Assembly (NCBI RefSeq): GCF_012844235.1
Contig: NZ_JABAGR010000003.1
Location: 62,001-126,000, forward strand
Direction: 5' to 3'
DNA from: Parafannyhessea umbonata
GTDB lineage: Bacteria; Actinomycetota; Coriobacteriia; Coriobacteriales; Atopobiaceae
Length of the DNA stretch: 64,000 bases
The position numbers and the translations under genes are program-made. The notes beneath the pieces were generated by a model that saw nothing but the letters and a program-made list of their open reading frames with translations, did no database searches and was not told the DNA's origin. The first letter of the stretch is position 1; every line of letters starts with the position of its first letter. Shown here in pieces: positions 1 through 64,000 of the stretch.

Positions 1-443
1 TCAAGCGCGGCGGCGTTTATCGCCATGCCGCCAAAGCCGCAGATGCCGATGATGCCAATGCGTGCCGGGTCCACGTCGTCGCGGCAGCTGAGGTAGTCGA
101 CGGCCGCGCAGAAGTCCTCGGTGTTGATGTCAGGGGAGGCCACGCGCCGGGGCTCGCCCGCGCTCTCTCCCGTGAACGACGGGTCGAACGCGATGGTCAG
201 GAAGCCGCGCGCCGCCATCTCCTGGGCGTACAGGCCGCTCGACTGCTCCTTCACGGCGCCAAAGGGGCCGCTCACGGCAATGGCGGCAAGCTTTTCTCGC
301 CCGTCTTTTGGTTTGTACAGGTCTGCCGCGAGCGTGATGCCGTAGCGGTTGGCAAAGGTCACCTTGGTGTGGTCCACGCGCTCGTCGCGCGGGAACGTCT
401 TGTCCCACTCCTGTGTAAGCCTTAACTCCTGGGTCTGCATCAT
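1..443 (-). CDS. alpha/beta hydrolase, partial (C-terminus outside window)
   Basis: The N-terminal 147 residues of an alpha/beta hydrolase of the dienelactone-hydrolase/YcjY type are present; the gene runs off the left edge. The nucleophile elbow reads GICGFGG near residue 137, so a Cys occupies the usual Ser position, which is common in this subfamily. The start is set by a GGAGG seven bases upstream of ATG at 443; a second ATG follows directly. It is divergent from a MerR gene, and its own promoter has the long 19-bp spacer typical of MerR-activated promoters, so it is probably induced by that regulator. The substrate cannot be told from sequence. Confidence 0.8.
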   Translation of the reverse strand, partial: MMQTQELRLTQEWDKTFPRDERVDHTKVTFANRYGITLAADLYKPKDGREKLAAIAVSGPFGAVKEQSSGLYAQEMAARGFLTIAFDPSFTGESAGEPRRVASPDINTEDFCAAVDYLSCRDDVDPARIGIIGICGFGGMAINAAAL

Positions 444-492
444 CTTGTTGCCTCCCGTGACTCGGACGTGCTCGTTTGCTAACATCAAGGGA

Positions 493-523
493 AGCGTAAG
501 ACCTAAACCTAACTTTAGGTCAA
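493..523 (-). promoter_or_regulatory. MerR-type promoter and operator for the hydrolase gene
   Basis: On the minus strand, -35 TTGACC (518-523) and -10 TACGCT (493-498) are separated by 19 bp. An 8-bp perfect dyad, GACCTAAA (500-507) and TTTAGGTC (514-521), fills the spacer. An over-long spacer with a centred dyad is the hallmark of MerR-activated promoters. Confidence 0.75.
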
Positions 524-556
524 TGGTAAATTGACAAAACGCACGGGAGATGCCGC

Positions 557-994
557 ATGTACACAATCGGGCAGGTTTCGAAGATGTTTGGGTTGCCCAT
601 ATCGACCCTGCGTTACTACGACAAGGAGGGACTGTTTCCAAGCATGTCGCGCGAGGGCGGCATCAGGAGGTTCGGGGACCAGGAACTCGAGGCGCTGCGC
701 GTGATCGAGTGCCTGAAGCGCTCTGGCCTCGAGATCAGGGAAATCAAGCGCTTTATGCAGTGGTGCGAGGAGGGGCCGTCCACCTACGCCGATCGCGAGG
801 AGCTGTTTGAGCGTCGGCGCGAGGCCGTGCTCGAGCAGATGGGACAGCTGAGAAGGACCCTCGCCATGCTCGAGTTCAAGTGCTGGTACTACAAGGTCGC
901 CTTGGCCGACGGCAACGAGGATCGTCTGGACGCGATGGTTCCCGACGGGCTGCCGAAGGACGTGCGGGCGCTGTACGACGAGGCCCACGCCTAG
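557..994 (+). CDS. MerR family transcriptional regulator
   Basis: A 145-residue regulator. The N-terminal winged helix (residues 1-70) begins MYTIGQVSKMFGLPISTLRYYDKEGL, the standard MerR helix-turn-helix and wing, shown here only to identify it by its core IGQVSKMFG and LRYYDKEGL. Residues 75-120 form the antiparallel dimerisation helix and a short C-terminal tail follows. No metal-binding Cys cluster is seen, so a small organic effector or stress signal is more likely than a metal. GGGAG precedes the ATG by eight bases. It is divergent from the hydrolase at 1-443, whose promoter carries the expected MerR spacing. Confidence 0.9.
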   Translation: MYTIGQVSKMFGLPISTLRYYDKEGLFPSMSREGGIRRFGDQELEALRVIECLKRSGLEIREIKRFMQWCEEGPSTYADREELFERRREAVLEQMGQLRRTLAMLEFKCWYYKVALADGNEDRLDAMVPDGLPKDVRALYDEAHA

Positions 995-1077
995 CTTGGC
1001 GCGGGCCCGGTGTCTACGTTGTTGCGGCTGGTCGTGCGGTTGCGGCCGTGGCGCGTGCGATCTTCTCGTCCGCGCGG

Positions 1078-1569
1078 CTACCTGGCCTCGTTGCCGGAGG
1101 TCACGGCCCTGGGGCGAAACAGTGCGCCAAACGCGCCGCGCACGACGGGGCCGGCCACGAAGAACTGCCACAGCAGCGCCATCGGCAGGTTGAGAATGGC
1201 CGTCTGGATCCACGTGGAGACGATGTCCGGGGCGGCGGGGCGCTTGATGGCGAGGGTGGCGACCAGGCTCATGAGCGGGCACATCATCTGCACGCTGAGC
1301 GCAGAGATCGCCGCGACCATCGCAAACGGCGTCTTGGGGCTGGGGCCAACGAGCTTGGCCGCGCGGCGGCCGACGATGGGCGATACCACAAACAGGTCAA
1401 GAACGAGCGCGACCGGCCCCATGAACGCGAGCTCTGGCAGACCGGCGACAAAGACGAAGTTGGAAAGACCGCCGACCTCGAGCGAGATGTTGTAGCAGAT
1501 CATGCCATACACCATAACGAGGACCATCATGATGGTGAAGACGAGCTTCTGAGTGCGGCTTTGCGGCAT
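1078..1569 (-). CDS. DUF2798 family membrane protein
   Basis: A 163-residue protein with about four hydrophobic segments (residues 10-30, 42-65, 82-102 and 125-145). The layout and motifs, such as SLVATLAIKR and the C-terminal WIQTAILNLPMAL, match the DUF2798 small membrane proteins of unknown function. The ATG at 1569 has GGGAGG five bases upstream; a longer reading to 1680 lacks a ribosome site. It converges on the MerR gene. Two dyads lie about 80-145 bases upstream and could be operators. Confidence 0.7.
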   Translation of the reverse strand: MPQSRTQKLVFTIMMVLVMVYGMICYNISLEVGGLSNFVFVAGLPELAFMGPVALVLDLFVVSPIVGRRAAKLVGPSPKTPFAMVAAISALSVQMMCPLMSLVATLAIKRPAAPDIVSTWIQTAILNLPMALLWQFFVAGPVVRGAFGALFRPRAVTSGNEAR

Positions 1570-1649
1570 GTATACCTCCCGGTTGCGTGCAGTGTTGTTC
1601 GTTATCACCCGGGAGGGTGTGCGTTTCCAAGGATACCTGCAAGAAATGT

Positions 1650-1713
1650 GACGCGTGCACGTTACCACGCGTCGCACCATTACAAGAGGCTACGTTTGTG
1701 CCGGAGTACAAAC
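1650..1713. promoter_or_regulatory. two inverted repeats upstream of the DUF2798 gene
   Basis: Perfect dyads: GACGCGTG (1650-1657) with CACGCGTC (1666-1673), and GTTTGT (1694-1699) with ACAAAC (1708-1713). Both have 8-bp spacers. They sit in the gap between the DUF2798 and DUF1805 genes and look like operator sites. No cognate regulator is adjacent. Confidence 0.4.
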
Positions 1714-1763
1714 ACTCCACAACCCGTGCGTGGACGCCCGCGCCGCACCGCGGCGGCAGGGAC

Positions 1764-2078
1764 CTACCGGTTCAGGACCGCCGCTGCCTGCTCGCCCGTC
1801 ATGTCCGGCGTCACACCGAGCTTTGCGGCCTTGGGTGTCATGCCGGTGATCTTGTTCGCCAGGACGTCCGCAAAGCTTGCACCCGCGACGCGCACGGCAA
1901 CGTCGCCCAGCTGCTCGGCCTTCTCAAGGCTCAGGTAGCCGCACATCAGGAAGCCGCGCGCGCAGCGCACCACGATGAGCGAGGCATGACCTTCCCCCGC
2001 CAGTTCGGGAACCATGATGCCCTCGGCCTTCGTCGCGTCCTTGCCCGTCCCGATCTCAAGCGTCTGAAATACCGCCAT
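1764..2078 (-). CDS. DUF1805 (YunC-like) protein
   Basis: A 104-residue protein resembling DUF1805/YunC: the core GIMVPELAGEGHASLIVV, then RGFLMCGYL, then AEQLGDVAVRVAG are typical. The family is small, soluble and of unknown function. The ATG at 2078 follows GGAGGAGTGGCG; an upstream in-frame ATG at 2174 has no ribosome site and would add an unrelated, basic leader. It is divergent from the fructosamine-kinase-like gene. Confidence 0.75.
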   Translation of the reverse strand: MAVFQTLEIGTGKDATKAEGIMVPELAGEGHASLIVVRCARGFLMCGYLSLEKAEQLGDVAVRVAGASFADVLANKITGMTPKAAKLGVTPDMTGEQAAAVLNR

Positions 2079-2260
2079 CGCCACTCCTCCATTCGTCTGC
2101 AGCCCGGCCGCGTGCCGCGCGCTTGGTTGCCAATTCTTGCGCCCGCCCGTGGGCGTGTCAATGGCTCGTGGCACGCTCGAAACGTCCCGTCACGGCACTC
2201 GTTGGCGCGACTATGATTGCCACGTGGGGTTTGGCGATGCGACGACATGGGGGGTGCGCC

Positions 2261-3103
2261 ATGCGGGAAGGCTCTTTTGCGACGTACGAGAAGACCGACC
2301 GAAGTCCCCGCGCGGACCTTGCGGGCGAGGCGGCCGGCCTGCGCTGGCTGGGCGCGGCCGAGAAGGACGGCGGCCTTTCGTGCGCGCGCGTCGTGAGCGC
2401 GAGCACGCACCGGCTGGTGGAGGAGCGCGTATTCCAGGGCGTACCCACGCGCGAGAAGGCACGACGGGCCGGCGCGGCCCTGGCGCGCACGCATGCTGCG
2501 GGCGCGGCGTGGTACGGCTGCCCGCCGCCCGGCTGGGACGGCGCCGGCTATGCGATCGGCCGCTCGCTCACGCCCGTGGTGCCCGCCTCCGCGCAAGATG
2601 GGGCCCGGGGCTGGGGCGCCGCGTGCGCGGAGTGGCGCGTGATGCCGCACGTTCGCGCGGTTCGCGACGACGGGCTGGTGGATGCGGGCGAGGCGCGCCT
2701 GCTCACGCGCGTGGCGGACCGCATGGCGGCCGGAGACTTCGACTCGCCGGAACCGGCGCTCGTGCGCGCGGGCGGGCATGCGTGCGCACGCATCCACGGC
2801 GACCTCTGGGCCGGAAACCTGCTCTGGGCGCAGGACGGCACCCGGGCCGCCGCGACAGGCGCGGCACTTATCGACCCCATGGCGTCCGGTGGCCACGCAG
2901 AGACGGACCTTGCCATGTTGCAGTTGTTTGGCTGCGCGTACCTCCACGATCTTCTCGCCGCGTACGACGAGGCGTCCCCGCTGGCAGATGGCTGGCGCGA
3001 ACGCGTCGCCATCCACCAGCTCGTGCCGGTGCTGCTGCACTGCGTGCTGTTTGGCGCAGACTACGTGGGCCTGGCGCTTTCCATCGCGCGCCGGTACGCG
3101 TAA
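2261..3103 (+). CDS. fructosamine kinase family protein
   Basis: A 280-residue protein of the fructosamine/ketosamine-3-kinase family, which phosphorylates sugars on glycated amines for deglycation. The catalytic loop HGDLWAGNLLW and the later acidic IDPMASGGHAETDLAML are the diagnostic phosphotransferase (APH-like) motifs. The N-terminal lobe is short compared with most members (about 290 residues). The start at 2261 follows GGGGGTG; longer in-frame openings upstream lack family similarity. No operon partner is evident, and the next gene converges after 9 bases. Confidence 0.85.
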   Translation: MREGSFATYEKTDRSPRADLAGEAAGLRWLGAAEKDGGLSCARVVSASTHRLVEERVFQGVPTREKARRAGAALARTHAAGAAWYGCPPPGWDGAGYAIGRSLTPVVPASAQDGARGWGAACAEWRVMPHVRAVRDDGLVDAGEARLLTRVADRMAAGDFDSPEPALVRAGGHACARIHGDLWAGNLLWAQDGTRAAATGAALIDPMASGGHAETDLAMLQLFGCAYLHDLLAAYDEASPLADGWRERVAIHQLVPVLLHCVLFGADYVGLALSIARRYA

Positions 3104-3112
3104 GGCCAGGCG

Positions 3113-3838
3113 CTACTCCAGCTGCGCGTACTGGTCGTCGGAAACGGGTTCCAGCCACTCCGCGCTTGCGCCCTCGGCCGGCACCGCCAGCGCGATGTGC
3201 TGGAACCACGAGTCGCGCGCGGCGCCGTGCCAGTGCTTCACCTCGGGCGGAATGCTCACCACGTCGCCGGGGTGCAGCTCCTGCGCTGGCTTGCCCCACT
3301 CTTGGTACCAGCCGCGACCCGCGATGCAGATGAGCACTTGGCCACCCTTGTGGTGCACGTGCCAGTTGTTGCGGCAGCCTGGCTCGAAGGTCACGTTTGC
3401 GGCTCCCAGCTGCGCATCGCCCAGCGGAGCCAGCCAGCTCTTGCCCACGAAGTACTGCGCGTATGCGTCGTTAGGCTCGCCCATGGGGAAGATGGTCGAA
3501 AGCCCGCGCGGCTCGTCCTTCTCGCCCTCGCCCCAGACCTCCTTCACCATGCGGAACACGGCCCAGCCCTTCGGCCAGCCGCAGTACATGGTGGCGTGTG
3601 TCACCACGGCCACGATTTCTTCTCGGCTCACGCCGTTCGCCTTGGCGTTCTGCAGGTGGTACTCGAGCGAGGAGTCGGTGATGCCGGATGCCATGAGCGT
3701 GACCACCGTCACGATGCACTTCGTCTTGGCGTCGATGGCAGTCTGGTCCCACACCTCCCCAAACAGCACGTCGTCGTTCAGATGCGCAAAGAGCGGGGCG
3801 ATTGCGCCCAGCTGATTCCTGCCAGCGGTCTGCTTCAT
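3113..3838 (-). CDS. carboxymuconolactone decarboxylase-like / cupin fusion protein
   Basis: A 241-residue two-domain protein. Residues 1-110 are a CMD/AhpD-like helical domain, with EEIVAVVTHATMYCGWP matching the ExxxxxxH region. Residues 135-225 are a cupin, with WHVHHKGGQVL giving the metal-binding HxH and HPGDVVSIPPEVKHWHG the second motif. Such fusions occur beside LysR regulators and oxidoreductases and may bind quinone-like or lactone substrates; the reaction is not known. It is divergent from a LysR regulator, so is a likely target of it. Confidence 0.85.
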   Translation of the reverse strand: MKQTAGRNQLGAIAPLFAHLNDDVLFGEVWDQTAIDAKTKCIVTVVTLMASGITDSSLEYHLQNAKANGVSREEIVAVVTHATMYCGWPKGWAVFRMVKEVWGEGEKDEPRGLSTIFPMGEPNDAYAQYFVGKSWLAPLGDAQLGAANVTFEPGCRNNWHVHHKGGQVLICIAGRGWYQEWGKPAQELHPGDVVSIPPEVKHWHGAARDSWFQHIALAVPAEGASAEWLEPVSDDQYAQLE

Positions 3839-3948
3839 CTTTCGTAAACCTTTCTTCTTCTGGGCGCTCCCTGCACGCCTGGTGCTTCCTTCCCACGATC
3901 AATCATGCGGTTGCGCGGGCGAGAAGTACAATGCACCTGTGATGGAAA

Positions 3949-3969
3949 GCCATGCCTAAAGTGCATGGC
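3949..3969. promoter_or_regulatory. candidate LysR operator
   Basis: A perfect 7-bp dyad, GCCATGC (3949-3955) and GCATGGC (3963-3969), with a 7-bp spacer lies just before the lysR start in the divergent gap. The size fits a LysR-type binding site or autorepression site, although it does not show the classic T-N11-A form. Confidence 0.45.
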
Positions 3970-3985
3970 GAAAGCAGGGGGAAGC

Positions 3986-4867
3986 ATGAACACCGACCAG
4001 GTACGCCACTTCGTCGCCGTCGCTCGTACGGGATCGGTCACCGCCGCCGCGCGCGACCAGCACGTCTCGCAACCTGCCCTCAGCCGTTCCATCCGGCGGC
4101 TCGAGGACGAGCTCGGCGTGACGCTCTTCGACCGCGGGAAGAACTCACTCGTGCTCAACCGGATCGGCCGCGAGCTGCTGCCGCATGCAGAGGAGCTCCT
4201 TGCCGCGGAGCGGCGGATGCGTCAGGCGTCGTTCGACGCGTCGCGTCGCGAGCGCGTGCTGCGTGTCGGCACCATCGCCCCCGCGCCGTTGTGGTACCTC
4301 ACCTCGCTTATCGTGGAGCGCATGCCCGGCGCGCTCGTGAGCTCGCAGATGGTGGGTGACGAGGCGGATGTGGAGCGTGCCCTGTTCGACTCCCTCATCG
4401 ACCTCGCCGTCTGCACGCGCAAGGCCCCAGGGATGCGCGGCGTCCTCCTCATGAGGGAGAACCTGTATCTCTCGGCGCCAGAGGGACATCCCCTTGCGCG
4501 GCGCGAAAGCGTCTCGTTCGAGGACCTCGACGGCGAGACCTTCCTGCTCTTTGGCGGCATCGGGTTCTGGGGAGACATCCACCGGCGCATGACGCCGCAC
4601 GCTCGCATGGTCGTGCAGGAGGATCGCGAGGTCTGGCGCCAGCTCATGCGCACGACCCGCATGCTGGGCTTCTCGTCAGACGCGCCGGTGCTCATGCGCC
4701 CGGATGTCGCCGGGGAGGCGGCGGAGGGAGAAGGGCAGGTCCGGAGGGTCTTCGTGCCCATACGCGACGCCGAGGCCCACGCGACGTTCTACCTCTGCGC
4801 GAGGGAAGACCAGACGGGTGGGGGAGGCCTTGCCGCCTCCGTGATGGAGCTCGTCGGCCGGCTGTGA
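3986..4867 (+). CDS. LysR family transcriptional regulator
   Basis: A 293-residue regulator. The N-terminal winged helix (1-60) shows AVARTGSVTAAARDQHVSQPALSRSIRRLE, cited here by its core VSQPALSRSI, which is typical of the family. Residues 90-290 form the effector-binding domain. The ATG at 3986 has AGGGGGAAGC before it; an in-frame opening at 3905 would add a Cys-rich leader not found in LysR proteins. It is divergent from the CMD-cupin gene and is followed 175 bases later by the ACR3 transporter, so it may control either. Confidence 0.9.
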   Translation: MNTDQVRHFVAVARTGSVTAAARDQHVSQPALSRSIRRLEDELGVTLFDRGKNSLVLNRIGRELLPHAEELLAAERRMRQASFDASRRERVLRVGTIAPAPLWYLTSLIVERMPGALVSSQMVGDEADVERALFDSLIDLAVCTRKAPGMRGVLLMRENLYLSAPEGHPLARRESVSFEDLDGETFLLFGGIGFWGDIHRRMTPHARMVVQEDREVWRQLMRTTRMLGFSSDAPVLMRPDVAGEAAEGEGQVRRVFVPIRDAEAHATFYLCAREDQTGGGGLAASVMELVGRL

Positions 4868-4955
4868 TCGATCGTTAAGATACTCGCGAGTAAGTTACTT
4901 TGGAGCATCTTATTCCGCCTCCAAGAACACTGCCTATAGTAGCCCTCCCATCACA

Positions 4956-4991
4956 TTGACATCGGTGAATGTTACGATATCATCGGTAACA
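4956..4991 (+). promoter_or_regulatory. promoter and operator of the ACR3-type transporter
   Basis: -35 TTGACA (4956-4961) and -10 TATCAT (4978-4983) are 16 bp apart. The dyad TGTTAC (4970-4975) with GTAACA (4986-4991) covers the -10, as a repressor operator would. A separate 12-bp palindrome, TACTCGCGAGTA, is at 4881-4892. Confidence 0.55.
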
Positions 4992-5042
4992 GATAGACAA
5001 ATATCGATGTGATAGTCCCGTAAGGAGCGGAGGGAGAAGGGC

Positions 5043-6128
5043 ATGGCGAAAAGTGCAGGAGCCGAGACGGGGGCGGCCACGGAGGGCGTGGGTTCGCGTC
5101 TGGGCGTGAAGGACAGGCTGCTCACGCTGTGGATCTTTCTGGCGATGGCCGCGGGCATCGCCCTGGGCGCCGTGGCGCCGGGCTTGTCCGGGGCGCTGAA
5201 CGCGGTTTCGGTGGGGACAACCAACGTGCCGCTCGCCGTGTGCATGATGCTCATGCTGTATCCGCCGCTCGCGAAGGTGCGCTACTCCGAGCTCCCCAAG
5301 GTCTTCCGCAACGTCCGCGCGCTCGGCCTCATGCTGCTGTTCTGCGCGGTCGTGGGGCCGCTCCTCATGTTCATGCTTGCCACCACGTTCCTGCGCGACC
5401 AGCCTGAGTACATGACGGGCCTCATCCTCATAGGCATCGCGCCGTGCATCGCGATGGTCATCGTGTGGAACGGCCTTGCCGGCGGCGACGCGGAGTGGTG
5501 CGCCGGCTTCGTGGCGGTGAACGCCATCCTGCAGGTGCTGCTGTACGGACCCATGGCGTGGCTGTTCGCCACACGCCTCACCACGCTTGTGGGCGCGCCC
5601 TCGGTCTCCGTCAGCCTCTCCGTGGGCGACGTGGCGGGAACCGTGGCGTTCTACCTCGGCATACCGTTCGCCGCGGGTGCGCTTGGGCGCCTGGCGCTCG
5701 AGCGTCTCATGGGTCGCGACTGGTATGAGGGCACCTACCTCCCGCGCGTGTCGCCAATCTCGTTCGCGGCGCTTCTCGCCACCATCGTCCTCATGTTCTC
5801 GCTCAAGGGACAGCAGATCGTGCACCTTCCGCTTGACACCGTGCGCATCGCCGTGCCGCTCGTCATCTACTTCGTGGTCATGTTCTTCTGCAGCTTCGTG
5901 CTCGCGCACGCGGCGGGGTTCGGCTACCCGCAGACAAGCGCCATCGCGTTCACGGCCACGGGCAACAACTTCGAGCTCGCGATCGCCGTGGCGGTGGCGA
6001 CGTTTGGCCTGGCGTCCGGCGAGGCGTTCGCGGCCGTCGTTGGCCCCCTCATCGAGGTGCCGTCGCTCATACTCCTGGTGAACGCCGCCCTCGCCATGCG
6101 CCGCCGCATGTCCTGGCCAAGGGGCTAG
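5043..6128 (+). CDS. ACR3-type arsenite efflux transporter
   Basis: A 361-residue polytopic membrane protein with about ten hydrophobic segments. The stretch IGIAPCIAMVIVWNGLAGG contains Cys135 in the position of the essential ACR3 cysteine, and the later TATGNNFELAIAVA matches the conserved acidic helix. It would export arsenite (or antimonite) using the proton gradient. No arsR or arsC neighbour is present, unusual for this family; only the LysR upstream is a possible regulator. GGAGGGAGAAGGGC precedes the ATG. Its stop shares CTAG with the convergent esterase stop. Confidence 0.85.
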   Translation: MAKSAGAETGAATEGVGSRLGVKDRLLTLWIFLAMAAGIALGAVAPGLSGALNAVSVGTTNVPLAVCMMLMLYPPLAKVRYSELPKVFRNVRALGLMLLFCAVVGPLLMFMLATTFLRDQPEYMTGLILIGIAPCIAMVIVWNGLAGGDAEWCAGFVAVNAILQVLLYGPMAWLFATRLTTLVGAPSVSVSLSVGDVAGTVAFYLGIPFAAGALGRLALERLMGRDWYEGTYLPRVSPISFAALLATIVLMFSLKGQQIVHLPLDTVRIAVPLVIYFVVMFFCSFVLAHAAGFGYPQTSAIAFTATGNNFELAIAVAVATFGLASGEAFAAVVGPLIEVPSLILLVNAALAMRRRMSWPRG

Positions 6129-6835
6129 TGGTACCGGTGCGTGCGCTCGGCCTCGAGCGTGTCGATGCACCACAGGAATGCCCTTGCCGTGCGCTCGCCA
6201 GGTTCCTGGAAGTGCCCGCCTGCGTTCCATTCCAGCGTGCACGGCACGCCTTGCGCCCGAAGCAGCTCGTGCTGGCGCCGTATGCACGACCCCACGGTCG
6301 AGACGACGGCGTTTCTCGTCTTCTCCTCGCGATCCCCCAGGCTTAGGTAGACGGCGCGCGAAAGCGGCTGGCGGCCTTGCGCGTAGCCGAGCCACCCGGG
6401 AAACCACACGGACGGCGATGCGGCGGCGACGGCTGCGAACGTATCCGTCTGGTACGAGCACCACAGCGAGAAGAGCGCGGCGAGCGAGTAGCCGCCCAGG
6501 ATCGCGTCGCGGCCGGGCTGCAGCTTGAGGGCGGATGGCAGCTCGGGCAGGATGCCGTTCAGGACGAGGTCGAGCGTGCGCTGGGCGCCGCTGCCGAAGC
6601 CGCGCTTGCCGAACGCCGGCGGCGCCTCCCAGGGCGAGAGGTCGTCGTTCCACTCCGGCACCTCGAACGCGACGAGCGCGACGGGCGTCTTGCAGGAATC
6701 TTGCAGCAGCCGGGCCTCGCGGTCCACGTCGTCGAGGTCGCGGTGGTCTACGGGTTGCAGAAGTATGTGCCGCGGGCGCTCTTCGATGTACGTCACGCAG
6801 GGCGTGCCGGCGATGGTGCTTGCTCTTCTCTGCAT
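6125..6835 (-). CDS. alpha/beta hydrolase, putative esterase (IroE/Fes-like)
   Basis: A 236-residue alpha/beta hydrolase. The nucleophile elbow GGYSLAALFSLW and the late ASPSVWFPGWLGY and GGHFQEPGER (candidate catalytic His) resemble the small IroE/YbbA-type esterases, which cleave siderophore-like or acyl esters. No signal peptide is seen, so it is cytoplasmic. The ATG at 6835 leaves a 19-base gap to the DUF188 gene upstream; the longer ATG at 6910 would overlap it. The two form an operon. Substrate unknown. Confidence 0.75.
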   Translation of the reverse strand: MQRRASTIAGTPCVTYIEERPRHILLQPVDHRDLDDVDREARLLQDSCKTPVALVAFEVPEWNDDLSPWEAPPAFGKRGFGSGAQRTLDLVLNGILPELPSALKLQPGRDAILGGYSLAALFSLWCSYQTDTFAAVAAASPSVWFPGWLGYAQGRQPLSRAVYLSLGDREEKTRNAVVSTVGSCIRRQHELLRAQGVPCTLEWNAGGHFQEPGERTARAFLWCIDTLEAERTHRYH

Positions 6836-6854
6836 GCGGAGCCTTTCGTCGTGG

Positions 6855-7403
6855 CTATTTGTCTGGATTGCTGACAGTTGTCTGCCCGCCATGTGGTGTC
6901 CGCTCGTCACGCGGCGTCTTCAGCAGGCGACGCAGGTTCGTGCGGAAGCGGGCGCGGTCCTCGGACGTGAACGCCGCGGGACCCCTCGTCCTGCCGCCGG
7001 CGCGGCGCACCTTCTTCTCCTCGTGGCGTATGAGCATCAGGGAGTCTATGGTCAGCGGGCTGTACACGCGCCCGCGCACGCCGATGGCGCGAGCGCCACG
7101 GCCCAGCACCATGTCTGCGAGGCCTATGTCCTGCGTCACCACCACGTCTTCGGGCGTCAGCTCGGACACGATGGCGAAGTCCGCGGAGTCGGCGCCCACG
7201 CCCACCTGGAGCACCCTCACCCAGAAGCCGCAGTCGGGGCACTGTGGGTCGCGGGGCTCGCGCGGGTCCGTCGCGCGCACGGAGCGCTCGAGGTTCTGCG
7301 TGGTGTTTCCCGCAATCACGCAGGGAATCCGCAGCTCGCGCGCGACGGCGAGCGCCTCCCGCGTGACGGGGCATGCGTCGGCGTCTATGTAGAGCCTGGT
7401 CAT
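6855..7403 (-). CDS. YaiI/YqxD family protein (DUF188)
   Basis: A 182-residue member of the UPF0178/DUF188 family, which folds like PIN-domain proteins and has no settled function. YIDADACPVTREALAVA, ERSVRATDP, SADFAIVSEL and TQDIGLADMVLGRGA are the family blocks. AGGAGGCCC precedes the ATG at 7403. A short Cys-containing insertion, DPQCPDCGFWVRV (about residues 57-69), is an unusual addition. It is upstream of, and probably cotranscribed with, the esterase. Confidence 0.85.
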   Translation of the reverse strand: MTRLYIDADACPVTREALAVARELRIPCVIAGNTTQNLERSVRATDPREPRDPQCPDCGFWVRVLQVGVGADSADFAIVSELTPEDVVVTQDIGLADMVLGRGARAIGVRGRVYSPLTIDSLMLIRHEEKKVRRAGGRTRGPAAFTSEDRARFRTNLRRLLKTPRDERTPHGGQTTVSNPDK

Positions 7404-7419
7404 GGGCCTCCTTATGGCG

Positions 7420-7457
7420 ATGGGCACTGCCGCCAACACCCTGGCGACAGTGCCCAT
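7420..7457 (-). terminator. strong hairpin between the surface-protein gene and the DUF188 gene
   Basis: A 16-bp stem (7420-7435 with 7442-7457, one G-U wobble, 6-base loop) lies 17 bases upstream of the DUF188 start and 66 bases beyond the surface-protein stop. There is no T run. It may end or stabilise the upstream transcript, or shape the DUF188 leader. Confidence 0.55.
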
Positions 7458-7523
7458 TCTAGACCTGCCTATGTGGCTGCCATGCGTTCGCGTCGCGAAG
7501 GCGCTGGCCGTCGGCGCTTGAAG

Positions 7524-9320
7524 CTAGTCGAGCTTGCGGGCACGACGGCGAAGCACGATGCCGGCTGCGCCAAACGCCACGGCAAGGCCGGCAAGAATTC
7601 CGGCGCCGGCGAGGTTCGTGCTGTCGGACGTCCTGGGCACGGCGGCCTTTGCGACCGTGGCCTGCTTCTGGACGGCGGCCTTCTGCACTGCCACCTTCGG
7701 AGTCTCGGGAGTCTTCGGCGTAGCTGGCGGCGTGACGGGAGGGGTCGTCGGGGGCGTGGTCGGCGGCGTGACGGGAGGTGCGAACGTTGTCGTCTTCACG
7801 ACCTCGTAGCCGGCCTTCCAGGTGTCCTTGGTGACTTCCTCCGTCTTGGTGACCTTGTACCATGCCTTGTACTTGTAGGTCGGGACCTTGGTGACACTGC
7901 TTACGTTGTACTCAGCCGACCACTCGATGGCGGGTTTGTAGTTCCGGACCGTCTTCGTGAAGTACCACTTGAGGATGGACGTCTCGCGTGTCTTGTCGAA
8001 CGAATACGAGTACGTGGGCAGCGTGCCCCAGTCCAGATGCGAGATCTTATCAGAGGAGCTGACGTGCACGGTGTAGTTGCCGTCTTCGTTCTTGGTCACC
8101 CAGTAAGTGCCTGACGTCTTCTCGCTCGTGGAGAATTTCCCGTCGAATCCCGTGAAGCAACCGATGTATGTCTTGTTGCTTGGGTCGTTTTTCTCTATTA
8201 CATTTTTGATTGCGCTGAGGGTGTCTGAATCTACCGTTTCCGGCGTCCATATGACATACCAAGTGGACTGTTTGATGGCGGCGAAGCTGCCGGCGCCAAG
8301 CTGATACTCAGTGCTCGAGTCGCCCTTGCCGCCCCAAGCAACTTCGCTTTGAGTCTTGACTTTGTTCTTGACCGTGTAGCCATCTCTCTCTGCCTCGGTA
8401 GTCTTCTGCTCAAGGTCACGATCGCGTGCGTCCTTGCTGTAGAAAGTGCCACCCGTAACGTGCACGGTCTCGGTCTTGGTGCCGTCTTCCTTCGAGGTCA
8501 CGTCGCCAAGCTCAACATCCCGGAGAACGCCGCCGGGGTCATTCACTGCTTCAGTTGCCTTTGCGGCTGCAGCTGCCTCTTCGCTGTCAAACGGGCCATA
8601 CTTCTGCTCTATGGCCTCGCCGTCCTTCTCGCCCCTCTTGTTGGCGTTCTCTTGAGGCGTCACCGTGCTGTCGACGGTGTAGGCGGTGTCTGCCGTAGCC
8701 TTGTACTTCTCGGTCTGACTTGCGACCCAATCCTCGGCTTTCTGTTTGCTTGTGAACCCATCCTTCTTGTCCGAGGCGACGCTGTCGTTCTTCTCCTCGG
8801 TCGTTCCGGACTCTACCTTTTCCACGCCGGACTTCACGTCGTACGTGGTGTCGCCGGTGTTCTGGTAGCCGGAGGTGTTGTCTTTCACCCACTTGTCGGC
8901 CTCGTCCTTGGTGCCGAACTCCTCGTTCCCTTCCTTCTCCGTCGTCGTGGTCGACGTGGTGGTGGAGTTCACCTTCTCCGGGCCGGTCGTCTTCACCTCA
9001 TACGTGGAGGTGGTGTCCTTCTTGTCTTTCTCTGCCCATGTTGACTTTGCGTTGTCCAGGTAGCTCTGGGCCTCGTCCTTTGTGGGGAAGGTCTCCTCGT
9101 CTTTCGCGACGGTCTGTGTGGTGGTGTAGGGTGCCGTCATGCTTGGAGTTGCAGCCGCCGTAGTCGTTGCGGAGGGTTCCTCAGTTGGCGCTGACGTTGC
9201 CGGCTCGTCGGCCAGGGCGATGGCCGGGGCAGAAAGGGTGACTGCCGCGGTGGTCGTCGCCACTACGCAGGAGAGTGCTGTATGGCGTGGTGACCGGAGG
9301 GTGACGCATTGCTTGCTCAT
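7524..9320 (-). CDS. repeat-containing cell-surface protein with degenerate sortase signal
   Basis: A 598-residue exported protein. Residues 1-37 are a signal peptide ending ALA-DE. Four clear copies of a 30-40 residue unit follow (about 77-111, 134-163, 188-218 and 292-324), each with a pattern like F-x-T/S-K-x-x-A-x-x-W/Y then Y-x-V; a diverged copy is near 243-288. Residues 330-490 form a domain I do not recognise. A Pro-Thr stretch (about 505-530) precedes VPRTS (561-565), a hydrophobic span and an RRRARK tail. The end looks like an LPxTG cell-wall anchor with the Leu and Gly replaced. GGAG precedes the ATG at 9320. Confidence 0.8.
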   Translation of the reverse strand: MSKQCVTLRSPRHTALSCVVATTTAAVTLSAPAIALADEPATSAPTEEPSATTTAAATPSMTAPYTTTQTVAKDEETFPTKDEAQSYLDNAKSTWAEKDKKDTTSTYEVKTTGPEKVNSTTTSTTTTEKEGNEEFGTKDEADKWVKDNTSGYQNTGDTTYDVKSGVEKVESGTTEEKNDSVASDKKDGFTSKQKAEDWVASQTEKYKATADTAYTVDSTVTPQENANKRGEKDGEAIEQKYGPFDSEEAAAAAKATEAVNDPGGVLRDVELGDVTSKEDGTKTETVHVTGGTFYSKDARDRDLEQKTTEAERDGYTVKNKVKTQSEVAWGGKGDSSTEYQLGAGSFAAIKQSTWYVIWTPETVDSDTLSAIKNVIEKNDPSNKTYIGCFTGFDGKFSTSEKTSGTYWVTKNEDGNYTVHVSSSDKISHLDWGTLPTYSYSFDKTRETSILKWYFTKTVRNYKPAIEWSAEYNVSSVTKVPTYKYKAWYKVTKTEEVTKDTWKAGYEVVKTTTFAPPVTPPTTPPTTPPVTPPATPKTPETPKVAVQKAAVQKQATVAKAAVPRTSDSTNLAGAGILAGLAVAFGAAGIVLRRRARKLD

Positions 9321-9445
9321 AGCTTCTCCTTCCATGGACGGATTCCATTATTCACAAAATTACCATGTGAGGAGTTGGCTGTGGGTATGCGTGTCTATAA
9401 AGCAGCCGCCTAGGAACGAAAAGCTGCAATAGAGGTCTAAACACA

Positions 9446-9478
9446 ACCCCACCGCATGCGTTTGCATAGCGGTGGGGT
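9446..9478 (-). terminator. terminator of the dlt-like operon
   Basis: ACCCCACCGC (9446-9455) pairs with GCGGTGGGGT (9469-9478), and the stem continues inward through ATGC/GCAT with one bulge to a GTTT loop. On the minus strand it is followed by TTGTGTTT. It lies 9 bases past the SGNH gene stop and separates that operon from the surface-protein gene. Confidence 0.75.
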
Positions 9479-9487
9479 CGCGGCACG

Positions 9488-10450
9488 CTATTTGCCTACG
9501 GTGGTGCGGTAGAGGTCCAGGTCCTCCTCCCAGGTGGCGTACGTGGGGTCATCGCGGTGGTCGGGCAACCTATAGCGCCTGCTCAGCAGCAGTGCCAGCT
9601 CGCGCGATACCTTCGTGGCGCCGCTCAGGTTGAGGTGGTCGCCGCGGTCGCGCGTGTCCGTGCGCCAGTCGATGTCGACCTTGTGCCGTCCGCGGTTCAG
9701 GTCTATGTAGCCAACATGCATCCCGTGCGCAAGGCGTGCAATCCCGTTGTGGCGCGGCGTGCTCCAGTTGACGGTCGAGGGCGTGCTCACCAGCACGGGA
9801 GTGGCGCCGTGCGCGCGACAGTAGCCGACCATCAGGCGCAGGTACTCCTGGTTTTCCCGCGGCACGACGCTTGCCTTGCGCGTGTGGGTCATGTAGTCGG
9901 TGTTGCGTGACGGCTTCGCCACGCGGTTGGGCACAAAGCCCCTCAGGTACGCGCGCGAGTCGCTCGACTTCGGAAGGTCGTGCGTGAGGATGCGCTTCCA
10001 GCGATCGTGGTACTCGAATACGGGCACGTGGTCCTGCAGGAACCTCAGTGACGGGTCAAGCGTCGAGAAGGACGAGTACACAGAGTTGGTCTCTATCACC
10101 ACCACGCGCGGAGAGCTCGTGGTGAGGACCTCGCGCAGCAGCGTGTAGCTGTACGGGAGCCTCTGGCCGTGCGAGGCGATCACGCGGCTGGCAAACCCGC
10201 TCTCGCCCCACATCTCCAGGGGCGAAAACGCGCTGTATGCTTCGCTGTCGCCGATGAACAGCACGTCGAGGCCGCCGTTCTTCTCGCCCGTGGCGTCATG
10301 CGCCGTCGCGTCCACCGTGCCTTCCTCGTGCGCGTCCGCCTTGGGCAGCGACGCCCAGGACGTCACGGCCAGAAGGCCGGCCGTGACGAGAAAGACGGCC
10401 AGCGCCGTGAGGGCAACGCCCAGGCGGGCGCGGAGCTTCTGGTTTCTCAT
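9488..10450 (-). CDS. DltD/AlgJ-like SGNH acyltransferase partner protein
   Basis: A 320-residue protein with one N-terminal membrane anchor (residues 8-30) and an extracellular SGNH-hydrolase-like domain. FIGDSEAYSAF carries the candidate nucleophile Ser69, and DRGDHLNLSG near residue 275 supplies the Asp-x-x-His pair. Proteins of this type (DltD, AlgJ/AlgX) work with an MBOAT to acylate a surface polymer. It lies 9 bases after the MBOAT gene and is the last gene of the operon. GGAGGCACGC precedes the ATG. Confidence 0.8.
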   Translation of the reverse strand: MRNQKLRARLGVALTALAVFLVTAGLLAVTSWASLPKADAHEEGTVDATAHDATGEKNGGLDVLFIGDSEAYSAFSPLEMWGESGFASRVIASHGQRLPYSYTLLREVLTTSSPRVVVIETNSVYSSFSTLDPSLRFLQDHVPVFEYHDRWKRILTHDLPKSSDSRAYLRGFVPNRVAKPSRNTDYMTHTRKASVVPRENQEYLRLMVGYCRAHGATPVLVSTPSTVNWSTPRHNGIARLAHGMHVGYIDLNRGRHKVDIDWRTDTRDRGDHLNLSGATKVSRELALLLSRRYRLPDHRDDPTYATWEEDLDLYRTTVGK

Positions 10451-10459
10451 GCGTGCCTC

Positions 10460-12049
10460 CTAGAACTTCGCATACATGGGCGCGATGGGGATGTAGCTTG
10501 CGCCGTACGCGCCAAAGATCACGATTGCCATGAACAGCGCTATGGCCACGGCCCATCGGGCAACGGTGCCGCGCTCACATAGGGCTCCCAGCACGTCGCG
10601 CCCGCGCTCCCGCGCTATGCTCACGGCGAGCACGCCGGCAAGCGCCAGGCAGACCACCAGGTAGTCCGGGCCGTCGAGTCCCACGGAGAATATGGCGCCG
10701 CTCGTGAACGCACGCAGCGAGAAGTCCGTCACGATTCTGCGGAACATGGCGAGGCCGGCGGCAAGGCCGTCCGCGCGGAAGAACATCTCGCCCACGAAGA
10801 CGATCACGAGGGTGCGCGCGGTCTGGAACGTGCGGTACGGAGCGGACGTTCGATTGATGCCCAGGCGCAGGGCCGCCTGCGCGGCGATGGGCTCGATGAG
10901 GCCGCCCGCCATGATGAGGACGAAGTAGTACATGCCGAAGAACAGGTACTGGCTGCCGGCGCCGTGCCACAGGCCGTTGATGACCCACACGCACAGCAGC
11001 GCGACGGAGCTGGCCAAAAGCGGTCCGTAGCGGTTGCCAAACACCTTGCGCGCCCGCTTGGTCAGGCGCTTGCACGGCGCGCTGAGCGATACGGGGTAGT
11101 ACACGTAGTCCTTCAGCCACGTGCCCAGCGTGATGTGCCAGCGCTTCCAGAACTCTGACGCGGTGCGCGAGAAGAACGGCTGCCTGAAGTTCCGGGGCAG
11201 GCGGACGTTGAAGATCTGGGCGATTCCCAGGGCCACGTCCATCGTGCCCGAGAAGTCGCAGTACAGCTGCAACGTGTACAGGATGGCCGCAAACGCCGTG
11301 ACGCCTCCGTCAAACAGGTAGTGGCCGCCAAACACGGGTCGGACGAACGCGTTGAGCCTGTCCGCCACGATGATCTTCTTCGCAAATCCGTACAGGATGC
11401 GGACCGTGCCCGCGTACATGGACCTGCGGTCAAGCGGCTCGCCTGCGGTGAGGGACTCCGTCGTCTGGTTGTAGCGACAGATTGGCCCCTCCATGATCTG
11501 CGGGAAGAAGCTCAGGTACAGCGCGACGCGGCCAAGGCTCCTGTCCGCGCGCACGGACTCTCGATAGACGTCCACCAGGTAGGACACCGCCATGAGCGTG
11601 TAGAACGAGATGCCTATGGGGAGGTCGTGCGGCGGCACGTTGACCACGAAGCCGTGGCCGAAGAGCCCAAACAGGCCGGAGAGCGCCTCGCCGAAGAACT
11701 TCACGTACTTGAGCGCGACGAGCATGCCCACGTTGAGAAGGACGCCCGCCGTGAGGATGGCGCGCATGCGGCGCTTCGCGCTGGCGCGGATGGCGCGCTT
11801 GCCCGACGTGGCGCCGGCGAGCCGCTTGTCCCTCTGCCTGATCTGGGCGTCGAGTGCGAGGGCAAGGCCGTAGACGGAGACCGTCGAGGCCAGTATGAAC
11901 ACGATGAGCCTGCCACTGAGGATCCAGAAAAACGCGTAGCTCGCCACGAGCAGCACGACCCAGCGCGCCTTTCTGGGGGCGATGCCGTACGCGGTCACCA
12001 CAAGGGGCAGAAACACCGCGAAGAACAGGATGGAAAAATAGGAAGTCAT
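10460..12049 (-). CDS. MBOAT O-acyltransferase (DltB-like)
   Basis: A 529-residue polytopic membrane protein of the MBOAT family. The signature region SFFPQIMEGPICRYNQ and the catalytic VINGLWHGAG with His362 are clear. In Dlt systems DltB hands an aminoacyl group from the carrier protein across the membrane; here the neighbours (carrier, adenylating enzyme, SGNH protein) indicate the same job. The ATG at 12049 follows GGGGA; a longer opening to 12094 would lie in the intergenic hairpin. Length is larger than Gram-positive DltB (about 400-415), closer to alginate-type MBOATs. Confidence 0.88.
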   Translation of the reverse strand: MTSYFSILFFAVFLPLVVTAYGIAPRKARWVVLLVASYAFFWILSGRLIVFILASTVSVYGLALALDAQIRQRDKRLAGATSGKRAIRASAKRRMRAILTAGVLLNVGMLVALKYVKFFGEALSGLFGLFGHGFVVNVPPHDLPIGISFYTLMAVSYLVDVYRESVRADRSLGRVALYLSFFPQIMEGPICRYNQTTESLTAGEPLDRRSMYAGTVRILYGFAKKIIVADRLNAFVRPVFGGHYLFDGGVTAFAAILYTLQLYCDFSGTMDVALGIAQIFNVRLPRNFRQPFFSRTASEFWKRWHITLGTWLKDYVYYPVSLSAPCKRLTKRARKVFGNRYGPLLASSVALLCVWVINGLWHGAGSQYLFFGMYYFVLIMAGGLIEPIAAQAALRLGINRTSAPYRTFQTARTLVIVFVGEMFFRADGLAAGLAMFRRIVTDFSLRAFTSGAIFSVGLDGPDYLVVCLALAGVLAVSIARERGRDVLGALCERGTVARWAVAIALFMAIVIFGAYGASYIPIAPMYAKF

Positions 12050-12078
12050 GCTATCCCCTGGGTTGGGACCTACAGAGA

Positions 12079-12118
12079 ACGCCCCCGGCGACACGAGTGC
12101 TTGGGTCGGCGGGGGCGT
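12079..12118 (-). terminator. intercistronic hairpin between carrier protein and MBOAT genes
   Basis: A 14-bp stem with one mismatch (12079-12092 with 12105-12118) and a 12-base loop. There is no T run, so it may act as a partial terminator or an RNA-stabilising element letting the carrier protein be made in excess of the membrane enzyme. Confidence 0.5.
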
Positions 12119-12135
12119 CTTGGCGCATATGGGAG

Positions 12136-12372
12136 CTAGTCGAGCTCCTCCTCGCGCAGGCGCCTGACCAGCATCTCCATCGCCTCGACTGAGTTGAAGT
12201 TATCGGCGACGATCTCGACGGGCGGAACCTCGATGTCGTACTCGTCCTCGAGCTCGGCCACGAGCGCGACCATGGTGAGCGAGTCGATGACGCGGTCGTC
12301 GATCAGCGTGGTCGAGCCCTCGAAGTCAACGCCGGGCTTGAGCTCCTGAAGGATTTCGGTAACGGTCCTCAT
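12136..12372 (-). CDS. acyl/aminoacyl carrier protein (DltC-like)
   Basis: A 78-residue, very acidic carrier protein. LIDDRVIDSLTMVALVAELE contains the DSL motif with Ser31 as the phosphopantetheine attachment site. Between adenylating-enzyme and MBOAT genes it should carry the activated aminoacyl group as a thioester. The ATG at 12372 follows AAAGGAGAAGAAC. Length and charge fit both DltC and the BtrI-type carriers of amino-acid modification pathways. Confidence 0.88.
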   Translation of the reverse strand: MRTVTEILQELKPGVDFEGSTTLIDDRVIDSLTMVALVAELEDEYDIEVPPVEIVADNFNSVEAMEMLVRRLREEELD

Positions 12373-12436
12373 GTTCTTCTCCTTTGTGTTGTCTGCACGT
12401 TGCATGCGTGGTCTTGCGATATGTCGTTACGCTCTG

Positions 12437-13627
12437 TCAGAGCGGACGAACGCTGTTGAGGGGTGCGGTCTCGATGCGGTCGCGAAGGAGCGTGAGCTTG
12501 CCCGCGCGGTCGCGCCAGACGATGGCGGGGAGGTCGCGGCTCAGGAAGAGCGACATGCCCTCTGTCATGCAGTACGCGCCCGCCTTGTCGAAGGCGACGA
12601 GGTCGCCCACCGCGAGGTCTCCCAGGGGCATCTGCTTCACGAGGATGTCGTTCGTGGTGCAGAGCGAGCCGCAGACCGTCCAGCGGAGGTCGGGGTCTCC
12701 GTGGGGGGTGAGCGCCCGGCACGGTGGCTGCTTCATGGCCATGGCGTGGCCGTAGTACGTGATCTGGTGCATGCCCCCGTCGACGATGGCGACGTTTTGG
12801 CCGTCGATCTGCTTTGCGTCCACCACGCGTGTGACGTAGGTGCCGCACGTCGCGGCGATGCGGCGGCCGAGCTCGATGGTGACCTGGCCGGAAAATGACG
12901 TGTCGGTAAGCGCGCGGGAGAGCGCGAGCGCAGGCTCGAGCTCCGTCTGGCGGACGGCCTTAGGGTCGCGCTCGAAGTACTCGACGGGAAGGCCCGCGCC
13001 GTACTCCATCTCGGCGAGGGGGCAGCCGTAGGCGCGGCCGACCTCCGCCACGAACCTGTCGAGCTTCGCGACCTCGCGTGCGATGCGCTTGGACGATGTC
13101 TTCTGGGTACCGGTGAAGTATTGGATGCCGCGGATGGTGACGTACGGGTCGTTGGCGCATGCGGCTGCGAGCTTCATGATCGTGCTTGCGTCCATGCCGA
13201 ACTGGCTGCCGTTGCTGAGGCGGAGCAGAAGGTCGATGTGCGTGTGCGTCTCGCGCGCCAGCCCGGAGAGCATGTCGAACTGGAGGCGGGACTCGCAGGT
13301 GAAGTGCCCGATGCCCGCATCGCCCGCGATGAGCTCGCGCATGAGGGCGGGGTCCTTAGCGACGCCCGAGACGACGATCTGGCTGGGGTCGACGCCCGCG
13401 GCCTGGCAGATGCGCACTTCTCCCGTGGAGCAGGCCTCGAGCCTGTCGACGAGCTTCGAGATGGGGCCCACCACGAACGGGTTCGCCTTCATGGCGAAGC
13501 AGATGTTGGTGCGCGGGGGCAGGACCTCGCGGATGCGGCTGACCTGGTCTGCCAGCTCGCGCTCGTCGAAGACGTAGAACGGCGTCTGGCAGAACTCGCC
13601 CACGCGCCTGAGTTCCTCTGCGTTCAT
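12437..13627 (-). CDS. PLP-dependent (fold III) amino-acid decarboxylase, LysA/BtrK-like
   Basis: A 396-residue enzyme of the diaminopimelate/ornithine decarboxylase family. FAMKANP holds the PLP lysine (Lys47), then VSGVAKD, LRLSNGSQFGMD, the YGAGLPV block, IELGRRIAATCGTYVTRV and VCGSLCTTNDIL with the catalytic-type Cys. It lies 6 bases after the adenylation gene and just before the carrier-protein gene, a place unlike that of biosynthetic lysA. BtrK of butirosin synthesis is a related enzyme that decarboxylates an amino acid while it is bound to a carrier protein; a similar role is inferred. A free amino-acid decarboxylase or a racemase is the alternative. Confidence 0.82.
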   Translation of the reverse strand: MNAEELRRVGEFCQTPFYVFDERELADQVSRIREVLPPRTNICFAMKANPFVVGPISKLVDRLEACSTGEVRICQAAGVDPSQIVVSGVAKDPALMRELIAGDAGIGHFTCESRLQFDMLSGLARETHTHIDLLLRLSNGSQFGMDASTIMKLAAACANDPYVTIRGIQYFTGTQKTSSKRIAREVAKLDRFVAEVGRAYGCPLAEMEYGAGLPVEYFERDPKAVRQTELEPALALSRALTDTSFSGQVTIELGRRIAATCGTYVTRVVDAKQIDGQNVAIVDGGMHQITYYGHAMAMKQPPCRALTPHGDPDLRWTVCGSLCTTNDILVKQMPLGDLAVGDLVAFDKAGAYCMTEGMSLFLSRDLPAIVWRDRAGKLTLLRDRIETAPLNSVRPL

Positions 13628-13633
13628 GCCGGC

Positions 13634-15172
13634 TTACCTTCCTTCCTTGGACTTGGTGGGGAAGTACGTCCTGAGCAGCTCTGCCCGGTCGACCTTCCCG
13701 TTCTTGTTGAGGGGCATGGAATCCACTCTGGTGATGCTGGAGGGCCTCATGCTTGCGGGGAGCGTGTCTGCCACGAGGCGGGGCAGCGCGGCCTCGTCTG
13801 CGGTGCCCTCGAAGAACACGCGCAGGCGCTGGCGCCGTGCGTCGAAGGCGCAGCGGCACCTCTGCACGCCGGGGAGGTCCTCGAACGCCTTGTCGACCTC
13901 CTCGAGCTCGATGCGGTGGCCCATGTACTTGATCTGGTTGTCACGGCGTCCGCGGAAGACGAGGTCGCCGGAATCAAGCAGCTCCGCGAGGTCGCCGGTG
14001 CGGTACACGCGGTCGTGGTACAGGCCGTTGAGCGGGTTCTGCACGAAGGAGCGCCCCGTTGCCTCGGGGTTGCCCACGTAGCCGAGGGCGACGGACGGGC
14101 CGCGCACGACGAGCTCTCCCAGCCTGCCCGGCTCCGTCACCAGGCGATCCGCCTCGTCGAGGAGAAGGACCTCGCAGTGGCCGAAGCTCCTTCCCAGGGG
14201 GAGCCCCTGTGGGTATGCGGCCGTGCGGTCCACCACGTGGTACAGGCAGTTGCAGGTGATCTCCGTGGGACCGTACAGGTTGACGAAGCGGGCGTCGGGC
14301 AGGCATCTGAGCCAGGCGTCCAGGTGCTTTCTGGGGATGACCTCGCCGCTGAAGAGGACCTGCCTCACGCTCTGGAGCCTGCCGGGCGCAAGCACGTGGT
14401 ACGCGCTGGCGATGCACAGGGCGGCCACGGCCCAGACCATGACGGTGACCTGGTTCTTCTCGAGGTAGTCGACAAGTGCCTGCGGCTGCATGAACAGCTC
14501 GCGCGGGACGAGCACGAGGGTGGCGCCCACGGCGAGCGACCCGTACACGTCCTTCACGGAGATGTCGAAGTCGAATGGGGCCTGGTTCGCGAAGCGGTCC
14601 TCGCTCGTGAAGCCGAAGATGCGGACGAACTCGTCCACGAAGCTCGCGATGGCGCCGTGGCTGACGGCGACGCCCTTCGGCGTGCCGGTGGAGCCGGAGG
14701 TGAACATGACGTATGCCGGATCGCACGAGAGCGTGTGGGAGCGAGCCGCCTCGAGCGCCCCTGTGTCCACCGGCTGGCGTAGCAGCTCCTCTGCAATGAG
14801 GACCTCTTGCCCCGGAAGTGCCTGGCGCACGGCGTCCGCGTTCTTCTCGCCTGCGACGACGAGGGCGTTGCCGAGGGTGGCGGCCATGTGACGGAGCCTG
14901 TGGGTGGGCGCGCTGGTGTCGATGGGCACGTAGCACGCGCCGGCCTGCAGCGTTCCGAGCATGCAGGCAAGTGCGAGCTCGCTCTTGCGCAGCATGATGA
15001 TGACGGATGACCCGCACGCGCCGCACCTTGCGAGCGCGCTGCCGACGTGCTGCGTGTCTTCCAGCAGCCTTGCGTACGTGTACGTGCCGGACTCGTCGAT
15101 GACGGCGATTGCGTTGGGGTTGCGTCTGGTGGAGTCCTCGAGGTAGGTGAGGACGTTCGTTCTTGAGAGCAT
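13634..15172 (-). CDS. amino-acid adenylating enzyme (DltA-like)
   Basis: A 512-residue stand-alone adenylation domain. TSGSTGTPKG (158-167) is the P-loop core, FDFDISVKDVYG (200-211) the A4 substrate motif, NLYGPTE the A5, RTGDLAE the A7 and NGKVDR the A10 with the catalytic Lys. The Asp at 203 would bind the alpha-amino group; Lys207 falls at the pocket position that is Lys in some glutamate-activating NRPS codes, hinting at an acidic side chain. It should load an amino acid onto the DltC-like carrier. It is the first gene of the operon, about 80 bases after the sensor kinase. Confidence 0.85.
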   Translation of the reverse strand: MLSRTNVLTYLEDSTRRNPNAIAVIDESGTYTYARLLEDTQHVGSALARCGACGSSVIIMLRKSELALACMLGTLQAGACYVPIDTSAPTHRLRHMAATLGNALVVAGEKNADAVRQALPGQEVLIAEELLRQPVDTGALEAARSHTLSCDPAYVMFTSGSTGTPKGVAVSHGAIASFVDEFVRIFGFTSEDRFANQAPFDFDISVKDVYGSLAVGATLVLVPRELFMQPQALVDYLEKNQVTVMVWAVAALCIASAYHVLAPGRLQSVRQVLFSGEVIPRKHLDAWLRCLPDARFVNLYGPTEITCNCLYHVVDRTAAYPQGLPLGRSFGHCEVLLLDEADRLVTEPGRLGELVVRGPSVALGYVGNPEATGRSFVQNPLNGLYHDRVYRTGDLAELLDSGDLVFRGRRDNQIKYMGHRIELEEVDKAFEDLPGVQRCRCAFDARRQRLRVFFEGTADEAALPRLVADTLPASMRPSSITRVDSMPLNKNGKVDRAELLRTYFPTKSKEGR

Positions 15173-15230
15173 GGATACCTTTCGTCTTGCTGACGTTGGG
15201 ACCCATGCTACGGGGGCAACCTTTTGCCTA

Positions 15231-15258
15231 CCTAAACGCCGCCTAAAGGAACCTTTAG
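15231..15258 (-). promoter_or_regulatory. candidate response-regulator site before the dlt-like operon
   Basis: CCTAAA occurs at 15231-15236 and 15242-15247, exactly 11 bp apart, the spacing of OmpR/PhoB-type direct repeats. The second copy runs into a palindrome, CTAAAGG (15243-15249) and CCTTTAG (15252-15258), over the kinase stop codon. The upstream response regulator is the obvious candidate to bind here. Confidence 0.5.
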
Positions 15259-16886
15259 TCTTTCTGCGCGGCCGGGAGGGTCAAGAGGACCTCCGTGGAG
15301 TACGGGGACTCGGCGTGCTCCGCGAACGAAATCGTGCCGCCTTGCACCTGCATGCACGTGCTTGCGATGGCAAGGCCCAGTCCCGTGCCCTTGCCGGTGG
15401 AGCGCGCCTTGTTGCTGGTGACGAACGGCTCGAACGCGTGCGCTCGGATGTCCTTGGGCACGCCCTGTCCGTCGTCCGCGATCGAGACGAGGGCGCCGTC
15501 GCGCGTTGCCGCGCATGCGACGCGGATGGTGACGCCACGGGGGTTGTGCTTGTAGGCGTTGTCTATCACGTTGCTGACGGCGCGCCTGAGGAGCTCGACG
15601 TCCGCGCGGGCGCGGATGGGTCTGTCCGGGAGCTCCACCACGAGCGTGCCACCCGCCTGCTCGATGTCGGGCTGCTTGTCGATGAGCATGATGCGCAGCT
15701 CTTCGCACAGGTCACGGTTCTCGAGCGTCGCCCGGTACGAGGGGTGGTCGGTCTTCGCAAAAAACTGCAGCGAGTCTATGAGCTCGCACGCAAGGTCGGC
15801 CTTCGCGGCGATGGCGTGCAGGTACTTCTCGGCGCTTTCCTGCGGAACGCGGCCGTCCTCGAACGCTTGGGCGTAGCCGCGGATGACGGAGAGCGGTGTC
15901 TTCAGGTCGTGCGAGACGTCTGCGATCATGCGGCGCTTGTCGTCCTGCGCGTGGTCGAGCTCGGTCATGAGGCCGAGGAAGTCCTCGTAGGTGTGCCTGA
16001 GCTCCACGGGCATGGCGGACGGGTCCGGCGCGTTGCCGACGCCGCTGCGGCGCGCGTCTATGGCGCGGTCCAGCGGTCGGGTGGACCTGCGCACGACCCG
16101 TGCGAGGACGGCGATTGCCAGGACCGTGAGCGCGACGGCGATGGGTACCGACGCGATGCGGTAGGTGTTCGAGCGGTCGACGGCGGCCCTGAAGTCCTTG
16201 CCGGACTCCGTGGGCGAAAGCAGCACGAGGATGCGCCGCTGGCCCTTCTCGTTCTTGTAGCTGTGCTTCGCGATCATCATGCGGCGGCTGTAGACGCCTT
16301 GGAGCAGGGACATCTCGCGCTTGGTCAGGCGGGTCTTATCGCCAAAGAGGTCGCCGCCCACGATGGTGCCGTCCGAGAGATACGTGCAGGTGGACTTGAC
16401 GCTGATGGCGTAGCCGTCCGGAGTGGACTCGGGCTTGCAGAGGTTGATCTCGTGCACGGTCCTTCCGCGGTCGTCCTTGCGGTCCAGCATCACGTACACA
16501 GAGCCATCGTCCTCGTCGCCCGCGATGAGCGGGAGCTCCTTTGCGGTGATCTTCTGGGCGACCTTCTGGCTGGTCGAGAAGAGCAGCCCTCCCTTCCCGT
16601 CGAACACCAGAAGTGCACTTGGCGGTGAGACAAGCGACGCCATCTGATTGAAGTCATCAGTCTGCATCATGGTCGAGCCGTCGTCGAACATCTCTATGTA
16701 CGGAGAAGTGCGTTTGAGCTCCTCGGTTGCGAGCTTGTTTGTGACGTGCAGCACTCCCGCCATTGCGAGTATGTAGGCGAGTACTACCAGAAGGCACCTC
16801 ACGGTGAGGCTCGTCGTAGCGTTGCGAAACGCAGCCCGCAGCCTGGTGTGCCTGGTGCGTTTGTCGTTCTTCTCGCTACTCGTCAA
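15255..16886 (-). CDS. sensor histidine kinase
   Basis: A 543-residue membrane kinase. A transmembrane helix (28-48), an extracellular sensor of about 195 residues, a second helix (244-265), a HAMP-like linker, the H-box IADVSHDLKTPLS with His326, and the ATPase domain with NVIDNAYKHNP, ADDGQGVP and GTGLGLAIA. No in-frame ATG fits; TTG at 16886, overlapping the regulator stop by 11 bases and preceded by GGGG, is chosen. Paired with the upstream response regulator, it probably senses an envelope condition and controls the dlt-like genes downstream. Confidence 0.88.
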   Translation of the reverse strand: MTSSEKNDKRTRHTRLRAAFRNATTSLTVRCLLVVLAYILAMAGVLHVTNKLATEELKRTSPYIEMFDDGSTMMQTDDFNQMASLVSPPSALLVFDGKGGLLFSTSQKVAQKITAKELPLIAGDEDDGSVYVMLDRKDDRGRTVHEINLCKPESTPDGYAISVKSTCTYLSDGTIVGGDLFGDKTRLTKREMSLLQGVYSRRMMIAKHSYKNEKGQRRILVLLSPTESGKDFRAAVDRSNTYRIASVPIAVALTVLAIAVLARVVRRSTRPLDRAIDARRSGVGNAPDPSAMPVELRHTYEDFLGLMTELDHAQDDKRRMIADVSHDLKTPLSVIRGYAQAFEDGRVPQESAEKYLHAIAAKADLACELIDSLQFFAKTDHPSYRATLENRDLCEELRIMLIDKQPDIEQAGGTLVVELPDRPIRARADVELLRRAVSNVIDNAYKHNPRGVTIRVACAATRDGALVSIADDGQGVPKDIRAHAFEPFVTSNKARSTGKGTGLGLAIASTCMQVQGGTISFAEHAESPYSTEVLLTLPAAQKD

Positions 16887-17625
16887 AGCGGTACCCCAAT
16901 CCGCGCACGGTCTTGATGTGGGCCGGCTTGCCCGGGTCATCCTCGATCTTCGAGCGGATGTTCGAGACGTGCATCATGATGCTTTCCGCTCCGCCGTAGG
17001 AGCTGCCGCTTATGGCCTCGTACAGCTGTGCCTTCGTGAAAACGTGTCCGGGAGCGGACATCATCTTGTGAAGTATCTTCAGTTCGGACGCCGTGAGCGG
17101 CATCACGTTGCCGCGCTTGCGGAGCACGAGGGTATCGAGGTCAAGCTCGAGGTCGCCGGCGGAAAGGACGTTCTTCTCGCCCGTGGCGGCGCTTTCGCCC
17201 CCGTCGTGCTCGGCGGCCATGCCCTGACGGTAGCGGCGCAGCGCCGCGCGCACGTACGCGAGGACCTCCGTGGGGTCGAACGGCTTGGTTACGTAGCCGT
17301 CCGCGCCCAGGTCAAGGCCGAGCACCTTGTCCGACGGCTGGTTGCGCGCGGACACGATGATGATGGGGATGTCCGTGAAGGAGCGGGCCTCCTTGATGAA
17401 GTCGAAGCCGTTCATGGAGGGCATCATGAGGTCTACGAGCGCCAGTGACACGTCGCTCTTGCGCAGGACGTCGAGGCCGCGCTCGCCGTCGCCCGCGGAG
17501 AGGAAGCGATATCCGCTGCTTCCCAGGTAGAGGCGGAGTATCTCCACGATGTCAGGGTCGTCCTCGACGACGATGATCGTGTCCTGCGGTTCTTGACCGC
17601 CTGAGGCGGTGTCCGGTGCTTGCAT
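16876..17625 (-). CDS. OmpR/PhoB family response regulator
   Basis: A 249-residue regulator. The receiver domain (15-130) has acidic EDD at 21-23, phosphoacceptor Asp65 in LVDLMMP and Lys114 in YVTKPF. The C-terminal winged helix (155-249) ends with TVRGLGYRF, typical of OmpR/PhoB proteins such as VanR. The ATG at 17625 follows GAGGCCAAG; an upstream ATG at 17691 is possible but would add a tail that is not conserved. It overlaps the kinase gene. Confidence 0.9.
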   Translation of the reverse strand: MQAPDTASGGQEPQDTIIVVEDDPDIVEILRLYLGSSGYRFLSAGDGERGLDVLRKSDVSLALVDLMMPSMNGFDFIKEARSFTDIPIIIVSARNQPSDKVLGLDLGADGYVTKPFDPTEVLAYVRAALRRYRQGMAAEHDGGESAATGEKNVLSAGDLELDLDTLVLRKRGNVMPLTASELKILHKMMSAPGHVFTKAQLYEAISGSSYGGAESIMMHVSNIRSKIEDDPGKPAHIKTVRGLGYRFDE

Positions 17626-17751
17626 CTTGGCCTCTGTTTCCGGTGCTTGGTGATTGCAGCCCATCGTGAGCGATTGGCACGCAATATGCAAGGGAGCGCG
17701 CGGGCCTGCGTGCAGAGTTCACGTGTGTTACGGCTCCCTGTGCACAAAAGA

Positions 17752-17788
17752 CGGCCGGGACGCCCCAAAGCCCGAGGCGTCCCGGCCG
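17752..17788 (-). terminator. terminator of yhbY
   Basis: A perfect 13-bp stem, CGGCCGGGACGCC (17752-17764) with GGCGTCCCGGCCG (17776-17788), and an 11-base loop. On the minus strand TCTTTTG follows, so it ends the yhbY transcript ahead of the response regulator. Confidence 0.8.
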
Positions 17789-17819
17789 AACAAGTTTTAC
17801 TCGTACGACTGTGCTGCCG

Positions 17820-18116
17820 CTAGCGGAGCCTGATTTTCTCCACGTCCTTGCGGCTGGTCTCGCGGTAGATAGAGAACTTGTGGCCAATCACCTGTACCAC
17901 CGTGGCACCCGTGAGCTCTGCCAAGGCATCTGCCGCCTCGCGCGTGTCGAGGCCGGACGTTCCCTGGACGGTGCACTTCACGAGCTCGTGCGCCTCGAGG
18001 TCCTCCTCGGTCGAGGCCACGACGGCTTCCACGCCCGCCTTGCCGATGGAGACGGTTGGCTTGAGTTGGTTGCACATGCTTCGCAGCTGGCGTATCTGGC
18101 TGCCGGTGAGCTTCAT
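17820..18116 (-). CDS. yhbY: YhbY family RNA-binding protein
   Basis: A 98-residue CRM-domain protein. LTGSQIRQLRSMCNQLKP, VSIGKAG, HELVKCTV and the ending VVQVIGHKFSIYRE are the YhbY blocks. In E. coli YhbY associates with pre-50S particles; a role in ribosome assembly is likely. The ATG at 18116 is chosen for its match to the family start. The ribosome site is weak (AAGGAAAG). Confidence 0.9.
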   Translation of the reverse strand: MKLTGSQIRQLRSMCNQLKPTVSIGKAGVEAVVASTEEDLEAHELVKCTVQGTSGLDTREAADALAELTGATVVQVIGHKFSIYRETSRKDVEKIRLR

Positions 18117-18288
18117 CTGAGTCTCGCTTTCCTTGCGTGGGCTGACGTCTTGCGCGAGCTCATCCCTTAGGCAGCCACGCATTGACTGTGACCCAGAAAC
18201 GATAGCGCATAAAGCCGGGACCTGCTAAAACTCCGCAACATTGCCAAGAGGCGCCACGCTCGAGCATCGGCGGAATTCGCATCGAACT

Positions 18289-19470
18289 CTATCCCAGCTG
18301 CCTGGTCCGGGCACGTCCGAGCGCAATTCCAACAAGCAGTATGGCTATGCCAAACAGCATGCAGACGCCAACGCATCCCACGAGCGGCAGTACGCTCGAG
18401 GTGGAAACGACCCTCATGGCCGACGCGCCCTCAATGGCGCGGTATGCCCAGTAGAATGGGGTGAAATGGGCAACGGCGACAAGTGCATCAGGAAGCAGGG
18501 ACAGATCTGCCCAAGCGCCGCCGAGGACCGAAAGCACCATGCCAAAGATGTTTGCGACGGCGTTCGCGGCATTCTCCGAGATGCCTAGCTGTCCAACGAG
18601 GAATCCCACGCTTGCAGACACCAGCGAGTAGGTGAGAAGGGCAAGCCCCACAATTCCGAGCTGTGCGGGAGACCGTGCGATTGCGCCGCGTCCGAGGAGG
18701 GTTACCTGGAGCCCGAAGTTCCATGCCCAGGCGATGAGGGCTATGCAGACGCACGCAGCCACAAGGGCCACGTTGCGCTCCCTTGGCGATTGCGGGGAGG
18801 CGACCCTGCGCCCGCGCAGCGCCTTGGCGTTGAGGGCTTTCATCAGGAGGGCGATGCAGACGGTGACGCTTGCGAAGATGGGATACGAGGAGAAGAGCGC
18901 GGCGCTTAGGAGGGGGTTGGGCAGCGGCGTTGCGCGCTGGCCGATGGTCGAGACGCCAATGCTCTTGCCCCACGACTCGTCGGTCGTGCGCACCGCATCC
19001 CCCTGGCTTCCTCCGAGAGATGCCGAGCCAAAGAGTCCCTGGACGTAGCTCTTGACTTGCTGGTCTACGAGAAAGCCCTCGCCGGAGCGATACGACACGG
19101 AAGCTTCCAGAGCGGGGGCGGTGCCATCGCCGGCAGCTGCGACCATGAGATCGTGCCCCCAACCCTTTGGGATGACGAGGAGGTATGAGACCGCATCCTG
19201 GGCGAGCGCGTCCTGGACCGACTTCTTGTCATCCGCAAGGGGGACCAAGGTGTTGCCCTCTGCCACGTGAGCGGAGAGCGCTCGAGAGAGCTCAGAGTCG
19301 TCGCGGTCGATTATCGCGACCCTCGACGAGGTTGCCGCGAAGTGCTGGCTCGAGCTCGACGCCGTCGAAAGCCCGATTGCAATTCCCGTTATAGAGATGA
19401 TGACGAGGTAGATGACGATGTATATGCGGTGGGCGAGGAGAATCCTCATGTACGTCTTAAAGGTGGGCAT
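18289..19470 (-). CDS. ABC-2 type transporter permease
   Basis: A 393-residue membrane protein: one N-terminal helix (14-36), a large outside domain of about 180 residues, then five to six helices near the C-terminus. This is the ABC-2 (NatB/YhgE-like) permease layout. It overlaps the preceding permease gene by 14 bases, and both follow an ATPase, so the three form a heterodimeric exporter. Substrate unknown; divergent two-component genes suggest it answers to an envelope signal or antimicrobial. Confidence 0.85.
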   Translation of the reverse strand: MPTFKTYMRILLAHRIYIVIYLVIISITGIAIGLSTASSSSQHFAATSSRVAIIDRDDSELSRALSAHVAEGNTLVPLADDKKSVQDALAQDAVSYLLVIPKGWGHDLMVAAAGDGTAPALEASVSYRSGEGFLVDQQVKSYVQGLFGSASLGGSQGDAVRTTDESWGKSIGVSTIGQRATPLPNPLLSAALFSSYPIFASVTVCIALLMKALNAKALRGRRVASPQSPRERNVALVAACVCIALIAWAWNFGLQVTLLGRGAIARSPAQLGIVGLALLTYSLVSASVGFLVGQLGISENAANAVANIFGMVLSVLGGAWADLSLLPDALVAVAHFTPFYWAYRAIEGASAMRVVSTSSVLPLVGCVGVCMLFGIAILLVGIALGRARTRQLG

Positions 19471-20626
19471 GGGACACCTTCCTCATGCGTATGCCCGCGA
19501 GGGCAAGCGCGACCAGAGTCATGAGCAGCAGCGTGAGGCAGCAACGCGCGAAGGAGTCGTACGTATCGTAATAGAGGAGCGAGTAGAAGCAGTGCGAGAT
19601 CTGCCAGAGGGGGTTTGCATGGGCGAGCACGGGCGCAGAGGTCTCCAATGCATAGGTGATTTCCTGCGCGCTTGGGCCATAGAGACCCGTGAAAAGCGAG
19701 AGCAGGCAGGTTATCCCCGAGACCATCCCTGCCTGCATGTGGGGAATCGTGCCAAGGAGGGAACCCATCGCGCAGCTCGCAAGAGACGAAACGGCCACCG
19801 CGAGGACGAGCGGCGCCGCCCCGCTCCCGAAATCTACATGGGCGACCGTTGCCATGAACAGCAGCGCGACCAGCATGCAGGCAAACTGGCAGATCCATGC
19901 GCCAAAGAGGGCGCCAACAAGCATGCGCCATCGCGGCGTGGACGAAAGCGATTGTCGTGCGCCGACGGCGCTTGTGGTGGGCAGGAGGTTCTTTGTGGTG
20001 AGCGTGGCGGACATCGCACCCATTCCCGCGGTCATGGCGAGAAGGGCGAAATAAAAGGAGGCGTAGCTGTCAGGTGCGTTCTTCGTGGCGGAGAAGTGCT
20101 TGATTTGCACGGAGTTGCCAAGATAGGCGGCCTGCACCGCTCCCCTCGCTGCGAGTTCGGGGCTCTTTTTCGAGGCAGATACGATTGCATCGGACGTTCG
20201 GACGTACGAGTTGATTGCTGCGGAAAGGACGGTCGCGGGACGCGAGCCGTTGGCGGCTATGCTTGCCTGGCTGACGTGCAGCGCGAACGTACCGTCCGAA
20301 CCGACGGTGAGGTAGGAGTCTATGGCTCCGTCTGCGGCGGCGTTGCGTGCGTCCTTCTCGCACGCGTAGTACGTAGGGGTGCAGATGCGGCTTTTCTTGG
20401 GGGCCTTGGCTAGAGAGGCGAGCATGTCATCCAGTCCTTCGACGGACTCGTATTGTGCATTCCTGACAATGCCGAGCCTTGAGCCGACGAGGGAGTACGC
20501 ATCGTCGAACCCGGAGAACATCGCCATGAAGACGCAGGTCATGATGAGGGGAAACGCGAGCGTCCATACGAGGAGGGACTTGTCTCGCACGAGCGCGAGC
20601 ACGCTCGTCCTGATACTGGTAAGCAT
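19457..20626 (-). CDS. ABC-2 type transporter permease
   Basis: A 389-residue permease of the same design as its neighbour: helix at about 18-40, an outer domain, then five helices from residue 195 to the end. The ATG at 20626 follows GGAGGCGCC. It is 8 bases after the ATPase stop and 14 bases overlap the second permease, which indicates strict coexpression. Confidence 0.87.
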   Translation of the reverse strand: MLTSIRTSVLALVRDKSLLVWTLAFPLIMTCVFMAMFSGFDDAYSLVGSRLGIVRNAQYESVEGLDDMLASLAKAPKKSRICTPTYYACEKDARNAAADGAIDSYLTVGSDGTFALHVSQASIAANGSRPATVLSAAINSYVRTSDAIVSASKKSPELAARGAVQAAYLGNSVQIKHFSATKNAPDSYASFYFALLAMTAGMGAMSATLTTKNLLPTTSAVGARQSLSSTPRWRMLVGALFGAWICQFACMLVALLFMATVAHVDFGSGAAPLVLAVAVSSLASCAMGSLLGTIPHMQAGMVSGITCLLSLFTGLYGPSAQEITYALETSAPVLAHANPLWQISHCFYSLLYYDTYDSFARCCLTLLLMTLVALALAGIRMRKVSHAHL

Positions 20627-20634
20627 GGCGCCTC

Positions 20635-21621
20635 CTAGGACTCGTCGCGGAGCTCGCGCCCCGTGATTTCGAGGAAGACGTCGTTGAGCGTGGGCGGCTC
20701 GGAGAGGACGCGCCCATAGCCGACGTGTTCCCGTGCGAGCGCGCCCAGGACTTCCGAGAGGTTGTGCGCGCCATTTGAGCACTGCACGTGCAGCATGCCC
20801 TCCGAGAACTCCACGGATCGAACGTGCGGGAGCATGCGGATGGACTCGATGATTGCCTCCGAGGCGGTTCCGGTCTCGACGGAGATCCTCTCGCCGGTGC
20901 CTATCATTGCTTTGAGCTCGTCGGGCGTGCCGCTTGCTACCGAGCGGCCGTGATCCATGATGAGCACGCGCCTGCAGATGCGCTCCACCTCCTCCATGTA
21001 GTGGGAGGTGTAGATGATGGTGGCACCATCCCTGTTGAGTCGCCCGATGCCGTCGAGTATGGAGTTGCGGCTTTGGGGGTCGACCGCTACCGTTGGCTCG
21101 TCCATGATGATGAGCGACGGTTGGTGCGCGATGCCGCAGGCGATGTTCAGCCTGCGCAGCAGTCCGCCCGAAAGCTTTTTTGGACGGAAGCCTTGGAACT
21201 TCTGCAGCCCCACGAACTCGATTGCGCGGTCAACCAGCTCGCGCCTGCGGCTGGACTGCGGGACGTAGAGTGCGCAGAAGCTGTCGACGTTCTCTCTGAC
21301 GGTGAGCTCGTCGAAGACGGCGACCTCTTGGGGCACGATTCCGATCTTGCGCTTGATGTCGTAGCTGTCTGGGCGCATCGGCTTCCCGAAGAGCTCGATC
21401 TGCCCATGGTCATAGTCGAGCAGCTGCAGAAGGCAGTTGATGGTGGTCGTTTTCCCCGATCCGTTTGGCCCAAGGAGGCCAAATATCTCTCCTCGCGCGA
21501 TGCCCAACGAGAGGTGGTCTACGGCGACGACCTCGCCGTAGCGCTTGACGAGGTTACTTATGCTGACGACGGTCTCTGACGAGAGAGGGGTGACGGACTC
21601 CGTCGCCTGTGGGTTTGGCAT
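20635..21621 (-). CDS. ABC transporter ATP-binding protein
   Basis: A 328-residue ATPase of the ABC-2/NatA (drug-export) type. Walker A LLGPNGSGKTTT, the Q-loop IVPQE, signature LSGGLLRRLNIA, Walker B LIIMDEPTVAVD and a switch His in TSHYMEE are present. The last 90 residues form the C-terminal extension typical of this group, ending EITGRELRDES. It leads the exporter operon and is divergent from the two-component genes. Confidence 0.92.
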   Translation of the reverse strand: MPNPQATESVTPLSSETVVSISNLVKRYGEVVAVDHLSLGIARGEIFGLLGPNGSGKTTTINCLLQLLDYDHGQIELFGKPMRPDSYDIKRKIGIVPQEVAVFDELTVRENVDSFCALYVPQSSRRRELVDRAIEFVGLQKFQGFRPKKLSGGLLRRLNIACGIAHQPSLIIMDEPTVAVDPQSRNSILDGIGRLNRDGATIIYTSHYMEEVERICRRVLIMDHGRSVASGTPDELKAMIGTGERISVETGTASEAIIESIRMLPHVRSVEFSEGMLHVQCSNGAHNLSEVLGALAREHVGYGRVLSEPPTLNDVFLEITGRELRDES

Positions 21622-21722
21622 CGTCGTCCTTTCTTTTGGTGGGAGTACGAGCTTTCATCCCAGATTCTTGCACCTGCCTTGTGGGTGCGGTAGTGACTTG
21701 TGTAACCAATCGGTCTGTCGGG

Positions 21723-21738
21723 CATGACGAATGTCATG
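21723..21738. promoter_or_regulatory. candidate NarL-type regulator site
   Basis: A palindrome, CATGAC-GAAT-GTCATG, lies in the divergent gap between exporter and two-component genes. Symmetric sites of this size suit NarL/LuxR-type regulators, so it may serve both promoters. Confidence 0.45.
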
Positions 21739-21778
21739 ACCTCGCCCCGAGCGCCCATTGCACCCCTATACTTGCTCC

Positions 21779-22903
21779 ATGGAGAGAATGACTGACAAGA
21801 TTCTGGTGCTTGGGGCCAGCTTGGCCTTGGCGGCGTCGATGCGGGGCGACCTCGCGACGACCGTGGTTGTGACGCTGACTGCCGTTTGCGCAAGCGCCGC
21901 TTTCGAGGTGGCGGAGGATGGGCATCGTAAGGCGGCCTTGGCCCTTGTGATCGCCCCTCTCGTACTGTGCGTCTTGGCGCCGGCTGCTTGCGCCGTTGTT
22001 CCGCTTTCGAGCTACGATGCCGCAAGGTTCAAAAATCGCTGGCTGGCACTGGTGCCGCCTGCGTTCGTGGCATGCCTGGGAGCAACTTGTGGGCAAAGCC
22101 TGGTTACGGTGTGCCAGCTTGTGGTGGCCACGCTCTTCTCGCTCGCGCTCTCCGTGAGGACGACGCGCGTGCTGGAGGGGCAGTCCCAGCTGCATCGCCT
22201 GCAGGACGACCTCAACGACAGGCTCATCGCGTTGGGCGAGAAGAACGCAGAGCTTGTTGATGCGCGCGAGTACGAGACGCATGCGGCGGCGCTCTCCGAG
22301 CGCACGAGGATTGCGAGGGAGATTCATGACTCCGTGGGGCACCTGCTCACGAGGCTCGTCTTGCAGGTAGAGGCTCTCAAGGTTGTTCACGGGGACGAAG
22401 CCGAGGTTGTCGAGGACCTTGATGAGGTTCTGGGCGGGCTGAACGATGCGCTCTCGTCCATGCGCAAGAGCGTGCACGCCCTGGAGGACTCTGGTGTTGA
22501 CTTGGGCTGCGAGCTGAACAGGCTCTCGTCGGAATGCGGCATTCAAAACGTGACGGTAGCATGTAGCTTGGACGCTGTCCCTCCGGTCCCGGTAAGCAAG
22601 TGCTTTCTGTTGGTCGCTAGGGAGGCACTTACGAATGCAGCTCGCCATGCACATGCGTCCGATGCCCTTGTGGCGGTTACCTGCCTTCCGGGGCTCTGGC
22701 AGCTCCGCATCACGAACGACGGCATCATGCCGCCCCAGGGGGTTGATCTTGAGCTGCGCGGAATGGGGTTGAGGTCGATGCGGGCGCGCGTGCTCGAGAT
22801 GGGCGGCGTGTTCTCGGCCCGAGTTGACGGCAGGTGGGGGAGCGAGAGGTTCGTCGTGTTCGCATCGGTTCCGAGGGGGATGGACGAAGGGACTCGCCAA
22901 TGA
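21779..22903 (+). CDS. sensor histidine kinase (HisKA_3 type)
   Basis: A 374-residue kinase. Four or five membrane helices (residues 8-125) lead to a coiled coil (about 130-175), the dimerisation box AREIHDSVGHLLT with the phosphoacceptor His, and a short ATPase domain with REALTNAARHA and GMGLRSMRAR. Its stop overlaps the regulator start (ATGA). The pair lies divergent from the ABC exporter and is likely to control it, like DesK- or LiaS-type systems. Confidence 0.9.
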   Translation: MERMTDKILVLGASLALAASMRGDLATTVVVTLTAVCASAAFEVAEDGHRKAALALVIAPLVLCVLAPAACAVVPLSSYDAARFKNRWLALVPPAFVACLGATCGQSLVTVCQLVVATLFSLALSVRTTRVLEGQSQLHRLQDDLNDRLIALGEKNAELVDAREYETHAAALSERTRIAREIHDSVGHLLTRLVLQVEALKVVHGDEAEVVEDLDEVLGGLNDALSSMRKSVHALEDSGVDLGCELNRLSSECGIQNVTVACSLDAVPPVPVSKCFLLVAREALTNAARHAHASDALVAVTCLPGLWQLRITNDGIMPPQGVDLELRGMGLRSMRARVLEMGGVFSARVDGRWGSERFVVFASVPRGMDEGTRQ

Positions 22904-23553
22904 GGGTAATCGTGGTGGACGACGACAAGATCGTGGTCAGGTCCCTGGCCACGATACTGGGCGTGGAGCCTGACGTGGACGTTGTGGGCACGGGCACGAG
23001 CGGGCGCGAGGCGGTGTCGCTCTTCACGCGCGTCGAGCCGGACGTCGTGCTCATGGACATCCAGATGGCGGACGGAGACGGTCTTACTGCGGCAGAGGAA
23101 ATACTTGGCATGGAGCCGGCGGCGCGCATCGTGTTCCTGACGACGTTTTCCGATGACGAGTACATCGTTCGTGCGCTAAGGCTTGGGGCGCGAGGCTACC
23201 TCATCAAGCAGGATGTCTCTACGATTGCACCTGCGCTGAGGTCCGTCATGAACGGCCAGTGCGTGCTGGAGGGAGAGGTCCTTGCGCGTGCGGCGGAGCT
23301 CTCCATCGGCACGAACGCGAGAGGAGGGAACGCGCCGCGAGCCGCCCGGGACGAGAGCGCGCTCAAGGGGCTTTCCGAGCGGGAGGTGGATGTGGTCCGT
23401 GCGATTGCAGACGGCATGACGAACGCGGAGGTTGCCGCGACGCTCTTCATGAGCGAGGGGACGGTGCGTAACCACATATCGTCGATTCTGGCAAAGCTGG
23501 GCTTGAGGAACAGGACCCAGATCGCCGTGTACTACCTAAGGAAGTGCGCATGA
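22900..23553 (+). CDS. NarL/LuxR family response regulator
   Basis: A 217-residue regulator: receiver with acidic DDD at 7-9, phosphoacceptor Asp53 in LMDIQM and Lys in GYLIKQD; a LuxR-type helix-turn-helix (150-217) with LSEREVDVVRAIADGMTNAE and GTVRNHISSILAKL (each cited as a recognisable core). Translation is probably coupled to the kinase through the ATGA overlap; the longer frame starting at 22834 is rejected for lacking family similarity. Confidence 0.93.
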   Translation: MRVIVVDDDKIVVRSLATILGVEPDVDVVGTGTSGREAVSLFTRVEPDVVLMDIQMADGDGLTAAEEILGMEPAARIVFLTTFSDDEYIVRALRLGARGYLIKQDVSTIAPALRSVMNGQCVLEGEVLARAAELSIGTNARGGNAPRAARDESALKGLSEREVDVVRAIADGMTNAEVAATLFMSEGTVRNHISSILAKLGLRNRTQIAVYYLRKCA

Positions 23554-23613
23554 TCACGCCTTGCCTGTACGACGGGAGGGCATCGGGGAAACGAAACGTT
23601 TACATCTTTACCC

Positions 23614-23643
23614 TTGCGCCCGCGCGCGTGCTTGGCCTATAGT
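23614..23643 (+). promoter_or_regulatory. promoter of the Trp leader and ECF transporter operon
   Basis: -35 TTGCGC (23614-23619), 18-bp spacer and -10 TATAGT (23638-23643) lie about 60 bases upstream of the leader peptide. A small palindrome, AAACGTTT, is just upstream. Confidence 0.55.
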
Positions 23644-23701
23644 GCAACGCAATGGACGCGAAGCCGCGCATGCGGAACGAGACTTCGAGGGGAGGGTCAC
23701 C

Positions 23702-23770
23702 ATGGGCAACGCTAATGCGGTCATGAACAACTGGTGGTGGCACAACTCTCTTTCGAACGGTCGATCGTGA
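23702..23770 (+). CDS. Trp-rich leader peptide (attenuator)
   Basis: A 22-codon reading frame with a strong ribosome site (GGGGAGGGTCACC) encodes MGNANAVMNN followed by three tandem Trp codons (23732-23740) and HNSLSNGRS. A terminator starts 30 bases after its stop, and the downstream genes are an ECF importer whose S component resembles tryptophan transporters. Ribosome stalling at the Trp codons when charged tRNA-Trp is scarce would favour an alternative fold and let transcription continue. CGGTCGA at 23758-23764 can pair with TCGACCG of the terminator and might form part of that fold. Confidence 0.85.
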   Translation: MGNANAVMNNWWWHNSLSNGRS

Positions 23771-23800
23771 GTCTCACGCGCCATACACCTGCGCAGACTG

Positions 23801-23837
23801 AAGGGCTCCGGTTTCGACCGGAGCCCTTTTTTCTTTT
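23801..23837 (+). terminator. attenuator terminator
   Basis: A 12-bp stem (AAGGGCTCCGGT 23801-23812 with 23817-23828), TTCG loop and a T-rich tract to 23837: a textbook intrinsic terminator placed between the Trp leader peptide and the ECF transporter genes. Confidence 0.9.
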
Positions 23838-23875
23838 GCGGGCGAGTACGAGCCAGTACGTTCCAGGAGGAAAGA

Positions 23876-23917
23876 ATGAAGTTCCCAAATCCCTTCACGC
23901 TTCGATGGCAGAGCTAG
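23876..23917 (+). CDS. possible second small peptide (13 aa)
   Basis: AGGAGGAAAG precedes an ATG that opens 13 codons, MKFPNPFTLRWQS. The ribosome site is stronger than those of most genes here, but the peptide has no known relatives and it may be chance. Placed after the terminator and before the ECF S gene, it could set up translation coupling. Confidence 0.35.
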   Translation: MKFPNPFTLRWQS

Positions 23918-24005
23918 CAAGAGCGCATCACGAACATAAATTACGAAATTTCATGACATAGACAGACACAGCGCCTTTCCACAAGGCGACGCAAAGGAGA
24001 AGATC

Positions 24006-24578
24006 ATGGCTACCGCATCCAACGCCCAGCAGGCCCGCACCGTCAACGTCGTCGACCACGGCAAGCTCGACGTCCGAGCGCTCGTTCTTCTCGCCGTCCT
24101 CTTGGCGGCGGGATTCATCCTCAACTTCACCGTGGGCAAGGCGATCTCGAGCCTGTCCGGTGGCGTCATCAGCCCCGAGTTCATCATCTCGGCGTTTTGC
24201 CTCACGATCCTGGTCGTCCGCCCGAACGTTCCCCAGGCCCTCGTGATCGGCCTCATCTCCGCCGCCGTCATCCAGATCACCACCACCTCGCCGTTCATCG
24301 ACTTCGCAGCGGAGGGCATCGCCGCGATGCTCATGGCCGTCATCGTGAACGCCGGCATGCGTGGCGGCGCGAAGAAGTTCGTTCCCGCCATCGGCACCTT
24401 CGTCACCACGGTCGTGAGCGGCTGCATCTTCATGGTCATCAAGATGGCGATGCTTGGCGTCGTGGCCCAGCTCGCCGCGGCGATGCTCCCCGTCGTCTTC
24501 GCGACCGGCGTCTTCAACGCGATTCTGGTGCAGGCACTCTACATCCCCGTCTGCAAGGCCCTCAAGATCAGCGAGTAG
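24006..24578 (+). CDS. ECF transporter S component, probably for tryptophan
   Basis: A 190-residue membrane protein with five to six helices. The stretch ISPEFIISAFCLTIL and then PNVPQALVIGLI resembles the TrpP-like substrate-binding (S) components of energy-coupling factor importers. The Trp-codon leader upstream supports tryptophan as substrate. AAAGGAGAAGATC precedes the ATG. The EcfA and EcfT genes follow, so the full importer is encoded together (a group I arrangement). Confidence 0.82.
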   Translation: MATASNAQQARTVNVVDHGKLDVRALVLLAVLLAAGFILNFTVGKAISSLSGGVISPEFIISAFCLTILVVRPNVPQALVIGLISAAVIQITTTSPFIDFAAEGIAAMLMAVIVNAGMRGGAKKFVPAIGTFVTTVVSGCIFMVIKMAMLGVVAQLAAAMLPVVFATGVFNAILVQALYIPVCKALKISE

Positions 24579-24601
24579 ACTCCTGCAGTAGGACATGCGT
24601 G

Positions 24602-24635
24602 CCGTGGCGGCCGTCCGAGGGGGCGGCCGCCACGG
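24602..24635 (+). terminator. intercistronic hairpin between S-component and ecfA
   Basis: A perfect 12-bp stem, CCGTGGCGGCCG (24602-24613) with CGGCCGCCACGG (24624-24635), and a 10-base loop, without T run. It probably lowers or stabilises expression of downstream genes rather than ending the operon. Confidence 0.5.
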
Positions 24636-24685
24636 GTGCGAGGCACGATCGCGCCGGTGGGCGCACATGAGAGGTATCCGATTAC

Positions 24686-26488
24686 ATGCAAGAGAGCAAG
24701 TCCATCATCGAGATGTCCCACGTCACGTTTCGCTACGGCGAGGCCGCGGCGCAGGGGAAGGAAGTCCCCGCCGCCCTGCGCGACGTGTCGCTTCGCATAG
24801 GCGAGGGCGAGTTCGTGGGGGTCATCGGCCCCTCCGGCGCGGGCAAGTCAACGCTGGCCTCCGTGCTGTCCGGGGCGATACCGCACCACTACCGCGGCGA
24901 GCTGTTTGGCTCCACTCTGGTGGACGGGCGCGACACCTGCGACGTCACGCTGACGGACATCTCGCAGGTCGTCGGCAGCGTCCTGCAGGACATCGACACG
25001 CAGATGGTCGCGTCCGTGGTCGAGGACGAGCTGCTCTTCGGGCTCGAGAACTTCGGCGTCCCGCACGACCAGATCGAGGACCGCATCGCGCGGACGCTCG
25101 ACACGGTGGGGGTCGCGGGCCTGCGGGACCGCGAGACAGCGACGCTCTCCGGCGGCCAGAAGCAGAAGGTGGCCATCGCAGCCATCCTTGCCATGCGCCC
25201 GCGCGTCCTCGTACTCGACGAGCCGACGGCGGCGCTCGACCCGGCGTCCTCCGCCCTCGTGTTCGACACGCTGCGCAAGGTGCGCGAGGAGGGTGTCACC
25301 GTCGTGGTGATAGAGCAGAAGGTGGCGCTGCTTTCCGAGTACTGCGACCGCATCCTGGTGATGGACGGGGGAGCGCTCGTGCTGGACGGGACGCCGCGCG
25401 AGGTGTTCGCGCACGCGGACGAGCTTCGGCGCATCGGCGTCGACAGCCCGCGCGTCGCGCGCGTGTACAACTCGCTCGCGCGCGACGGCCTCGTGCGCGG
25501 CGCGACGCCGTGCCTCACGGTGCCGGAGGCGGCAGAGCTCATCGGCGGCCTGGTGGGGTCCGCGGTCCGCGGCCCCGCACACACCGCGGACGACGCGCGC
25601 GCGGCGGCGATTCGCGCGGGGTCCAAGCACGTCGCCGTGCCGCGTCCCCACGCCGTGGACGCCACCCCCGTCGTGAGCCTGGAGGACGTCAGCTTCGCCT
25701 ATCCGGGCGGCACGGCGTCCGTCGACCACCTGGACATGCGGGTCTATCCCGGCGAGGTCGTGGGCATCGTCGGCCAGAACGGCGCCGGAAAGACCACGCT
25801 GACCAAGCTCCTGAACGGCCTCTTGCGTCCGGCGTCCGGCACGGTGCGCATGGCGGGGCTCGACACGCGCGAGGTCCCCACCAGCGCGATCGCGGCCCAC
25901 TGCTCCACGCTGTTCCAGAACCCGGACCACCAGCTGTGCAAGGACACCGTGCTGGACGAGGTCGCGTTCGGCCTCACGCTGCAGGGCGTGGGCGAGAAGG
26001 ACGCGCGCGAGCGGGCCGCGGCCGTCATCGCGCGCTTCGGCCTCCCCTCGGACGAGGCGCCGTTCTCGCTTTCGCGAGGCCAGCGCCAGATGGTCGCGCT
26101 CGCGTCCGTCGTGGTCATGGAGCCGGAGGTCGTGCTTCTGGACGAGCCCACGAGCGGCTTGGACTATCGAGAGTGCATGACCGTGATGGACACGGTGAGC
26201 GACATGGCCGAGCGCGGCTGCGCCGTGATCATGGTGTGTCACGACATGGAGGTCGTGAGCGACTTCGCGGAGCGCATCGTGGTCATGGCGGACGGGCGCA
26301 TCCTGGGCCGGGGCGGCACGCAGCAGATGTTTGGCGACGCGGACCTCATGCGCAGGGCATGCGTGAGGGCGCCCCAGGTGACGGAGCTTTCGCAGGTGCT
26401 CGCGCGCACCACGTCGCCTGAGTTTGCGGGAATCAGCCAGGTGTCCGGCATCGTGGATCTGACGGAGGAGATGGTGCGCCGTGGTTAA
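24686..26488 (+). CDS. ecfA: fused ECF transporter ATPase (EcfA1-EcfA2)
   Basis: A 600-residue protein with two ABC ATPase domains in tandem. Domain 1 (about 8-235): Walker A GPSGAGKST, signature LSGGQKQKVA, Walker B VLVLDEPTAALD. Domain 2 (about 330-560): GQNGAGKTT, the signature is LSRGQRQMVA with Arg where Gly is usual, then LLDEPTSGLD. Such fusions are common in actinobacteria. It drives the S component and EcfT; its end overlaps ecfT by 8 bases. Confidence 0.93.
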   Translation: MQESKSIIEMSHVTFRYGEAAAQGKEVPAALRDVSLRIGEGEFVGVIGPSGAGKSTLASVLSGAIPHHYRGELFGSTLVDGRDTCDVTLTDISQVVGSVLQDIDTQMVASVVEDELLFGLENFGVPHDQIEDRIARTLDTVGVAGLRDRETATLSGGQKQKVAIAAILAMRPRVLVLDEPTAALDPASSALVFDTLRKVREEGVTVVVIEQKVALLSEYCDRILVMDGGALVLDGTPREVFAHADELRRIGVDSPRVARVYNSLARDGLVRGATPCLTVPEAAELIGGLVGSAVRGPAHTADDARAAAIRAGSKHVAVPRPHAVDATPVVSLEDVSFAYPGGTASVDHLDMRVYPGEVVGIVGQNGAGKTTLTKLLNGLLRPASGTVRMAGLDTREVPTSAIAAHCSTLFQNPDHQLCKDTVLDEVAFGLTLQGVGEKDARERAAAVIARFGLPSDEAPFSLSRGQRQMVALASVVVMEPEVVLLDEPTSGLDYRECMTVMDTVSDMAERGCAVIMVCHDMEVVSDFAERIVVMADGRILGRGGTQQMFGDADLMRRACVRAPQVTELSQVLARTTSPEFAGISQVSGIVDLTEEMVRRG

Positions 26489-27227
26489 CGTGATCGACTA
26501 CGTCCCGGGAGACACCGTGCTGCACAGGCTGAACCCGGTCACGAAGCTGGGCGTCGCCGCGGCGATCATCATCGCCACGTTCACGGCGGACACCTACCCC
26601 ATGCTTCTTGCCCTTCTCGCCTTGACCTTCGTGCTGGGGCTGTACGCACGTGCCACGTCGAAGCTCGTGAGCCTGCTGAAGCTGCTGGTGCCCATTGCCG
26701 TGGTCATGCTGGTGCTGCAGACGGCGTTCATGCGCCAGGGGACACCCGTGGTTCTGTGGATGACGAGCGAGGGCCTGGTCACGGGCAGCAAGGCGAGCCT
26801 CAGGCTTCTGGGAGTGGCGCTGCCGCTGGTGCTGATGCTGAGCGTCACCAAGCTTAACGACCTTGCGAACGCGTGCGTGGAGGTGCTGCACGTGCCGTAC
26901 CGCTATGCGTTCACGTTTACGACGGCGCTGCGCTTCGTGCCCGTCTTCGGCCAGCAGATGAATGCGATCATGGAGGCTCAGTGCGCGCGCGGCGTGGAGT
27001 ACGACACGAAGAACCCCATCCGCAAGCTCACTCTGATGCTGCCGCTGTGCGTGCCGCTGCTGGTGAGCTCCGTGGGCAAGACCGACGCGACCGCCCTCGC
27101 GGCGGAGCAGCGCGGGTTCTACCTGCGCACGCGCGACAGCAGCTACAAGCGCCACCCCATGCGCGCCCTTGACGTGGTCGTGCTCGCGTGCGGCGTCGTC
27201 TTGGTGGCGCTGGGCATCGCGCTGTAG
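26481..27227 (+). CDS. ecfT: ECF transporter transmembrane protein EcfT
   Basis: A 248-residue membrane protein with about five helices. The coupling helices carry the Ala-Arg-Gly type motifs: ARGVEY near residue 172 and AAEQRGFY near 209 (second motif is QRG rather than ARG). It starts at GTG (26481), overlapping the ecfA stop. It links the ATPases to the tryptophan-type S component. Confidence 0.9.
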   Translation: MVNVIDYVPGDTVLHRLNPVTKLGVAAAIIIATFTADTYPMLLALLALTFVLGLYARATSKLVSLLKLLVPIAVVMLVLQTAFMRQGTPVVLWMTSEGLVTGSKASLRLLGVALPLVLMLSVTKLNDLANACVEVLHVPYRYAFTFTTALRFVPVFGQQMNAIMEAQCARGVEYDTKNPIRKLTLMLPLCVPLLVSSVGKTDATALAAEQRGFYLRTRDSSYKRHPMRALDVVVLACGVVLVALGIAL

Positions 27228-27260
27228 CTCCGGCGCGCCCCTGTCGCAGGCGCTGCGCCC

Positions 27261-27296
27261 GCTATGCCCGCTATGCCCGCTATGCCCGCTATGCCC
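27261..27296. repeat. 9-bp tandem repeat, four copies
   Basis: GCTATGCCC is repeated four times without change in the gap between ecfT and the HxlR gene. All three frames are open, but no start site or family suggests coding. It is a simple repeat likely to vary in copy number. Confidence 0.85.
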
Positions 27297-27423
27297 GCGC
27301 GTGCGAGCCGCGCTCCCTCCGGGCGCGCGGGCGCGGCGTCTATCACACTCTTGCCCTCGGGCACCTTGGGACTCTGCACGCACCTACCTCCGATCGACGC
27401 GCGATGGCACTCGGCACGCCATG

Positions 27424-27804
27424 TTAGCGCACGTCGCCCCCGTCGTGCTCGCGGAGGAACTCGATGTAGTCGTTTCCCCAGGCCTCGATGGCGTCCAGCA
27501 CGCCCCTGAACTTCAGGCCGATGTCCGTCAGCTCGTACTCGACGCGCAGCGGCCCGTCCGTGTGCACGGTGCGACGCACCAGCCCCTCGTGCTCCAGGTT
27601 CTTAAGCTGCTTCGACAGCGTGCCCTGCGCCACGTCCATGCGGCGGAGCAGCTCGTTGAAGCGCACCGGTCCATCCGCCAGGTGATGCAGTATGAGGATT
27701 GCCCACTTGCCCTGCAGTATCGACTGCGACGTGACGAAGGGGCAGACCCCAAAGAGGTCCGCTCCCCCGTCATGGGCGACCCTGTGTGCCGCCTGTGTGT
27801 CCAT
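27424..27804 (-). CDS. HxlR family transcriptional regulator
   Basis: A 126-residue winged-helix regulator. CPFVTSQSILQGKWAILIL (cited as core) and FNELLRRMDVAQGTLSKQLKNLE match the HxlR fold, whose Cys near the N-terminus (Cys21 here) often senses quinones or oxidants. GGGAGGACAC precedes the ATG. It is the last gene of a three-gene operon with an FMN reductase and a dioxygenase, 11 bases behind the former. Confidence 0.9.
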   Translation of the reverse strand: MDTQAAHRVAHDGGADLFGVCPFVTSQSILQGKWAILILHHLADGPVRFNELLRRMDVAQGTLSKQLKNLEHEGLVRRTVHTDGPLRVEYELTDIGLKFRGVLDAIEAWGNDYIEFLREHDGGDVR

Positions 27805-27815
27805 GTGTCCTCCCG

Positions 27816-28373
27816 CTACGCGATGAACTCCAGGAACGCGTCCGCCTGTGCGGAGAGCGCGGCCTCGTCCTCGGCGGAAAGCGCCAGCTTGCCAGAGGCC
27901 CAGGACTCGCCGGAGAGCGCGACGCCCGTCTCGCCCTCGCGCATTACCTGCACGCCCACGAACTCCAGCAGCGAGTCGAGCGCGGCGCGCATCTCGGCGG
28001 TCGCGGTGCGTCCGCCGGCACCGCTGACCGTGGCCCTCATGCCGTTGGTGGCGGCGGAGTCGCGGCCCTTGCCGGGAAGCGGGCGGCTGAGCCAGTCGAC
28101 CAGGTTCTTGACGTGGCCGGGGAACGACGCGTTGTACTGCGGCGACACAAACCACACGCCGTCGGCCTCGCGCACGGCCTCGCGCACGGCCGCCACGGCG
28201 GCGGGCTCGGGGTTCTCAAGGTCCTGGTTCATGAGGGGCAGCTGCGAGTAGTCGAGCACGCTCACGTTGGCGCGCCCGTCCAGAAGCTGCCTCACGTGGT
28301 CGGCAAGCTGCAGGTTGTAGCCGTCCTTGCGAAGGGTTCCCACCACGATCAGCACGTTCTTGTTGTCAGACAT
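27816..28373 (-). CDS. NADPH-dependent FMN reductase
   Basis: A 185-residue flavodoxin-like reductase. VGTLRKDGYNLQLADHV is the phosphate-binding entry, and SPQYNASFPGHVKNLVDWLSR (cited as core SPQYNASFPG) the FMN loop. Relatives reduce quinones, azo dyes and chromate with NADPH. The start at 28373 follows AAGGAGAAGAAC. Together with HxlR and DODA it suggests a response to quinones or catechols. Confidence 0.9.
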   Translation of the reverse strand: MSDNKNVLIVVGTLRKDGYNLQLADHVRQLLDGRANVSVLDYSQLPLMNQDLENPEPAAVAAVREAVREADGVWFVSPQYNASFPGHVKNLVDWLSRPLPGKGRDSAATNGMRATVSGAGGRTATAEMRAALDSLLEFVGVQVMREGETGVALSGESWASGKLALSAEDEAALSAQADAFLEFIA

Positions 28374-28446
28374 GTTCTTCTCCTTACGTTGCTCTTGCAC
28401 TTCTCTGCGTTGCTCTTGCGCGTCTGCGCCGTCCTTGCGTCGTCTC

Positions 28447-29241
28447 TTACTTACCCAGCCCGAACGCGTAGCTCGTCATCGAGATGGAGCCAAGGTTGCG
28501 GACCTTGTTGAAGACCTCGGCCTGCTCGCCCTCGGCCGCGCCCAGCACCGTGAGCAGCGGGAGGTAGTGGTCCGGCGTCGGCACCGCATAGTCCGCGTGG
28601 GGCAGGTGCTGGTAGTCGATCGCGGCGTCGTCATCGCGCGCGGCGACCGCGGCGAGCACGGCTTCGTCGAACGCGACGTTCTGCGGCGTGCCGTCGGGGT
28701 TGTCCCAGTCGGCCATGCGCAGGTTGTGCACCACGTTGCCGCTGCCCAGCACCACGAAGCCCTCGTCGCGCAGGGGAGAAAGGCGCCTTCCCAGCTCGTA
28801 GGCGTAGCGGGCGTCGGCAAGGCCGTTCACGCTCAGCTCCACGACGGGCACGTCCGCGTTCGGCAGCATGTGGTGGAGCGGCGTCCACACGCCGTGGTCG
28901 ATCCCCCAGGTGTCGTCCACCTCTACGTCCGCGCCCAGAAGCTCCTGCACGCGCCGCGTGAGCCCCGCGTTGCCCGCGGGCCGGTACTTGATGGCGTACA
29001 GCTCCGGCGGGAAGCCGTACATGTCGTTTACCTGGCGCGGCGTGGGGTCGCTCTGGACCAGGGTCCCGCGGGTGTACCAGTGCCCGGACACGGCGAGGAT
29101 CGCCTTCGGCCTGTTCCTCAGCAGGCGCGCGCCCACGTTGCGCAGGCCGCGCGCGACGTCGTCGTCGCGCAGTGCCATCATGGGGTCGCCGTGGCCCACG
29201 AAGATGGCCGGCTGCCTGGACTGCATGTTCTTCTCGCCCAT
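28447..29241 (-). CDS. DODA-type extradiol aromatic ring-opening dioxygenase (YgiD-like)
   Basis: About 265 residues, of the LigB/YgiD family, which opens catechol rings such as DOPA using a metal. FVGHGDPM, AVSGHWYTRG, IDHGVWTPL and GSGNVVHNL contain the metal-binding His residues. Two starts compete: 29241 (GGAG seven bases upstream) and 29226, which gives MQSRQPAIFVGHG and matches YgiD best. First gene of the HxlR operon. Confidence 0.88.
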   Translation of the reverse strand: MGEKNMQSRQPAIFVGHGDPMMALRDDDVARGLRNVGARLLRNRPKAILAVSGHWYTRGTLVQSDPTPRQVNDMYGFPPELYAIKYRPAGNAGLTRRVQELLGADVEVDDTWGIDHGVWTPLHHMLPNADVPVVELSVNGLADARYAYELGRRLSPLRDEGFVVLGSGNVVHNLRMADWDNPDGTPQNVAFDEAVLAAVAARDDDAAIDYQHLPHADYAVPTPDHYLPLLTVLGAAEGEQAEVFNKVRNLGSISMTSYAFGLGK

Positions 29242-29261
29242 GGACATGCTCCTTCCTTGCA

Positions 29262-29321
29262 GTACCAAATCGGTACCATGTCTTTGACTAGTACTATAAG
29301 AAGAGAAATGTCACTGCGCAA
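29262..29321 (-). promoter_or_regulatory. promoter and HxlR operator of the dioxygenase operon
   Basis: On the minus strand, -35 TTGCGC (29316-29321) and -10 TATAGT (29293-29298) are 17 bp apart. Just downstream, GTACC (29262-29266) and GGTAC (29272-29276) form a perfect dyad with a 5-bp spacer; GTAC-based dyads are typical of HxlR regulators. Confidence 0.7.
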
Positions 29322-29379
29322 GTAGGATTTTTTTCGATACCAGGTCGCCCGTTTCGTACCGCGCGGGCGCATGCGAGAA

Positions 29380-29409
29380 GGCCCGCCCCCGCGGGTGCGG
29401 GAGCGGGCC
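29380..29409 (-). terminator. terminator of the met operon
   Basis: A 13-bp GC-rich stem (29380-29392 with 29397-29409, one mismatch) with a 4-base loop, about 60 bases beyond the metQ stop. There is no clear T run, so termination may be weak. Confidence 0.5.
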
Positions 29410-29469
29410 AGGTGCCTGCGGATGCGAGGTGCGGGCGGCGTGGGGTGCGGGCGGCGTTCGGGTGCGGAA

Positions 29470-30300
29470 CTAGAACGCGGGGAGCACGTCCTTGTCGTAG
29501 GTCTTTGCGAGGTACTTCTTGAAGTCGTCGCTGGTCAGGACCTTTACCAGGGCCTTGATGCGCGCGTCGTCCTTCTTGTCGGGCGTCGTGACGATGTAGT
29601 TGGCGTACTGCTTGACGGCCTTGCCGTTCTTGTCCTCTACCGCGAGGGCGTCCTTCACGTGCATGCCGGCCTCGATGGCGTAGTTGCCGTTGATGACCGC
29701 GAAGTCCACGTCCTGAAGCTGGCGCGCGACGGCGGCCGCCTCGACCTCGACGAACTTGAGGTTGTGCGGGTTCTTGGCGATGTCGACGGGCGTGGCCTGC
29801 AGGTTGTCGGGGTCCTTCAGGGTGATGAGCTTCTCCTGCTGCAGCAGAAGCAGCGCGCGGCCCTCGTTGGTGGGGTCGTTGGGGACGGCGATCTGCGCGC
29901 CGTCCTGGATGCCCTTCAGGTCCTTGGACTTGCCGGCGTAGATGCCGAACGGCTCGTAGTGGATGGCGGCGACGCCCACGAGGTCCGTGCCGTTCTCCTT
30001 GTTGTAGTTGTTGAGGTAGTTGATGTGCTGAAAGTAGTTTGCGTCCACCTCGCCGGAGGAGGTCACCTGGTTGGGGATGATGTAGTCCGTGTACTCCTTC
30101 GTCTTGAGCGTGATGCCCTGCTTCTTGAGCCTGGGCGCGGCGAAGTTGTCCAGGATCTCTGCGTGGGGAGAGGGCGACGCGGCGACTGTGAGCTTCTTGC
30201 TCTTGGCTGCGGACGATGCGGAGCCGTTGCCGCATGCGGCGAGTCCGCCTGCGGCGATGGCGGCGAATCCCGCGCGGATGAAGTACCTTCTGCTGAGCAT
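29470..30300 (-). CDS. metQ: methionine ABC transporter substrate-binding lipoprotein
   Basis: A 276-residue NlpA/MetQ family protein, the last gene of metNIQ. The N-terminus MLSRRYFIRAG has a twin-arginine (SRRYFIR) followed by LAAC with Cys23, so it looks like a Tat-exported lipoprotein. SPSPHAEIL, then VPNDPTNEGRALLLLQ are the family blocks. It binds methionine outside the membrane. AAAGGAGAAGAAC precedes the ATG. Confidence 0.92.
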   Translation of the reverse strand: MLSRRYFIRAGFAAIAAGGLAACGNGSASSAAKSKKLTVAASPSPHAEILDNFAAPRLKKQGITLKTKEYTDYIIPNQVTSSGEVDANYFQHINYLNNYNKENGTDLVGVAAIHYEPFGIYAGKSKDLKGIQDGAQIAVPNDPTNEGRALLLLQQEKLITLKDPDNLQATPVDIAKNPHNLKFVEVEAAAVARQLQDVDFAVINGNYAIEAGMHVKDALAVEDKNGKAVKQYANYIVTTPDKKDDARIKALVKVLTSDDFKKYLAKTYDKDVLPAF

Positions 30301-30332
30301 GTTCTTCTCCTTTGCGTTGCGTCTGTCTTGCG

Positions 30333-31004
30333 CTAGCGGTGGTCGATCTTCTTTGCGATGAGGTCGCACGTGCTCTGGATGAGCTGCACGAGGATGACGA
30401 TGAGGACGAGGGTCGCGATCATGACGGTGTCCTGGTAGCGGTAGTAGCCGTAGCGGATGGCGATGTCGCCCAGGCCGCCCGCGCCGACGGCGCCGGCGAT
30501 GGCGGTGTAGCCGAGGACCGCGATGAGCGTGATGGACACGCCGCGCACCATGGAGGGCAGGGCCTCGGGGAGAAGCGCGGACACGACGATGCGCGGGATG
30601 GACGCGCCGCAGGCCTCGGCGGCTTCGATGGCGTCGCGCGGGACCTCCGCGAGCGACTGCTCGACCATGCGCGCCACGAACGGCGTGGTGGAGAGCACGA
30701 GGGGCGGGATGACGCCGCGGACTCCGGTCGTGGTTCCCACGAGCGCGCGCGTGACCGGGAACATCGTGACGAGCAGGATGATGAACGGGATGGAGCGGCC
30801 GATGTTGACGACCCATCCTAGGACGGCGTTCAGCGTGCGCATGGGGCGCAGTCCGCGCGGCGCCGTGACGCAGAGCACGACGCCCAGAAGGATGCCGAGC
30901 ACGTAGGCGACGGCGGTCGAAGCGAACAGCATCACGAGCGTATCGGCCAGGCCCTGTCCAAGCAGGGCCCCGAACTGGTTCATCAAAAGAGAAAGGCTAC
31001 TCAT
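30333..31004 (-). CDS. metI: methionine ABC transporter permease
   Basis: A 223-residue permease with five helices and the coupling motif EAAEACGAS near residue 130, as in MetI. Its start overlaps the metN stop by 8 bases, and metQ follows after 32 bases. The order metN-metI-metQ is standard. Confidence 0.93.
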   Translation of the reverse strand: MSSLSLLMNQFGALLGQGLADTLVMLFASTAVAYVLGILLGVVLCVTAPRGLRPMRTLNAVLGWVVNIGRSIPFIILLVTMFPVTRALVGTTTGVRGVIPPLVLSTTPFVARMVEQSLAEVPRDAIEAAEACGASIPRIVVSALLPEALPSMVRGVSITLIAVLGYTAIAGAVGAGGLGDIAIRYGYYRYQDTVMIATLVLIVILVQLIQSTCDLIAKKIDHR

Positions 31005-31743
31005 CCCAGCTCTCCCTTCCCAACAGCTGGCGCGTTACCTCGTGCTTGGGATCGGCGAACACCTCTGACACGGTGCCCTTCTCGACCACCTTGCCCTCGA
31101 CGAGGACGGCCACGTTCTTGCAGATGTCTTGCACCACCTGCATGGAGTGGGTAATCACGATGATGGTGACGCCGGTCTCCTCGTTGATGCGGCGCAGCAG
31201 CCTGAGGACGGACGCCGTGCTGGCGGGGTCGAGCGCCGAGGTCGCCTCGTCGCACAGTATGTACTTGGGGTGGCAGGCAAGCGCGCGGGCGATGGCGACG
31301 CGCTGCTTCTGGCCGCCGGAGAGCTGCGCGGGATAGGAGGACGCGCGGTCCGCGAGGCCGACGCGCTCGAGGAAGCCAAGGGCCTCCTTCCTGTCCGCGT
31401 CCGTCACCTTTCCGTTGCTGGCGAGGTAGGGGAAGCAGACGTTCTGCAGCGCGGTCTTCTGAGCCAGGAGGCCAAACCCCTGGAAGATCATGGCGACGTT
31501 GCGGCGATACTCGCGTAGCGAGGCGCCCTTGAGGTTCGTGACGTCCGTCCCGTCCACGACGATGCTGCCGGACGTGGGGCGCTCCAGCAGGTTGAGGCAG
31601 CGCACGAGCGTGGACTTGCCCGCGCCCGAGATGCCGATGATGCCAAAGACGTCGCCGTCGGGGATGGTGAGGGTGACGTTGTCGAGCGCGTGGACCCCCG
31701 TGCTGCCCCCGAAGCGCTTTGATAGGTGCTCTACTGAAATCAA
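30997..31743 (-). CDS. metN: methionine ABC transporter ATP-binding protein
   Basis: A 248-residue ATPase. Walker A GISGAGKST, signature LSGGQKQRVA, Walker B ILCDEATSALD. It lacks the C-terminal methionine-sensing ACT-like domain of E. coli MetN (343 residues), so feedback inhibition of that type is absent. The start is TTG at 31743, with GGAG before it; the next upstream in-frame ATG is much further and has no support. A structured leader lies upstream. Confidence 0.9.
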   Translation of the reverse strand: MISVEHLSKRFGGSTGVHALDNVTLTIPDGDVFGIIGISGAGKSTLVRCLNLLERPTSGSIVVDGTDVTNLKGASLREYRRNVAMIFQGFGLLAQKTALQNVCFPYLASNGKVTDADRKEALGFLERVGLADRASSYPAQLSGGQKQRVAIARALACHPKYILCDEATSALDPASTASVLRLLRRINEETGVTIIVITHSMQVVQDICKNVAVLVEGKVVEKGTVSEVFADPKHEVTRQLLGRESWDE

Positions 31744-31757
31744 GTCGATGCTCCGAT

Positions 31758-31834
31758 CGAACCAAGCTGTCTTGCGTGCATGTCTTATGCGACGAGCAAA
31801 TAGTCGCCGCTTGGTTCGCCAATAGGGAGAACCA
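31758..31834 (-). promoter_or_regulatory. structured metN leader with mutually exclusive hairpins
   Basis: GCTTGGTTCG (31809-31818) can pair perfectly with CGAACCAAGC (31758-31767) or, through TGGTTC (31812-31817), with GAACCA (31829-31834). The two pairings exclude each other and sit in the 5' leader of metN, the distal one reaching close to its ribosome site. No SAM-riboswitch consensus is visible. This could be an unrecognised regulatory RNA. Confidence 0.4.
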
Positions 31835-31988
31835 GCAAGAACATGCAGTCTGTATAGGGTAGCGTCCGAGGCCGCTGATAACAAATTGAAAATTGTGGCA
31901 AGTCGTTATCGAAATACGACATAACACCGCTCGCGCATGGGCTTCCGCCGCGTGCGCGCATGACGAGAACGCGGGGGCAAGGACCAGC

Positions 31989-32019
31989 GGGCGAGAAGGG
32001 CCACCCGGGCGAGAAGGGC
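31989..32019. repeat. paired GGGCGAGAAGGGC motifs after the DeoR gene
   Basis: GGGCGAGAAGGGC occurs at 31989-32001 and 32007-32019, an 18-bp step. The second copy touches the regulator's stop codon. CTTCTCG at 32022-32028 can pair with either as a hairpin. It belongs to the dispersed motif described under findings. Confidence 0.7.
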
Positions 32020-32786
32020 TACTTCTCGGCTGGGTACACAACCTTGCGCATGCCCGCCCTCTTCAGGCGCACGATCTCCTCCTCGTCGGAGTTCTCGTCC
32101 GTCACGAGGATGTCCACCTGTGCGGCGCTGCCGTAGCGGAAGCTCGAGTTCGTTCCGATTTTCGTGCAATCCGCAACTAATATATGTGCGTCCGAATGCT
32201 CCAGCATGAGCGAGTTGATGCTCGTCTCGTGCGAGACGAGCGTGGTGATTCCACGGTCCGCGGAAAAGCCGGAGCAGCCGAGGATGGCCTTCGCGGCGTT
32301 GATGTGCTTGACGGTGGAGAGGGCGAACTCTCCCGACATGGACCACTTGGGCTGGCGGATCTCGCCGCCGGTGAGGATGACCGAGACGCCCGGGGGAGGG
32401 GTGAGCTGCAGAGCCTTGCCGTTGTTCGTGACGATGGTCACGTTCTGACTCGTGATGTGCTCGATCACGGAGAGCGCGGTGGAGCTCGTGTTGATGAAGA
32501 TGGTGTCGCCGTCCTCCACGAAGCGCGCCGCCTCCTCGGCGATGCTACGCTTCGCGAGGATTGCCGAGGAGTTGATGGGGCTGCCGAGGGGGTCTATCAG
32601 CTCCACGGAACCGTGCAGCCTGCGGACCATGCCCTTCTCGACCAAGAAGTCGAGGTCGCGCCGTATGGTGAGCGTCGAAACCCCGAACTCCTTCGCAAGC
32701 TCCGTCACCTTTGTGTTGCCCCGAGCGCTCAGCGTCTCGACGATTTCGGCTCGCCGGCTCTCGACAAGGCTCCTCGATGTGCCCAT
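32019..32786 (-). CDS. DeoR family regulator of the ascorbate-type operon
   Basis: A 255-residue DeoR/GlpR-type regulator. The winged helix (about 6-60) shows VTELAKEFGVSTLTIRRDLD; the C-terminal sugar-phosphate-binding domain has TNNGKAL, GGEIR and VADCTKIG, typical sites for the phosphorylated inducer. It is divergent from the PTS operon across a gap with six CGTTCA repeats, so is its likely repressor, as UlaR is in E. coli. Confidence 0.9.
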   Translation of the reverse strand: MGTSRSLVESRRAEIVETLSARGNTKVTELAKEFGVSTLTIRRDLDFLVEKGMVRRLHGSVELIDPLGSPINSSAILAKRSIAEEAARFVEDGDTIFINTSSTALSVIEHITSQNVTIVTNNGKALQLTPPPGVSVILTGGEIRQPKWSMSGEFALSTVKHINAAKAILGCSGFSADRGITTLVSHETSINSLMLEHSDAHILVADCTKIGTNSSFRYGSAAQVDILVTDENSDEEEIVRLKRAGMRKVVYPAEK

Positions 32787-32802
32787 ATAAGGCCCCTTCT
32801 AC

Positions 32803-32989
32803 CGTTCATCCGAGAAATACTACCGTTCACGGACGATAAAAAACAAATAAAACTGTGTTCGTACGTTCATGTGCACATTCTACGGTCGCCGAATCCAAGG
32901 CTCAAGAGAAAAAAAGAACGTTCAAACAAATATACAGAACGTTCAATACAATCACTAATAACGTTAAATACGAAATGGTTAACCGTTCA
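32803..32989. promoter_or_regulatory. six CGTTCA direct repeats: operator cluster
   Basis: CGTTCA occurs in one orientation at 32803, 32824, 32864, 32919, 32940 and 32984. Pairs are 21 bp apart (32803/32824 and 32919/32940), two helical turns. The last copy overlaps a weak -35 (TTCATA 32986-32991) which is 17 bp before -10 TAGTAT (33009-33014). DeoR repressors commonly bind such direct repeats. Confidence 0.75.
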
Positions 32990-33015
32990 TAACAAAATGA
33001 AACCGGCGTAGTATT

Positions 33016-33135
33016 CACCTCGAAATCGGAGGTGGGAACACCTCCAAAGGGTGGCTCGCAGAGGAGAGGCGAGCGGCCCGGAAGGCCGGTCGCAACATTG
33101 TGCCGGCATTTCAGCGAGCAGAAGCGGAGGAGGTG
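33016..33135 (+). promoter_or_regulatory. possible ribosome-site switch in the PTS operon leader
   Basis: CACCTC (33016-33021), GGAGGTG (33028-33034), CACCTCC (33039-33045) and the ribosome site GGAGGTG (33129-33135) occur in order. The third element can pair with the second (4-base loop) or with the ribosome site; the first competes for the second. This could gate translation of EIIA. Confidence 0.45.
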
Positions 33136-33141
33136 AAACAC

Positions 33142-33606
33142 ATGCTACTTCGTCAGTTGTTTGAGCTCAAGCACTACAACTTCGTGGACGAGCCGATGAG
33201 CTGGCAGGATGCCCTTCGCGAGTGCATCGATCCCCTGCTGGCAGATGGTAGCGTCGAGCCCGAGTACGCCGACTGCCTGATCGAGAACGTCGAGAAGCAC
33301 GGACCCTACATCGTCCTGCTTCCGGGCGTCGCGATGCCGCACGCGGTCGAGGGCGCCGTCGGAACCAACCGTGAGGCCATCAGCTTCATGCACGTGAAGG
33401 AGCCGGTCCACTTTGGCGCCGAGGACGATCCCGACACCACCGCGACGATCTTCTTCACGCTCAGTGATGTCGACGCGGACTCCCATCTGCAGAACATGCA
33501 GCACCTTGCTGCCGTCCTGTCCAACCCCGAGGTTGTCGAGCGCCTGAAGAGCGCCGAGAAGCCCGAGGATCTTCTCGAGATCGACGCGATTGTCGGCGAC
33601 GAGTAA
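33142..33606 (+). CDS. PTS EIIA component, ascorbate/fructose type
   Basis: A 154-residue EIIA of the mannitol/fructose/ascorbate class. LLPGVAMPHAVEG holds His67, the phosphorylated residue. It receives phosphate from HPr and passes it to EIIB. It is the first gene of the operon, 42 bases before EIIC. AGGAGGTGAAACAC precedes the ATG at 33142; the longer frame from 33100 is rejected. It corresponds to UlaC. Confidence 0.9.
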   Translation: MLLRQLFELKHYNFVDEPMSWQDALRECIDPLLADGSVEPEYADCLIENVEKHGPYIVLLPGVAMPHAVEGAVGTNREAISFMHVKEPVHFGAEDDPDTTATIFFTLSDVDADSHLQNMQHLAAVLSNPEVVERLKSAEKPEDLLEIDAIVGDE

Positions 33607-33648
33607 GCACAACCCCCGCGTGGGAGTTCATTATCAGAAGGAGTGTAC

Positions 33649-35265
33649 ATGGACATTTTGCTGGCAGCAGTGAATTGGTTCTCCAAGACCATCCTGTCCC
33701 AGCCTGCGTGGATCATCGGCATCATCGTCGTGATTGGCTACGCACTGCTTGGCAAGAAATGGTACGAGGTCCTCGCTGGCTTCATCAAGGCTTCCGTCGG
33801 ATACATGATTCTGTCCGTTGGTTCCAGCGGCCTTATTAACGTGTTCCGCCCGGTCATCGTTGGCCTCAAGGGTCGCTTCAACCTCTCTGCAATGGTCATC
33901 GACCCCTACTTCGGCAACAACGCCGTCGACGCGGGCGTCAAGGCGGCTCAGGCGGGCGACTTCTCGCTGGCGAACGTCTCGTTCCTCAAGGGCGCGAACA
34001 TCTCGCAGTACATGCTGCTTCTGCTCTTCGCCTACATCCTGAACATCGTTCTGGTCGCCGCCAAGAAGCACACCAAACTTCGCTCCATCTTCACCACCGG
34101 CAACGTCCAGGTTCAGCAGGCCGCGACCGCACTGTGGCTCATCATGTTCTGCTTCCCGGGCCTCGTTGGCGTTCCCGCCCTCATCTTCATGACGATCATC
34201 CTTGGCCTGTACTGGGCCGTCGGCTCCAACCTCACCATCGGGCCGACCCAGGAGCTCACCGATGGCGCCGGATTCGCAATCGGCCACCAGCAGATGTTCG
34301 GTATCTTCCTCGCCTCCAAGGCCGCTGGCTGGATGAACCGCCGCGATGAGGTCCGTCGCGCCAAGAAGCCCGGCAAGACCTCCGTCTTCGACAAGAAGCT
34401 CGAGGACATCGAGCTTCCCGGCTGGCTCTCCATGTTCAACGAGAACATGGTCTCCACGGCGATCCTGATGACCCTCTTCTTCGGCATCATCTTCATCGTC
34501 ATCGGCCCGGACTACCTCATCAAGCTGACCAAGGAGGGCACCCTCACCGGTAGCGCCGCGCTTGTCGAGGGCCAGAGCTTCGTCTTCTACATCCTCTACA
34601 ACTGCTTCCAGTTCGCCGTCTACCTGACCATCCTCCAGCTTGGTGTCCGCACCTTCGTCGCCGAGCTCACCGTCTCCTTCACCGGCATCTCCAGCAAGCT
34701 CCTCAAGGGCTCCGTGCCTGGCGTCGACTGCGCCGTCACCTTCGGCTTCGGCTCCAGCAACGCCGTCACCCTCGGCTTCATGGCCGGTGCCGTCGGTCAG
34801 TTCATCGCGATCGGCATCCTCCTCGTGACCAAGAGCCCCGTCCTCGTCGTCGCCGGCTTCATCCCCCTGTTCTTCGACAACGCCGTCCTCGGTGTGTACG
34901 CGAACAACAAGGGTGGCCTCAAGGCCTGCCTGATCATCCCGTTCATCTGCGGTCTCTGCCAGGTCTTCGGCTCCGCGCTCATCGCCTCCTGGGTCCAGAT
35001 GTACGCGTTCGGCGGCTACCTCGGCATGTTCGACTGGGCAACCGTCTGGCCTATCTTCACGGTCATCATGAAGTACCTCGGCTGGATTGGCGCCGCCATC
35101 GTCATCGCCTTCCTCATCATCATCCCGCAGCTCCAGTACAAGGCTGCCCCGAAGGACGAGAACGGCAACTCCGCCTACTTCCTCGAGGTCGAGGACTACG
35201 AGAAGTACGCCGAGTACCGTGACGCCGCCGAGAAGAAGGCAGTCGCGGAGGCAGAGGCCAAGTAG
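33649..35265 (+). CDS. ulaA: PTS ascorbate-type EIIC (UlaA-like)
   Basis: A 538-residue polytopic membrane protein of the ascorbate-type (AAT/SgaT) EIIC family. PGFGHQQ-like loops appear as GAGFAIGHQQMFG, and TFGFGSSNAVTLGFMAGA is a conserved substrate-site block. It is longer than E. coli UlaA (465 residues), with a hydrophilic insert near 225-255 and a charged C-tail. Substrate is L-ascorbate or a similar sugar acid. The start at 33649 follows AAGGAGTGTAC. Confidence 0.9.
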   Translation: MDILLAAVNWFSKTILSQPAWIIGIIVVIGYALLGKKWYEVLAGFIKASVGYMILSVGSSGLINVFRPVIVGLKGRFNLSAMVIDPYFGNNAVDAGVKAAQAGDFSLANVSFLKGANISQYMLLLLFAYILNIVLVAAKKHTKLRSIFTTGNVQVQQAATALWLIMFCFPGLVGVPALIFMTIILGLYWAVGSNLTIGPTQELTDGAGFAIGHQQMFGIFLASKAAGWMNRRDEVRRAKKPGKTSVFDKKLEDIELPGWLSMFNENMVSTAILMTLFFGIIFIVIGPDYLIKLTKEGTLTGSAALVEGQSFVFYILYNCFQFAVYLTILQLGVRTFVAELTVSFTGISSKLLKGSVPGVDCAVTFGFGSSNAVTLGFMAGAVGQFIAIGILLVTKSPVLVVAGFIPLFFDNAVLGVYANNKGGLKACLIIPFICGLCQVFGSALIASWVQMYAFGGYLGMFDWATVWPIFTVIMKYLGWIGAAIVIAFLIIIPQLQYKAAPKDENGNSAYFLEVEDYEKYAEYRDAAEKKAVAEAEAK

Positions 35266-35293
35266 GCCACCCCTCCGGTCCGTATGGTTCCAA

Positions 35294-35327
35294 GCGGCCG
35301 GCAACACGACCTGAGGTTGTCGGCCGC
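35294..35327 (+). terminator. intercistronic hairpin between EIIC and EIIB genes
   Basis: A 12-bp stem with one mismatch (35294-35305 with 35316-35327) and a 10-base loop, without T run. It may protect the upstream transcript or tune the level of EIIB. Confidence 0.5.
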
Positions 35328-35383
35328 ACTCCCACTCTCAAGTCAAGACGCGGCATTCGTCCGCAAAGCGAAAGGTCGTAAAA

Positions 35384-35695
35384 ATGGCAGCAAAGATTCT
35401 GTGCGCGTGCGCTAACGGCTCCGGTACCTCCCTGATGATGCAGCTCACCGTCGAGCGCGTCGCCAAGAAGCTCAACATGGACGTCTCCCAGGTTCACCAC
35501 TGCGCGCTTGCGGAGGGAACCTCCACGGCAACCAACTATGACATCGCCTGCTTCCCGCGCAACTTCGAGAACATGTTCAAGTCCGCCGCCGATACCGGCA
35601 AGGTCGTCTGCATCCCCCTGAAGAACGTCCTCTCCGACAAGGAGATCGAGGAGAAGTTCGTCGAGGCCGGTCTGGACAAGAAGTTCGCAAAGTAG
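35384..35695 (+). CDS. ulaB: PTS EIIB component, ascorbate type
   Basis: A 103-residue EIIB. CACANGSGTSLMM places the phosphocysteine at Cys9, followed by the phosphate loop. It takes phosphate from EIIA and gives it to the sugar bound by EIIC. The E. coli order is EIIC, EIIB, EIIA; here EIIA is first. Confidence 0.92.
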   Translation: MAAKILCACANGSGTSLMMQLTVERVAKKLNMDVSQVHHCALAEGTSTATNYDIACFPRNFENMFKSAADTGKVVCIPLKNVLSDKEIEEKFVEAGLDKKFAK

Positions 35696-35743
35696 GTCGT
35701 CCGCAATCATCGCGTTCGCATCGAGGCTTGAGGAGGCCTATTA

Positions 35744-36802
35744 ATGAGGTACGAGAAGAAGGTGCTCGCTACCGACATGGTCAAGTGCTATGCCATCGGC
35801 ATGGTCGAGGCGGCGGGCGAGAAGAGCTTTGTCGTCGCGACCGAGAAGGACGGTCCCATCCGCCGCTTCGCGCTCGACGGCACCCAGAGGGAGAACGTCT
35901 GCGACGGCCCTGGCGGCGTCATGACGGTCATGCAGACCCCTGGCCGCACCGACCAGCTCATGAGCACGTACAAGTTCTTCTCGCCGAACTTTGGTGGCGA
36001 CGACGCGAAGATCGTGACGTACACGCGTCAGGGCGACGGCTCCTGGAAGCGCCAGGTCCTGTGTGACCTTCCCTACGTGCACCGCTTCGGCGTGCTCGAG
36101 GGTGCCGACGGACAGAAGTGGCTCATTGCCTGCACGATCAAGTCCGCCTGTCGCGAGTTCAAGAACGACTGGAAGACCCCGGGCGCCGTATACGCGGCGA
36201 AGCTTCCCGGCAACCTCGAGGACTTTGACGAGGACCACCAGCTCGAGCTGACGTGCATCGCGAACTGCCAGCTCCAGAACCACGGCTTCTACACCGCCCC
36301 CGACCGCAGCTACGCGCTCGTGGGAACGGCCGCCGGCGCCTTCCGCTACGTGCCGCCCGCGTCCGACGGCGACGAGTGGCAGATCGACTGCCTCGTCGTC
36401 CAGCCCACGAGTGACATGTGCATGGTCGACCTGGACGGCGACGGCAAGGAGGAGATGGTCACCATCTCCACGTTCCACGGCGACACCCTGTCCGTCTGGC
36501 ACGAGGGCGCGGAGCCCGACACCTACGAGAAGGTCTGGGAGGACCCGCAGAAGCGCGCCTTCCTGCACGCGATCTGGTCTGGCAAGCTCGCCGGCGAGTC
36601 CTGCGCGCTTCTGGGCAATCGCAAGGACGGCCGGGACCTGCTGAGGCTGTATTACGAGAACGGCGAGTACCGCGTCGAGATCATCGACCACGACTGCGGC
36701 CCCGCGAACGTGTGGGCCTTCGAGGACGGTGGCGTCGACCACATCATCTCGGCCAACCGCGAGACGAACGAGGTTGCGCTCTACGCGGTCCACGCCGAGT
36801 AG
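35744..36802 (+). CDS. predicted beta-propeller (VCBS/FG-GAP-like) protein of unknown role
   Basis: A 352-residue soluble protein without a signal peptide. MVDLDGDGKEEMVTIS (about residue 226) is the Asp-rich calcium loop of FG-GAP/VCBS repeats, and similar strand patterns recur (for example GVLEGADGQKWLIACTI and AIWSGKLAGESCALL). This points to a beta-propeller. It sits between EIIB and UlaG, the spot used for pathway enzymes. It has no known function; a role as epimerase, lactonase helper or sugar-acid binding protein is possible but unproven. Confidence 0.7.
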   Translation: MRYEKKVLATDMVKCYAIGMVEAAGEKSFVVATEKDGPIRRFALDGTQRENVCDGPGGVMTVMQTPGRTDQLMSTYKFFSPNFGGDDAKIVTYTRQGDGSWKRQVLCDLPYVHRFGVLEGADGQKWLIACTIKSACREFKNDWKTPGAVYAAKLPGNLEDFDEDHQLELTCIANCQLQNHGFYTAPDRSYALVGTAAGAFRYVPPASDGDEWQIDCLVVQPTSDMCMVDLDGDGKEEMVTISTFHGDTLSVWHEGAEPDTYEKVWEDPQKRAFLHAIWSGKLAGESCALLGNRKDGRDLLRLYYENGEYRVEIIDHDCGPANVWAFEDGGVDHIISANRETNEVALYAVHAE

Positions 36803-36827
36803 GAAAGCGGCTTTTCTCGCCCAGGCG

Positions 36828-36847
36828 TCTAAACGAACGTATTTAGA
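36828..36847. promoter_or_regulatory. small dyad before ulaG
   Basis: TCTAAA (36828-36833) and TTTAGA (36842-36847) form a perfect 6-bp dyad overlapping the ulaG ribosome-site region. A TTCTCGCCC motif (36814-36822) precedes it. Confidence 0.35.
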
Positions 36848-36857
36848 GGAGATTTCA

Positions 36858-37976
36858 ATGTCTGCTATCGACGAAGTCACCCGCGAGGGTTGGATCATGA
36901 ACACGTTCCCCGAGTGGGGCACGTGGCTGAACGAGGACATCGAGAACGCTGTCGTTCCCGAGGGCAACGTCAAGATGTGGTGGCTCGGCTGCACCGGAAT
37001 GTGGGTGAAGACCCCCGGTGACGCCAACATCACCATCGACCTATGGACCGGCAACGGCAAGCGCACCCACGGCAACGGCCTCATGAAGGTCGGCCACCAG
37101 ATGGCCAACATGGCCGGCGTCCGCGCCATGCAGCCCAACCTGCGCAACATCCCCTATGTCTTCGACCCCTTCGCGTTCAAGCACGTCGACGCCGTGCTGG
37201 CCACCCACTACCACCAGGACCACATGTCCAAGGAGTGGGCCGCCCACGTCGTGAAGTCCGGCATGACCACCACCGACGAGAACGGCAACGAGATTCCCGT
37301 ACCGTTCATCGGTCCGGAGAAGTCCGCCGAGTTCTGGCGCAAGTGGGGCGTGCCCGAGGACCGCATCAGGGTCGTCAAGCCCGGAGACAAGATCAAGATC
37401 AAGGACATGACCATCGTCGCCATGGACTCCTTCGACCGCACCTGCATCACCACGACCGACTCCACGGGCCCCGACCGCGAGGACCTCTGGGGCAAGTGCC
37501 CGATGGACATGGACGAGAAGGCCGTGAACTACCTGCTCGTCACCCCGGGTGGCAACATCTACCACTCCGGTGACTCCCACTACTCCATCTACTTCGCGAA
37601 GCACGGCAAGGACATCATGAAGGAGTACGGCGGCGTCGACGTCTGCTTTGGCTCCTTCGGGTGCAACCCGGTCGGCATCCAGGACAAGATGGAGGCCACC
37701 GACATCCTGCGCATGGCCGAGGCCCTGCAGGCGAAGGTCGTCATCCCCATCCACTGGGACGTCTGGACCAACTTCATGGCCGACCAGCGCGAGATCGAGG
37801 TCCTCTACCAGATGCGCAAGGACCGTCTGGGCTATACCTTCCACCCGTACTACTGGCAGCCCGGCGGCGACTACACGTACCCCCTCGACAAGGACAAGAA
37901 GGAGTACATGTACGATCGCGGCTTCCACGACTGCTTCGACCACGAGCCGAACGTCCCGTTCCGCTCTGTCCTCTAA
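36858..37976 (+). CDS. ulaG: L-ascorbate-6-phosphate lactonase
   Basis: A 372-residue metallo-beta-lactamase-fold lactonase, collinear with E. coli UlaG. WWLGCTGMWVKT, ATHYHQDHMS (metal-binding HxHxDH), YHSGDSHYS and IPIHWD contain the ligands. It opens the lactone ring of ascorbate 6-phosphate. This is the strongest evidence that the operon serves an ascorbate-type substrate. AGAGGAGATTTCA precedes the ATG. Confidence 0.95.
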   Translation: MSAIDEVTREGWIMNTFPEWGTWLNEDIENAVVPEGNVKMWWLGCTGMWVKTPGDANITIDLWTGNGKRTHGNGLMKVGHQMANMAGVRAMQPNLRNIPYVFDPFAFKHVDAVLATHYHQDHMSKEWAAHVVKSGMTTTDENGNEIPVPFIGPEKSAEFWRKWGVPEDRIRVVKPGDKIKIKDMTIVAMDSFDRTCITTTDSTGPDREDLWGKCPMDMDEKAVNYLLVTPGGNIYHSGDSHYSIYFAKHGKDIMKEYGGVDVCFGSFGCNPVGIQDKMEATDILRMAEALQAKVVIPIHWDVWTNFMADQREIEVLYQMRKDRLGYTFHPYYWQPGGDYTYPLDKDKKEYMYDRGFHDCFDHEPNVPFRSVL

Positions 37977-37988
37977 GGGGTCCTGCAG

Positions 37989-38699
37989 ATGATGCTCAAG
38001 GAACTGCGCGAGAAGGTCTACGAGGCCAACATGGACCTTCCCAAGCACGGGCTCGTCGTCTTCACGTGGGGCAACGCCTCTGAGATCGACCGCGAGAAGG
38101 GCCTGTTCGTGATCAAGCCCTCCGGCGTGGCCTACGAAGACCTCTCGCCCGAGTACATGGTCGTGTGCGACATGGACGGAAACGTGGTCGAGGGTGACCT
38201 CAACCCGTCCTCCGACACCGCGACCCACGCGTGCCTGTACCGTTCCTGGGAGAACGTCGGCGGCATCGTGCACACGCACTCCACCGTCGCCACTGCCTGG
38301 GCGCAGGCCGGCCGCTCCATCCCGTGCTACGGCACGACCCAGGCCGACTACTTCTATGGTGAGGTTCCCTGCATGAGGGGCCTCACCAAGGAGGAGATCG
38401 AGGAGGCCTACGAGCTGAACACGGGCAACGTGATCGTCGAGGGCTTCAAGGGCAAGGACCCCATGGCCCAGCCGGGCTGCCTGGTGCGCAACCACGGCCC
38501 CTTCACGTGGGGCAAGGACGCGGCGGCGGCCGTGTACCACGCCGTCGTAGTCGAGGAGGTCGCGAAGATGTCCCGCGACGCGGAGCTGCTCTGCGTCGCC
38601 GCCGGTCGCGCGATATCCGAGGCCGAGGCTCCGCAGTACCTGCTTGACAAGCACTACATGCGCAAGCATGGCCCCAACGCCTACTACGGACAGAAGTAG
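37989..38699 (+). CDS. ulaF: L-ribulose-5-phosphate 4-epimerase
   Basis: A 236-residue class II aldolase-like epimerase. [14 protein letters not shown] in the form [12 protein letters not shown] (metal ligands) and the later RNHGPFTWG are diagnostic. It turns L-ribulose 5-phosphate into D-xylulose 5-phosphate, the last step before the pentose phosphate pathway. It lies 12 bases after ulaG. Confidence 0.94.
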
Positions 38700-38731
38700 C
38701 GCATAGGACTGATAAGGCGCAGTACGAGAGG

Positions 38732-38768
38732 AGGGGCGCTCTCATGGCACGACCATGGGGGCGCCCTT
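38732..38768 (+). terminator. intercistronic hairpin between ulaF and ulaE
   Basis: GGGCGC pairs with GCGCCC and CATGG with CCATG in one stem-loop (38732-38768), followed by only TTGT. It is likely a processing or partial-termination element. Confidence 0.45.
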
Positions 38769-38785
38769 GTAGAAAGGGACCATAC

Positions 38786-39646
38786 ATGAGCAGGCAATAC
38801 AGGCTCGGCCTATACGAGAAGGCGACTCCTGCGGAGCTCTCGTGGGAGGAGCGTCTCCAGGTTGCGGCCGAGTGCGGGTTCGACTACATGGAGATCTCCG
38901 TCGACGAGTCCGACGCACGCCAGGCCAGGCTCGATTGGACGCCCGCGGAGCGTGCGGCCGTAGTCAAGGCAATGCGCGACACCGGGATCCCCCTGGGCTC
39001 CATGTGCCTTTCCGGGCACCGCAAGTGGCCGTTCGGCGCCAAGGACCCCAAGAAGAGGGCTTATAGCCTCGAGATGATGGACAAGGCGCTTGAGCTCGCC
39101 TGCGACCTTGGGCTCCACGTGATCCAGCTCGCCGGATACGATGCGTACTACGACGAGGACAAGTGGGACGGCTCGCGTGAGTGCTTCTCCGAGAACCTCG
39201 CGAAGGCGACCGAGATGGCCGCCGCCGCTGGCGTCGTCCTCGGCTTCGAGACCATGGAGACGCCGTTCATGGACACGGTTCGCAAGGCCATGGCCTATGT
39301 AGACGAGGTGAACAGCCCCTACCTGGGCGTCTATCCCGACGTGGGCAACCTCACGAACGCGTCCCTCCTCTACGGCAACACCGTCGCCGACGACATCGCT
39401 TGCGGCCGCGGCCACATCTTCGCCGCGCACATGAAGGCGACGAAGGCCGGCCAGTACCGTGACATGCTCTTCGGCGAGGGCACGACCGACTACGAGGGCG
39501 CGCTGAGCCAGCTGGTTCCCCAGGGAGTGCGTCGTTACGTGTGCGAGATGTGGTATCTCGGTTCCCCCGAGTGGAAGCAGGACGTCGCACACGCCTCAAG
39601 CTTTGTAAGGGAGAAGATCGACTCCGCCATGGAGGGACTCTCCTAA
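38786..39646 (+). CDS. ulaE: L-xylulose-5-phosphate 3-epimerase
   Basis: A 286-residue TIM-barrel epimerase. YMEISVDESDARQARLDW, MCLSGHRKWPFG, ETMETPFMD and HMKATKAGQYRD match UlaE/SgbU. It interconverts L-xylulose and L-ribulose 5-phosphates, upstream of UlaF. The start at 38786 follows AAAGGGACC. Confidence 0.94.
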   Translation: MSRQYRLGLYEKATPAELSWEERLQVAAECGFDYMEISVDESDARQARLDWTPAERAAVVKAMRDTGIPLGSMCLSGHRKWPFGAKDPKKRAYSLEMMDKALELACDLGLHVIQLAGYDAYYDEDKWDGSRECFSENLAKATEMAAAAGVVLGFETMETPFMDTVRKAMAYVDEVNSPYLGVYPDVGNLTNASLLYGNTVADDIACGRGHIFAAHMKATKAGQYRDMLFGEGTTDYEGALSQLVPQGVRRYVCEMWYLGSPEWKQDVAHASSFVREKIDSAMEGLS

Positions 39647-39655
39647 GCATTGGGC

Positions 39656-39692
39656 AGGCCCCGGCAGCCCCCCTCTGCCGAGGCCTTGCTTT
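39656..39692 (+). terminator. hairpin after ulaE
   Basis: AGGCCCCGGCAG (39656-39667) pairs with CTGCCGAGGCCT (39675-39686), one mismatch, 7-base loop, followed by TGCTTT. It may end part of the ula transcript before the transaldolase gene. Confidence 0.6.
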
Positions 39693-39761
39693 AGACAACC
39701 ACGCCGGCCGTCAGGTGGTCTGCGCCGCCGACGCTGGCTCTACTAGAGAAGGAAAAGGAAC

Positions 39762-40445
39762 ATGAAGTTCTTTATCGACACCGCGGACCTGGACGACATC
39801 CGCGAGGCGGCGAGCTGGGGAATCCTCTCCGGCGTCACCACCAACCCGAGCCTGTACGCCAAGACCGGCGGAAAGCTGGCGGACTTCGAGGACCACATGG
39901 TCAAGATCTGCCACATCTGCGAGGGCCTTCCCGTCTCCGCGGAGTCCACGGCCGAGACCACCGAGGGCATGATCGCCGAGGCCGAGCACCTCGCCTCCCT
40001 CGCGCCCAACATCGTCGTCAAGCTCTCCGTGACCGAGCAGTCCCTGCCCGCGATCCACCACCTCGCGCAGGAGGGCATCCGCGTCAACATGACGCTCGTG
40101 TTCTCCGCGACCCAGGCGCTCCTGGGCGCCCGCGCCGGCGCGCGCTACATCAGCCCGTTCGTCGGCCGCTTCGATGACATCGGCGACGAGGGCCTCGACC
40201 ACCTCGCCGAGATGGTGACCGCCGTCCACAACTTCAGGTACGGCTACTGGGACGAGGAGGGCGGCCCCGAGATCATCACCGCCTCCGTGCGCACCCCGCA
40301 CCACGTGACCCAGGCGGCGCTCCTCGGCGCGGACATCGCGACCGTGCCGTTCGGCGCCCTGAAGAAGTGCGTGCACCACCCGCTCACCGACCGCGGCCTC
40401 GAGCTCTTCGCCGCCGACTGGGCGAAGGTCACCGCCGAGAACTAG
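39762..40445 (+). CDS. transaldolase / fructose-6-phosphate aldolase family protein
   Basis: A 227-residue short transaldolase (TalC/MipB type). MKFFIDTADLDDIREA, VTTNPSLYAK, NIVVKLSVTEQ (Schiff-base Lys), and ARYISPFVGRFDD are conserved. With the transketolase that follows it feeds D-xylulose 5-phosphate into glycolysis. TalC enzymes can be transaldolases or F6P aldolases; sequence alone does not separate these here. Confidence 0.9.
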   Translation: MKFFIDTADLDDIREAASWGILSGVTTNPSLYAKTGGKLADFEDHMVKICHICEGLPVSAESTAETTEGMIAEAEHLASLAPNIVVKLSVTEQSLPAIHHLAQEGIRVNMTLVFSATQALLGARAGARYISPFVGRFDDIGDEGLDHLAEMVTAVHNFRYGYWDEEGGPEIITASVRTPHHVTQAALLGADIATVPFGALKKCVHHPLTDRGLELFAADWAKVTAEN

Positions 40446-40454
40446 GGTAGACTT

Positions 40455-40491
40455 AAGCGGCAGGACGCAAGAGGTGCGTCTTGCCGCTTTT
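40455..40491 (+). terminator. terminator-like hairpin between transaldolase and transketolase
   Basis: A 14-bp stem with one G-U pair (40455-40468 with 40476-40489), 7-base loop and TTTT. It probably gives partial termination inside the operon. Confidence 0.65.
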
Positions 40492-40514
40492 GACGAAGAG
40501 GGAGGTACCACCAC

Positions 40515-41336
40515 ATGACCAACGAAGAATTGGCCAAGATCGCCCGGGAGGTCCGCAAGGGCATACTCGTGGGCACGCACGCGGCGAAGTCCGGCCACCC
40601 CGGCGGGTCGCTGTCGGCCGCCGAGATCTTCACCTACCTCTACTTCGAGGAGATGAGCGTCGACCCGAGAAACCCGCGCGACCCCGGCCGCGACCGGTTC
40701 GTGCTCTCGAAGGGCCACTGCGCGCCCGGGCTGTACGCCACCCTCGCCCAGAGGGGCTTCTTCCCCGTCGAGGACCTCGAGACGCTGCGCCACATAGGGT
40801 CGCGCCTGCAGGGCCACCCGAACATGAACGACACGCCCGGCGTCGACATGTCCACCGGCTCGCTCGGCCAGGGCATCTCCGCGGCCGTGGGCATGGCCAT
40901 CGCCGCGAAGCACTGGGGAGACCCCTACCGCGTCTACGCGCTCTGCGGCGACGGCGAGATCGAGGAGGGCGAGGTCTGGGAGGCCGCCATGCTGGCCGGC
41001 AACCACGCCCTCGACAACCTCTGCGTGATCGTGGACAACAACAACCTGCAGATCGACGGCACGCTCGACGAGGTCAACTCCGCCCAGCCCATCGCGGACA
41101 AGTTCCGCGCGTTCAGGTTCAACGTGGTCGAGGTCGCCGACGGCAACGACTTCGGCCAGCTGCGCGGGGCGTTCGCGGCCGCGAGGGCCTGCGAGGGCGC
41201 CCCGACCTGCATCGTCGCCCACACCGTGAAGGGCAAGGGCGTCTCGTTCATGGAGAACCAGGTCGGGTGGCACGGCAAGGCCCCGAACGACGAGCAGTTC
41301 GCGCAGGCCATGGCAGAGCTCGAGAGGGAGGCGTAG
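40515..41336 (+). CDS. transketolase, N-terminal subunit
   Basis: A 273-residue TPP-binding half. GHPGGSLSAAEIFTYLYF, GSLGQGISAAVGMA and CGDGEIEEGEVWEA to NNNLQ form the TPP/Mg site. It pairs with the C-terminal subunit encoded 3 bases later. Split transketolases are common in anaerobes. GGGAGGTACCACC precedes the ATG. Confidence 0.95.
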   Translation: MTNEELAKIAREVRKGILVGTHAAKSGHPGGSLSAAEIFTYLYFEEMSVDPRNPRDPGRDRFVLSKGHCAPGLYATLAQRGFFPVEDLETLRHIGSRLQGHPNMNDTPGVDMSTGSLGQGISAAVGMAIAAKHWGDPYRVYALCGDGEIEEGEVWEAAMLAGNHALDNLCVIVDNNNLQIDGTLDEVNSAQPIADKFRAFRFNVVEVADGNDFGQLRGAFAAARACEGAPTCIVAHTVKGKGVSFMENQVGWHGKAPNDEQFAQAMAELEREA

Positions 41337-41339
41337 GGA

Positions 41340-42278
41340 ATGGCTGACGTTAAGAGGATCGCTACCCGCCAGAGCTACGGCGAGGAGCTCGTCGCCCTCG
41401 GCGCCGAGCACGACGACTTCCTGGTCCTGGACGCGGACCTCGCGGCCGCGACGCAGACCGGGAGGTTCAAGGCCGCCTACCCGGACCGCTTCGTCGACTG
41501 CGGCATCGCCGAGCAGAACCTGATGGGCGTCGCCGCCGGCATCGCGACGACCGGCCACCGCGTCTTCGCGAGCACGTTCGCGATGTTCGCCGCCGGCCGC
41601 GCCTTCGAGCAGGTGCGCAACTCCATCGGCTACCCGCACCTGCACGTGGTCATCGGCGCCACGCACGCCGGCATCTCCGTCGGCGAGGACGGCGCCACGC
41701 ACCAGTGCAACGAGGACATAGCCCTCATGAGGACCATCCCCGGCATGACCGTGGTCGTGCCCTCGGACGACGTGGAGGCCCGCGCCGCCGTGCGCGCCGC
41801 CTACGAGGCGGACGGCCCCGTGTACCTGAGGCTCGGGCGCCTCGCCGCTCCGGTCATCCACGGCGACGGCTACCGCTTCGAGGTCGGCCGCGGCGTCGTG
41901 GAGCGCGCGGGCTCCGACGTCACCGTCGTCGCGACGGGCCTCATGGTGTCCTCAGCGCTCGAGGCCGCCGAGGCGCTCGCCGCCGAGGGGATCGACTGCG
42001 AGGTCGTGAACATGCACACGGTCAAGCCGCTCGACGCGGACCTCGTCGCCGAGTCCGCGGCCAAGACCGGCAGGGTCGTCACGGTGGAGGAGCACTCCGT
42101 CATCGGCGGCCTGGGCGGCGCCGTGTGCGAGGCGCTCGCCGAGAGGTGCCCCGTGCCGGTCAGGAGGGTCGGCGTGCGGGACGTCTTCGGGGAGTCCGGC
42201 CCGGCCGTCGGCCTGCTGGCCAAGTACGGCCTCGACGGCGCCGGCGTCGCCGAGTCCGTCCGCTCCTTCCTGAGGTAG
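41340..42278 (+). CDS. transketolase, C-terminal subunit
   Basis: A 312-residue pyrimidine-binding half. FVDCGIAEQNLMGVAAG has the catalytic Glu, followed by STFAMFAAGRAFEQVR, SVGEDGATHQ and a C-terminal domain. It completes the transketolase, giving sedoheptulose or hexose phosphates from xylulose 5-phosphate. Last gene of the operon; a strong terminator follows. Confidence 0.95.
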   Translation: MADVKRIATRQSYGEELVALGAEHDDFLVLDADLAAATQTGRFKAAYPDRFVDCGIAEQNLMGVAAGIATTGHRVFASTFAMFAAGRAFEQVRNSIGYPHLHVVIGATHAGISVGEDGATHQCNEDIALMRTIPGMTVVVPSDDVEARAAVRAAYEADGPVYLRLGRLAAPVIHGDGYRFEVGRGVVERAGSDVTVVATGLMVSSALEAAEALAAEGIDCEVVNMHTVKPLDADLVAESAAKTGRVVTVEEHSVIGGLGGAVCEALAERCPVPVRRVGVRDVFGESGPAVGLLAKYGLDGAGVAESVRSFLR

Positions 42279-42312
42279 CGGGACCGCCCCGTCGCGGGGC
42301 GCGCGAGGGGCG

Positions 42313-42370
42313 GGGCCCGCGGGCGCCGCGGTGCCGGGATCGGCACTCGCGGCGGTCGCGGGCCCTTTTT
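42313..42370 (+). terminator. terminator of the ula/pentose phosphate operon
   Basis: A long GC-rich hairpin (42313-42365: GGGCCCGCG pairs with CGCGGGCCC, and the inner CGCCGCG and TGCCG pair too) followed by TTTTT (42366-42370). Confidence 0.9.
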
Positions 42371-42790
42371 ACGTTTGGAAGACGGCCCCGACTACGTCGC
42401 CTGGCTTTTCTCGCCTGGGCGAGAAAGACGCCTTATGTGACGAAAGATGCATCTTATGTATTGAAAGAGAAAATAAACAAAGCAGTTATGTATGCATCAA
42501 GCACATGCTCAAATCTGAGCGCCGAAGTTCGATGCACTTTGATGTAGTAAGATGCGTTATGTTCGATGACCTGTCAGAGGCAACAGAGCATGCCATATAC
42601 CAGTTAAAACGCGCTCTCTTCCTTCTTTCCATGGCTTTCGTTCTTATGAAAATTGCTTGCCATGATGTGAAGCCTGTTTCGGCATTCTGAATTGAAATGC
42701 CAGAAATATAGCATTTCATATACCGCTCGCGTAATTGTACTTTGCAGGCAGTAAAAAAAATATTAATATTTCGAAATTGTTACGAGCAAT
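42371..42790. other. AT-rich region without a convincing gene
   Basis: About 420 bases with much lower G+C than the rest, between the transketolase operon and pepT. A 119-codon reading frame (42331-42690) starts inside the terminator, lacks a ribosome site and resembles nothing I know. A perfect 20-bp inverted pair, TTTCTCGCC and GGCGAGAAA, is at 42407-42426; GAAATGC and GCATTTC form a dyad near 42695-42717. It may be a remnant of transferred DNA or the pepT regulatory region. Confidence 0.6.
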
Positions 42791-42794
42791 GGTG

Positions 42795-42822
42795 AGGGGC
42801 CATGCCAAAAGGCGTGGCCCCT
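42795..42822 (+). promoter_or_regulatory. hairpin in the pepT leader
   Basis: AGGGGCCATGCC (42795-42806) and GGCGTGGCCCCT (42811-42822) pair with one G-U wobble and an AAAA loop. It sits 28 bases before the pepT start, has no T run, and may stabilise or regulate the mRNA. Confidence 0.5.
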
Positions 42823-42850
42823 GCCTGTGCCGAAGAGGGAGGCCGTATCA

Positions 42851-44074
42851 ATGGAGGTTATCGACCGGCTGCTTGAGTACATAGCGGTCAAGACGCCGAG
42901 CGACGAGGACAACGACTCCGCGTGTCCCAGCAGCAAGGAGCAGTTCGAGCTTGCGAACCTGCTGGCGGGAGAGCTGCGCGAGCTGGGCATCGAGGACGTC
43001 GTGGTGAGCGAGAAGTGCTTTGTGTACGCGAAGGTGCCCGCGACCGCCGGTTGCGAGGGCGCGCGCAAGCTGGGGCTCATCACGCACATGGACACCGTGT
43101 CGCAGTTCTGTGACGGGAAGATCACCCCGGTGCTGCACGAGGACTACGACGGGCGCGACCTCGTGCTTGGCACGAGCGGGCGCACGCTTTCCGTCGGCGA
43201 CTTCCCGCACCTGGCGGAGCTGAGGGGTCGCACGCTGCTCACGAGCGACGGCACCACGATTCTGGGCGTGGACGACAAGGCGGGCATCGCGGAGATCATG
43301 GGCGCGCTCGAGCGCGTGCTTCGCGACGGCACGCCGCACGGTGCGCTGCGTATCGCGTTCACGCCGGACGAGGAGATCGGCACCGGCGCCGGCAACTTCG
43401 ACGTGGAGTACTTCGACGCGGACGTCGCCTATACCATGGACGGCGACGCGGAGGGCGAGATCCAGTACCAGAACTTCAACGCGTGCGAGGCCGATTTCGA
43501 GGTCAGGGGCGTCAGCGTGCACCCGGGCTCCGCAAAGGGGATCATGGTGAACGCCATGCAGGTGTGCTGCGACATCAACAACATGCTCCCGTCGCTTGAG
43601 GCGCCGCGCTACACGGAGGGCTACGAGGGCTTCTACCACCTGCTCGAGATCCACGGCGACGAGTCGGCCGGCGGCATGTCCTACATCGTGCGCGACTTCG
43701 ACGCGGCGTCGTTCGAGTGCCGCAAGCAGACGCTCAGGCACATCGCGAAGGTCATGAACGAGCGATGGGGCGAGGGCACCGTGACGCTTCGCATCAAGGA
43801 CGAGTACCAGAACATGGAGAGCGTGATCGAGGGCTGCATGTTCACCATCGACAACGCGAAGGTCGCGTGCGAGCGCGCCGGCGTCGTGCCCAGGGTCACG
43901 CCCATCCGCGGCGGCACCGACGGCTGCCAGCTGTCGTTTTGTGGACTGCCGTGCCCGAACCTGGGGACTGGCGGCGAAGGCTACCACGGACCGTACGAGC
44001 ACGCGACGGTCGAGGGCATCAACGCGGCGACCGACGTCGTGGTGGAGCTGATCAAGGTCTACGCAGAAGCCTAG
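42851..44074 (+). CDS. pepT: peptidase T (tripeptide aminopeptidase)
   Basis: A 407-residue M20 metallopeptidase. LITHMDTV, GVDDKAGIAE, FTPDEEIGTG, TMDGDAEGE and GEGYHGPYEHA carry the zinc ligands and catalytic Glu. It releases the N-terminal residue from tripeptides. The ATG at 42851 follows GGGAGGCCGTATCA. It is probably cotranscribed with the YfcC-type carrier. Confidence 0.94.
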   Translation: MEVIDRLLEYIAVKTPSDEDNDSACPSSKEQFELANLLAGELRELGIEDVVVSEKCFVYAKVPATAGCEGARKLGLITHMDTVSQFCDGKITPVLHEDYDGRDLVLGTSGRTLSVGDFPHLAELRGRTLLTSDGTTILGVDDKAGIAEIMGALERVLRDGTPHGALRIAFTPDEEIGTGAGNFDVEYFDADVAYTMDGDAEGEIQYQNFNACEADFEVRGVSVHPGSAKGIMVNAMQVCCDINNMLPSLEAPRYTEGYEGFYHLLEIHGDESAGGMSYIVRDFDAASFECRKQTLRHIAKVMNERWGEGTVTLRIKDEYQNMESVIEGCMFTIDNAKVACERAGVVPRVTPIRGGTDGCQLSFCGLPCPNLGTGGEGYHGPYEHATVEGINAATDVVVELIKVYAEA

Positions 44075-44093
44075 GCGAGAAGGGCTTCTCGCC
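44074..44093 (+). repeat. palindrome of the GGCGAGAAG motif after pepT
   Basis: GGCGAGAAG (44074-44082), GG, CTTCTCGCC (44085-44093). The first base is the last base of the stop codon. The 2-base gap is too small for a good RNA loop, so it may act as a DNA element. Confidence 0.75.
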
Positions 44094-44128
44094 CGGCGCC
44101 ATGTCCATATCGTGAAAGGAAGATCATC

Positions 44129-45673
44129 GTGGCAGAAGAAGTGGCCGTCGAGGAGACGGCGCCCTCTCCCAAGAAGAGGCACAAGCTGCACTTTCCCACG
44201 GCAATCACCGTGCTGTTCATCGTCATGCTGTTCGCGGCGGCGCTCACCTACATCGTGCCCGCCGGCGAGTACTCGAAGCTCACGTACGACGCGAGCCAGG
44301 ACAAGTTCGTCGTGACGAAGCCGGACGAGAGCACGGAGCTCATGGCTCCCACGCAGAAGACCCTCGACAAGCTGGGTGTCTCTGGCAAGCTGGAGAACTT
44401 CAAGAACGGCTCGATCTCGAAGCCGATCGCCATCCCCGGCACGTACGAGCGCGTTACGCAGGCGCCGCAGGGGGTCGTCGAGTTCCTGCTCGCGCCGATC
44501 CAGGGCGTGTACGACACGATCGACATCATCCTGTTCGTGTTCCTTTTGGGCGGCTGCATCGGCGTGCTCAACTACATGGGCGCCCTGAACGCCGCCGTGG
44601 CCGCGCTGTCGCGCATCACGCATGGCAGGGAGTACCTGCTCATCATCATACTCTCGCTCCTGATGGTCATCGGTGGCACCACGTTTGGCCTGGGCGAGGA
44701 GACCATCGCCCTGTACCCCATCCTCATGCCCGTGTTCATAGCGGCTGGCTACGATGCCATGACGTGCATCGCCGTCATCTTCGTGGGTGCGTCCGTCGGC
44801 ACCATGTACTCAACCATCAACCCGTTCGCCACGGGCGTCGCCACCAAGGCGGCCGGCATCGCCATGTCGGACGGCATGAGCTGGCGCTTCATCGCGCTCG
44901 TGGTCGGCACGGTCATGGCGGTTGCGTACATCATGGTGTACGCGCGCCGGGTGCGCCTGGACCCCTCGAAGTCCGTCTGCTACGACATGAAGGAGAAGAT
45001 CGAGGAGCGCTGGGGGCAGCAGGGCAACCAGATCGAGTTCACCTGGCACATGAAGCTGTCGCTCGCGGCGTTTGGCCTCGCGTTCGTGGTGCTGGTATAC
45101 GGCATCGTCGCGTACCAGTGGTGGTTCGACTACATGACGGCCGTGTTCCTGGCGTGCTCCATCATCCTCGCGTTCACCTCCGGGCTCGAGGAGGAGGTGT
45201 TCTTCGACAAGTACATCGGCGGCTGCGGCGACCTCATGAGCGTCGCGCTCGTCGTGGGCGTCGCGCGTGCCGTCAACATCCTGCTGGAGAACGGCCTCAT
45301 CTCCGACACCATCCTGCACTTCTTCTCTGGCACCGTCACGGGAATGGGGCCGATCCTCTTCATCCTCGTGATGCTCGTGGTCTACATCATCCTGGGCTTC
45401 TTTATCAACTCGTCCTCCGGACTTGCCGTGCTGTCGATCCCCATCATGGCGCCGCTCGGAGACGCCGTGGGCGTATCGCGCGCCGCGGTCATCGCCGCGT
45501 ACAACTACGGCCAGGGCCTCATCTCGTACATCACGCCCACCGGCCTGATCCTCGCGTCGCTCGCGATGGTGGACGTTCCGTTCAGCCGCTGGCTCAAGTT
45601 CATCAACCCGCTGCTGATTGCCACGATCGCGCTCAACGCGCTGCTTCTGGTGGCGCAAGTGCTCATAGGGTAG
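44129..45673 (+). CDS. YfcC family membrane transporter
   Basis: A 514-residue carrier of the YfcC/ArcD-like family (DUF3360-type basic amino-acid or C4-dicarboxylate antiporters) with about 11-12 helices. VIGGTTFGLGEETIALYPI, FVGASVGTMYSTINPFATGVA, GLEEEVFFDKYIGG and GQGLISYITPTGLILA are conserved. Next to pepT it may move amino acids or peptides' breakdown products. The start is GTG at 44129 with AAAGGAAG. Confidence 0.85.
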   Translation: MAEEVAVEETAPSPKKRHKLHFPTAITVLFIVMLFAAALTYIVPAGEYSKLTYDASQDKFVVTKPDESTELMAPTQKTLDKLGVSGKLENFKNGSISKPIAIPGTYERVTQAPQGVVEFLLAPIQGVYDTIDIILFVFLLGGCIGVLNYMGALNAAVAALSRITHGREYLLIIILSLLMVIGGTTFGLGEETIALYPILMPVFIAAGYDAMTCIAVIFVGASVGTMYSTINPFATGVATKAAGIAMSDGMSWRFIALVVGTVMAVAYIMVYARRVRLDPSKSVCYDMKEKIEERWGQQGNQIEFTWHMKLSLAAFGLAFVVLVYGIVAYQWWFDYMTAVFLACSIILAFTSGLEEEVFFDKYIGGCGDLMSVALVVGVARAVNILLENGLISDTILHFFSGTVTGMGPILFILVMLVVYIILGFFINSSSGLAVLSIPIMAPLGDAVGVSRAAVIAAYNYGQGLISYITPTGLILASLAMVDVPFSRWLKFINPLLIATIALNALLLVAQVLIG

Positions 45674-45698
45674 GGAAGCGGCACACCTACAGAGACAC

Positions 45699-45733
45699 TG
45701 GGGCGGGTCCGTCGCATAGGCGCGGGCCCGCCC
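45699..45733 (+). terminator. hairpin downstream of the YfcC gene
   Basis: GGGGCGGG (45699-45706) pairs perfectly with CCCGCCCC (45726-45733) around a 19-base loop. No T run. It is 26 bases after the gene stop. Confidence 0.5.
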
Positions 45734-45799
45734 CTCGCGTTCGTGCAGCGCATCCGTGCTTGGGCGGTAAATCGCGCCTTCCCGCCTGCCGCGCGACGC

Positions 45800-45831
45800 C
45801 CCAAACAACAAATCGCGATTTGTTGTTTGGG
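45800..45831. repeat. 32-bp perfect palindrome
   Basis: CCCAAACAACAAATCG (45800-45815) is followed at once by its exact reverse complement to 45831, without spacer. It lies between convergent genes and has AT-rich arms unlike the local DNA. A shorter relative is 42 bases away. Confidence 0.9.
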
Positions 45832-45872
45832 CAGTTTGCGCCTCTAGCTGCGGAAACGTGATTTTGGGGCTT

Positions 45873-45894
45873 ACAACAAATCACGATTTGTTGT
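45873..45894. repeat. 22-bp palindrome related to the 32-bp one
   Basis: ACAACAAATC (45873-45882), AC, GATTTGTTGT (45885-45894). The core AACAAATC-GATTTGTT is the same as in the 45800-45831 element, with a 2-base insertion. Confidence 0.9.
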
Positions 45895-45938
45895 TACGGG
45901 GCCACGCAGCCGCAGCCAGGGACCACGCGCCCGCGCGG

Positions 45939-46484
45939 CTAGTGGCCGGCGACGCTCGGAATGTCCTGCAGCTCGAAGCGGTAGCGCTGCGTGGCGTTGG
46001 GGTACTTCTCACGGTCCACGGCAGAGAGGAACAGCGCCTTCGGCCGCGCCCACAGCGAGCCGTCACCGTACAGCTTGCGATAGATCACGAGCTCCTCGCC
46101 GGTCTCGGAGTGACGAGCCACGTCCTCCACCAGATAGTAGTTGCCCTTGAAGTGATGGTACACGCCTCCGCGGCGGACCTCGCGGACATCGCCTTCCGCC
46201 GCGGCGCGTCCGCCGGGTGAGAAGGGCGCGGCGGCCTTGGCTGCGGCCTTGGTCGTGGGTGCGCCGTCCGCGGCGGTGCCCGCCTTGGCCGCGTCCTTCT
46301 CCACCCGCTCCGCGAGCAGCGTCTTTACGAGCCTCTTCACCGCGGGCTTGCACTTGCCGCACTTGCTGCCGGCACCCGTCGCCTTGCGCACCTGCTTGAA
46401 GCTGGTGGCTCCGTCGGCGATCGCCTTGCGTATGTCTTCCTCCGTCACGTGCTTGCACGGGCAGACGTACTTCGAGCTGGCCAT
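45939..46484 (-). CDS. BFD-like [2Fe-2S] / DUF1653 fusion protein
   Basis: A 181-residue fusion. Residues 1-50 are a bacterioferritin-associated-ferredoxin-like [2Fe-2S] domain, with Cys8, Cys10, Cys42 and Cys45 in CPCKHV and KCGKC. A charged, Ala-rich linker (about 55-95) leads to DUF1653 (residues about 98-175), with [16 protein letters not shown] and RYRFE. DUF1653 has no assigned role. Together they suggest iron or redox handling. GGAGGGCTC precedes the ATG at 46484; the upstream frame to 46664 is rejected. Confidence 0.85.
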
Positions 46485-46516
46485 GAGCCCTCCTGTCAAC
46501 GCGTTTTCGCACCATG

Positions 46517-46535
46517 GTACGCGAATTTCGCGTAC
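46517..46535. promoter_or_regulatory. palindrome upstream of the BFD-DUF1653 gene
   Basis: GTACGCGAA, T, TTCGCGTAC: a 9-bp perfect dyad with 1-base spacer, 33 bases before the gene start. A good operator candidate, for example for an iron- or redox-sensing repressor. Confidence 0.6.
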
Positions 46536-46721
46536 GTGGGGGGCAACCTCGCGATGGGTTGGCGTGGCTAGTCGGCCTTCGTGGGACCCATCACCGCGGC
46601 GAGCTGTTCCACGCGGAAGTGCTGCGTCCCCACGATACCTCTCGGTTTGGGGTGCTCTCTTCATCCCAGGGTAATCGTATCGTTAGGCGTTGTCGCCGTG
46701 GGGGCGAGCCAACGGCTCCGG

Positions 46722-46964
46722 CTACGAGCTCCAGAACGAGTGCGTGAGCTCGGTGCGGTTCTGCGCACCGCACTTCTTGAGCACGTTGTGCACGTGGACC
46801 TTGACCGTGGACGGAGCGATTCCCAGTGTGCTTGCCATGTTCTGATTGTCCATCCCCTCGAGCACCAGACGCAGCACGTCGCGCTCTCGGGGCGACAGCC
46901 CGTGCTCTTGCGCGTACGAGGGGAGCTTGCGTCCGCCGGCCGCGATGGCGTAAGGTGAGCGCAT
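46722..46964 (-). pseudogene. LuxR-type DNA-binding domain, probably N-terminally truncated
   Basis: About 80 residues. LSPRERDVLRLVLEGMDNQ and STVKVHVHNVLKKCGAQNR form a complete LuxR helix-turn-helix, but no receiver, sensor or membrane domain precedes it. The putative start overlaps the start of the divergent ArfB-like gene. Coriobacteria have many LuxR proteins with large N-terminal membrane domains, so this is most likely a remnant; a stand-alone regulator is the alternative. Confidence 0.55.
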
Positions 46965-47340
46965 GCAGAGGGACCTCACATACGACGACTACGCGCGCTT
47001 CTCGCGCCTGTCCGCGGACGAGCTCGCGCGACAGTGCCGCGCGGAGGCGTTCCACGCGTCGGGCCCGGGCGGGCAGGGCGTGAACACGGCGGACTCCGCG
47101 GTGCGCATGCGGCACGTCCCCACGGGCATCACCGTGGTCAGCCGTGAGTCGCGCAGCCAGCTGCAAAACCGCGAGCGCTGCCTGCAGAAGATTCGCGCGG
47201 AGCTCGCCCGACGAGCGCGCAAGCCAAAGTCCCGGCACGCAACAAAGCCCACGCGTGCCTCCGTCCGCAGGCGTCTGGACGAGAAGGGCAGGCGCTCGCA
47301 GCTGAAGCGCATGCGGCGCCGCCCCGGAATGGACGAGTAG
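46963..47340 (+). CDS. peptide chain release factor-like protein (ArfB/YaeJ type)
   Basis: A 125-residue RF-1 domain protein. [18 protein letters not shown] contains the GGQ motif that triggers peptidyl-tRNA hydrolysis, and the basic tail ([19 protein letters not shown], cited as core) would enter the mRNA channel of stalled ribosomes. This arrangement fits ArfB-type ribosome rescue or a PrfH-like factor. No stop-codon recognition domain is present. Confidence 0.85.
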
Positions 47341-47387
47341 CGAGTACCTACGACGCACGCACGCCGCAGCGACGCACGCCGCGGACT

Positions 47388-48218
47388 TCACTCCAGGTGG
47401 AACTCCCTCAGCAGCGCACCGAGCCTCGCCTCGTCGCCGAGCGCGCCGGCGAGCTCCCCTCCGCGACCCGCGTCCTCGAGCGCCCGCGCGAGCCTGGCGA
47501 GCTGCTCGTCGCGCCTCCGCGCACCGATCGCCTCGCCCTCGGCTCGGCCCTCGTCCATGGCGTCGGCAATCTCGTCGCGGTACTTCTCGGACCAGAGCAT
47601 CCTGTACCTCCTCCACTGGGGGTTGTCGCGAACCCCTCGGACCGCGTCGTCCACGCGCCTTACATAGTCGCTTTCGATAACAGTATCATTCGAGAGATAG
47701 TGCAGGAAGGCATCGAATCCGTCGCCGTAATCCCCTCGCTCGCCCGCTGCGTTCACGAACACGATGCTGGTGCCGTCGTCCAAGGGCTGCCCGTCCTGAG
47801 CGCAGGCCCGCGTGAAGTCGTAGCGCTTCCAGCCCCGGCCAAACGGGTCGTTCGCGCAGATGAAGATAACGATTGCGTTCCCCGCGTCCTCAAAGCGCTG
47901 CCCGCGGTCAAGCATGTTCGTATCCACGAGCGAAAGGTAGCGCCTCGCACGCCTTGCGATGCCGGGCGTGGCGACGTTCTGCATCTCGACGTCGTACTCG
48001 TTGCCGGCGGCATCCCTCACCAGCAGGTCGACGATGCCCGCGCGCGAGAGCGGGCCCGCGTCCAGCAGGCCCTGGCGCTCCACAAACTCGATCTCCTCGA
48101 CCTCTATGCCCAGCAGCAGCTCTATGAGACCCTTGCACAGGTTCGGGTCCTGGAACACCGTGCCAAACATCAAGTCGTCGGTGATCCCCAGCCTGTCAAA
48201 GTCGATCTTGTCGCGCAT
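47388..48218 (-). CDS. Rpn family PD-(D/E)XK nuclease / putative transposase
   Basis: A 276-residue protein of the Rpn/transposase_31-like family, recombination-promoting nucleases. The N-terminal LGITDDLMFGTVFQDPNLCKGLIELLLG and the core VDLLVRDAAGNEYDVEMQN (Asp, then Glu-x-Gln) are the PD-(D/E)XK active-site pattern, here cited in part. The C-terminus has a coiled helical tail rich in Ala-Arg-Asp, common in this family. No inverted repeats or target duplication were seen, so it is a gene rather than an element. Confidence 0.85.
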   Translation of the reverse strand: MRDKIDFDRLGITDDLMFGTVFQDPNLCKGLIELLLGIEVEEIEFVERQGLLDAGPLSRAGIVDLLVRDAAGNEYDVEMQNVATPGIARRARRYLSLVDTNMLDRGQRFEDAGNAIVIFICANDPFGRGWKRYDFTRACAQDGQPLDDGTSIVFVNAAGERGDYGDGFDAFLHYLSNDTVIESDYVRRVDDAVRGVRDNPQWRRYRMLWSEKYRDEIADAMDEGRAEGEAIGARRRDEQLARLARALEDAGRGGELAGALGDEARLGALLREFHLE

Positions 48219-48376
48219 CGTAGGTCAGCCTCCCTCGTCGCAGGGCCAAAAGGTGAGGCCACATGATACTCGGAGGCACTTGCAGATATTTCACTTTTAT
48301 ATGGCAGGACTCTTATATTGCAGAGGCCTTTACCCACGGAACCCCTGTCTCGCCATGCGGTGGCGCAAACTAGTGC

Positions 48377-49030
<654 letters not shown>

Positions 49031-49186
49031 GTGATGCCCCCTCGGCTCGTCCTGCGCACATTCCGCGTACACCCTGCGCGCCGTGCGAAGACAGGATAGC
49101 GCACGACTGGGCCGCGGTGGGGCAGGTGCGATGGGAAAGCCGTGATGGCCGGGGTGCCGCGCCCTTCTCGCCCGGCGCCCTTGTGT

Positions 49187-49206
49187 AGATATTTAGACAA
49201 ATATCT
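49187..49206. promoter_or_regulatory. operator upstream of sdpR
   Basis: AGATATTT (49187-49194), AGAC, AAATATCT (49199-49206): perfect 8-bp dyad. It lies 60 bases before an ArsR-type autorepressor gene and is AT-rich in a GC-rich setting. Confidence 0.65.
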
Positions 49207-49267
49207 AAATACAGAGGAGAAGAACGCACCCTCGGGGTAGCATCTTCGTGACGAGGGGAGGGGTGCC

Positions 49268-49558
49268 ATGGTGGGTGACGCGTTCAAGGCGCTGGGAGAC
49301 CCGACGCGCCGGCGCATCCTGGAGCTTCTTGCGGACGGTGACCTCACGGCCGGGCAGATTGCCGACAACTTCGAAATATCGAAGCCGTCCGTGAGCAACC
49401 ACCTGGGGGTGCTGCGGTCGGCGGGGCTCGTGACGAGCCGGCGCAGCGGGCAGAGCATCATCTATCACCTGAACACGACGGTTTTCCAAGAGCTTATGCA
49501 GTGGATCGCGGGGCTGGGCCACGCGTCCGGAAAGGATGGGGGTCATGGTCGCTCGTGA
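49268..49558 (+). CDS. sdpR: ArsR family autorepressor (SdpR-like)
   Basis: A 96-residue winged-helix protein. FKALGDPTRRRILELL, GQIADNFEISKPSVSNHLGVL and SGQSIIYHLN match SdpR-type regulators, without metal-binding Cys. It overlaps the SdpI-like gene by 23 bases, so the two are coexpressed; in Bacillus SdpR and SdpI form a signalling immunity pair. Confidence 0.87.
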   Translation: MVGDAFKALGDPTRRRILELLADGDLTAGQIADNFEISKPSVSNHLGVLRSAGLVTSRRSGQSIIYHLNTTVFQELMQWIAGLGHASGKDGGHGRS

Positions 49559-50267
49559 GCGGAGGGACGGTCGCGGGGGCCGCGGAGGTCGCGTGCCGCG
49601 CTTTGACAGGCGCTTGGTGGTTGCCCTCGTGGTCATCATGGCGGCAAGCGTCGTGGGGCACCTGCTGGTGTACCCGCACCTGCCGGACGTCGTTCCCACG
49701 CATTGGAACGCGGCCGGCATCGTGGACCAGCGCAGCCCGAAGGCTCTGTCCCTTGTGTTGGACCTGCTGCCGCTCCCGATGGCGGGGCTGTTCTGGCTTG
49801 TGCCGCGCATCGACCCAAACGGAGGCAACTTCGAGGACTTTTGGGGCTTCTACCAGGGGTTTGTGGTGGTGCTGACCGTGTTTATGTGCGCACTTTCGTG
49901 GATGGCGGACCTGGCGGCGCTTGGGGTGATACCCCACGAGGGCTCGGGCTTCGTGGGCATCGCGGTGCCGCTGGGCGTGGGGCTGCTGTTTGTCTGGGTC
50001 GGCAACTACCTTCCGCGCGTGCGTCGCAACTACACGTTTGGCGTAAGGACGTCGTGGGCGCTCGCGGACGAGCGCACCTGGCAGAAGTCGCAGCGCATGG
50101 GCGGCATCACGTTTGTGATCATGGGGATTGCGCTCATGGCGCTGGGCCTGGTGTCGCAGGCCATGCCAGGCGAGGTCGTGTTTGCGGTGCTGCTGGCCGT
50201 GGTGCTTGGCGGCAGCGGGTGGACGATGCTCTACTCGTATTTGGTGTGGCGCGGCGGTGACCGTTAG
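49536..50267 (+). CDS. SdpI family membrane protein
   Basis: A 243-residue protein with five to six helices. HLPDVVPTHWNAAGIVDQ is the DUF1648 motif and NYTFGVRTSWALADERTWQKSQR the SdpI motif, cited here by the cores THWN and FGVRT. In B. subtilis SdpI gives immunity to the SdpC toxin and sequesters SdpR; no sdpC-like gene is seen here, so the role is probably in envelope stress. Confidence 0.87.
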   Translation: MGVMVARERRDGRGGRGGRVPRFDRRLVVALVVIMAASVVGHLLVYPHLPDVVPTHWNAAGIVDQRSPKALSLVLDLLPLPMAGLFWLVPRIDPNGGNFEDFWGFYQGFVVVLTVFMCALSWMADLAALGVIPHEGSGFVGIAVPLGVGLLFVWVGNYLPRVRRNYTFGVRTSWALADERTWQKSQRMGGITFVIMGIALMALGLVSQAMPGEVVFAVLLAVVLGGSGWTMLYSYLVWRGGDR

Positions 50268-50329
50268 CCGCGGCGTTGCGGGTGGCGGGGGTGGCGCGCG
50301 CCGGGGCGCAGGGGAGGCGTGAGGTGCGG

Positions 50330-51007
50330 CTACGCGTCCCTCTCGCCTGTCTGCATGCGCCGGACGCGCAGCTCCAGGCGCCGTCCCACCGCCACGAGCG
50401 CCATCACGATCACGTAGTACACCACGGCGATGGCCACGAACGGCTCGAACGCGCGGTAGGTGAGCGCCTGCACGCTCTCGGCCGCGCGCATCATGTCCGC
50501 GAGGCCGATGGTGGCCACGAGGCTGGAGCTCTTGAGCACGGTGATGACCTCGTTCACGAGCGCCGGCGCCACGGACATGAGCGCCTGCGGAAGGATGACG
50601 TGAACCATCATGGGCACGTAGCGCATGCCGATGGAGCGCGCCGCGTCGTATTGGCCCTGGCTCACGCCCTGGATGCCGCCGCGCAGCGTCTCGGACACGG
50701 TGGCGGAGCCGTTGAGCCCCAGCGTGACGACAGCCGCGGCAAACATCGAGATCTTGTACCCCGTGATCTGCGGAGTTGCGAAGTATGCAATAAACAGCAG
50801 CACGATGAGCGGGATGCCACGGAAGAGGGACGTATAGAAGTCCAGAATCGCGCGCAGGGGGCGATTGCCCGCGACCTTGAGCAGGGCAATCACGAAGCCC
50901 AAGACAAACGCAAGCACAAGCGCGGCCACCGTCACCTCGAGGGTCACGGCGAGGCCGCTCAAAAACAGTGGATAGTATGGCTCTATTATCGAGAAGTTCA
51001 GGTCCAT
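50330..51007 (-). CDS. amino-acid ABC transporter permease
   Basis: A 225-residue HisM/GlnP-type permease with five helices; LRGGIQGVSQGQYDAARSIGM and the following PQALMSVAPALVNEVI is the EAA-type coupling loop. It follows the binding-protein gene by 90 bases. No ATPase gene is adjacent. Confidence 0.9.
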   Translation of the reverse strand: MDLNFSIIEPYYPLFLSGLAVTLEVTVAALVLAFVLGFVIALLKVAGNRPLRAILDFYTSLFRGIPLIVLLFIAYFATPQITGYKISMFAAAVVTLGLNGSATVSETLRGGIQGVSQGQYDAARSIGMRYVPMMVHVILPQALMSVAPALVNEVITVLKSSSLVATIGLADMMRAAESVQALTYRAFEPFVAIAVVYYVIVMALVAVGRRLELRVRRMQTGERDA

Positions 51008-51097
51008 TGGCTCTTCCGCCCACGGGATGCGCGCCTGTCGTCGTCGCGTCCGGCCGCTCCACGCGCGTGCGCGTCCGGACGCCGTGCGACGCCTATT

Positions 51098-52012
51098 CTA
51101 CTTGACGCCCTCGGTCGCGGAGCCGGCGGCGCTCACGTCGTCTCCCCAGGCGAAGTCCGCGCCCACGTACCTCTTGATGTACTTGTCGAGCGTGCCGTCC
51201 TTCAGCATCTTGCCGATCTCCTGGTCGAACGCCTTCACGAACGTGGCGCCCTTCGTGGCCATCACGCGGTAGACGCCCACGTAGTCCTGGGTGTCCTTGC
51301 GGTCCAACAGGCCAAGCACCAGGCCCTTGTTCGCGTCGCGCATGGACTGTCCCTCTGCGCCGTCGCACAGGTACGCGTCGATGCGGCCGGCAAGGACCTC
51401 CTGCAGGCACTGCGTGCCGCCGTCGTAGGTGTGGATGTCGCCGTCGGGCAGCACGGCCTCGATGAACTTGTTCTGGACGGTGCCGGTGGTGCAGGCGATG
51501 CTCTTGCCCTTGAGGTCGTCCACGGAGGTCACGGCCCTGCCGCCCAGGGTCAGCACGCCCACGCGGGGCTCGTAGTAGCCGCGGGTGAAGTCGAAGGTCT
51601 TCTCGCGCTCCTTGTTCGAGGACATCGCCATCGTGAACGACGTGTCGCTCGACTGCACGGACGCGAGCGTCGCGGAGAACTCCTGCGCCTCGAACTCGTA
51701 GGTGAAGCCCAGGCGCCGCGCCAGCTCGTCCGCCACGGCGATGTCGAGGCCGACGACCTTCTTCTTGCCGGACTTCGTCTTCTGCACGTAGCGGTAGGGG
51801 GCGAACGCGTCGTCTCCCACGAACGTGAGGTGCCTACCCGAAAGCGCCTTCTTCGACGTGCCCGCCGCGGATGCGGACGAGTCCGCGGCGGAGCCGCCGG
51901 CGCCGCAGCCGGCGAGCGCCCCCATCACGGTGACGGAGCCTGCGGCCACGAGGCCGAGGAATCCCCTCCTGTCAAGGTCGATACTGCCGATGCCATGCTG
52001 CGAGCGCGTCAT
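51098..52012 (-). CDS. amino-acid ABC transporter substrate-binding lipoprotein
   Basis: A 304-residue family-3 (polar amino acid) binding protein. The N-terminus has DRRGFLG (twin-arginine) and LAGC with Cys36 as lipobox, so it is a Tat-type lipoprotein. LTFVGDDAFAPYRYV, GLDIAVADELARRLG and FDFTRGYYEPRVGVL are the family blocks. Paired with the permease downstream; the ATPase must be shared with another system. Confidence 0.9.
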   Translation of the reverse strand: MTRSQHGIGSIDLDRRGFLGLVAAGSVTVMGALAGCGAGGSAADSSASAAGTSKKALSGRHLTFVGDDAFAPYRYVQKTKSGKKKVVGLDIAVADELARRLGFTYEFEAQEFSATLASVQSSDTSFTMAMSSNKEREKTFDFTRGYYEPRVGVLTLGGRAVTSVDDLKGKSIACTTGTVQNKFIEAVLPDGDIHTYDGGTQCLQEVLAGRIDAYLCDGAEGQSMRDANKGLVLGLLDRKDTQDYVGVYRVMATKGATFVKAFDQEIGKMLKDGTLDKYIKRYVGADFAWGDDVSAAGSATEGVK

Positions 52013-52198
52013 GTGGTCCTCCAAGCTGGTGCGAATGCCGATGCACGGCCATTGTAGGCATCGGCCCGCCAACACATATTCCTACCATAAAGATGGGATA
52101 TTACTTGTAACAAAGTGGCGTCAGCCTGCGGCGCGACGGTACCGCCGCCGCAAAGCGGTGCCGGCTGGCGTGACGGCGCCGCCGCGGGCCCGCCGCGA

Positions 52199-52552
52199 CT
52201 ACGAGCGCAGGACCTTCTCCAACGCCTTGCCGTGGGCAAGCTCGTCCACCATCTTGTCCAGCACGCGAACGTCGCGCATGAGCGGGTCCTCGATCTCTTC
52301 CACGCGCACGCCGCATATGCGGCCGGTCACCTGCATCCGCGCGGGGTTCATCCGCGGAGCGTTCCGGAAGAAGTCCCCATACGTGGCGTCGCCTTCCGCC
52401 ATTGCCTCGATCGCCTGGCGCGAGTAGCCTGTGAGCCACTCCGCGACGGTGAACACCTCGTCCGCCGTGCGGCCCTTGCGCTCGGCCTTCCTTACCAGCA
52501 GGGGCCACACCTTGCCAAAGCGCATGCCAAAAACCTTGCCGTCGTCTGCCAT
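52199..52552 (-). CDS. DUF2200 family protein
   Basis: A 117-residue small protein resembling DUF2200. VFGMRFGKVWPLLVRKAERKGRT and the later EVFTVAEWLTGYS and YGDFFRNAPRMNPARM are the family blocks. Function unknown; soluble. It is divergent from an amidohydrolase gene. Confidence 0.8.
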   Translation of the reverse strand: MADDGKVFGMRFGKVWPLLVRKAERKGRTADEVFTVAEWLTGYSRQAIEAMAEGDATYGDFFRNAPRMNPARMQVTGRICGVRVEEIEDPLMRDVRVLDKMVDELAHGKALEKVLRS

Positions 52553-52697
52553 GGACACCCCAATCGACCCAATGGACACCGCCTTCGCGGCACGCGACGC
52601 CCTCGTGCGGCCGCGTCTGATGATAGGCTAGCAACACGCGCGCCGTGCGCAAGGTGGCGCGCGGGGCCATGGGCAGACGACGCCTTGGGAGGCGAGC

Positions 52698-53987
52698 ATG
52701 GGATACGCGTACACCAACGGGACGATCCTGGACGGCACGTGGGCGATGGAGCCCCTCGAGGGAATGGCCCTCCTTCAGGAGGGCGAGAAGATCGTGGACA
52801 TCGTGCCCGCGGACCGCGTGCCGCAGGGATTTGCCCCCATCGACCTTTCCGGCGCCTACCTGCTGCCCGGCCTCGTGAACCTGCACGTACACCTTGCGAT
52901 GGACGGCCGCCCGCCAAAGGCGAGCAAGAGGCCGGTCGACTACGCCAGGCTCTACCACGCGCTCACGTCCAACGCGCTCCTGAGGGCCGCGGCAAGGCGC
53001 AGGGTGGCCGGCTTTGCGCGCACGGAGCTCATGAGCGGCGTCACCACCATCCGAACGGTCGGCGGCGTGCTGGACTTCGACGCGCGGGTGCGTGACGAGA
53101 TAGACGCCGGCAGGCTCGTGGGCCCGCGCATCCTCGCGTCCAACATGGGCATATCCGTCCCCGGCGGGCACTTCGCGGGCTCGATCGCGACGGAGGCCGA
53201 CTCGCCGCAGATGGCGGTGGAGCACGTGGACAAGATCGCCCAGACGAAGCCGAACCTGATAAAGCTCATGGTAACCGGCGGCGTGATGGACGCGTCGGAG
53301 GAGGGCGAGCCCGGCGTGCTACGCATGCCGCCCGAGGTGGTGCGCGCCGCCTGCGACGAGGCGCACCGGCTTGGCTTCAGGGTCGCGGCCCACGTGGAGA
53401 GCTCCGAGGGCGTGCGCGTCGCGCTGGAGGGCGGCGTTGACACCATCGAGCACGGCGCACCCCTGGACGCCCATGCCATCGCGCTGTTCAAGAGGCGTGG
53501 GGCCGCGGACGTCTGCACCATATCGCCCGCGCTCCCGTACGCGGAGTTCGACCTGGGCGAGTCGCACGCGCAGCCCGTCGCAAAGCGCAACGGGCGCATC
53601 GTGATGGACGGCATCGTGGCGTGCGCGAGGACCTGCCTCGCGGAGGGAATTCCCGTGGGCCTTGGCAACGACGTGAGCTGCCCGTTCGTGACCCATTACA
53701 ATTTCTGGCGAGAGCTTTGCTACTTCCACAGGTACGTGGGCGCCTCCAACGCGCAGACGCTCCACCTGGCCACGCTCGGCAACGCCGCGATCGCGGGCGT
53801 GTCGGACGTGACGGGAAGCCTCGAGCCCGGCAAGAGCGCGGACCTCCTGGTGGTCGGCTCCAACCCGCTCGAGGATCTGTCGGCCCTGCGCGACGTGCGC
53901 ATGGTCGCGCTGCGCGGCAGGCTCCAGCGCCACCCGCGCGTCAGGCGCTACGCAGAAGTCGACGCCCTGCTCGACAGGTACATGTAA
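52698..53987 (+). CDS. amidohydrolase family protein
   Basis: A 429-residue metal-dependent amidohydrolase. LHVHLAM gives the HxH motif, IKLMVTGG the candidate carboxylated Lys, AAHVESSEG and TIEHGAP the further His ligands, and LGNDVSCPF the catalytic Asp. It resembles the prolidase/imidazolonepropionase-like branch. The xpt gene follows after 12 bases, so purine-related hydrolysis or deamination is possible. The reaction is not determined. Confidence 0.85.
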   Translation: MGYAYTNGTILDGTWAMEPLEGMALLQEGEKIVDIVPADRVPQGFAPIDLSGAYLLPGLVNLHVHLAMDGRPPKASKRPVDYARLYHALTSNALLRAAARRRVAGFARTELMSGVTTIRTVGGVLDFDARVRDEIDAGRLVGPRILASNMGISVPGGHFAGSIATEADSPQMAVEHVDKIAQTKPNLIKLMVTGGVMDASEEGEPGVLRMPPEVVRAACDEAHRLGFRVAAHVESSEGVRVALEGGVDTIEHGAPLDAHAIALFKRRGAADVCTISPALPYAEFDLGESHAQPVAKRNGRIVMDGIVACARTCLAEGIPVGLGNDVSCPFVTHYNFWRELCYFHRYVGASNAQTLHLATLGNAAIAGVSDVTGSLEPGKSADLLVVGSNPLEDLSALRDVRMVALRGRLQRHPRVRRYAEVDALLDRYM

Positions 53988-53999
53988 CGGGAGGAACTC

Positions 54000-54584
54000 A
54001 TGAGGGAACTAGAGGAGCGCATCATCCAGGAGGGCATTGTCCGCGAGGGCGAGGTGCTCAAGGTCGACAGCTTCCTGAACCACAAGTGCGACGTCGCCCT
54101 GTACGACCACATGGGCGCGGAGTGGGCGCGCCTGTTTGCCGGCAAGCCGGTCGACAAGATCCTGACGATCGAGGCCTCGGGCATCGGCATCGCCTGCGTC
54201 GCCGCCCGTCACTTCGGCAACGTGCCCGTGGTCTTCGCGCGCAAGACGGAGTCCATCAACCTCGACGGCTCGCAGTACCGCACGCAGATCCACTCGTACA
54301 CGCATGGCCGCGACTACCACGTGATCGTGGCGAAGCGCTTCCTCATCCCAGGCGAGCACGTGCTCGTGATAGACGACTTCCTCGCAAACGGCTGCGCCCT
54401 CGACGGCCTGCTCGAGATCTGCGACGCGGCGGGAGTCTCGGTCACCGGTATCGGCATCGCGATCGAGAAGGGCTTCCAGCCGGGCGGCAGGAGGCTCCGC
54501 GAGCGCGGGTACGACCTCCGGTCGCTGGCGATCGTGGACGAGATGGACCCGAAGACGGGCAGGATCGTCTTTCGCGAGCAGTGA
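54000..54584 (+). CDS. xpt: xanthine phosphoribosyltransferase
   Basis: A 194-residue enzyme, the usual length. [34 protein letters not shown] and [17 protein letters not shown], with the PRPP-binding loop, are diagnostic. It salvages xanthine to XMP. Its gene follows an amidohydrolase, suggesting a purine-handling pair. No purine riboswitch is seen upstream. Confidence 0.95.
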
Positions 54585-54644
54585 TTCTGCCTAACCGCTA
54601 TTGTGAGGTTGAGAAAAACGCACGGCCTTATAAGGAGACTCCTC

Positions 54645-55529
54645 ATGTATGACAAGCTTCCGGTCCCCGGACGCAACGATGCCTGCTGGTGCGGCAGCGG
54701 CAGGAAGTACAAGAAGTGCCACGCGGCGGAGGACGACCGCCTCGACCAGCTGTACCACACGGGCGAGGAGGTCCTCCCGCGCTCGCTCATCAAGACGGCT
54801 GCGGACGTCGAGGGCATCAAGGCCTCGGCCGCGGTGAACATGGGCGTGCTCGACTACGTGGGCGAGCACATCTGCGCCGGCACCACGACCATGGACATCA
54901 ACCGCTGGGTGGAGGAGTACCTCTCCGCCCACGACGCCGTCTCCGCCGACCTCAACTTCGAGGGGTACCCGTTCAGCGTGTGCACCTCCATAAACGACGT
55001 CGTCTGCCACGGCTTTCCGGACGAGAACGCCGTGCTGAGGGACGGCGACATCATCAACGTGGACATGTCGACCATAAAGGGCGGGTATTTCTCGGACTCC
55101 AGCCGCATGTACTGCATCGGCGAGGTGAGCCCGGAGCGCAAGCGTCTTGTGGACGTGTGCCACGAGTCCGTCAAGGCGGGCCTTGCCGCCGTGAAGCCGT
55201 GGGGTCACCTGGGAGACGTGGGCGCCGCCGTCCACCAGGTCGCGCTGGACGCGGGCTTCTCCGTCGTGGAGGAGTACGGCGGCCACGGCATCGGCTGCGA
55301 GTTCCACGAGGACCCGTTCGTGAGCTTCACGAGCGAGGCGGGCACGGGCCCCATCCTCATGCCGGGCATGTGCTTCACCATCGAGCCCATGGTGAACGCG
55401 GGCGACCCGGACATCTACATCGACCGCGGCAACGGCTGGGTCGTGCGCACGGTCGACGGCAGCGACTCCGCGCAGTGGGAGGTCCAGCTCGTCGTGACGG
55501 ACACGGGCTACGAGCTGCTGTCCTGGTAG
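54645..55529 (+). CDS. map: methionine aminopeptidase with SEC-C domain
   Basis: A 294-residue type I methionine aminopeptidase with an N-terminal SEC-C zinc motif (residues 14-26: Cys14, Cys16, Cys25, His26 in ACWCGSGRKYKKCH). The peptidase part has DINRWVEEY, GYPFSVCTSINDVVCHG (cited as core), IINVDMS, GGHGIG and FTIEPM, with metal ligands Asp, His and Glu. The SEC-C motif is thought to help ribosome binding. Confidence 0.93.
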   Translation: MYDKLPVPGRNDACWCGSGRKYKKCHAAEDDRLDQLYHTGEEVLPRSLIKTAADVEGIKASAAVNMGVLDYVGEHICAGTTTMDINRWVEEYLSAHDAVSADLNFEGYPFSVCTSINDVVCHGFPDENAVLRDGDIINVDMSTIKGGYFSDSSRMYCIGEVSPERKRLVDVCHESVKAGLAAVKPWGHLGDVGAAVHQVALDAGFSVVEEYGGHGIGCEFHEDPFVSFTSEAGTGPILMPGMCFTIEPMVNAGDPDIYIDRGNGWVVRTVDGSDSAQWEVQLVVTDTGYELLSW

Positions 55530-55601
55530 GACACGCGGGGTAGGACATGCGGCTGCGGCGCCAGGTGGCGTAGCCTGTCGATTGAAGTGGTAAACGCAAG
55601 G

Positions 55602-55634
55602 GGTGCCAGCCATCCGTTATGGGTGGCTGGCGCC
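55602..55634 (+). terminator. terminator of map
   Basis: A 14-bp stem with two G-U pairs (55602-55615 with 55621-55634) and GTTAT loop, followed by TTTG. It is 73 bases after the map stop. Confidence 0.65.
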
Positions 55635-55713
55635 TTTGCGTTGTCAGCCCAGCCTCACCCGCTTCGGGACGTCCTGCTCGGCCCGGATGCGGCACCCCGC
55701 CGCGCGCCCGGGC

Positions 55714-56236
55714 CTACGCCACGTCGTTCTGCGCGAAGTGGTGGTCGGCCGGCACCTGGCGCGGACCGTACTTCTCGTCCGTCTTGCCCAGGACGATGGA
55801 GCCCAGCGGCGCGAAGCCCTCCGGCAGGTCGAGCTGGGCCAGGAGGTCTGCGTCCTGCGCCAGCGCGCGTCGCCCCATAGATGTAGCAGCTGCCGACGCC
55901 CTGGTCCACGGCCGCGAGCGACATGTTCTGGATCACGGCCGCCGCGTTCGCGCTCGCGACGTTGCCCTCCGCGTCGCTCGAGACCACCACCAGCATGGGC
56001 GCGCCGTACAGCGGGTGCGCGTCCGGGTTGCCAAACATGCGCGCCGCCGCGGCGTCGATGGCCGCAAGCAGGCCGGGCCGCGTGACGACGGTCAGGTGTA
56101 TGCCCTCGTACCTGCCCATGCCCACGGGCGCCTCGTACGCGGCCGCGAAGATCGCCTCCAGCTGGTCCGGGTCTGCAAGCTCGCCCGTGTAGCTGCGGAT
56201 GGACCGACGGCGGTTCAGTGCCTCTCTCAGTTCCAT
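55714..56236 (-). pseudogene. nitroreductase, frameshifted
   Basis: The N-terminal part MELREALNRRRSIRSYTGEL (start 56236, after GGAGGCATC) through MSLAAVDQGVGSCYIYGATR is a standard nitroreductase with the FMN-binding RRS. Near 55861-55869, in a run of GC dinucleotides, the frame breaks; the next frame gives LAQDADLLAQL...FAPLGSIVLGK up to a stop at 55714. This is either a genuine loss of one or two bases or a sequencing error. The intact protein would be about 173 residues. It reduces nitroaromatics or flavin-type substrates. Confidence 0.8.
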
Positions 56237-56447
56237 GATGCCTCCAAGTAACGTGTGCCCTGCCACGGAGTATGCCCGTTTTGCCGCCGGGAAAATCCCG
56301 CGCGCGGCCGCGCGGACCCCGCCGAAACCGCGCGGGGCGCCTGGCGAGAAGGGCCGCGCCCCCGGTCGAGGGCACGCGCAAAACCCCGGCCTGCATGGCG
56401 TAGAATCGACGGCATCGGCAGGAGACGCTCCGGACGGGGAGGCACGC

Positions 56448-57434
56448 ATGAGGGTCGCGGTAGTCGGTACGGGTTTCATAAGCACGCTGGTGGCGCCCAA
56501 GATCGCGCGGTGGGGCTACACGGTGACGGACGTGGTGTCGACGCCGCGCTCGCTTGCGAAGGCGAAGGAGCTTGCGGGGCCGCTTGGCGCCCGCGCGGGC
56601 TGCGACTACGACGCCGTGCTCGCGCGCGAGGACGTGGACGCCGTGTACCTGGGGGTCCCCAACGACCTTCACCACGACTACGCCATGCGCGCGCTTAGGG
56701 CCGGCAAGCACGTGATCCTAGAGAAGCCGATGGCCTCGAACAGCGGGGAGGCGCAGCAGATCCTGGACCTGGCGCGCGAGCGCGGCCTCCTGCTGTTTGA
56801 CGCCACCACCACGTTCTACCTGCCCACCACGCGCAAGGTGGCGGAGTGGCTGCCGCTTGTGGGCGACGTGAGGCTGGCCGTGGCGAACTACAGCCAGTAC
56901 TCCAGCCGCTACGACCGCTTCAGGCGCGGCGACATTGCCCCGGCGTTCGACCCGGCGCACTCCGGCGGCGCGCTCATGGACCTGGGCCACTACTGCGTGT
57001 CGTGGCTGTGCCGCATGTTCGGCGAGCCGCGGGACGTCACGTACGCGGCGAACGTGGAGCGCGGCATCGACACGTCCGGCGTTGCCCTTCTGGACTACGG
57101 CGACTTCAAGGCGGCGTCCATCGCGGCAAAGGACTGCGACGCGCCCAGCTACCAGATAGTGCAGGGCACCGCGGGCTACATCCGCGTGGACGGCAAGCCC
57201 AACGGCCTGGGCACGGTGGAGCTTCGCCTGCACGACGGCTCCGTCCAGACGTACGTTCCGCCGGAGCAGGACCAGTACCGGGGCGAGTTCGAGGCGCTGC
57301 GCGCGTTTGCCGAGGACGGCGAGAAGGGCCTCGAGGACTGCTGGCGCATGGCGGAGCTCGGCCTGGCGGTGAGCAGGGTGCAGACGCGGGCCCGCGAGTC
57401 CGCGGGCATCGTGTTCCCGGCGGACGCGCGCTAG
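56448..57434 (+). CDS. Gfo/Idh/MocA family oxidoreductase
   Basis: A 328-residue NAD(P)-dependent dehydrogenase. VVGTGFIS (nucleotide loop), VYLGVPNDLHHDYA, HVILEKPMAS (EKP motif) and DLGHYCVSWLCRM (catalytic His) are diagnostic. The substrate is an unidentified sugar or diol. GGGGAGGCACGC precedes the ATG at 56448; the longer frame to 56199 is spurious. Confidence 0.92.
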   Translation: MRVAVVGTGFISTLVAPKIARWGYTVTDVVSTPRSLAKAKELAGPLGARAGCDYDAVLAREDVDAVYLGVPNDLHHDYAMRALRAGKHVILEKPMASNSGEAQQILDLARERGLLLFDATTTFYLPTTRKVAEWLPLVGDVRLAVANYSQYSSRYDRFRRGDIAPAFDPAHSGGALMDLGHYCVSWLCRMFGEPRDVTYAANVERGIDTSGVALLDYGDFKAASIAAKDCDAPSYQIVQGTAGYIRVDGKPNGLGTVELRLHDGSVQTYVPPEQDQYRGEFEALRAFAEDGEKGLEDCWRMAELGLAVSRVQTRARESAGIVFPADAR

Positions 57435-57454
57435 AGGCGCCAGCCGCGGCGCGC

Positions 57455-58714
57455 CTAGCCCAGCAGCTCCGCGATGGCGGCCTCCGCCTCCTCGCGCGTG
57501 GCGGCCCAGCTGCCCTGCACCATGTGGGGCTTGCCGCCGCCGCGCCCGCCCAGGCGGCCGTTCAGCTGCTTGCACGCGGCTCGCAGGTCCGCGTCCTCGC
57601 TCGCGAGCACGTACGCGATGCGTCCGTCGCCGCCGGCCGCGGGCGAGAGCGCGGCGCACGTGGTGGCCTCCGTCCGCTCCAGCGCGCGCTCGCACAGGTA
57701 GCGCAGCTCGTCCACGTCGAGGCCGTCGCGGTAGCACGTCAGGAGCGCCCCCGTGGGCGAGAAGGACGCGACCTCCTGGTCGATGATCTTGCGGTTGGCC
57801 TGCTTCAGCAGGTGCTTCAGCTCGTCCTTCTCGCCCGAGAGGCGCCGCACGGCGTCGGGCACGTCCTCGTCCGCGACGGAGAGGAAGTTGCTCGTGTCGC
57901 GCAGGCGCCCCGTGAGGTCCTCGCACGCCTCGAGCGCGCGCCGCCCGCACAGAAGCTCGATGCGGGTCTTCTTCTTTTTGGTGCCCACGCGCAGGATCTT
58001 GACCAGGCCCACCTGGCCGGTCGTCGCCACGTGGGTGCCGCAGCACGCGCAGGAGTCCACGCCGTCGATCACCACCACGCGGATCTGCCCGTCGTGGTCC
58101 TTCTTGCTGCGATAGTCCATCGCGTCCAGCTGCTCCGGCGTGGGCAGGAGCGCGCGCACGGGCACGTCGTCGCGCACGGCCTGGTTTGCGCGGCGCTCAA
58201 CGTCCAGGGCCTGCTCCGGCGTGAGGATGCCGTCGAAGTCGACCTCGATGCACTTCTCGCCCATGTGGAAGCCCACGTTGTCGTAGCCAAAGAGCGCGTG
58301 CACGATGCCGGATACGATGTGCTCGCCCGTGTGGGCTTCCATGTTGTCGCGGCGCCACGTCCAGTCGAGCGCGCCGTGGACGCGGGTGCCCACGGCAAGC
58401 GGCGCGTCCGTCAGGTGGAGCACGGTGCCGGGCTCCGCGCCGGGCACGGCCTCGCGCACGTGGACGGTGCCGGGGGCCTCCGTGGCAGTGGGCTCGCCCT
58501 CCGGCGTGCCCTGCGCCGCCGCGGGTGCGGGTGCCGGCGCGTCTGCGGGTACCAGCGTGCCGCGGTCGCCGGGCTGCCCGCCGCCTGTGGGATAGAACGC
58601 CGTCGCGTCCAGCGCAATGGCGAACCCGCCCTCCGCGGGCTCGCACGACGTCACGCGCGCGTCGAACTCGCGTGCGTAGGGATCGGTGTAGTACAGCTCG
58701 TCAAACGTCTCCAT
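57455..58714 (-). CDS. AlaX-like alanyl-tRNA editing protein with DHHA1 domain
   Basis: A 419-residue protein with the AlaRS editing fold. FYPTGGGQPGDRG, HTGEHIVSG with His128 and His132, and CACCGTHV with Cys224 and His228 form the zinc site; a DHHA1 domain (about 275-415) ends with GGRGGGKPHMVQG. It deacylates Ser- or Gly-tRNA(Ala). A Pro-Ala-rich insert (about 58-80) sits in the first domain. Confidence 0.9.
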   Translation of the reverse strand: METFDELYYTDPYAREFDARVTSCEPAEGGFAIALDATAFYPTGGGQPGDRGTLVPADAPAPAPAAAQGTPEGEPTATEAPGTVHVREAVPGAEPGTVLHLTDAPLAVGTRVHGALDWTWRRDNMEAHTGEHIVSGIVHALFGYDNVGFHMGEKCIEVDFDGILTPEQALDVERRANQAVRDDVPVRALLPTPEQLDAMDYRSKKDHDGQIRVVVIDGVDSCACCGTHVATTGQVGLVKILRVGTKKKKTRIELLCGRRALEACEDLTGRLRDTSNFLSVADEDVPDAVRRLSGEKDELKHLLKQANRKIIDQEVASFSPTGALLTCYRDGLDVDELRYLCERALERTEATTCAALSPAAGGDGRIAYVLASEDADLRAACKQLNGRLGGRGGGKPHMVQGSWAATREEAEAAIAELLG

Positions 58715-58873
58715 GTGGCGCCCCCTCATGCGCGGCCGCCCGGCGCGCGGGGCGTCGGGCGGCGGTTGGTTTCCAACGACACATGATAGGCGCTTCCGCG
58801 CGTCCCTCCGGGCGAGAAGCGCGACGCTCCTTGCACGCTACGTGCGCGCAGGCCGCGGCGCGCGGCGCCGGAC

Positions 58874-59527
58874 CTACTCCAGCGTGAGCAGCAGCGCCAT
58901 CTTGAAGCGCTTGTCCGCGCGCACGAAGTGGCGACCGTTCTTGTCGAACTTGAAGTTCTCTCCCGCGTGGATCGTGTGCTCCTGGCCCTCGTAGCCAATG
59001 ACGCCCTCGCCGTCGAGCGCGAACACGAGCGCCTCGCCGGGGGCGGAGTGCTCAGAGAGCCCGCAGCCGGCGTCGAAGCTCATGAGCGCGAGCTTCATGC
59101 CGTCGTTGTGGGCGACGTCCATGTTCACGATGGTCCCGTCCTGGTAGGGAACGAGGTCCGCGAGGGCAAACACGTCGCCCGCCTTTACCGCCTGGTTCAT
59201 GATGGTCTTCCTTTCCATGTTGAGCTCCGTGTACGTGCAGCCTTCCTGCGTGGACATGCCCACCGTGGCGCCTGCGGGCACAAAGATGGACTCGCCCGCT
59301 GCCACGTGGCGCGCGCCGTCGCCGGCGTCCACGTCGACGCTGCCGCCCGCCACCACAAGCAGCTTGTGCTGGGGGTGGGTCTCTGCGCTGATGTCCGTCC
59401 CGGCTGCGAGCGAGAAGTAGCTTACGGCAAGCCCCTTGCCCTCGTGCACTCCAAACGACGTGGTGCAGCCCGGTGTCGCAGGGTGCTCCGCCGCTATGCT
59501 GAACGTCCTTCCGGCCGTCTCCCTCAT
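58874..59527 (-). CDS. cupin-domain protein (double cupin)
   Basis: A 217-residue bicupin. The first barrel (about 25-105) has THPQHKLLVV and AAGESIFVPAGA; the second (about 125-210) has LSEHSAPGEALVF with HxxxxxE and GENFKFDKNGRHFVRA. It is likely a metal-binding sensor or an enzyme; ligand unknown. GGAGGCACCAC precedes ATG at 59527. Confidence 0.85.
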   Translation of the reverse strand: MRETAGRTFSIAAEHPATPGCTTSFGVHEGKGLAVSYFSLAAGTDISAETHPQHKLLVVAGGSVDVDAGDGARHVAAGESIFVPAGATVGMSTQEGCTYTELNMERKTIMNQAVKAGDVFALADLVPYQDGTIVNMDVAHNDGMKLALMSFDAGCGLSEHSAPGEALVFALDGEGVIGYEGQEHTIHAGENFKFDKNGRHFVRADKRFKMALLLTLE

Positions 59528-59705
59528 GTGGTGCCTCCGTTTCCGGCGCGCCGCCCGCTTGCCGCCCACCGGCATGCTGCACTTGGCAAGCCGTGTCGAT
59601 GCCGGACAGACGTCGCGCCCGTTGTCTCTACGGGCACAGCGTAACCAAGTGCCGGGATGCGCGTCCGTTGCCGCGGCAACGCTTTTGCATCAGCGATGGT
59701 ACCGC

Positions 59706-59745
59706 GCGCTTCTCGCCCGGCGGATGTCCGGCGGGCGAGAAGCGC
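59706..59745. repeat. inverted GGCGAGAAG pair: likely terminator
   Basis: GCGCTTCTCGCCCG (59706-59719) and CGGGCGAGAAGCGC (59732-59745) are perfect inverse copies around a 12-base loop. It ends 5 bases before the HD-gene stop on the minus strand and is the best-formed member of the dispersed motif. Confidence 0.8.
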
Positions 59746-59750
59746 CGCGT

Positions 59751-60545
59751 TCAGGCCAGCCGCCCCTCCATCCATGCGCGCAGGTGCCGCTCCATGCGCG
59801 CGAACTCCTCGCGCGTGTCGTCGCGGACAAACGGCCGCTCCATCATCCGGAACACGCAGCCCTGCTCTGCCGTGATGGCCAGGCTCTGGGGGTACGCCAT
59901 CTCCCACGTAAAGCAGACGTGGCCCAGGAGGATGTCTGCCGGATACCTGCGCGCGGCGCGCGGGATGGTGGAGTGGCGCCAGAACCAGGACGCGGCCTCG
60001 TTTGAAAGCTTGCTTTCCAGCAGCGTCCGCTCCGGAAAGCCGTAGATGTCCTCAACGGGGCAGGTACAGTTAACCTTCAGGATGTCTATCTTGTCCGCGT
60101 CGCGCAGAAGCTCGCACAGGCGACGCGTTCGCGCGTCCAGGTCTTTTGGCAGCCGCCACGAGCTGTGCAGCGCGACGGCGGTGCGGATGAGCCCGTCCGC
60201 GTCCGGCGCGGCCACGTAGTCTCGGATGGTGGGCGCAGCGCCGTCCAGGCCGTCGAACAGCACGCGCGCGCCGAGCGCGGCGTGGCTGGTCGAGGCAGCG
60301 TCGCTGAACGTGCCGTAGCGCCTGACCTGCTCGAAGCGGCCCACGTCGTGCAAGAGCCCCAGCAGCCACGCAAGGTCGACGTAATCCTGGGACGCGCCTT
60401 CCGGCACCGAGCGCGCGATCTTCTCGGCAAGGTCCGCCACGCGCCAGGTGTGCTCGATCTTGAGCGCGATCTTGGGGTCCTGCGGGTCGAAGCGCGCGAC
60501 GTAGCGCTCGAACGCGTGCGCCGCCCGGTCTCTGTCTACGTGCAT
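59751..60545 (-). CDS. HD-domain phosphohydrolase
   Basis: A 264-residue HD hydrolase. HTWRVADLAEKIA, LGLLHDVGRFEQ (the HD pair) and later RDADKIDILK form the metal site. Such proteins act on nucleotides or cyclic nucleotides; the substrate is unknown. The start at 60545 follows GAGGGAGCCAC. Confidence 0.87.
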   Translation of the reverse strand: MHVDRDRAAHAFERYVARFDPQDPKIALKIEHTWRVADLAEKIARSVPEGASQDYVDLAWLLGLLHDVGRFEQVRRYGTFSDAASTSHAALGARVLFDGLDGAAPTIRDYVAAPDADGLIRTAVALHSSWRLPKDLDARTRRLCELLRDADKIDILKVNCTCPVEDIYGFPERTLLESKLSNEAASWFWRHSTIPRAARRYPADILLGHVCFTWEMAYPQSLAITAEQGCVFRMMERPFVRDDTREEFARMERHLRAWMEGRLA

Positions 60546-60782
60546 GTGGCTCCCTCGCGCGTGCCGCGCTCCCGTGGCGCGGGCCTGACGTCCCTGCATT
60601 ATACGGCCGAGCGCGCCTGTGGCCGCACCCGCGCGCGAGGCTGCGCGTGGCGCAACACAAACCCGCAACGTTGGGGAAACGAGGCGAGCGACGTTTGGCG
60701 CCCCTTCCGTAACCATGCATAAACCGTGGCTCAACGTGCGCGCACTACAGTGGGCCCATGGTCTTACGGAGAGGAGCACGTC

Positions 60783-62069
60783 ATGCCCATGCGTTACGAA
60801 GACTACAAGCGCTACCTGAGCCCGGCGCTCGCAAAGAGCACGGACCTCGTGATCGACCACGGCGAGGGAAGCTACATGTACGACGTCAACGGCGAGAAGT
60901 ACCTGGACTTTGTCCAGGGCATCGCCGTGAACGCGCTCGGCCACAACGACCCTCACGTGCGCGCCGCGATCCACGAGCAGGTGGACAGGCTCATTAACGG
61001 CAGCTTCAACATGGTGAACTTTCCCACCACGCTCGAGCTGGCGGAGCGCATAGCCCAGGCGGCGCCCGGCGACCTTGGCTGCACGCTGTTTGCCAACGGC
61101 GGCGCGGAGGCGACGGACGGCTCGCTTAAGCTGGCACGCGCCTACACGCGCAGGCCGTGCATCATCGCGTTCAAGGGCTCGTTCCACGGACGCACGTGGG
61201 GCGCGCTCTCCGTCACCGGCTCCGCCGCGCACTACCGCGAGTCGTACCAGCCGGGGCTGCCGGGGGTGTACTTCCCGACCTACCCCCAGAAGGACCTGTG
61301 CCCCAAGGGCATGGACGCGGAAGAGCGCTCCAAGTTCTGCCTGGACGAGCTGCAGCAGCTGTTTGACTACCTGGTGGAGCCCACCGAGGTCGCGGCCATC
61401 ATCATGGAGCCGGTGCAGGGCGAGGGCGGCTACTTCGTGCCGCCCGCGAGCTTTGTGCAGGGCGTTCGCGAGATCTGCGACAAGTACGGCATCCTGCTGA
61501 TCTTCGACGAGATCCAGAGCGGTTACGGCCGCACGGGCAAGATGTGGGCCGGCCAGAACTTTGGCGTGACGCCCGACGTCATGAACCTGGGCAAGGCCAT
61601 CGCGGGCGGCATGCCCATGAGCGCCATCGTCTCTACCGAGAAGATCATGGCCAAGTGGCTGCCCGGCATGCACGGCGGCACCTTTGGCGGAAACCCCGTG
61701 GCCGCGGCCGCCGGCCTTGCGGTCCTGGACCAGATGGAGGAGCAGCACATCCTAAAGAACGTGAACGAGAAGGGCGCCTACCTTGCCGGCAAGCTGGAGG
61801 AGCTGCAGAAGGCCCACCCCGTGGTGGGCGACGTGCGCGGCATCGGCCTGATGCGCGCCATCGAGTTCGACCACCCCGAGGACGGAAGCCCCGCCCCGGA
61901 GATCTGGACGACCGTGAAGGCGCAGTGCCTGAAGAACCACATGATCACCCTCAACTGCGGCGTCCACGGCAACGGCATGCGCTTCGCCACTCGCCTGAAC
62001 GTCACGACGGACGAGCTGGACGAGGGTGTGGGAATCCTGGACCGCTCCATGAGCGAGCTGGGGTACTAG
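60783..62069 (+). CDS. class III aminotransferase (GABA/ornithine type)
   Basis: A 428-residue PLP enzyme. NGGAEATDGSLKLAR, FKGSFHGRTWGALSVTG, IIMEPVQGEGGY, LLIFDEIQSGYGRTGKMWA (cited as core DEIQSG) and NLGKAIAGGMPMSAIV with the PLP Lys are class III blocks. It resembles GabT and ornithine aminotransferases. A 2-hydroxyacid dehydrogenase follows after 97 bases. Confidence 0.92.
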   Translation: MPMRYEDYKRYLSPALAKSTDLVIDHGEGSYMYDVNGEKYLDFVQGIAVNALGHNDPHVRAAIHEQVDRLINGSFNMVNFPTTLELAERIAQAAPGDLGCTLFANGGAEATDGSLKLARAYTRRPCIIAFKGSFHGRTWGALSVTGSAAHYRESYQPGLPGVYFPTYPQKDLCPKGMDAEERSKFCLDELQQLFDYLVEPTEVAAIIMEPVQGEGGYFVPPASFVQGVREICDKYGILLIFDEIQSGYGRTGKMWAGQNFGVTPDVMNLGKAIAGGMPMSAIVSTEKIMAKWLPGMHGGTFGGNPVAAAAGLAVLDQMEEQHILKNVNEKGAYLAGKLEELQKAHPVVGDVRGIGLMRAIEFDHPEDGSPAPEIWTTVKAQCLKNHMITLNCGVHGNGMRFATRLNVTTDELDEGVGILDRSMSELGY

Positions 62070-62104
62070 ACGGGCGCCGACGCCCGCGCGCCGGTGCGGG
62101 CGCC

Positions 62105-62140
62105 GAGACGGGTGCCAAGACGGGTGCTGAGCTGGGTGCC
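62105..62140. repeat. 12-bp tandem repeat, three diverged copies
   Basis: GAGACGGGTGCC, AAGACGGGTGCT and GAGCTGGGTGCC follow each other at 62105, 62117 and 62129. They lie between the aminotransferase and dehydrogenase genes. Confidence 0.7.
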
Positions 62141-62166
62141 GGTTCAAGCCATGCAAGGAGGCCATC

Positions 62167-63144
62167 ATGCCACGCATCGCATATCTGGGAAGCGCGGTCC
62201 CGCTGGACCTCGAGCGCAGGATGCTGGGGGAGCTGGGCAGGGAAGACGTCGAGGTGTACGAGGTCGACTCCGACAACGCCGGGCGCCCCGCGCGCGGGTC
62301 GCTTTCAGGCGCGGACGCGCTCGTGATCGAGTGGGGCAAGGCGGACGCCCGCACGTTCGAGGCGGCGCCCCAGCTGAGGTGCGTGAGCATGATGGCCATA
62401 GGCCACGACAACATAGACGACGCGGCGGCGACGGCGCACGGCTGCTGGGTCACGAACGTGCCGGACTACTGCACGTACGACGTCGCCCTGCACACGCTGG
62501 GGCTCGTCGTGGACCTGTACAAGAAGATCACGTGGTTTGATCGGCAGGTGCGCGACGGCGTGTGGGACGACATGGCCGGCTACGACGCGCCCCGGCCGCA
62601 GGGCCAGACGGCCGGGCTCGTGTTCTTCGGCTCCATCGCGCAGGCGCTCACGCCCATGCTGAAGTCGATAGGGATGGAAGTCATGGCGTACGCCCCAACG
62701 AAGTCGCCGGCGTTTCTCGCCAGCCATGGCGTGACGAAGGCGGAGAGCCTTGACGAGCTTCTGGAGAAGAGCGACGTCGTGAGCCTGCACTGCCCGCTGG
62801 TGGGCGCGACGCGCGACATCATCTGCACGCGGACGCTGCGTCTGATGAAGCCGACCGCGTTTTTGGTGAACACGTCTCGCGGCGGCTGCGTGGTGGAGGA
62901 GGACCTGGCGCAGGCGCTGACGGACGGCACGATCCGGGCGGCCGCCGTGGACGTGAAGCGCGACGAGACGAACGCGAAGAGTCCGCTGGTGGGGCTGGAC
63001 AACTGCATAGTGACCCCGCATTGCGCGTACCACTCGTCCGACTCGTACACCGAGATGCGCACGCGCGCCCTGAGAAACGCACTTGAGGCGCTGGATGGGC
63101 GCAAGCCCGGTGACGCCGTGAACGAGCTGTCTCTGGCGGGGTAG
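62167..63144 (+). CDS. D-isomer 2-hydroxyacid dehydrogenase family protein
   Basis: A 325-residue protein of the 2-hydroxyacid dehydrogenase/CtBP group. MMAIGHDNIDDAAA, VVSLHCPLVGATRDII, NTSRGGCVVEEDL (catalytic Arg), and TPHCAYHS (catalytic His) are present. The NAD loop reads GLVFFGSIAQA: a Phe replaces the usual Gly of GxGxxG and an Ala the last Gly, so cofactor use may be altered. It follows the aminotransferase, with which it may metabolise an amino acid to a hydroxy acid. Confidence 0.85.
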   Translation: MPRIAYLGSAVPLDLERRMLGELGREDVEVYEVDSDNAGRPARGSLSGADALVIEWGKADARTFEAAPQLRCVSMMAIGHDNIDDAAATAHGCWVTNVPDYCTYDVALHTLGLVVDLYKKITWFDRQVRDGVWDDMAGYDAPRPQGQTAGLVFFGSIAQALTPMLKSIGMEVMAYAPTKSPAFLASHGVTKAESLDELLEKSDVVSLHCPLVGATRDIICTRTLRLMKPTAFLVNTSRGGCVVEEDLAQALTDGTIRAAAVDVKRDETNAKSPLVGLDNCIVTPHCAYHSSDSYTEMRTRALRNALEALDGRKPGDAVNELSLAG

Positions 63145-63198
63145 GGCGTGGACGGCGGCGTGCGGGTGCGGCGTCGGTGCTGGTGCTGCCGGCGGCCG

Positions 63199-64000
63199 GT
63201 ACACGTGAGCCCCGAGTTGACACGCCCGTACACGTCGAGGCCGAGTTTCACGGGTCCGTGCAAGCTCGGGGCAGACGTGTACCGGGCCGGGTACACTTCG
63301 CGGCCCAGTTTGCAGGGTCCCCGCAAACTGGGCGCCCATGTGTACGGGGCGGGTACACATGGGCGCGCTTTTGGCAAGAAGCCGCAAACTCGGGCCAGAC
63401 GAGTACCATCACTAGTTGAACCATGTCAGGAACTGTCAGACGTGTACCGAGTAGTTCGTTAAGACTTTGATTGCACAGTTCATCTACCTCATGTTATGTG
63501 GAATTGGACTAATTCCTCATGGTACACGTCTGACCCGAGTTTGCATTTTCCGGTACACGTCAGCGAGTTCCTGCAATGGTTAGATTTCTTATGGCACACG
63601 TCGGCCACGAGTTTGCGGGATCCCGTGCGTTCCGGCCTCACGTGTACCGGCGGGACGTGCCTCCCGTACACACGAGGGCCGAGTTTGCAGGCCGCCCGCG
63701 AACTGGGGGCAGGCGTGTACCGCCAAGGCGCTCCCCAGTACCCGCCTGGCCCGAGTTTCGTGCGGGCGTGCAAACTCGGCGCAGGTGTGTACCGGCGCTG
63801 GGTGCCGCCCGTGCTCGTGAGGCCCGAGTTTGCGGACCCGCTGCAAACTCGGCGTAGGTGTGTACCGGCGCCTATCGCCAGCGTACTCACCTGGCCCGAT
63901 TTTCGTGCGGGCGTGCAAACTCGCGGCCGATGTGTACAAGCAACGGACGCCGCCCGTACTCGTGGCGCCCGAGTTTGCGGACCCCATGCAAACTCGCGGC
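63199..64000. repeat. array of imperfect palindromic repeats, continuing beyond the window
   Basis: Repeated units follow the plan GTACAC, about 8 bases, CCGAGTTTGC, short loop, GCAAACTCGG, about 8 bases, GTGTAC. Units begin near 63229, 63291 and 63353 (step about 62 bp), then CCGAGTTT-type elements recur at about 63679, 63750, 63823, 63895 and 63968 (step about 72 bp). Around 63435-63534 a 14-bp perfect inverted pair flanks an AT-rich core. The frames are open in many ways but no gene is supported. Confidence 0.9.

Follow-up and report, generated by a model that had tools for sequence, protein, structure and literature searches.

A widespread Dlt-related operon with its own putative carrier-associated decarboxylase in Coriobacteriia and Clostridia

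By the textbook account, Gram-positive bacteria make their wall polymers more positively charged through D-alanylation, and in this way resist cationic peptides. What does a bacterium attach to its surface when the genes of a Dlt-like system come with a decarboxylase of their own? This question is raised by a locus of Parafannyhessea umbonata, in a stretch of 64,000 nucleotides that we call the window. An initial annotation placed five genes there in one operon, for an adenylating enzyme (A), a decarboxylase that uses PLP (DC), a carrier protein (CP), an MBOAT acyltransferase and an SGNH protein. It proposed that this is not an ordinary D-alanine system and that the group attached may be a decarboxylated one.

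The operon and its distribution

All five ORFs were confirmed where they had been placed, on the minus strand (Table 1). Four of the products are identified by Pfam and NCBIfam models, i.e. A (AMP-binding), DC (both domains of the Orn/DAP/Arg decarboxylases), CP (PP-binding) and the MBOAT protein. The SGNH protein itself has no Pfam match; Lipase_GDSL_2 is matched by 12 of 40 relatives, and an AlphaFold2 model (pLDDT 91) matches GDSL esterases and the DltD structures 3bma, 6pfx and 6o93. Six bp separate A from DC and 9 bp separate MBOAT from SGNH, the other gaps being below 90 bp. The CP ORF extends to 12405; we place the probable start at the internal ATG at 12372 because it is preceded by AAGGAG and relatives begin at the matching point. 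The unit includes two more genes upstream on the same strand, for a sensor kinase and for a response regulator. A terminator-like hairpin may divide this unit from a YhbY-type gene further upstream, and a pattern scan for a sigma-70-like promoter found none.

Table 1. Features of the operon and its upstream region in the window
Feature	Position	Strand	Basis
A, stand-alone amino-acid adenylating enzyme, 512 aa	13634..15172	-	TIGR01733, pocket, AlphaFold2 model
DC, alanine-racemase-fold PLP decarboxylase, 396 aa	12437..13627	-	Pfam, BtrK relatedness, tree
CP, acyl/aminoacyl carrier protein, Ser in DSL motif	12136..12372	-	PP-binding
MBOAT acyltransferase, 529 aa, His305 and His362, C-terminus PMYAKF	10460..12049	-	DltB model, profile
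SGNH protein, 320 aa, N-terminal membrane helix	9488..10450	-	Model, GDSL Pfam match of relatives
Sensor histidine kinase, extracytoplasmic sensor region	15255..16940	-	Pfam HisKA/HATPase
OmpR-type response regulator	16876..17691	-	Pfam Response_reg/Trans_reg_C
Terminator-like hairpin, 17 pairs	17752..17788	-	Pattern scan; consensus match only

The annotation had suggested looking for the same five genes, in order, in other Coriobacteriia. We scanned a collection of 84,980 species, with one genome per species, and took the best 80 loci. In about 70 of these the order A-DC-CP-MBOAT-SGNH is found on a single strand; of the remainder, most are truncated by contig ends and a few have another arrangement. 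The loci belong to Coriobacteriia and reach into many Clostridia, e.g. Ruminococcus, Agathobaculum, Lacrimispora and Acetobacterium. Adlercreutzia muris DSM 29508 and Ruminococcus bromii are examples of commensals in culture that carry the operon. The mean identity of the relatives to the window proteins is just 36-50% per gene, therefore the gene order has been kept across a large distance. Such an arrangement is not due to chance. The operon is a real and widespread relative of Dlt, and in the literature searched, which included few subscription papers, we found no description of the gene set. One of the 80 loci, with the five genes and a response regulator upstream, is in a sequence recorded as Streptococcus suis strain SSHP-D (JAKTNI010000001.1).

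Among Coriobacteriia, a close relative of DC (at least 39% identity) is found in 19/199 genomes, with LysA clearly separate at 30% or below. The closest MBOAT proteins (at least 49% identity) are found in 15/199, all of them within the 19 DC-clade genomes. One congener (G200) holds all seven genes, i.e. the five and the two-component system, at 89% identity or more. In another (G199) no gene of the block was found beside the conserved YhbY-type gene and the gene at 18289, and its genome has no DC match. The seven genes appear to have been gained or lost as one, and among the congeners the sensor kinase is present or absent together with the operon. In 98 related loci, homologues of the sensor region were found in 34 and homologues of the response regulator in 52, some of these being weak matches. 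It is probable, judging by this linkage, that the two proteins regulate the operon. Just downstream of the operon, at 7524-9335 on the minus strand, lies a large repetitive surface-type protein with a sortase-substrate-like C-terminal tail (PRTSD, hydrophobic stretch, Arg), which has no match at the corresponding place in G200.

The adenylation pocket and the decarboxylase

Is the amino acid D-alanine? The adenylating enzyme scores 342 bits with the amino-acid adenylation model TIGR01733 (cut-off 317), and its AlphaFold2 model (pLDDT 89) has the A-domain fold. With the DltA model TIGR01734 it scores 268.5 bits, below the cut-off of 559.85, and likewise the MBOAT protein scores 134.9 bits with the DltB model TIGR04091, below the cut-off of 375. 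We read the pocket by conserved-motif alignment to the ten GrsA specificity positions and not from a ligand-bound structure. In the window enzyme it consists of D203, I204, K207, V246, L273, S275, L299, C307, N308 and K493. Across 89 sequences the consensus is D-V-K-[I/V/T]-[L/M]-S-L-C-N-K, with D, K, S, C, N and K invariant; GrsA position 236 is Val (one Ile, one Leu), 239 is Lys and 301 is Ser. The D-alanine pocket of DltA has Leu at 236 and Cys at 301 (PMC11253843), which is not the pattern found in these 89 sequences, and DltA-type enzymes from related Coriobacteriia genomes read D-L-[Y/F]-V-L-C-T-V-A-K. Read in this way, the pocket is near-invariant and unlike that of DltA-type enzymes. 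The view that the operon is not an ordinary D-alanine system is thus borne out at the level of sequence.

The only acidic residue in the pocket is D203. It aligns with D230 of VinN, and S275 with S299, a pair of residues for which contacts to the amino and carboxyl groups of methyl-Asp have been proposed. Arg331 of VinN has no conserved counterpart here, and K207 adds a cation.

The decarboxylase had been described as LysA-like and compared with the BtrJ/BtrI/BtrK set. The tie to BtrK holds and the LysA label does not. The nearest solved structures are those of BtrK (2j66/7ru7). In an unrooted maximum-likelihood tree, in which the LysA-type protein of P. umbonata sits on a long branch and VinO was not included, DC groups with BtrK, two TIGR03099 proteins and two carrier-linked Streptomyces enzymes, and these split from 12 LysA-type proteins with support of 100/100. 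The residues K47, E252, C323-T324-T325-N326-D327 and Y352 can be recognized in DC; of 99 aligned rows, 98-99 retain the residues of its PLP site and of catalysis, and all 99 retain Cys323. A C[T/S]xxD signature is found in 80/80 members of the DC family, and the comparison enzymes (BtrK and the TIGR03099 type) have CTPxD. The 12 LysA-type proteins carry CE[S/T/N]xD and R-x-x-[LI]-Y, and neither motif was found in DC. Its score with the LysA model TIGR01048 is 162.2 bits, below the cut-off of 297.9. The score with TIGR03099, 171.1 bits, is also below the cut-off (478.45), yet this is the best NCBIfam model. We therefore rejected a housekeeping LysA as the identity of DC: its motifs differ, and a separate LysA-type gene lies elsewhere in the genome (C24:120005). 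By these comparisons, DC belongs with the carrier-associated decarboxylases of the BtrK type.

The BtrJ part of the analogy fares less well. BtrJ belongs to the ATP-grasp ligases. VinN/VinL/VinO and BolO/BolC/BolN offer nearer parallels (PMC11284099, PMC7756342). VinN loads 3-methyl-Asp and rejects its decarboxylated form, and VinO decarboxylates the acid on VinL (PMC11284099). The substrate of BtrK is Glu-S-BtrI (PMC7857480), and a mutant of bolN, which encodes a BtrK-like enzyme, is not rescued by added beta-alanine (PMC7756342). In the loci that we examined in S. meliloti, Aureimonas and Streptomyces, genes for an adenylating enzyme, a carrier or both adjoin those of the named DC relatives.

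Consecutive genes of the S. meliloti locus, on pSymB (L181, 5313-8442), encode a TIGR03098 ligase, a TIGR03099 decarboxylase and a carrier; they lie within a glycosyltransferase region, with no MBOAT gene in the stretch examined. This is the arrangement of the TIGR03098/TIGR03099 pair of exosortase and polysaccharide loci, which resembles the window operon in its AMP-ligase, PLP decarboxylase and carrier. It differs in that an MBOAT-SGNH pair is absent from the two loci examined and the ligase pocket has Arg at GrsA position 330; the window proteins also score below the TIGR03098 cut-off. The locus suggests that the loading module has been put to a further, uncharacterised use.

Sister operons and the transfer step

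The annotation had read Lys207 as a weak fit to an acidic amino acid. The residue is real and invariant, but we have withdrawn it as a marker of decarboxylation. Genes related to A are found in 85/398 Coriobacteriia genomes. We examined 86 such loci, and DC is nearby in 53 and absent in 33. A pocket of the form D-x-K-x-x-[S/T]-[L/V]-C-N-K is present in 20 of the 33; two of these are at contig ends, which leaves 18 clear cases. Eleven of them have the exact consensus, in six the second residue is Ala and not Val, and one is more divergent. Lys207 would be expected to be lost along with DC, yet it is kept in all 18, and three genomes with such loci (G181, G158 and G194) have no DC-clade gene anywhere. 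A near-identical pocket with Lys207 in operons without DC is therefore no proof of decarboxylation. Parsimony on the A tree gives six changes of DC status, one of them at a contig-cut locus (the mean for shuffles is 26), while the pocket is constant.

Since genes for MBOAT and SGNH proteins adjoin A and CP in most of the 18 loci, we regard a carrier-fed MBOAT-SGNH machine as the constant core and DC as an optional step. The acylation machine seems, from these gene sets, to work without DC. An optional DC fits a tailoring reaction on the carrier and also a supplier of free substrate. The congener G200 has, in addition to its seven-gene block, a second operon, MBOAT-SGNH-A-CP, with the same pocket consensus and no DC (L237, G200:C1:434000-449000, with A at 440730-442223). 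Five other sister A-CP-MBOAT-SGNH operons (L252, L253, L254, L256 and L258) have the pocket SMSYxALDIK, without the amine-binding Asp, which is missing from a further sister pocket, TMKMLSQGAK, as well. Perhaps these operons load acids that lack an amino group and place them on the surface.

The residues for transfer are well conserved. The attachment Ser of CP is found in 96/96 rows, and His305, His362 and Tyr526 of the MBOAT protein in 95/95. The SGNH protein has a GDSE motif with Ser69 (kept in 91/93) and D268-x-G-D-H272-L-N274 (His272 in 92/93). The MBOAT profile matches the DltB structures 8jem and 6bug over residues 135-386 only, and the C-terminal extension ends in Y-x-x-[F/Y] in 76/76 relatives, with the first F of the hexapeptide often being P (PMYAKF). 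The FXYXXF acyl-shuttle motif is found on DltX in Dlt and on PatA itself (PMC12148441). By this likeness, the MBOAT protein bears the shuttle motif, with Tyr526, on its own C-terminus. MBOAT-SGNH pathways other than Dlt have been stated to be without a carrier protein (PMC12148441); the operon appears to combine carrier feeding with a fused shuttle. In some loci a single A-DC-CP-MBOAT set is followed by tandem SGNH paralogues (L109, at about 13.0-17.0 kb; L046, L221, L223 and L226), perhaps for different acceptor polymers.

What the operon may attach to the surface

How does this set of genes compare with known systems? Like Dlt (DltABCD-DltX), it unites in one operon the genes of a stand-alone adenylating enzyme, a carrier, an MBOAT and an SGNH protein, and the aminoacyl donor is carrier-bound. 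Unlike Dlt, it has an additional decarboxylase of a carrier-associated type, a pocket with Lys207 and without the D-alanine residues, a shuttle Tyr fused to the MBOAT protein and, in many loci, an adjoining two-component system. PatA/PatB and other MBOAT-SGNH acetylation pairs share the C-terminal hexapeptide and the separate SGNH transferase, but the donor of PatA is acetyl-CoA, whereas in the window a carrier comes with a dedicated ligase and decarboxylase. The Vin and Bol enzymes, which make beta-aminoacyl units, and BtrI/BtrK of butirosin synthesis are analogous in loading a stand-alone carrier with an acidic amino acid and decarboxylating it there with PLP. These supply small-molecule synthesis, whereas the window product would feed an envelope acyltransferase. 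Operons with their own decarboxylase and a different pocket therefore probably attach not D-alanine but a group of the beta-alanine or GABA type.

We infer the substrate, the decarboxylation on the carrier, the chemical group, the polymer and the effect on charge as follows. A would adenylate an acidic (dicarboxylic) amino acid and join it to CP through the side-chain carboxylate. While the acid is bound to the carrier, DC would then strip its free alpha-carboxylate, so that an omega-aminoacyl thioester results, i.e. beta-alanyl from Asp or 4-aminobutyryl from Glu. The MBOAT protein may shift this group onto the Tyr in the hexapeptide at its own C-terminus, from which the SGNH protein may take it to esterify an extracytoplasmic polymer, perhaps an LTA-like polyol phosphate. 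The polymer would gain positive charge, under the control of the operon's own regulators. We give this whole explanation, from loading to surface acylation, a probability of about 0.6. Its parts differ in strength: it is very likely that the operon encodes a carrier-fed surface O-acylation machine, and rather likely that the group attached is decarboxylated.

Several other readings have to be weighed. DC might act on a free amino acid and A might load the product (beta-alanine, GABA or similar), which operons without DC would draw from general metabolism. The near identity of the pocket with and without DC looks as if one product were always loaded. However, close homologues use the carrier-bound acid, VinN rejects the decarboxylated form (PMC11284099), DC clusters with carrier-associated enzymes and the invariant K207 has no obvious partner in an omega-amino acid; we consider this order of events unlikely. 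It is more doubtful still that carrier-bound meso-diaminopimelate is decarboxylated at its D-centre, so that the polymer is lysylated. This would suit a cationic decoration, and DC-type enzymes share ancestry with DAP decarboxylase (PMC7857480), but DC lacks two marks of LysA (CE and R-x-x-[LI]-Y), the pocket offers no acidic residue besides D203 for a second amine, and LysA supplies lysine directly.

Dlt as a rule attaches D-aminoacyl groups. DC has the alanine-racemase fold and is optional, as expected of a tailoring step, and these points are what would speak for an epimerase or other PLP enzyme that yields a D-aminoacyl or otherwise altered group on the carrier. Its two-domain decarboxylase architecture, Cys323 and the closeness of BtrK make this quite improbable. 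An ordinary D-alanylation operon beside a misplaced or housekeeping LysA is the most improbable reading, in spite of the Dlt-like character of A, the carrier, MBOAT and SGNH. We rejected it on the pocket and on the DltA and DltB cut-offs; the genome has its LysA elsewhere, and DC is kept in the operon across two phyla. Moreover, DltA-like genes beside DltB-like MBOAT genes occur together with the DC operon in three genomes (G070, G157 and G188), so one genome can have both systems.

As a guide to the acceptor polymer, the flanking genes yielded no conserved neighbour besides the two-component system, and no CDP-glycerol glycerophosphotransferase was found in the genome. Three large membrane proteins encoded in it contain a sulfatase domain and weakly resemble LtaS (G000:C1:380544, C12:34346 and C12:26727; L184, L186 and L187). 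These are candidate makers of the polymer, and an LTA-like acceptor is possible.

The preferred reading predicts that the purified carrier loses 44 Da and that the cell surface bears a base-labile group. As G200 has both types of operon, they could be compared directly within one genome. If the reading is true, gut bacteria would have a second, carrier-fed route, with a decarboxylase and often a sensor kinase of its own, that places an unrecorded chemical group on their surfaces, and the carrier-bound decarboxylation of secondary metabolism would be joined to envelope acylation. We tentatively propose a widespread pathway of gut Coriobacteriia and Clostridia, distinct from Dlt, that decarboxylates a dicarboxylic amino acid on the carrier and leaves a cationic omega-aminoacyl ester (beta-alanyl or 4-aminobutyryl) on a polymer of the envelope. 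The sister operons without DC would attach the undecarboxylated acid, and DC may thus act as a charge switch.
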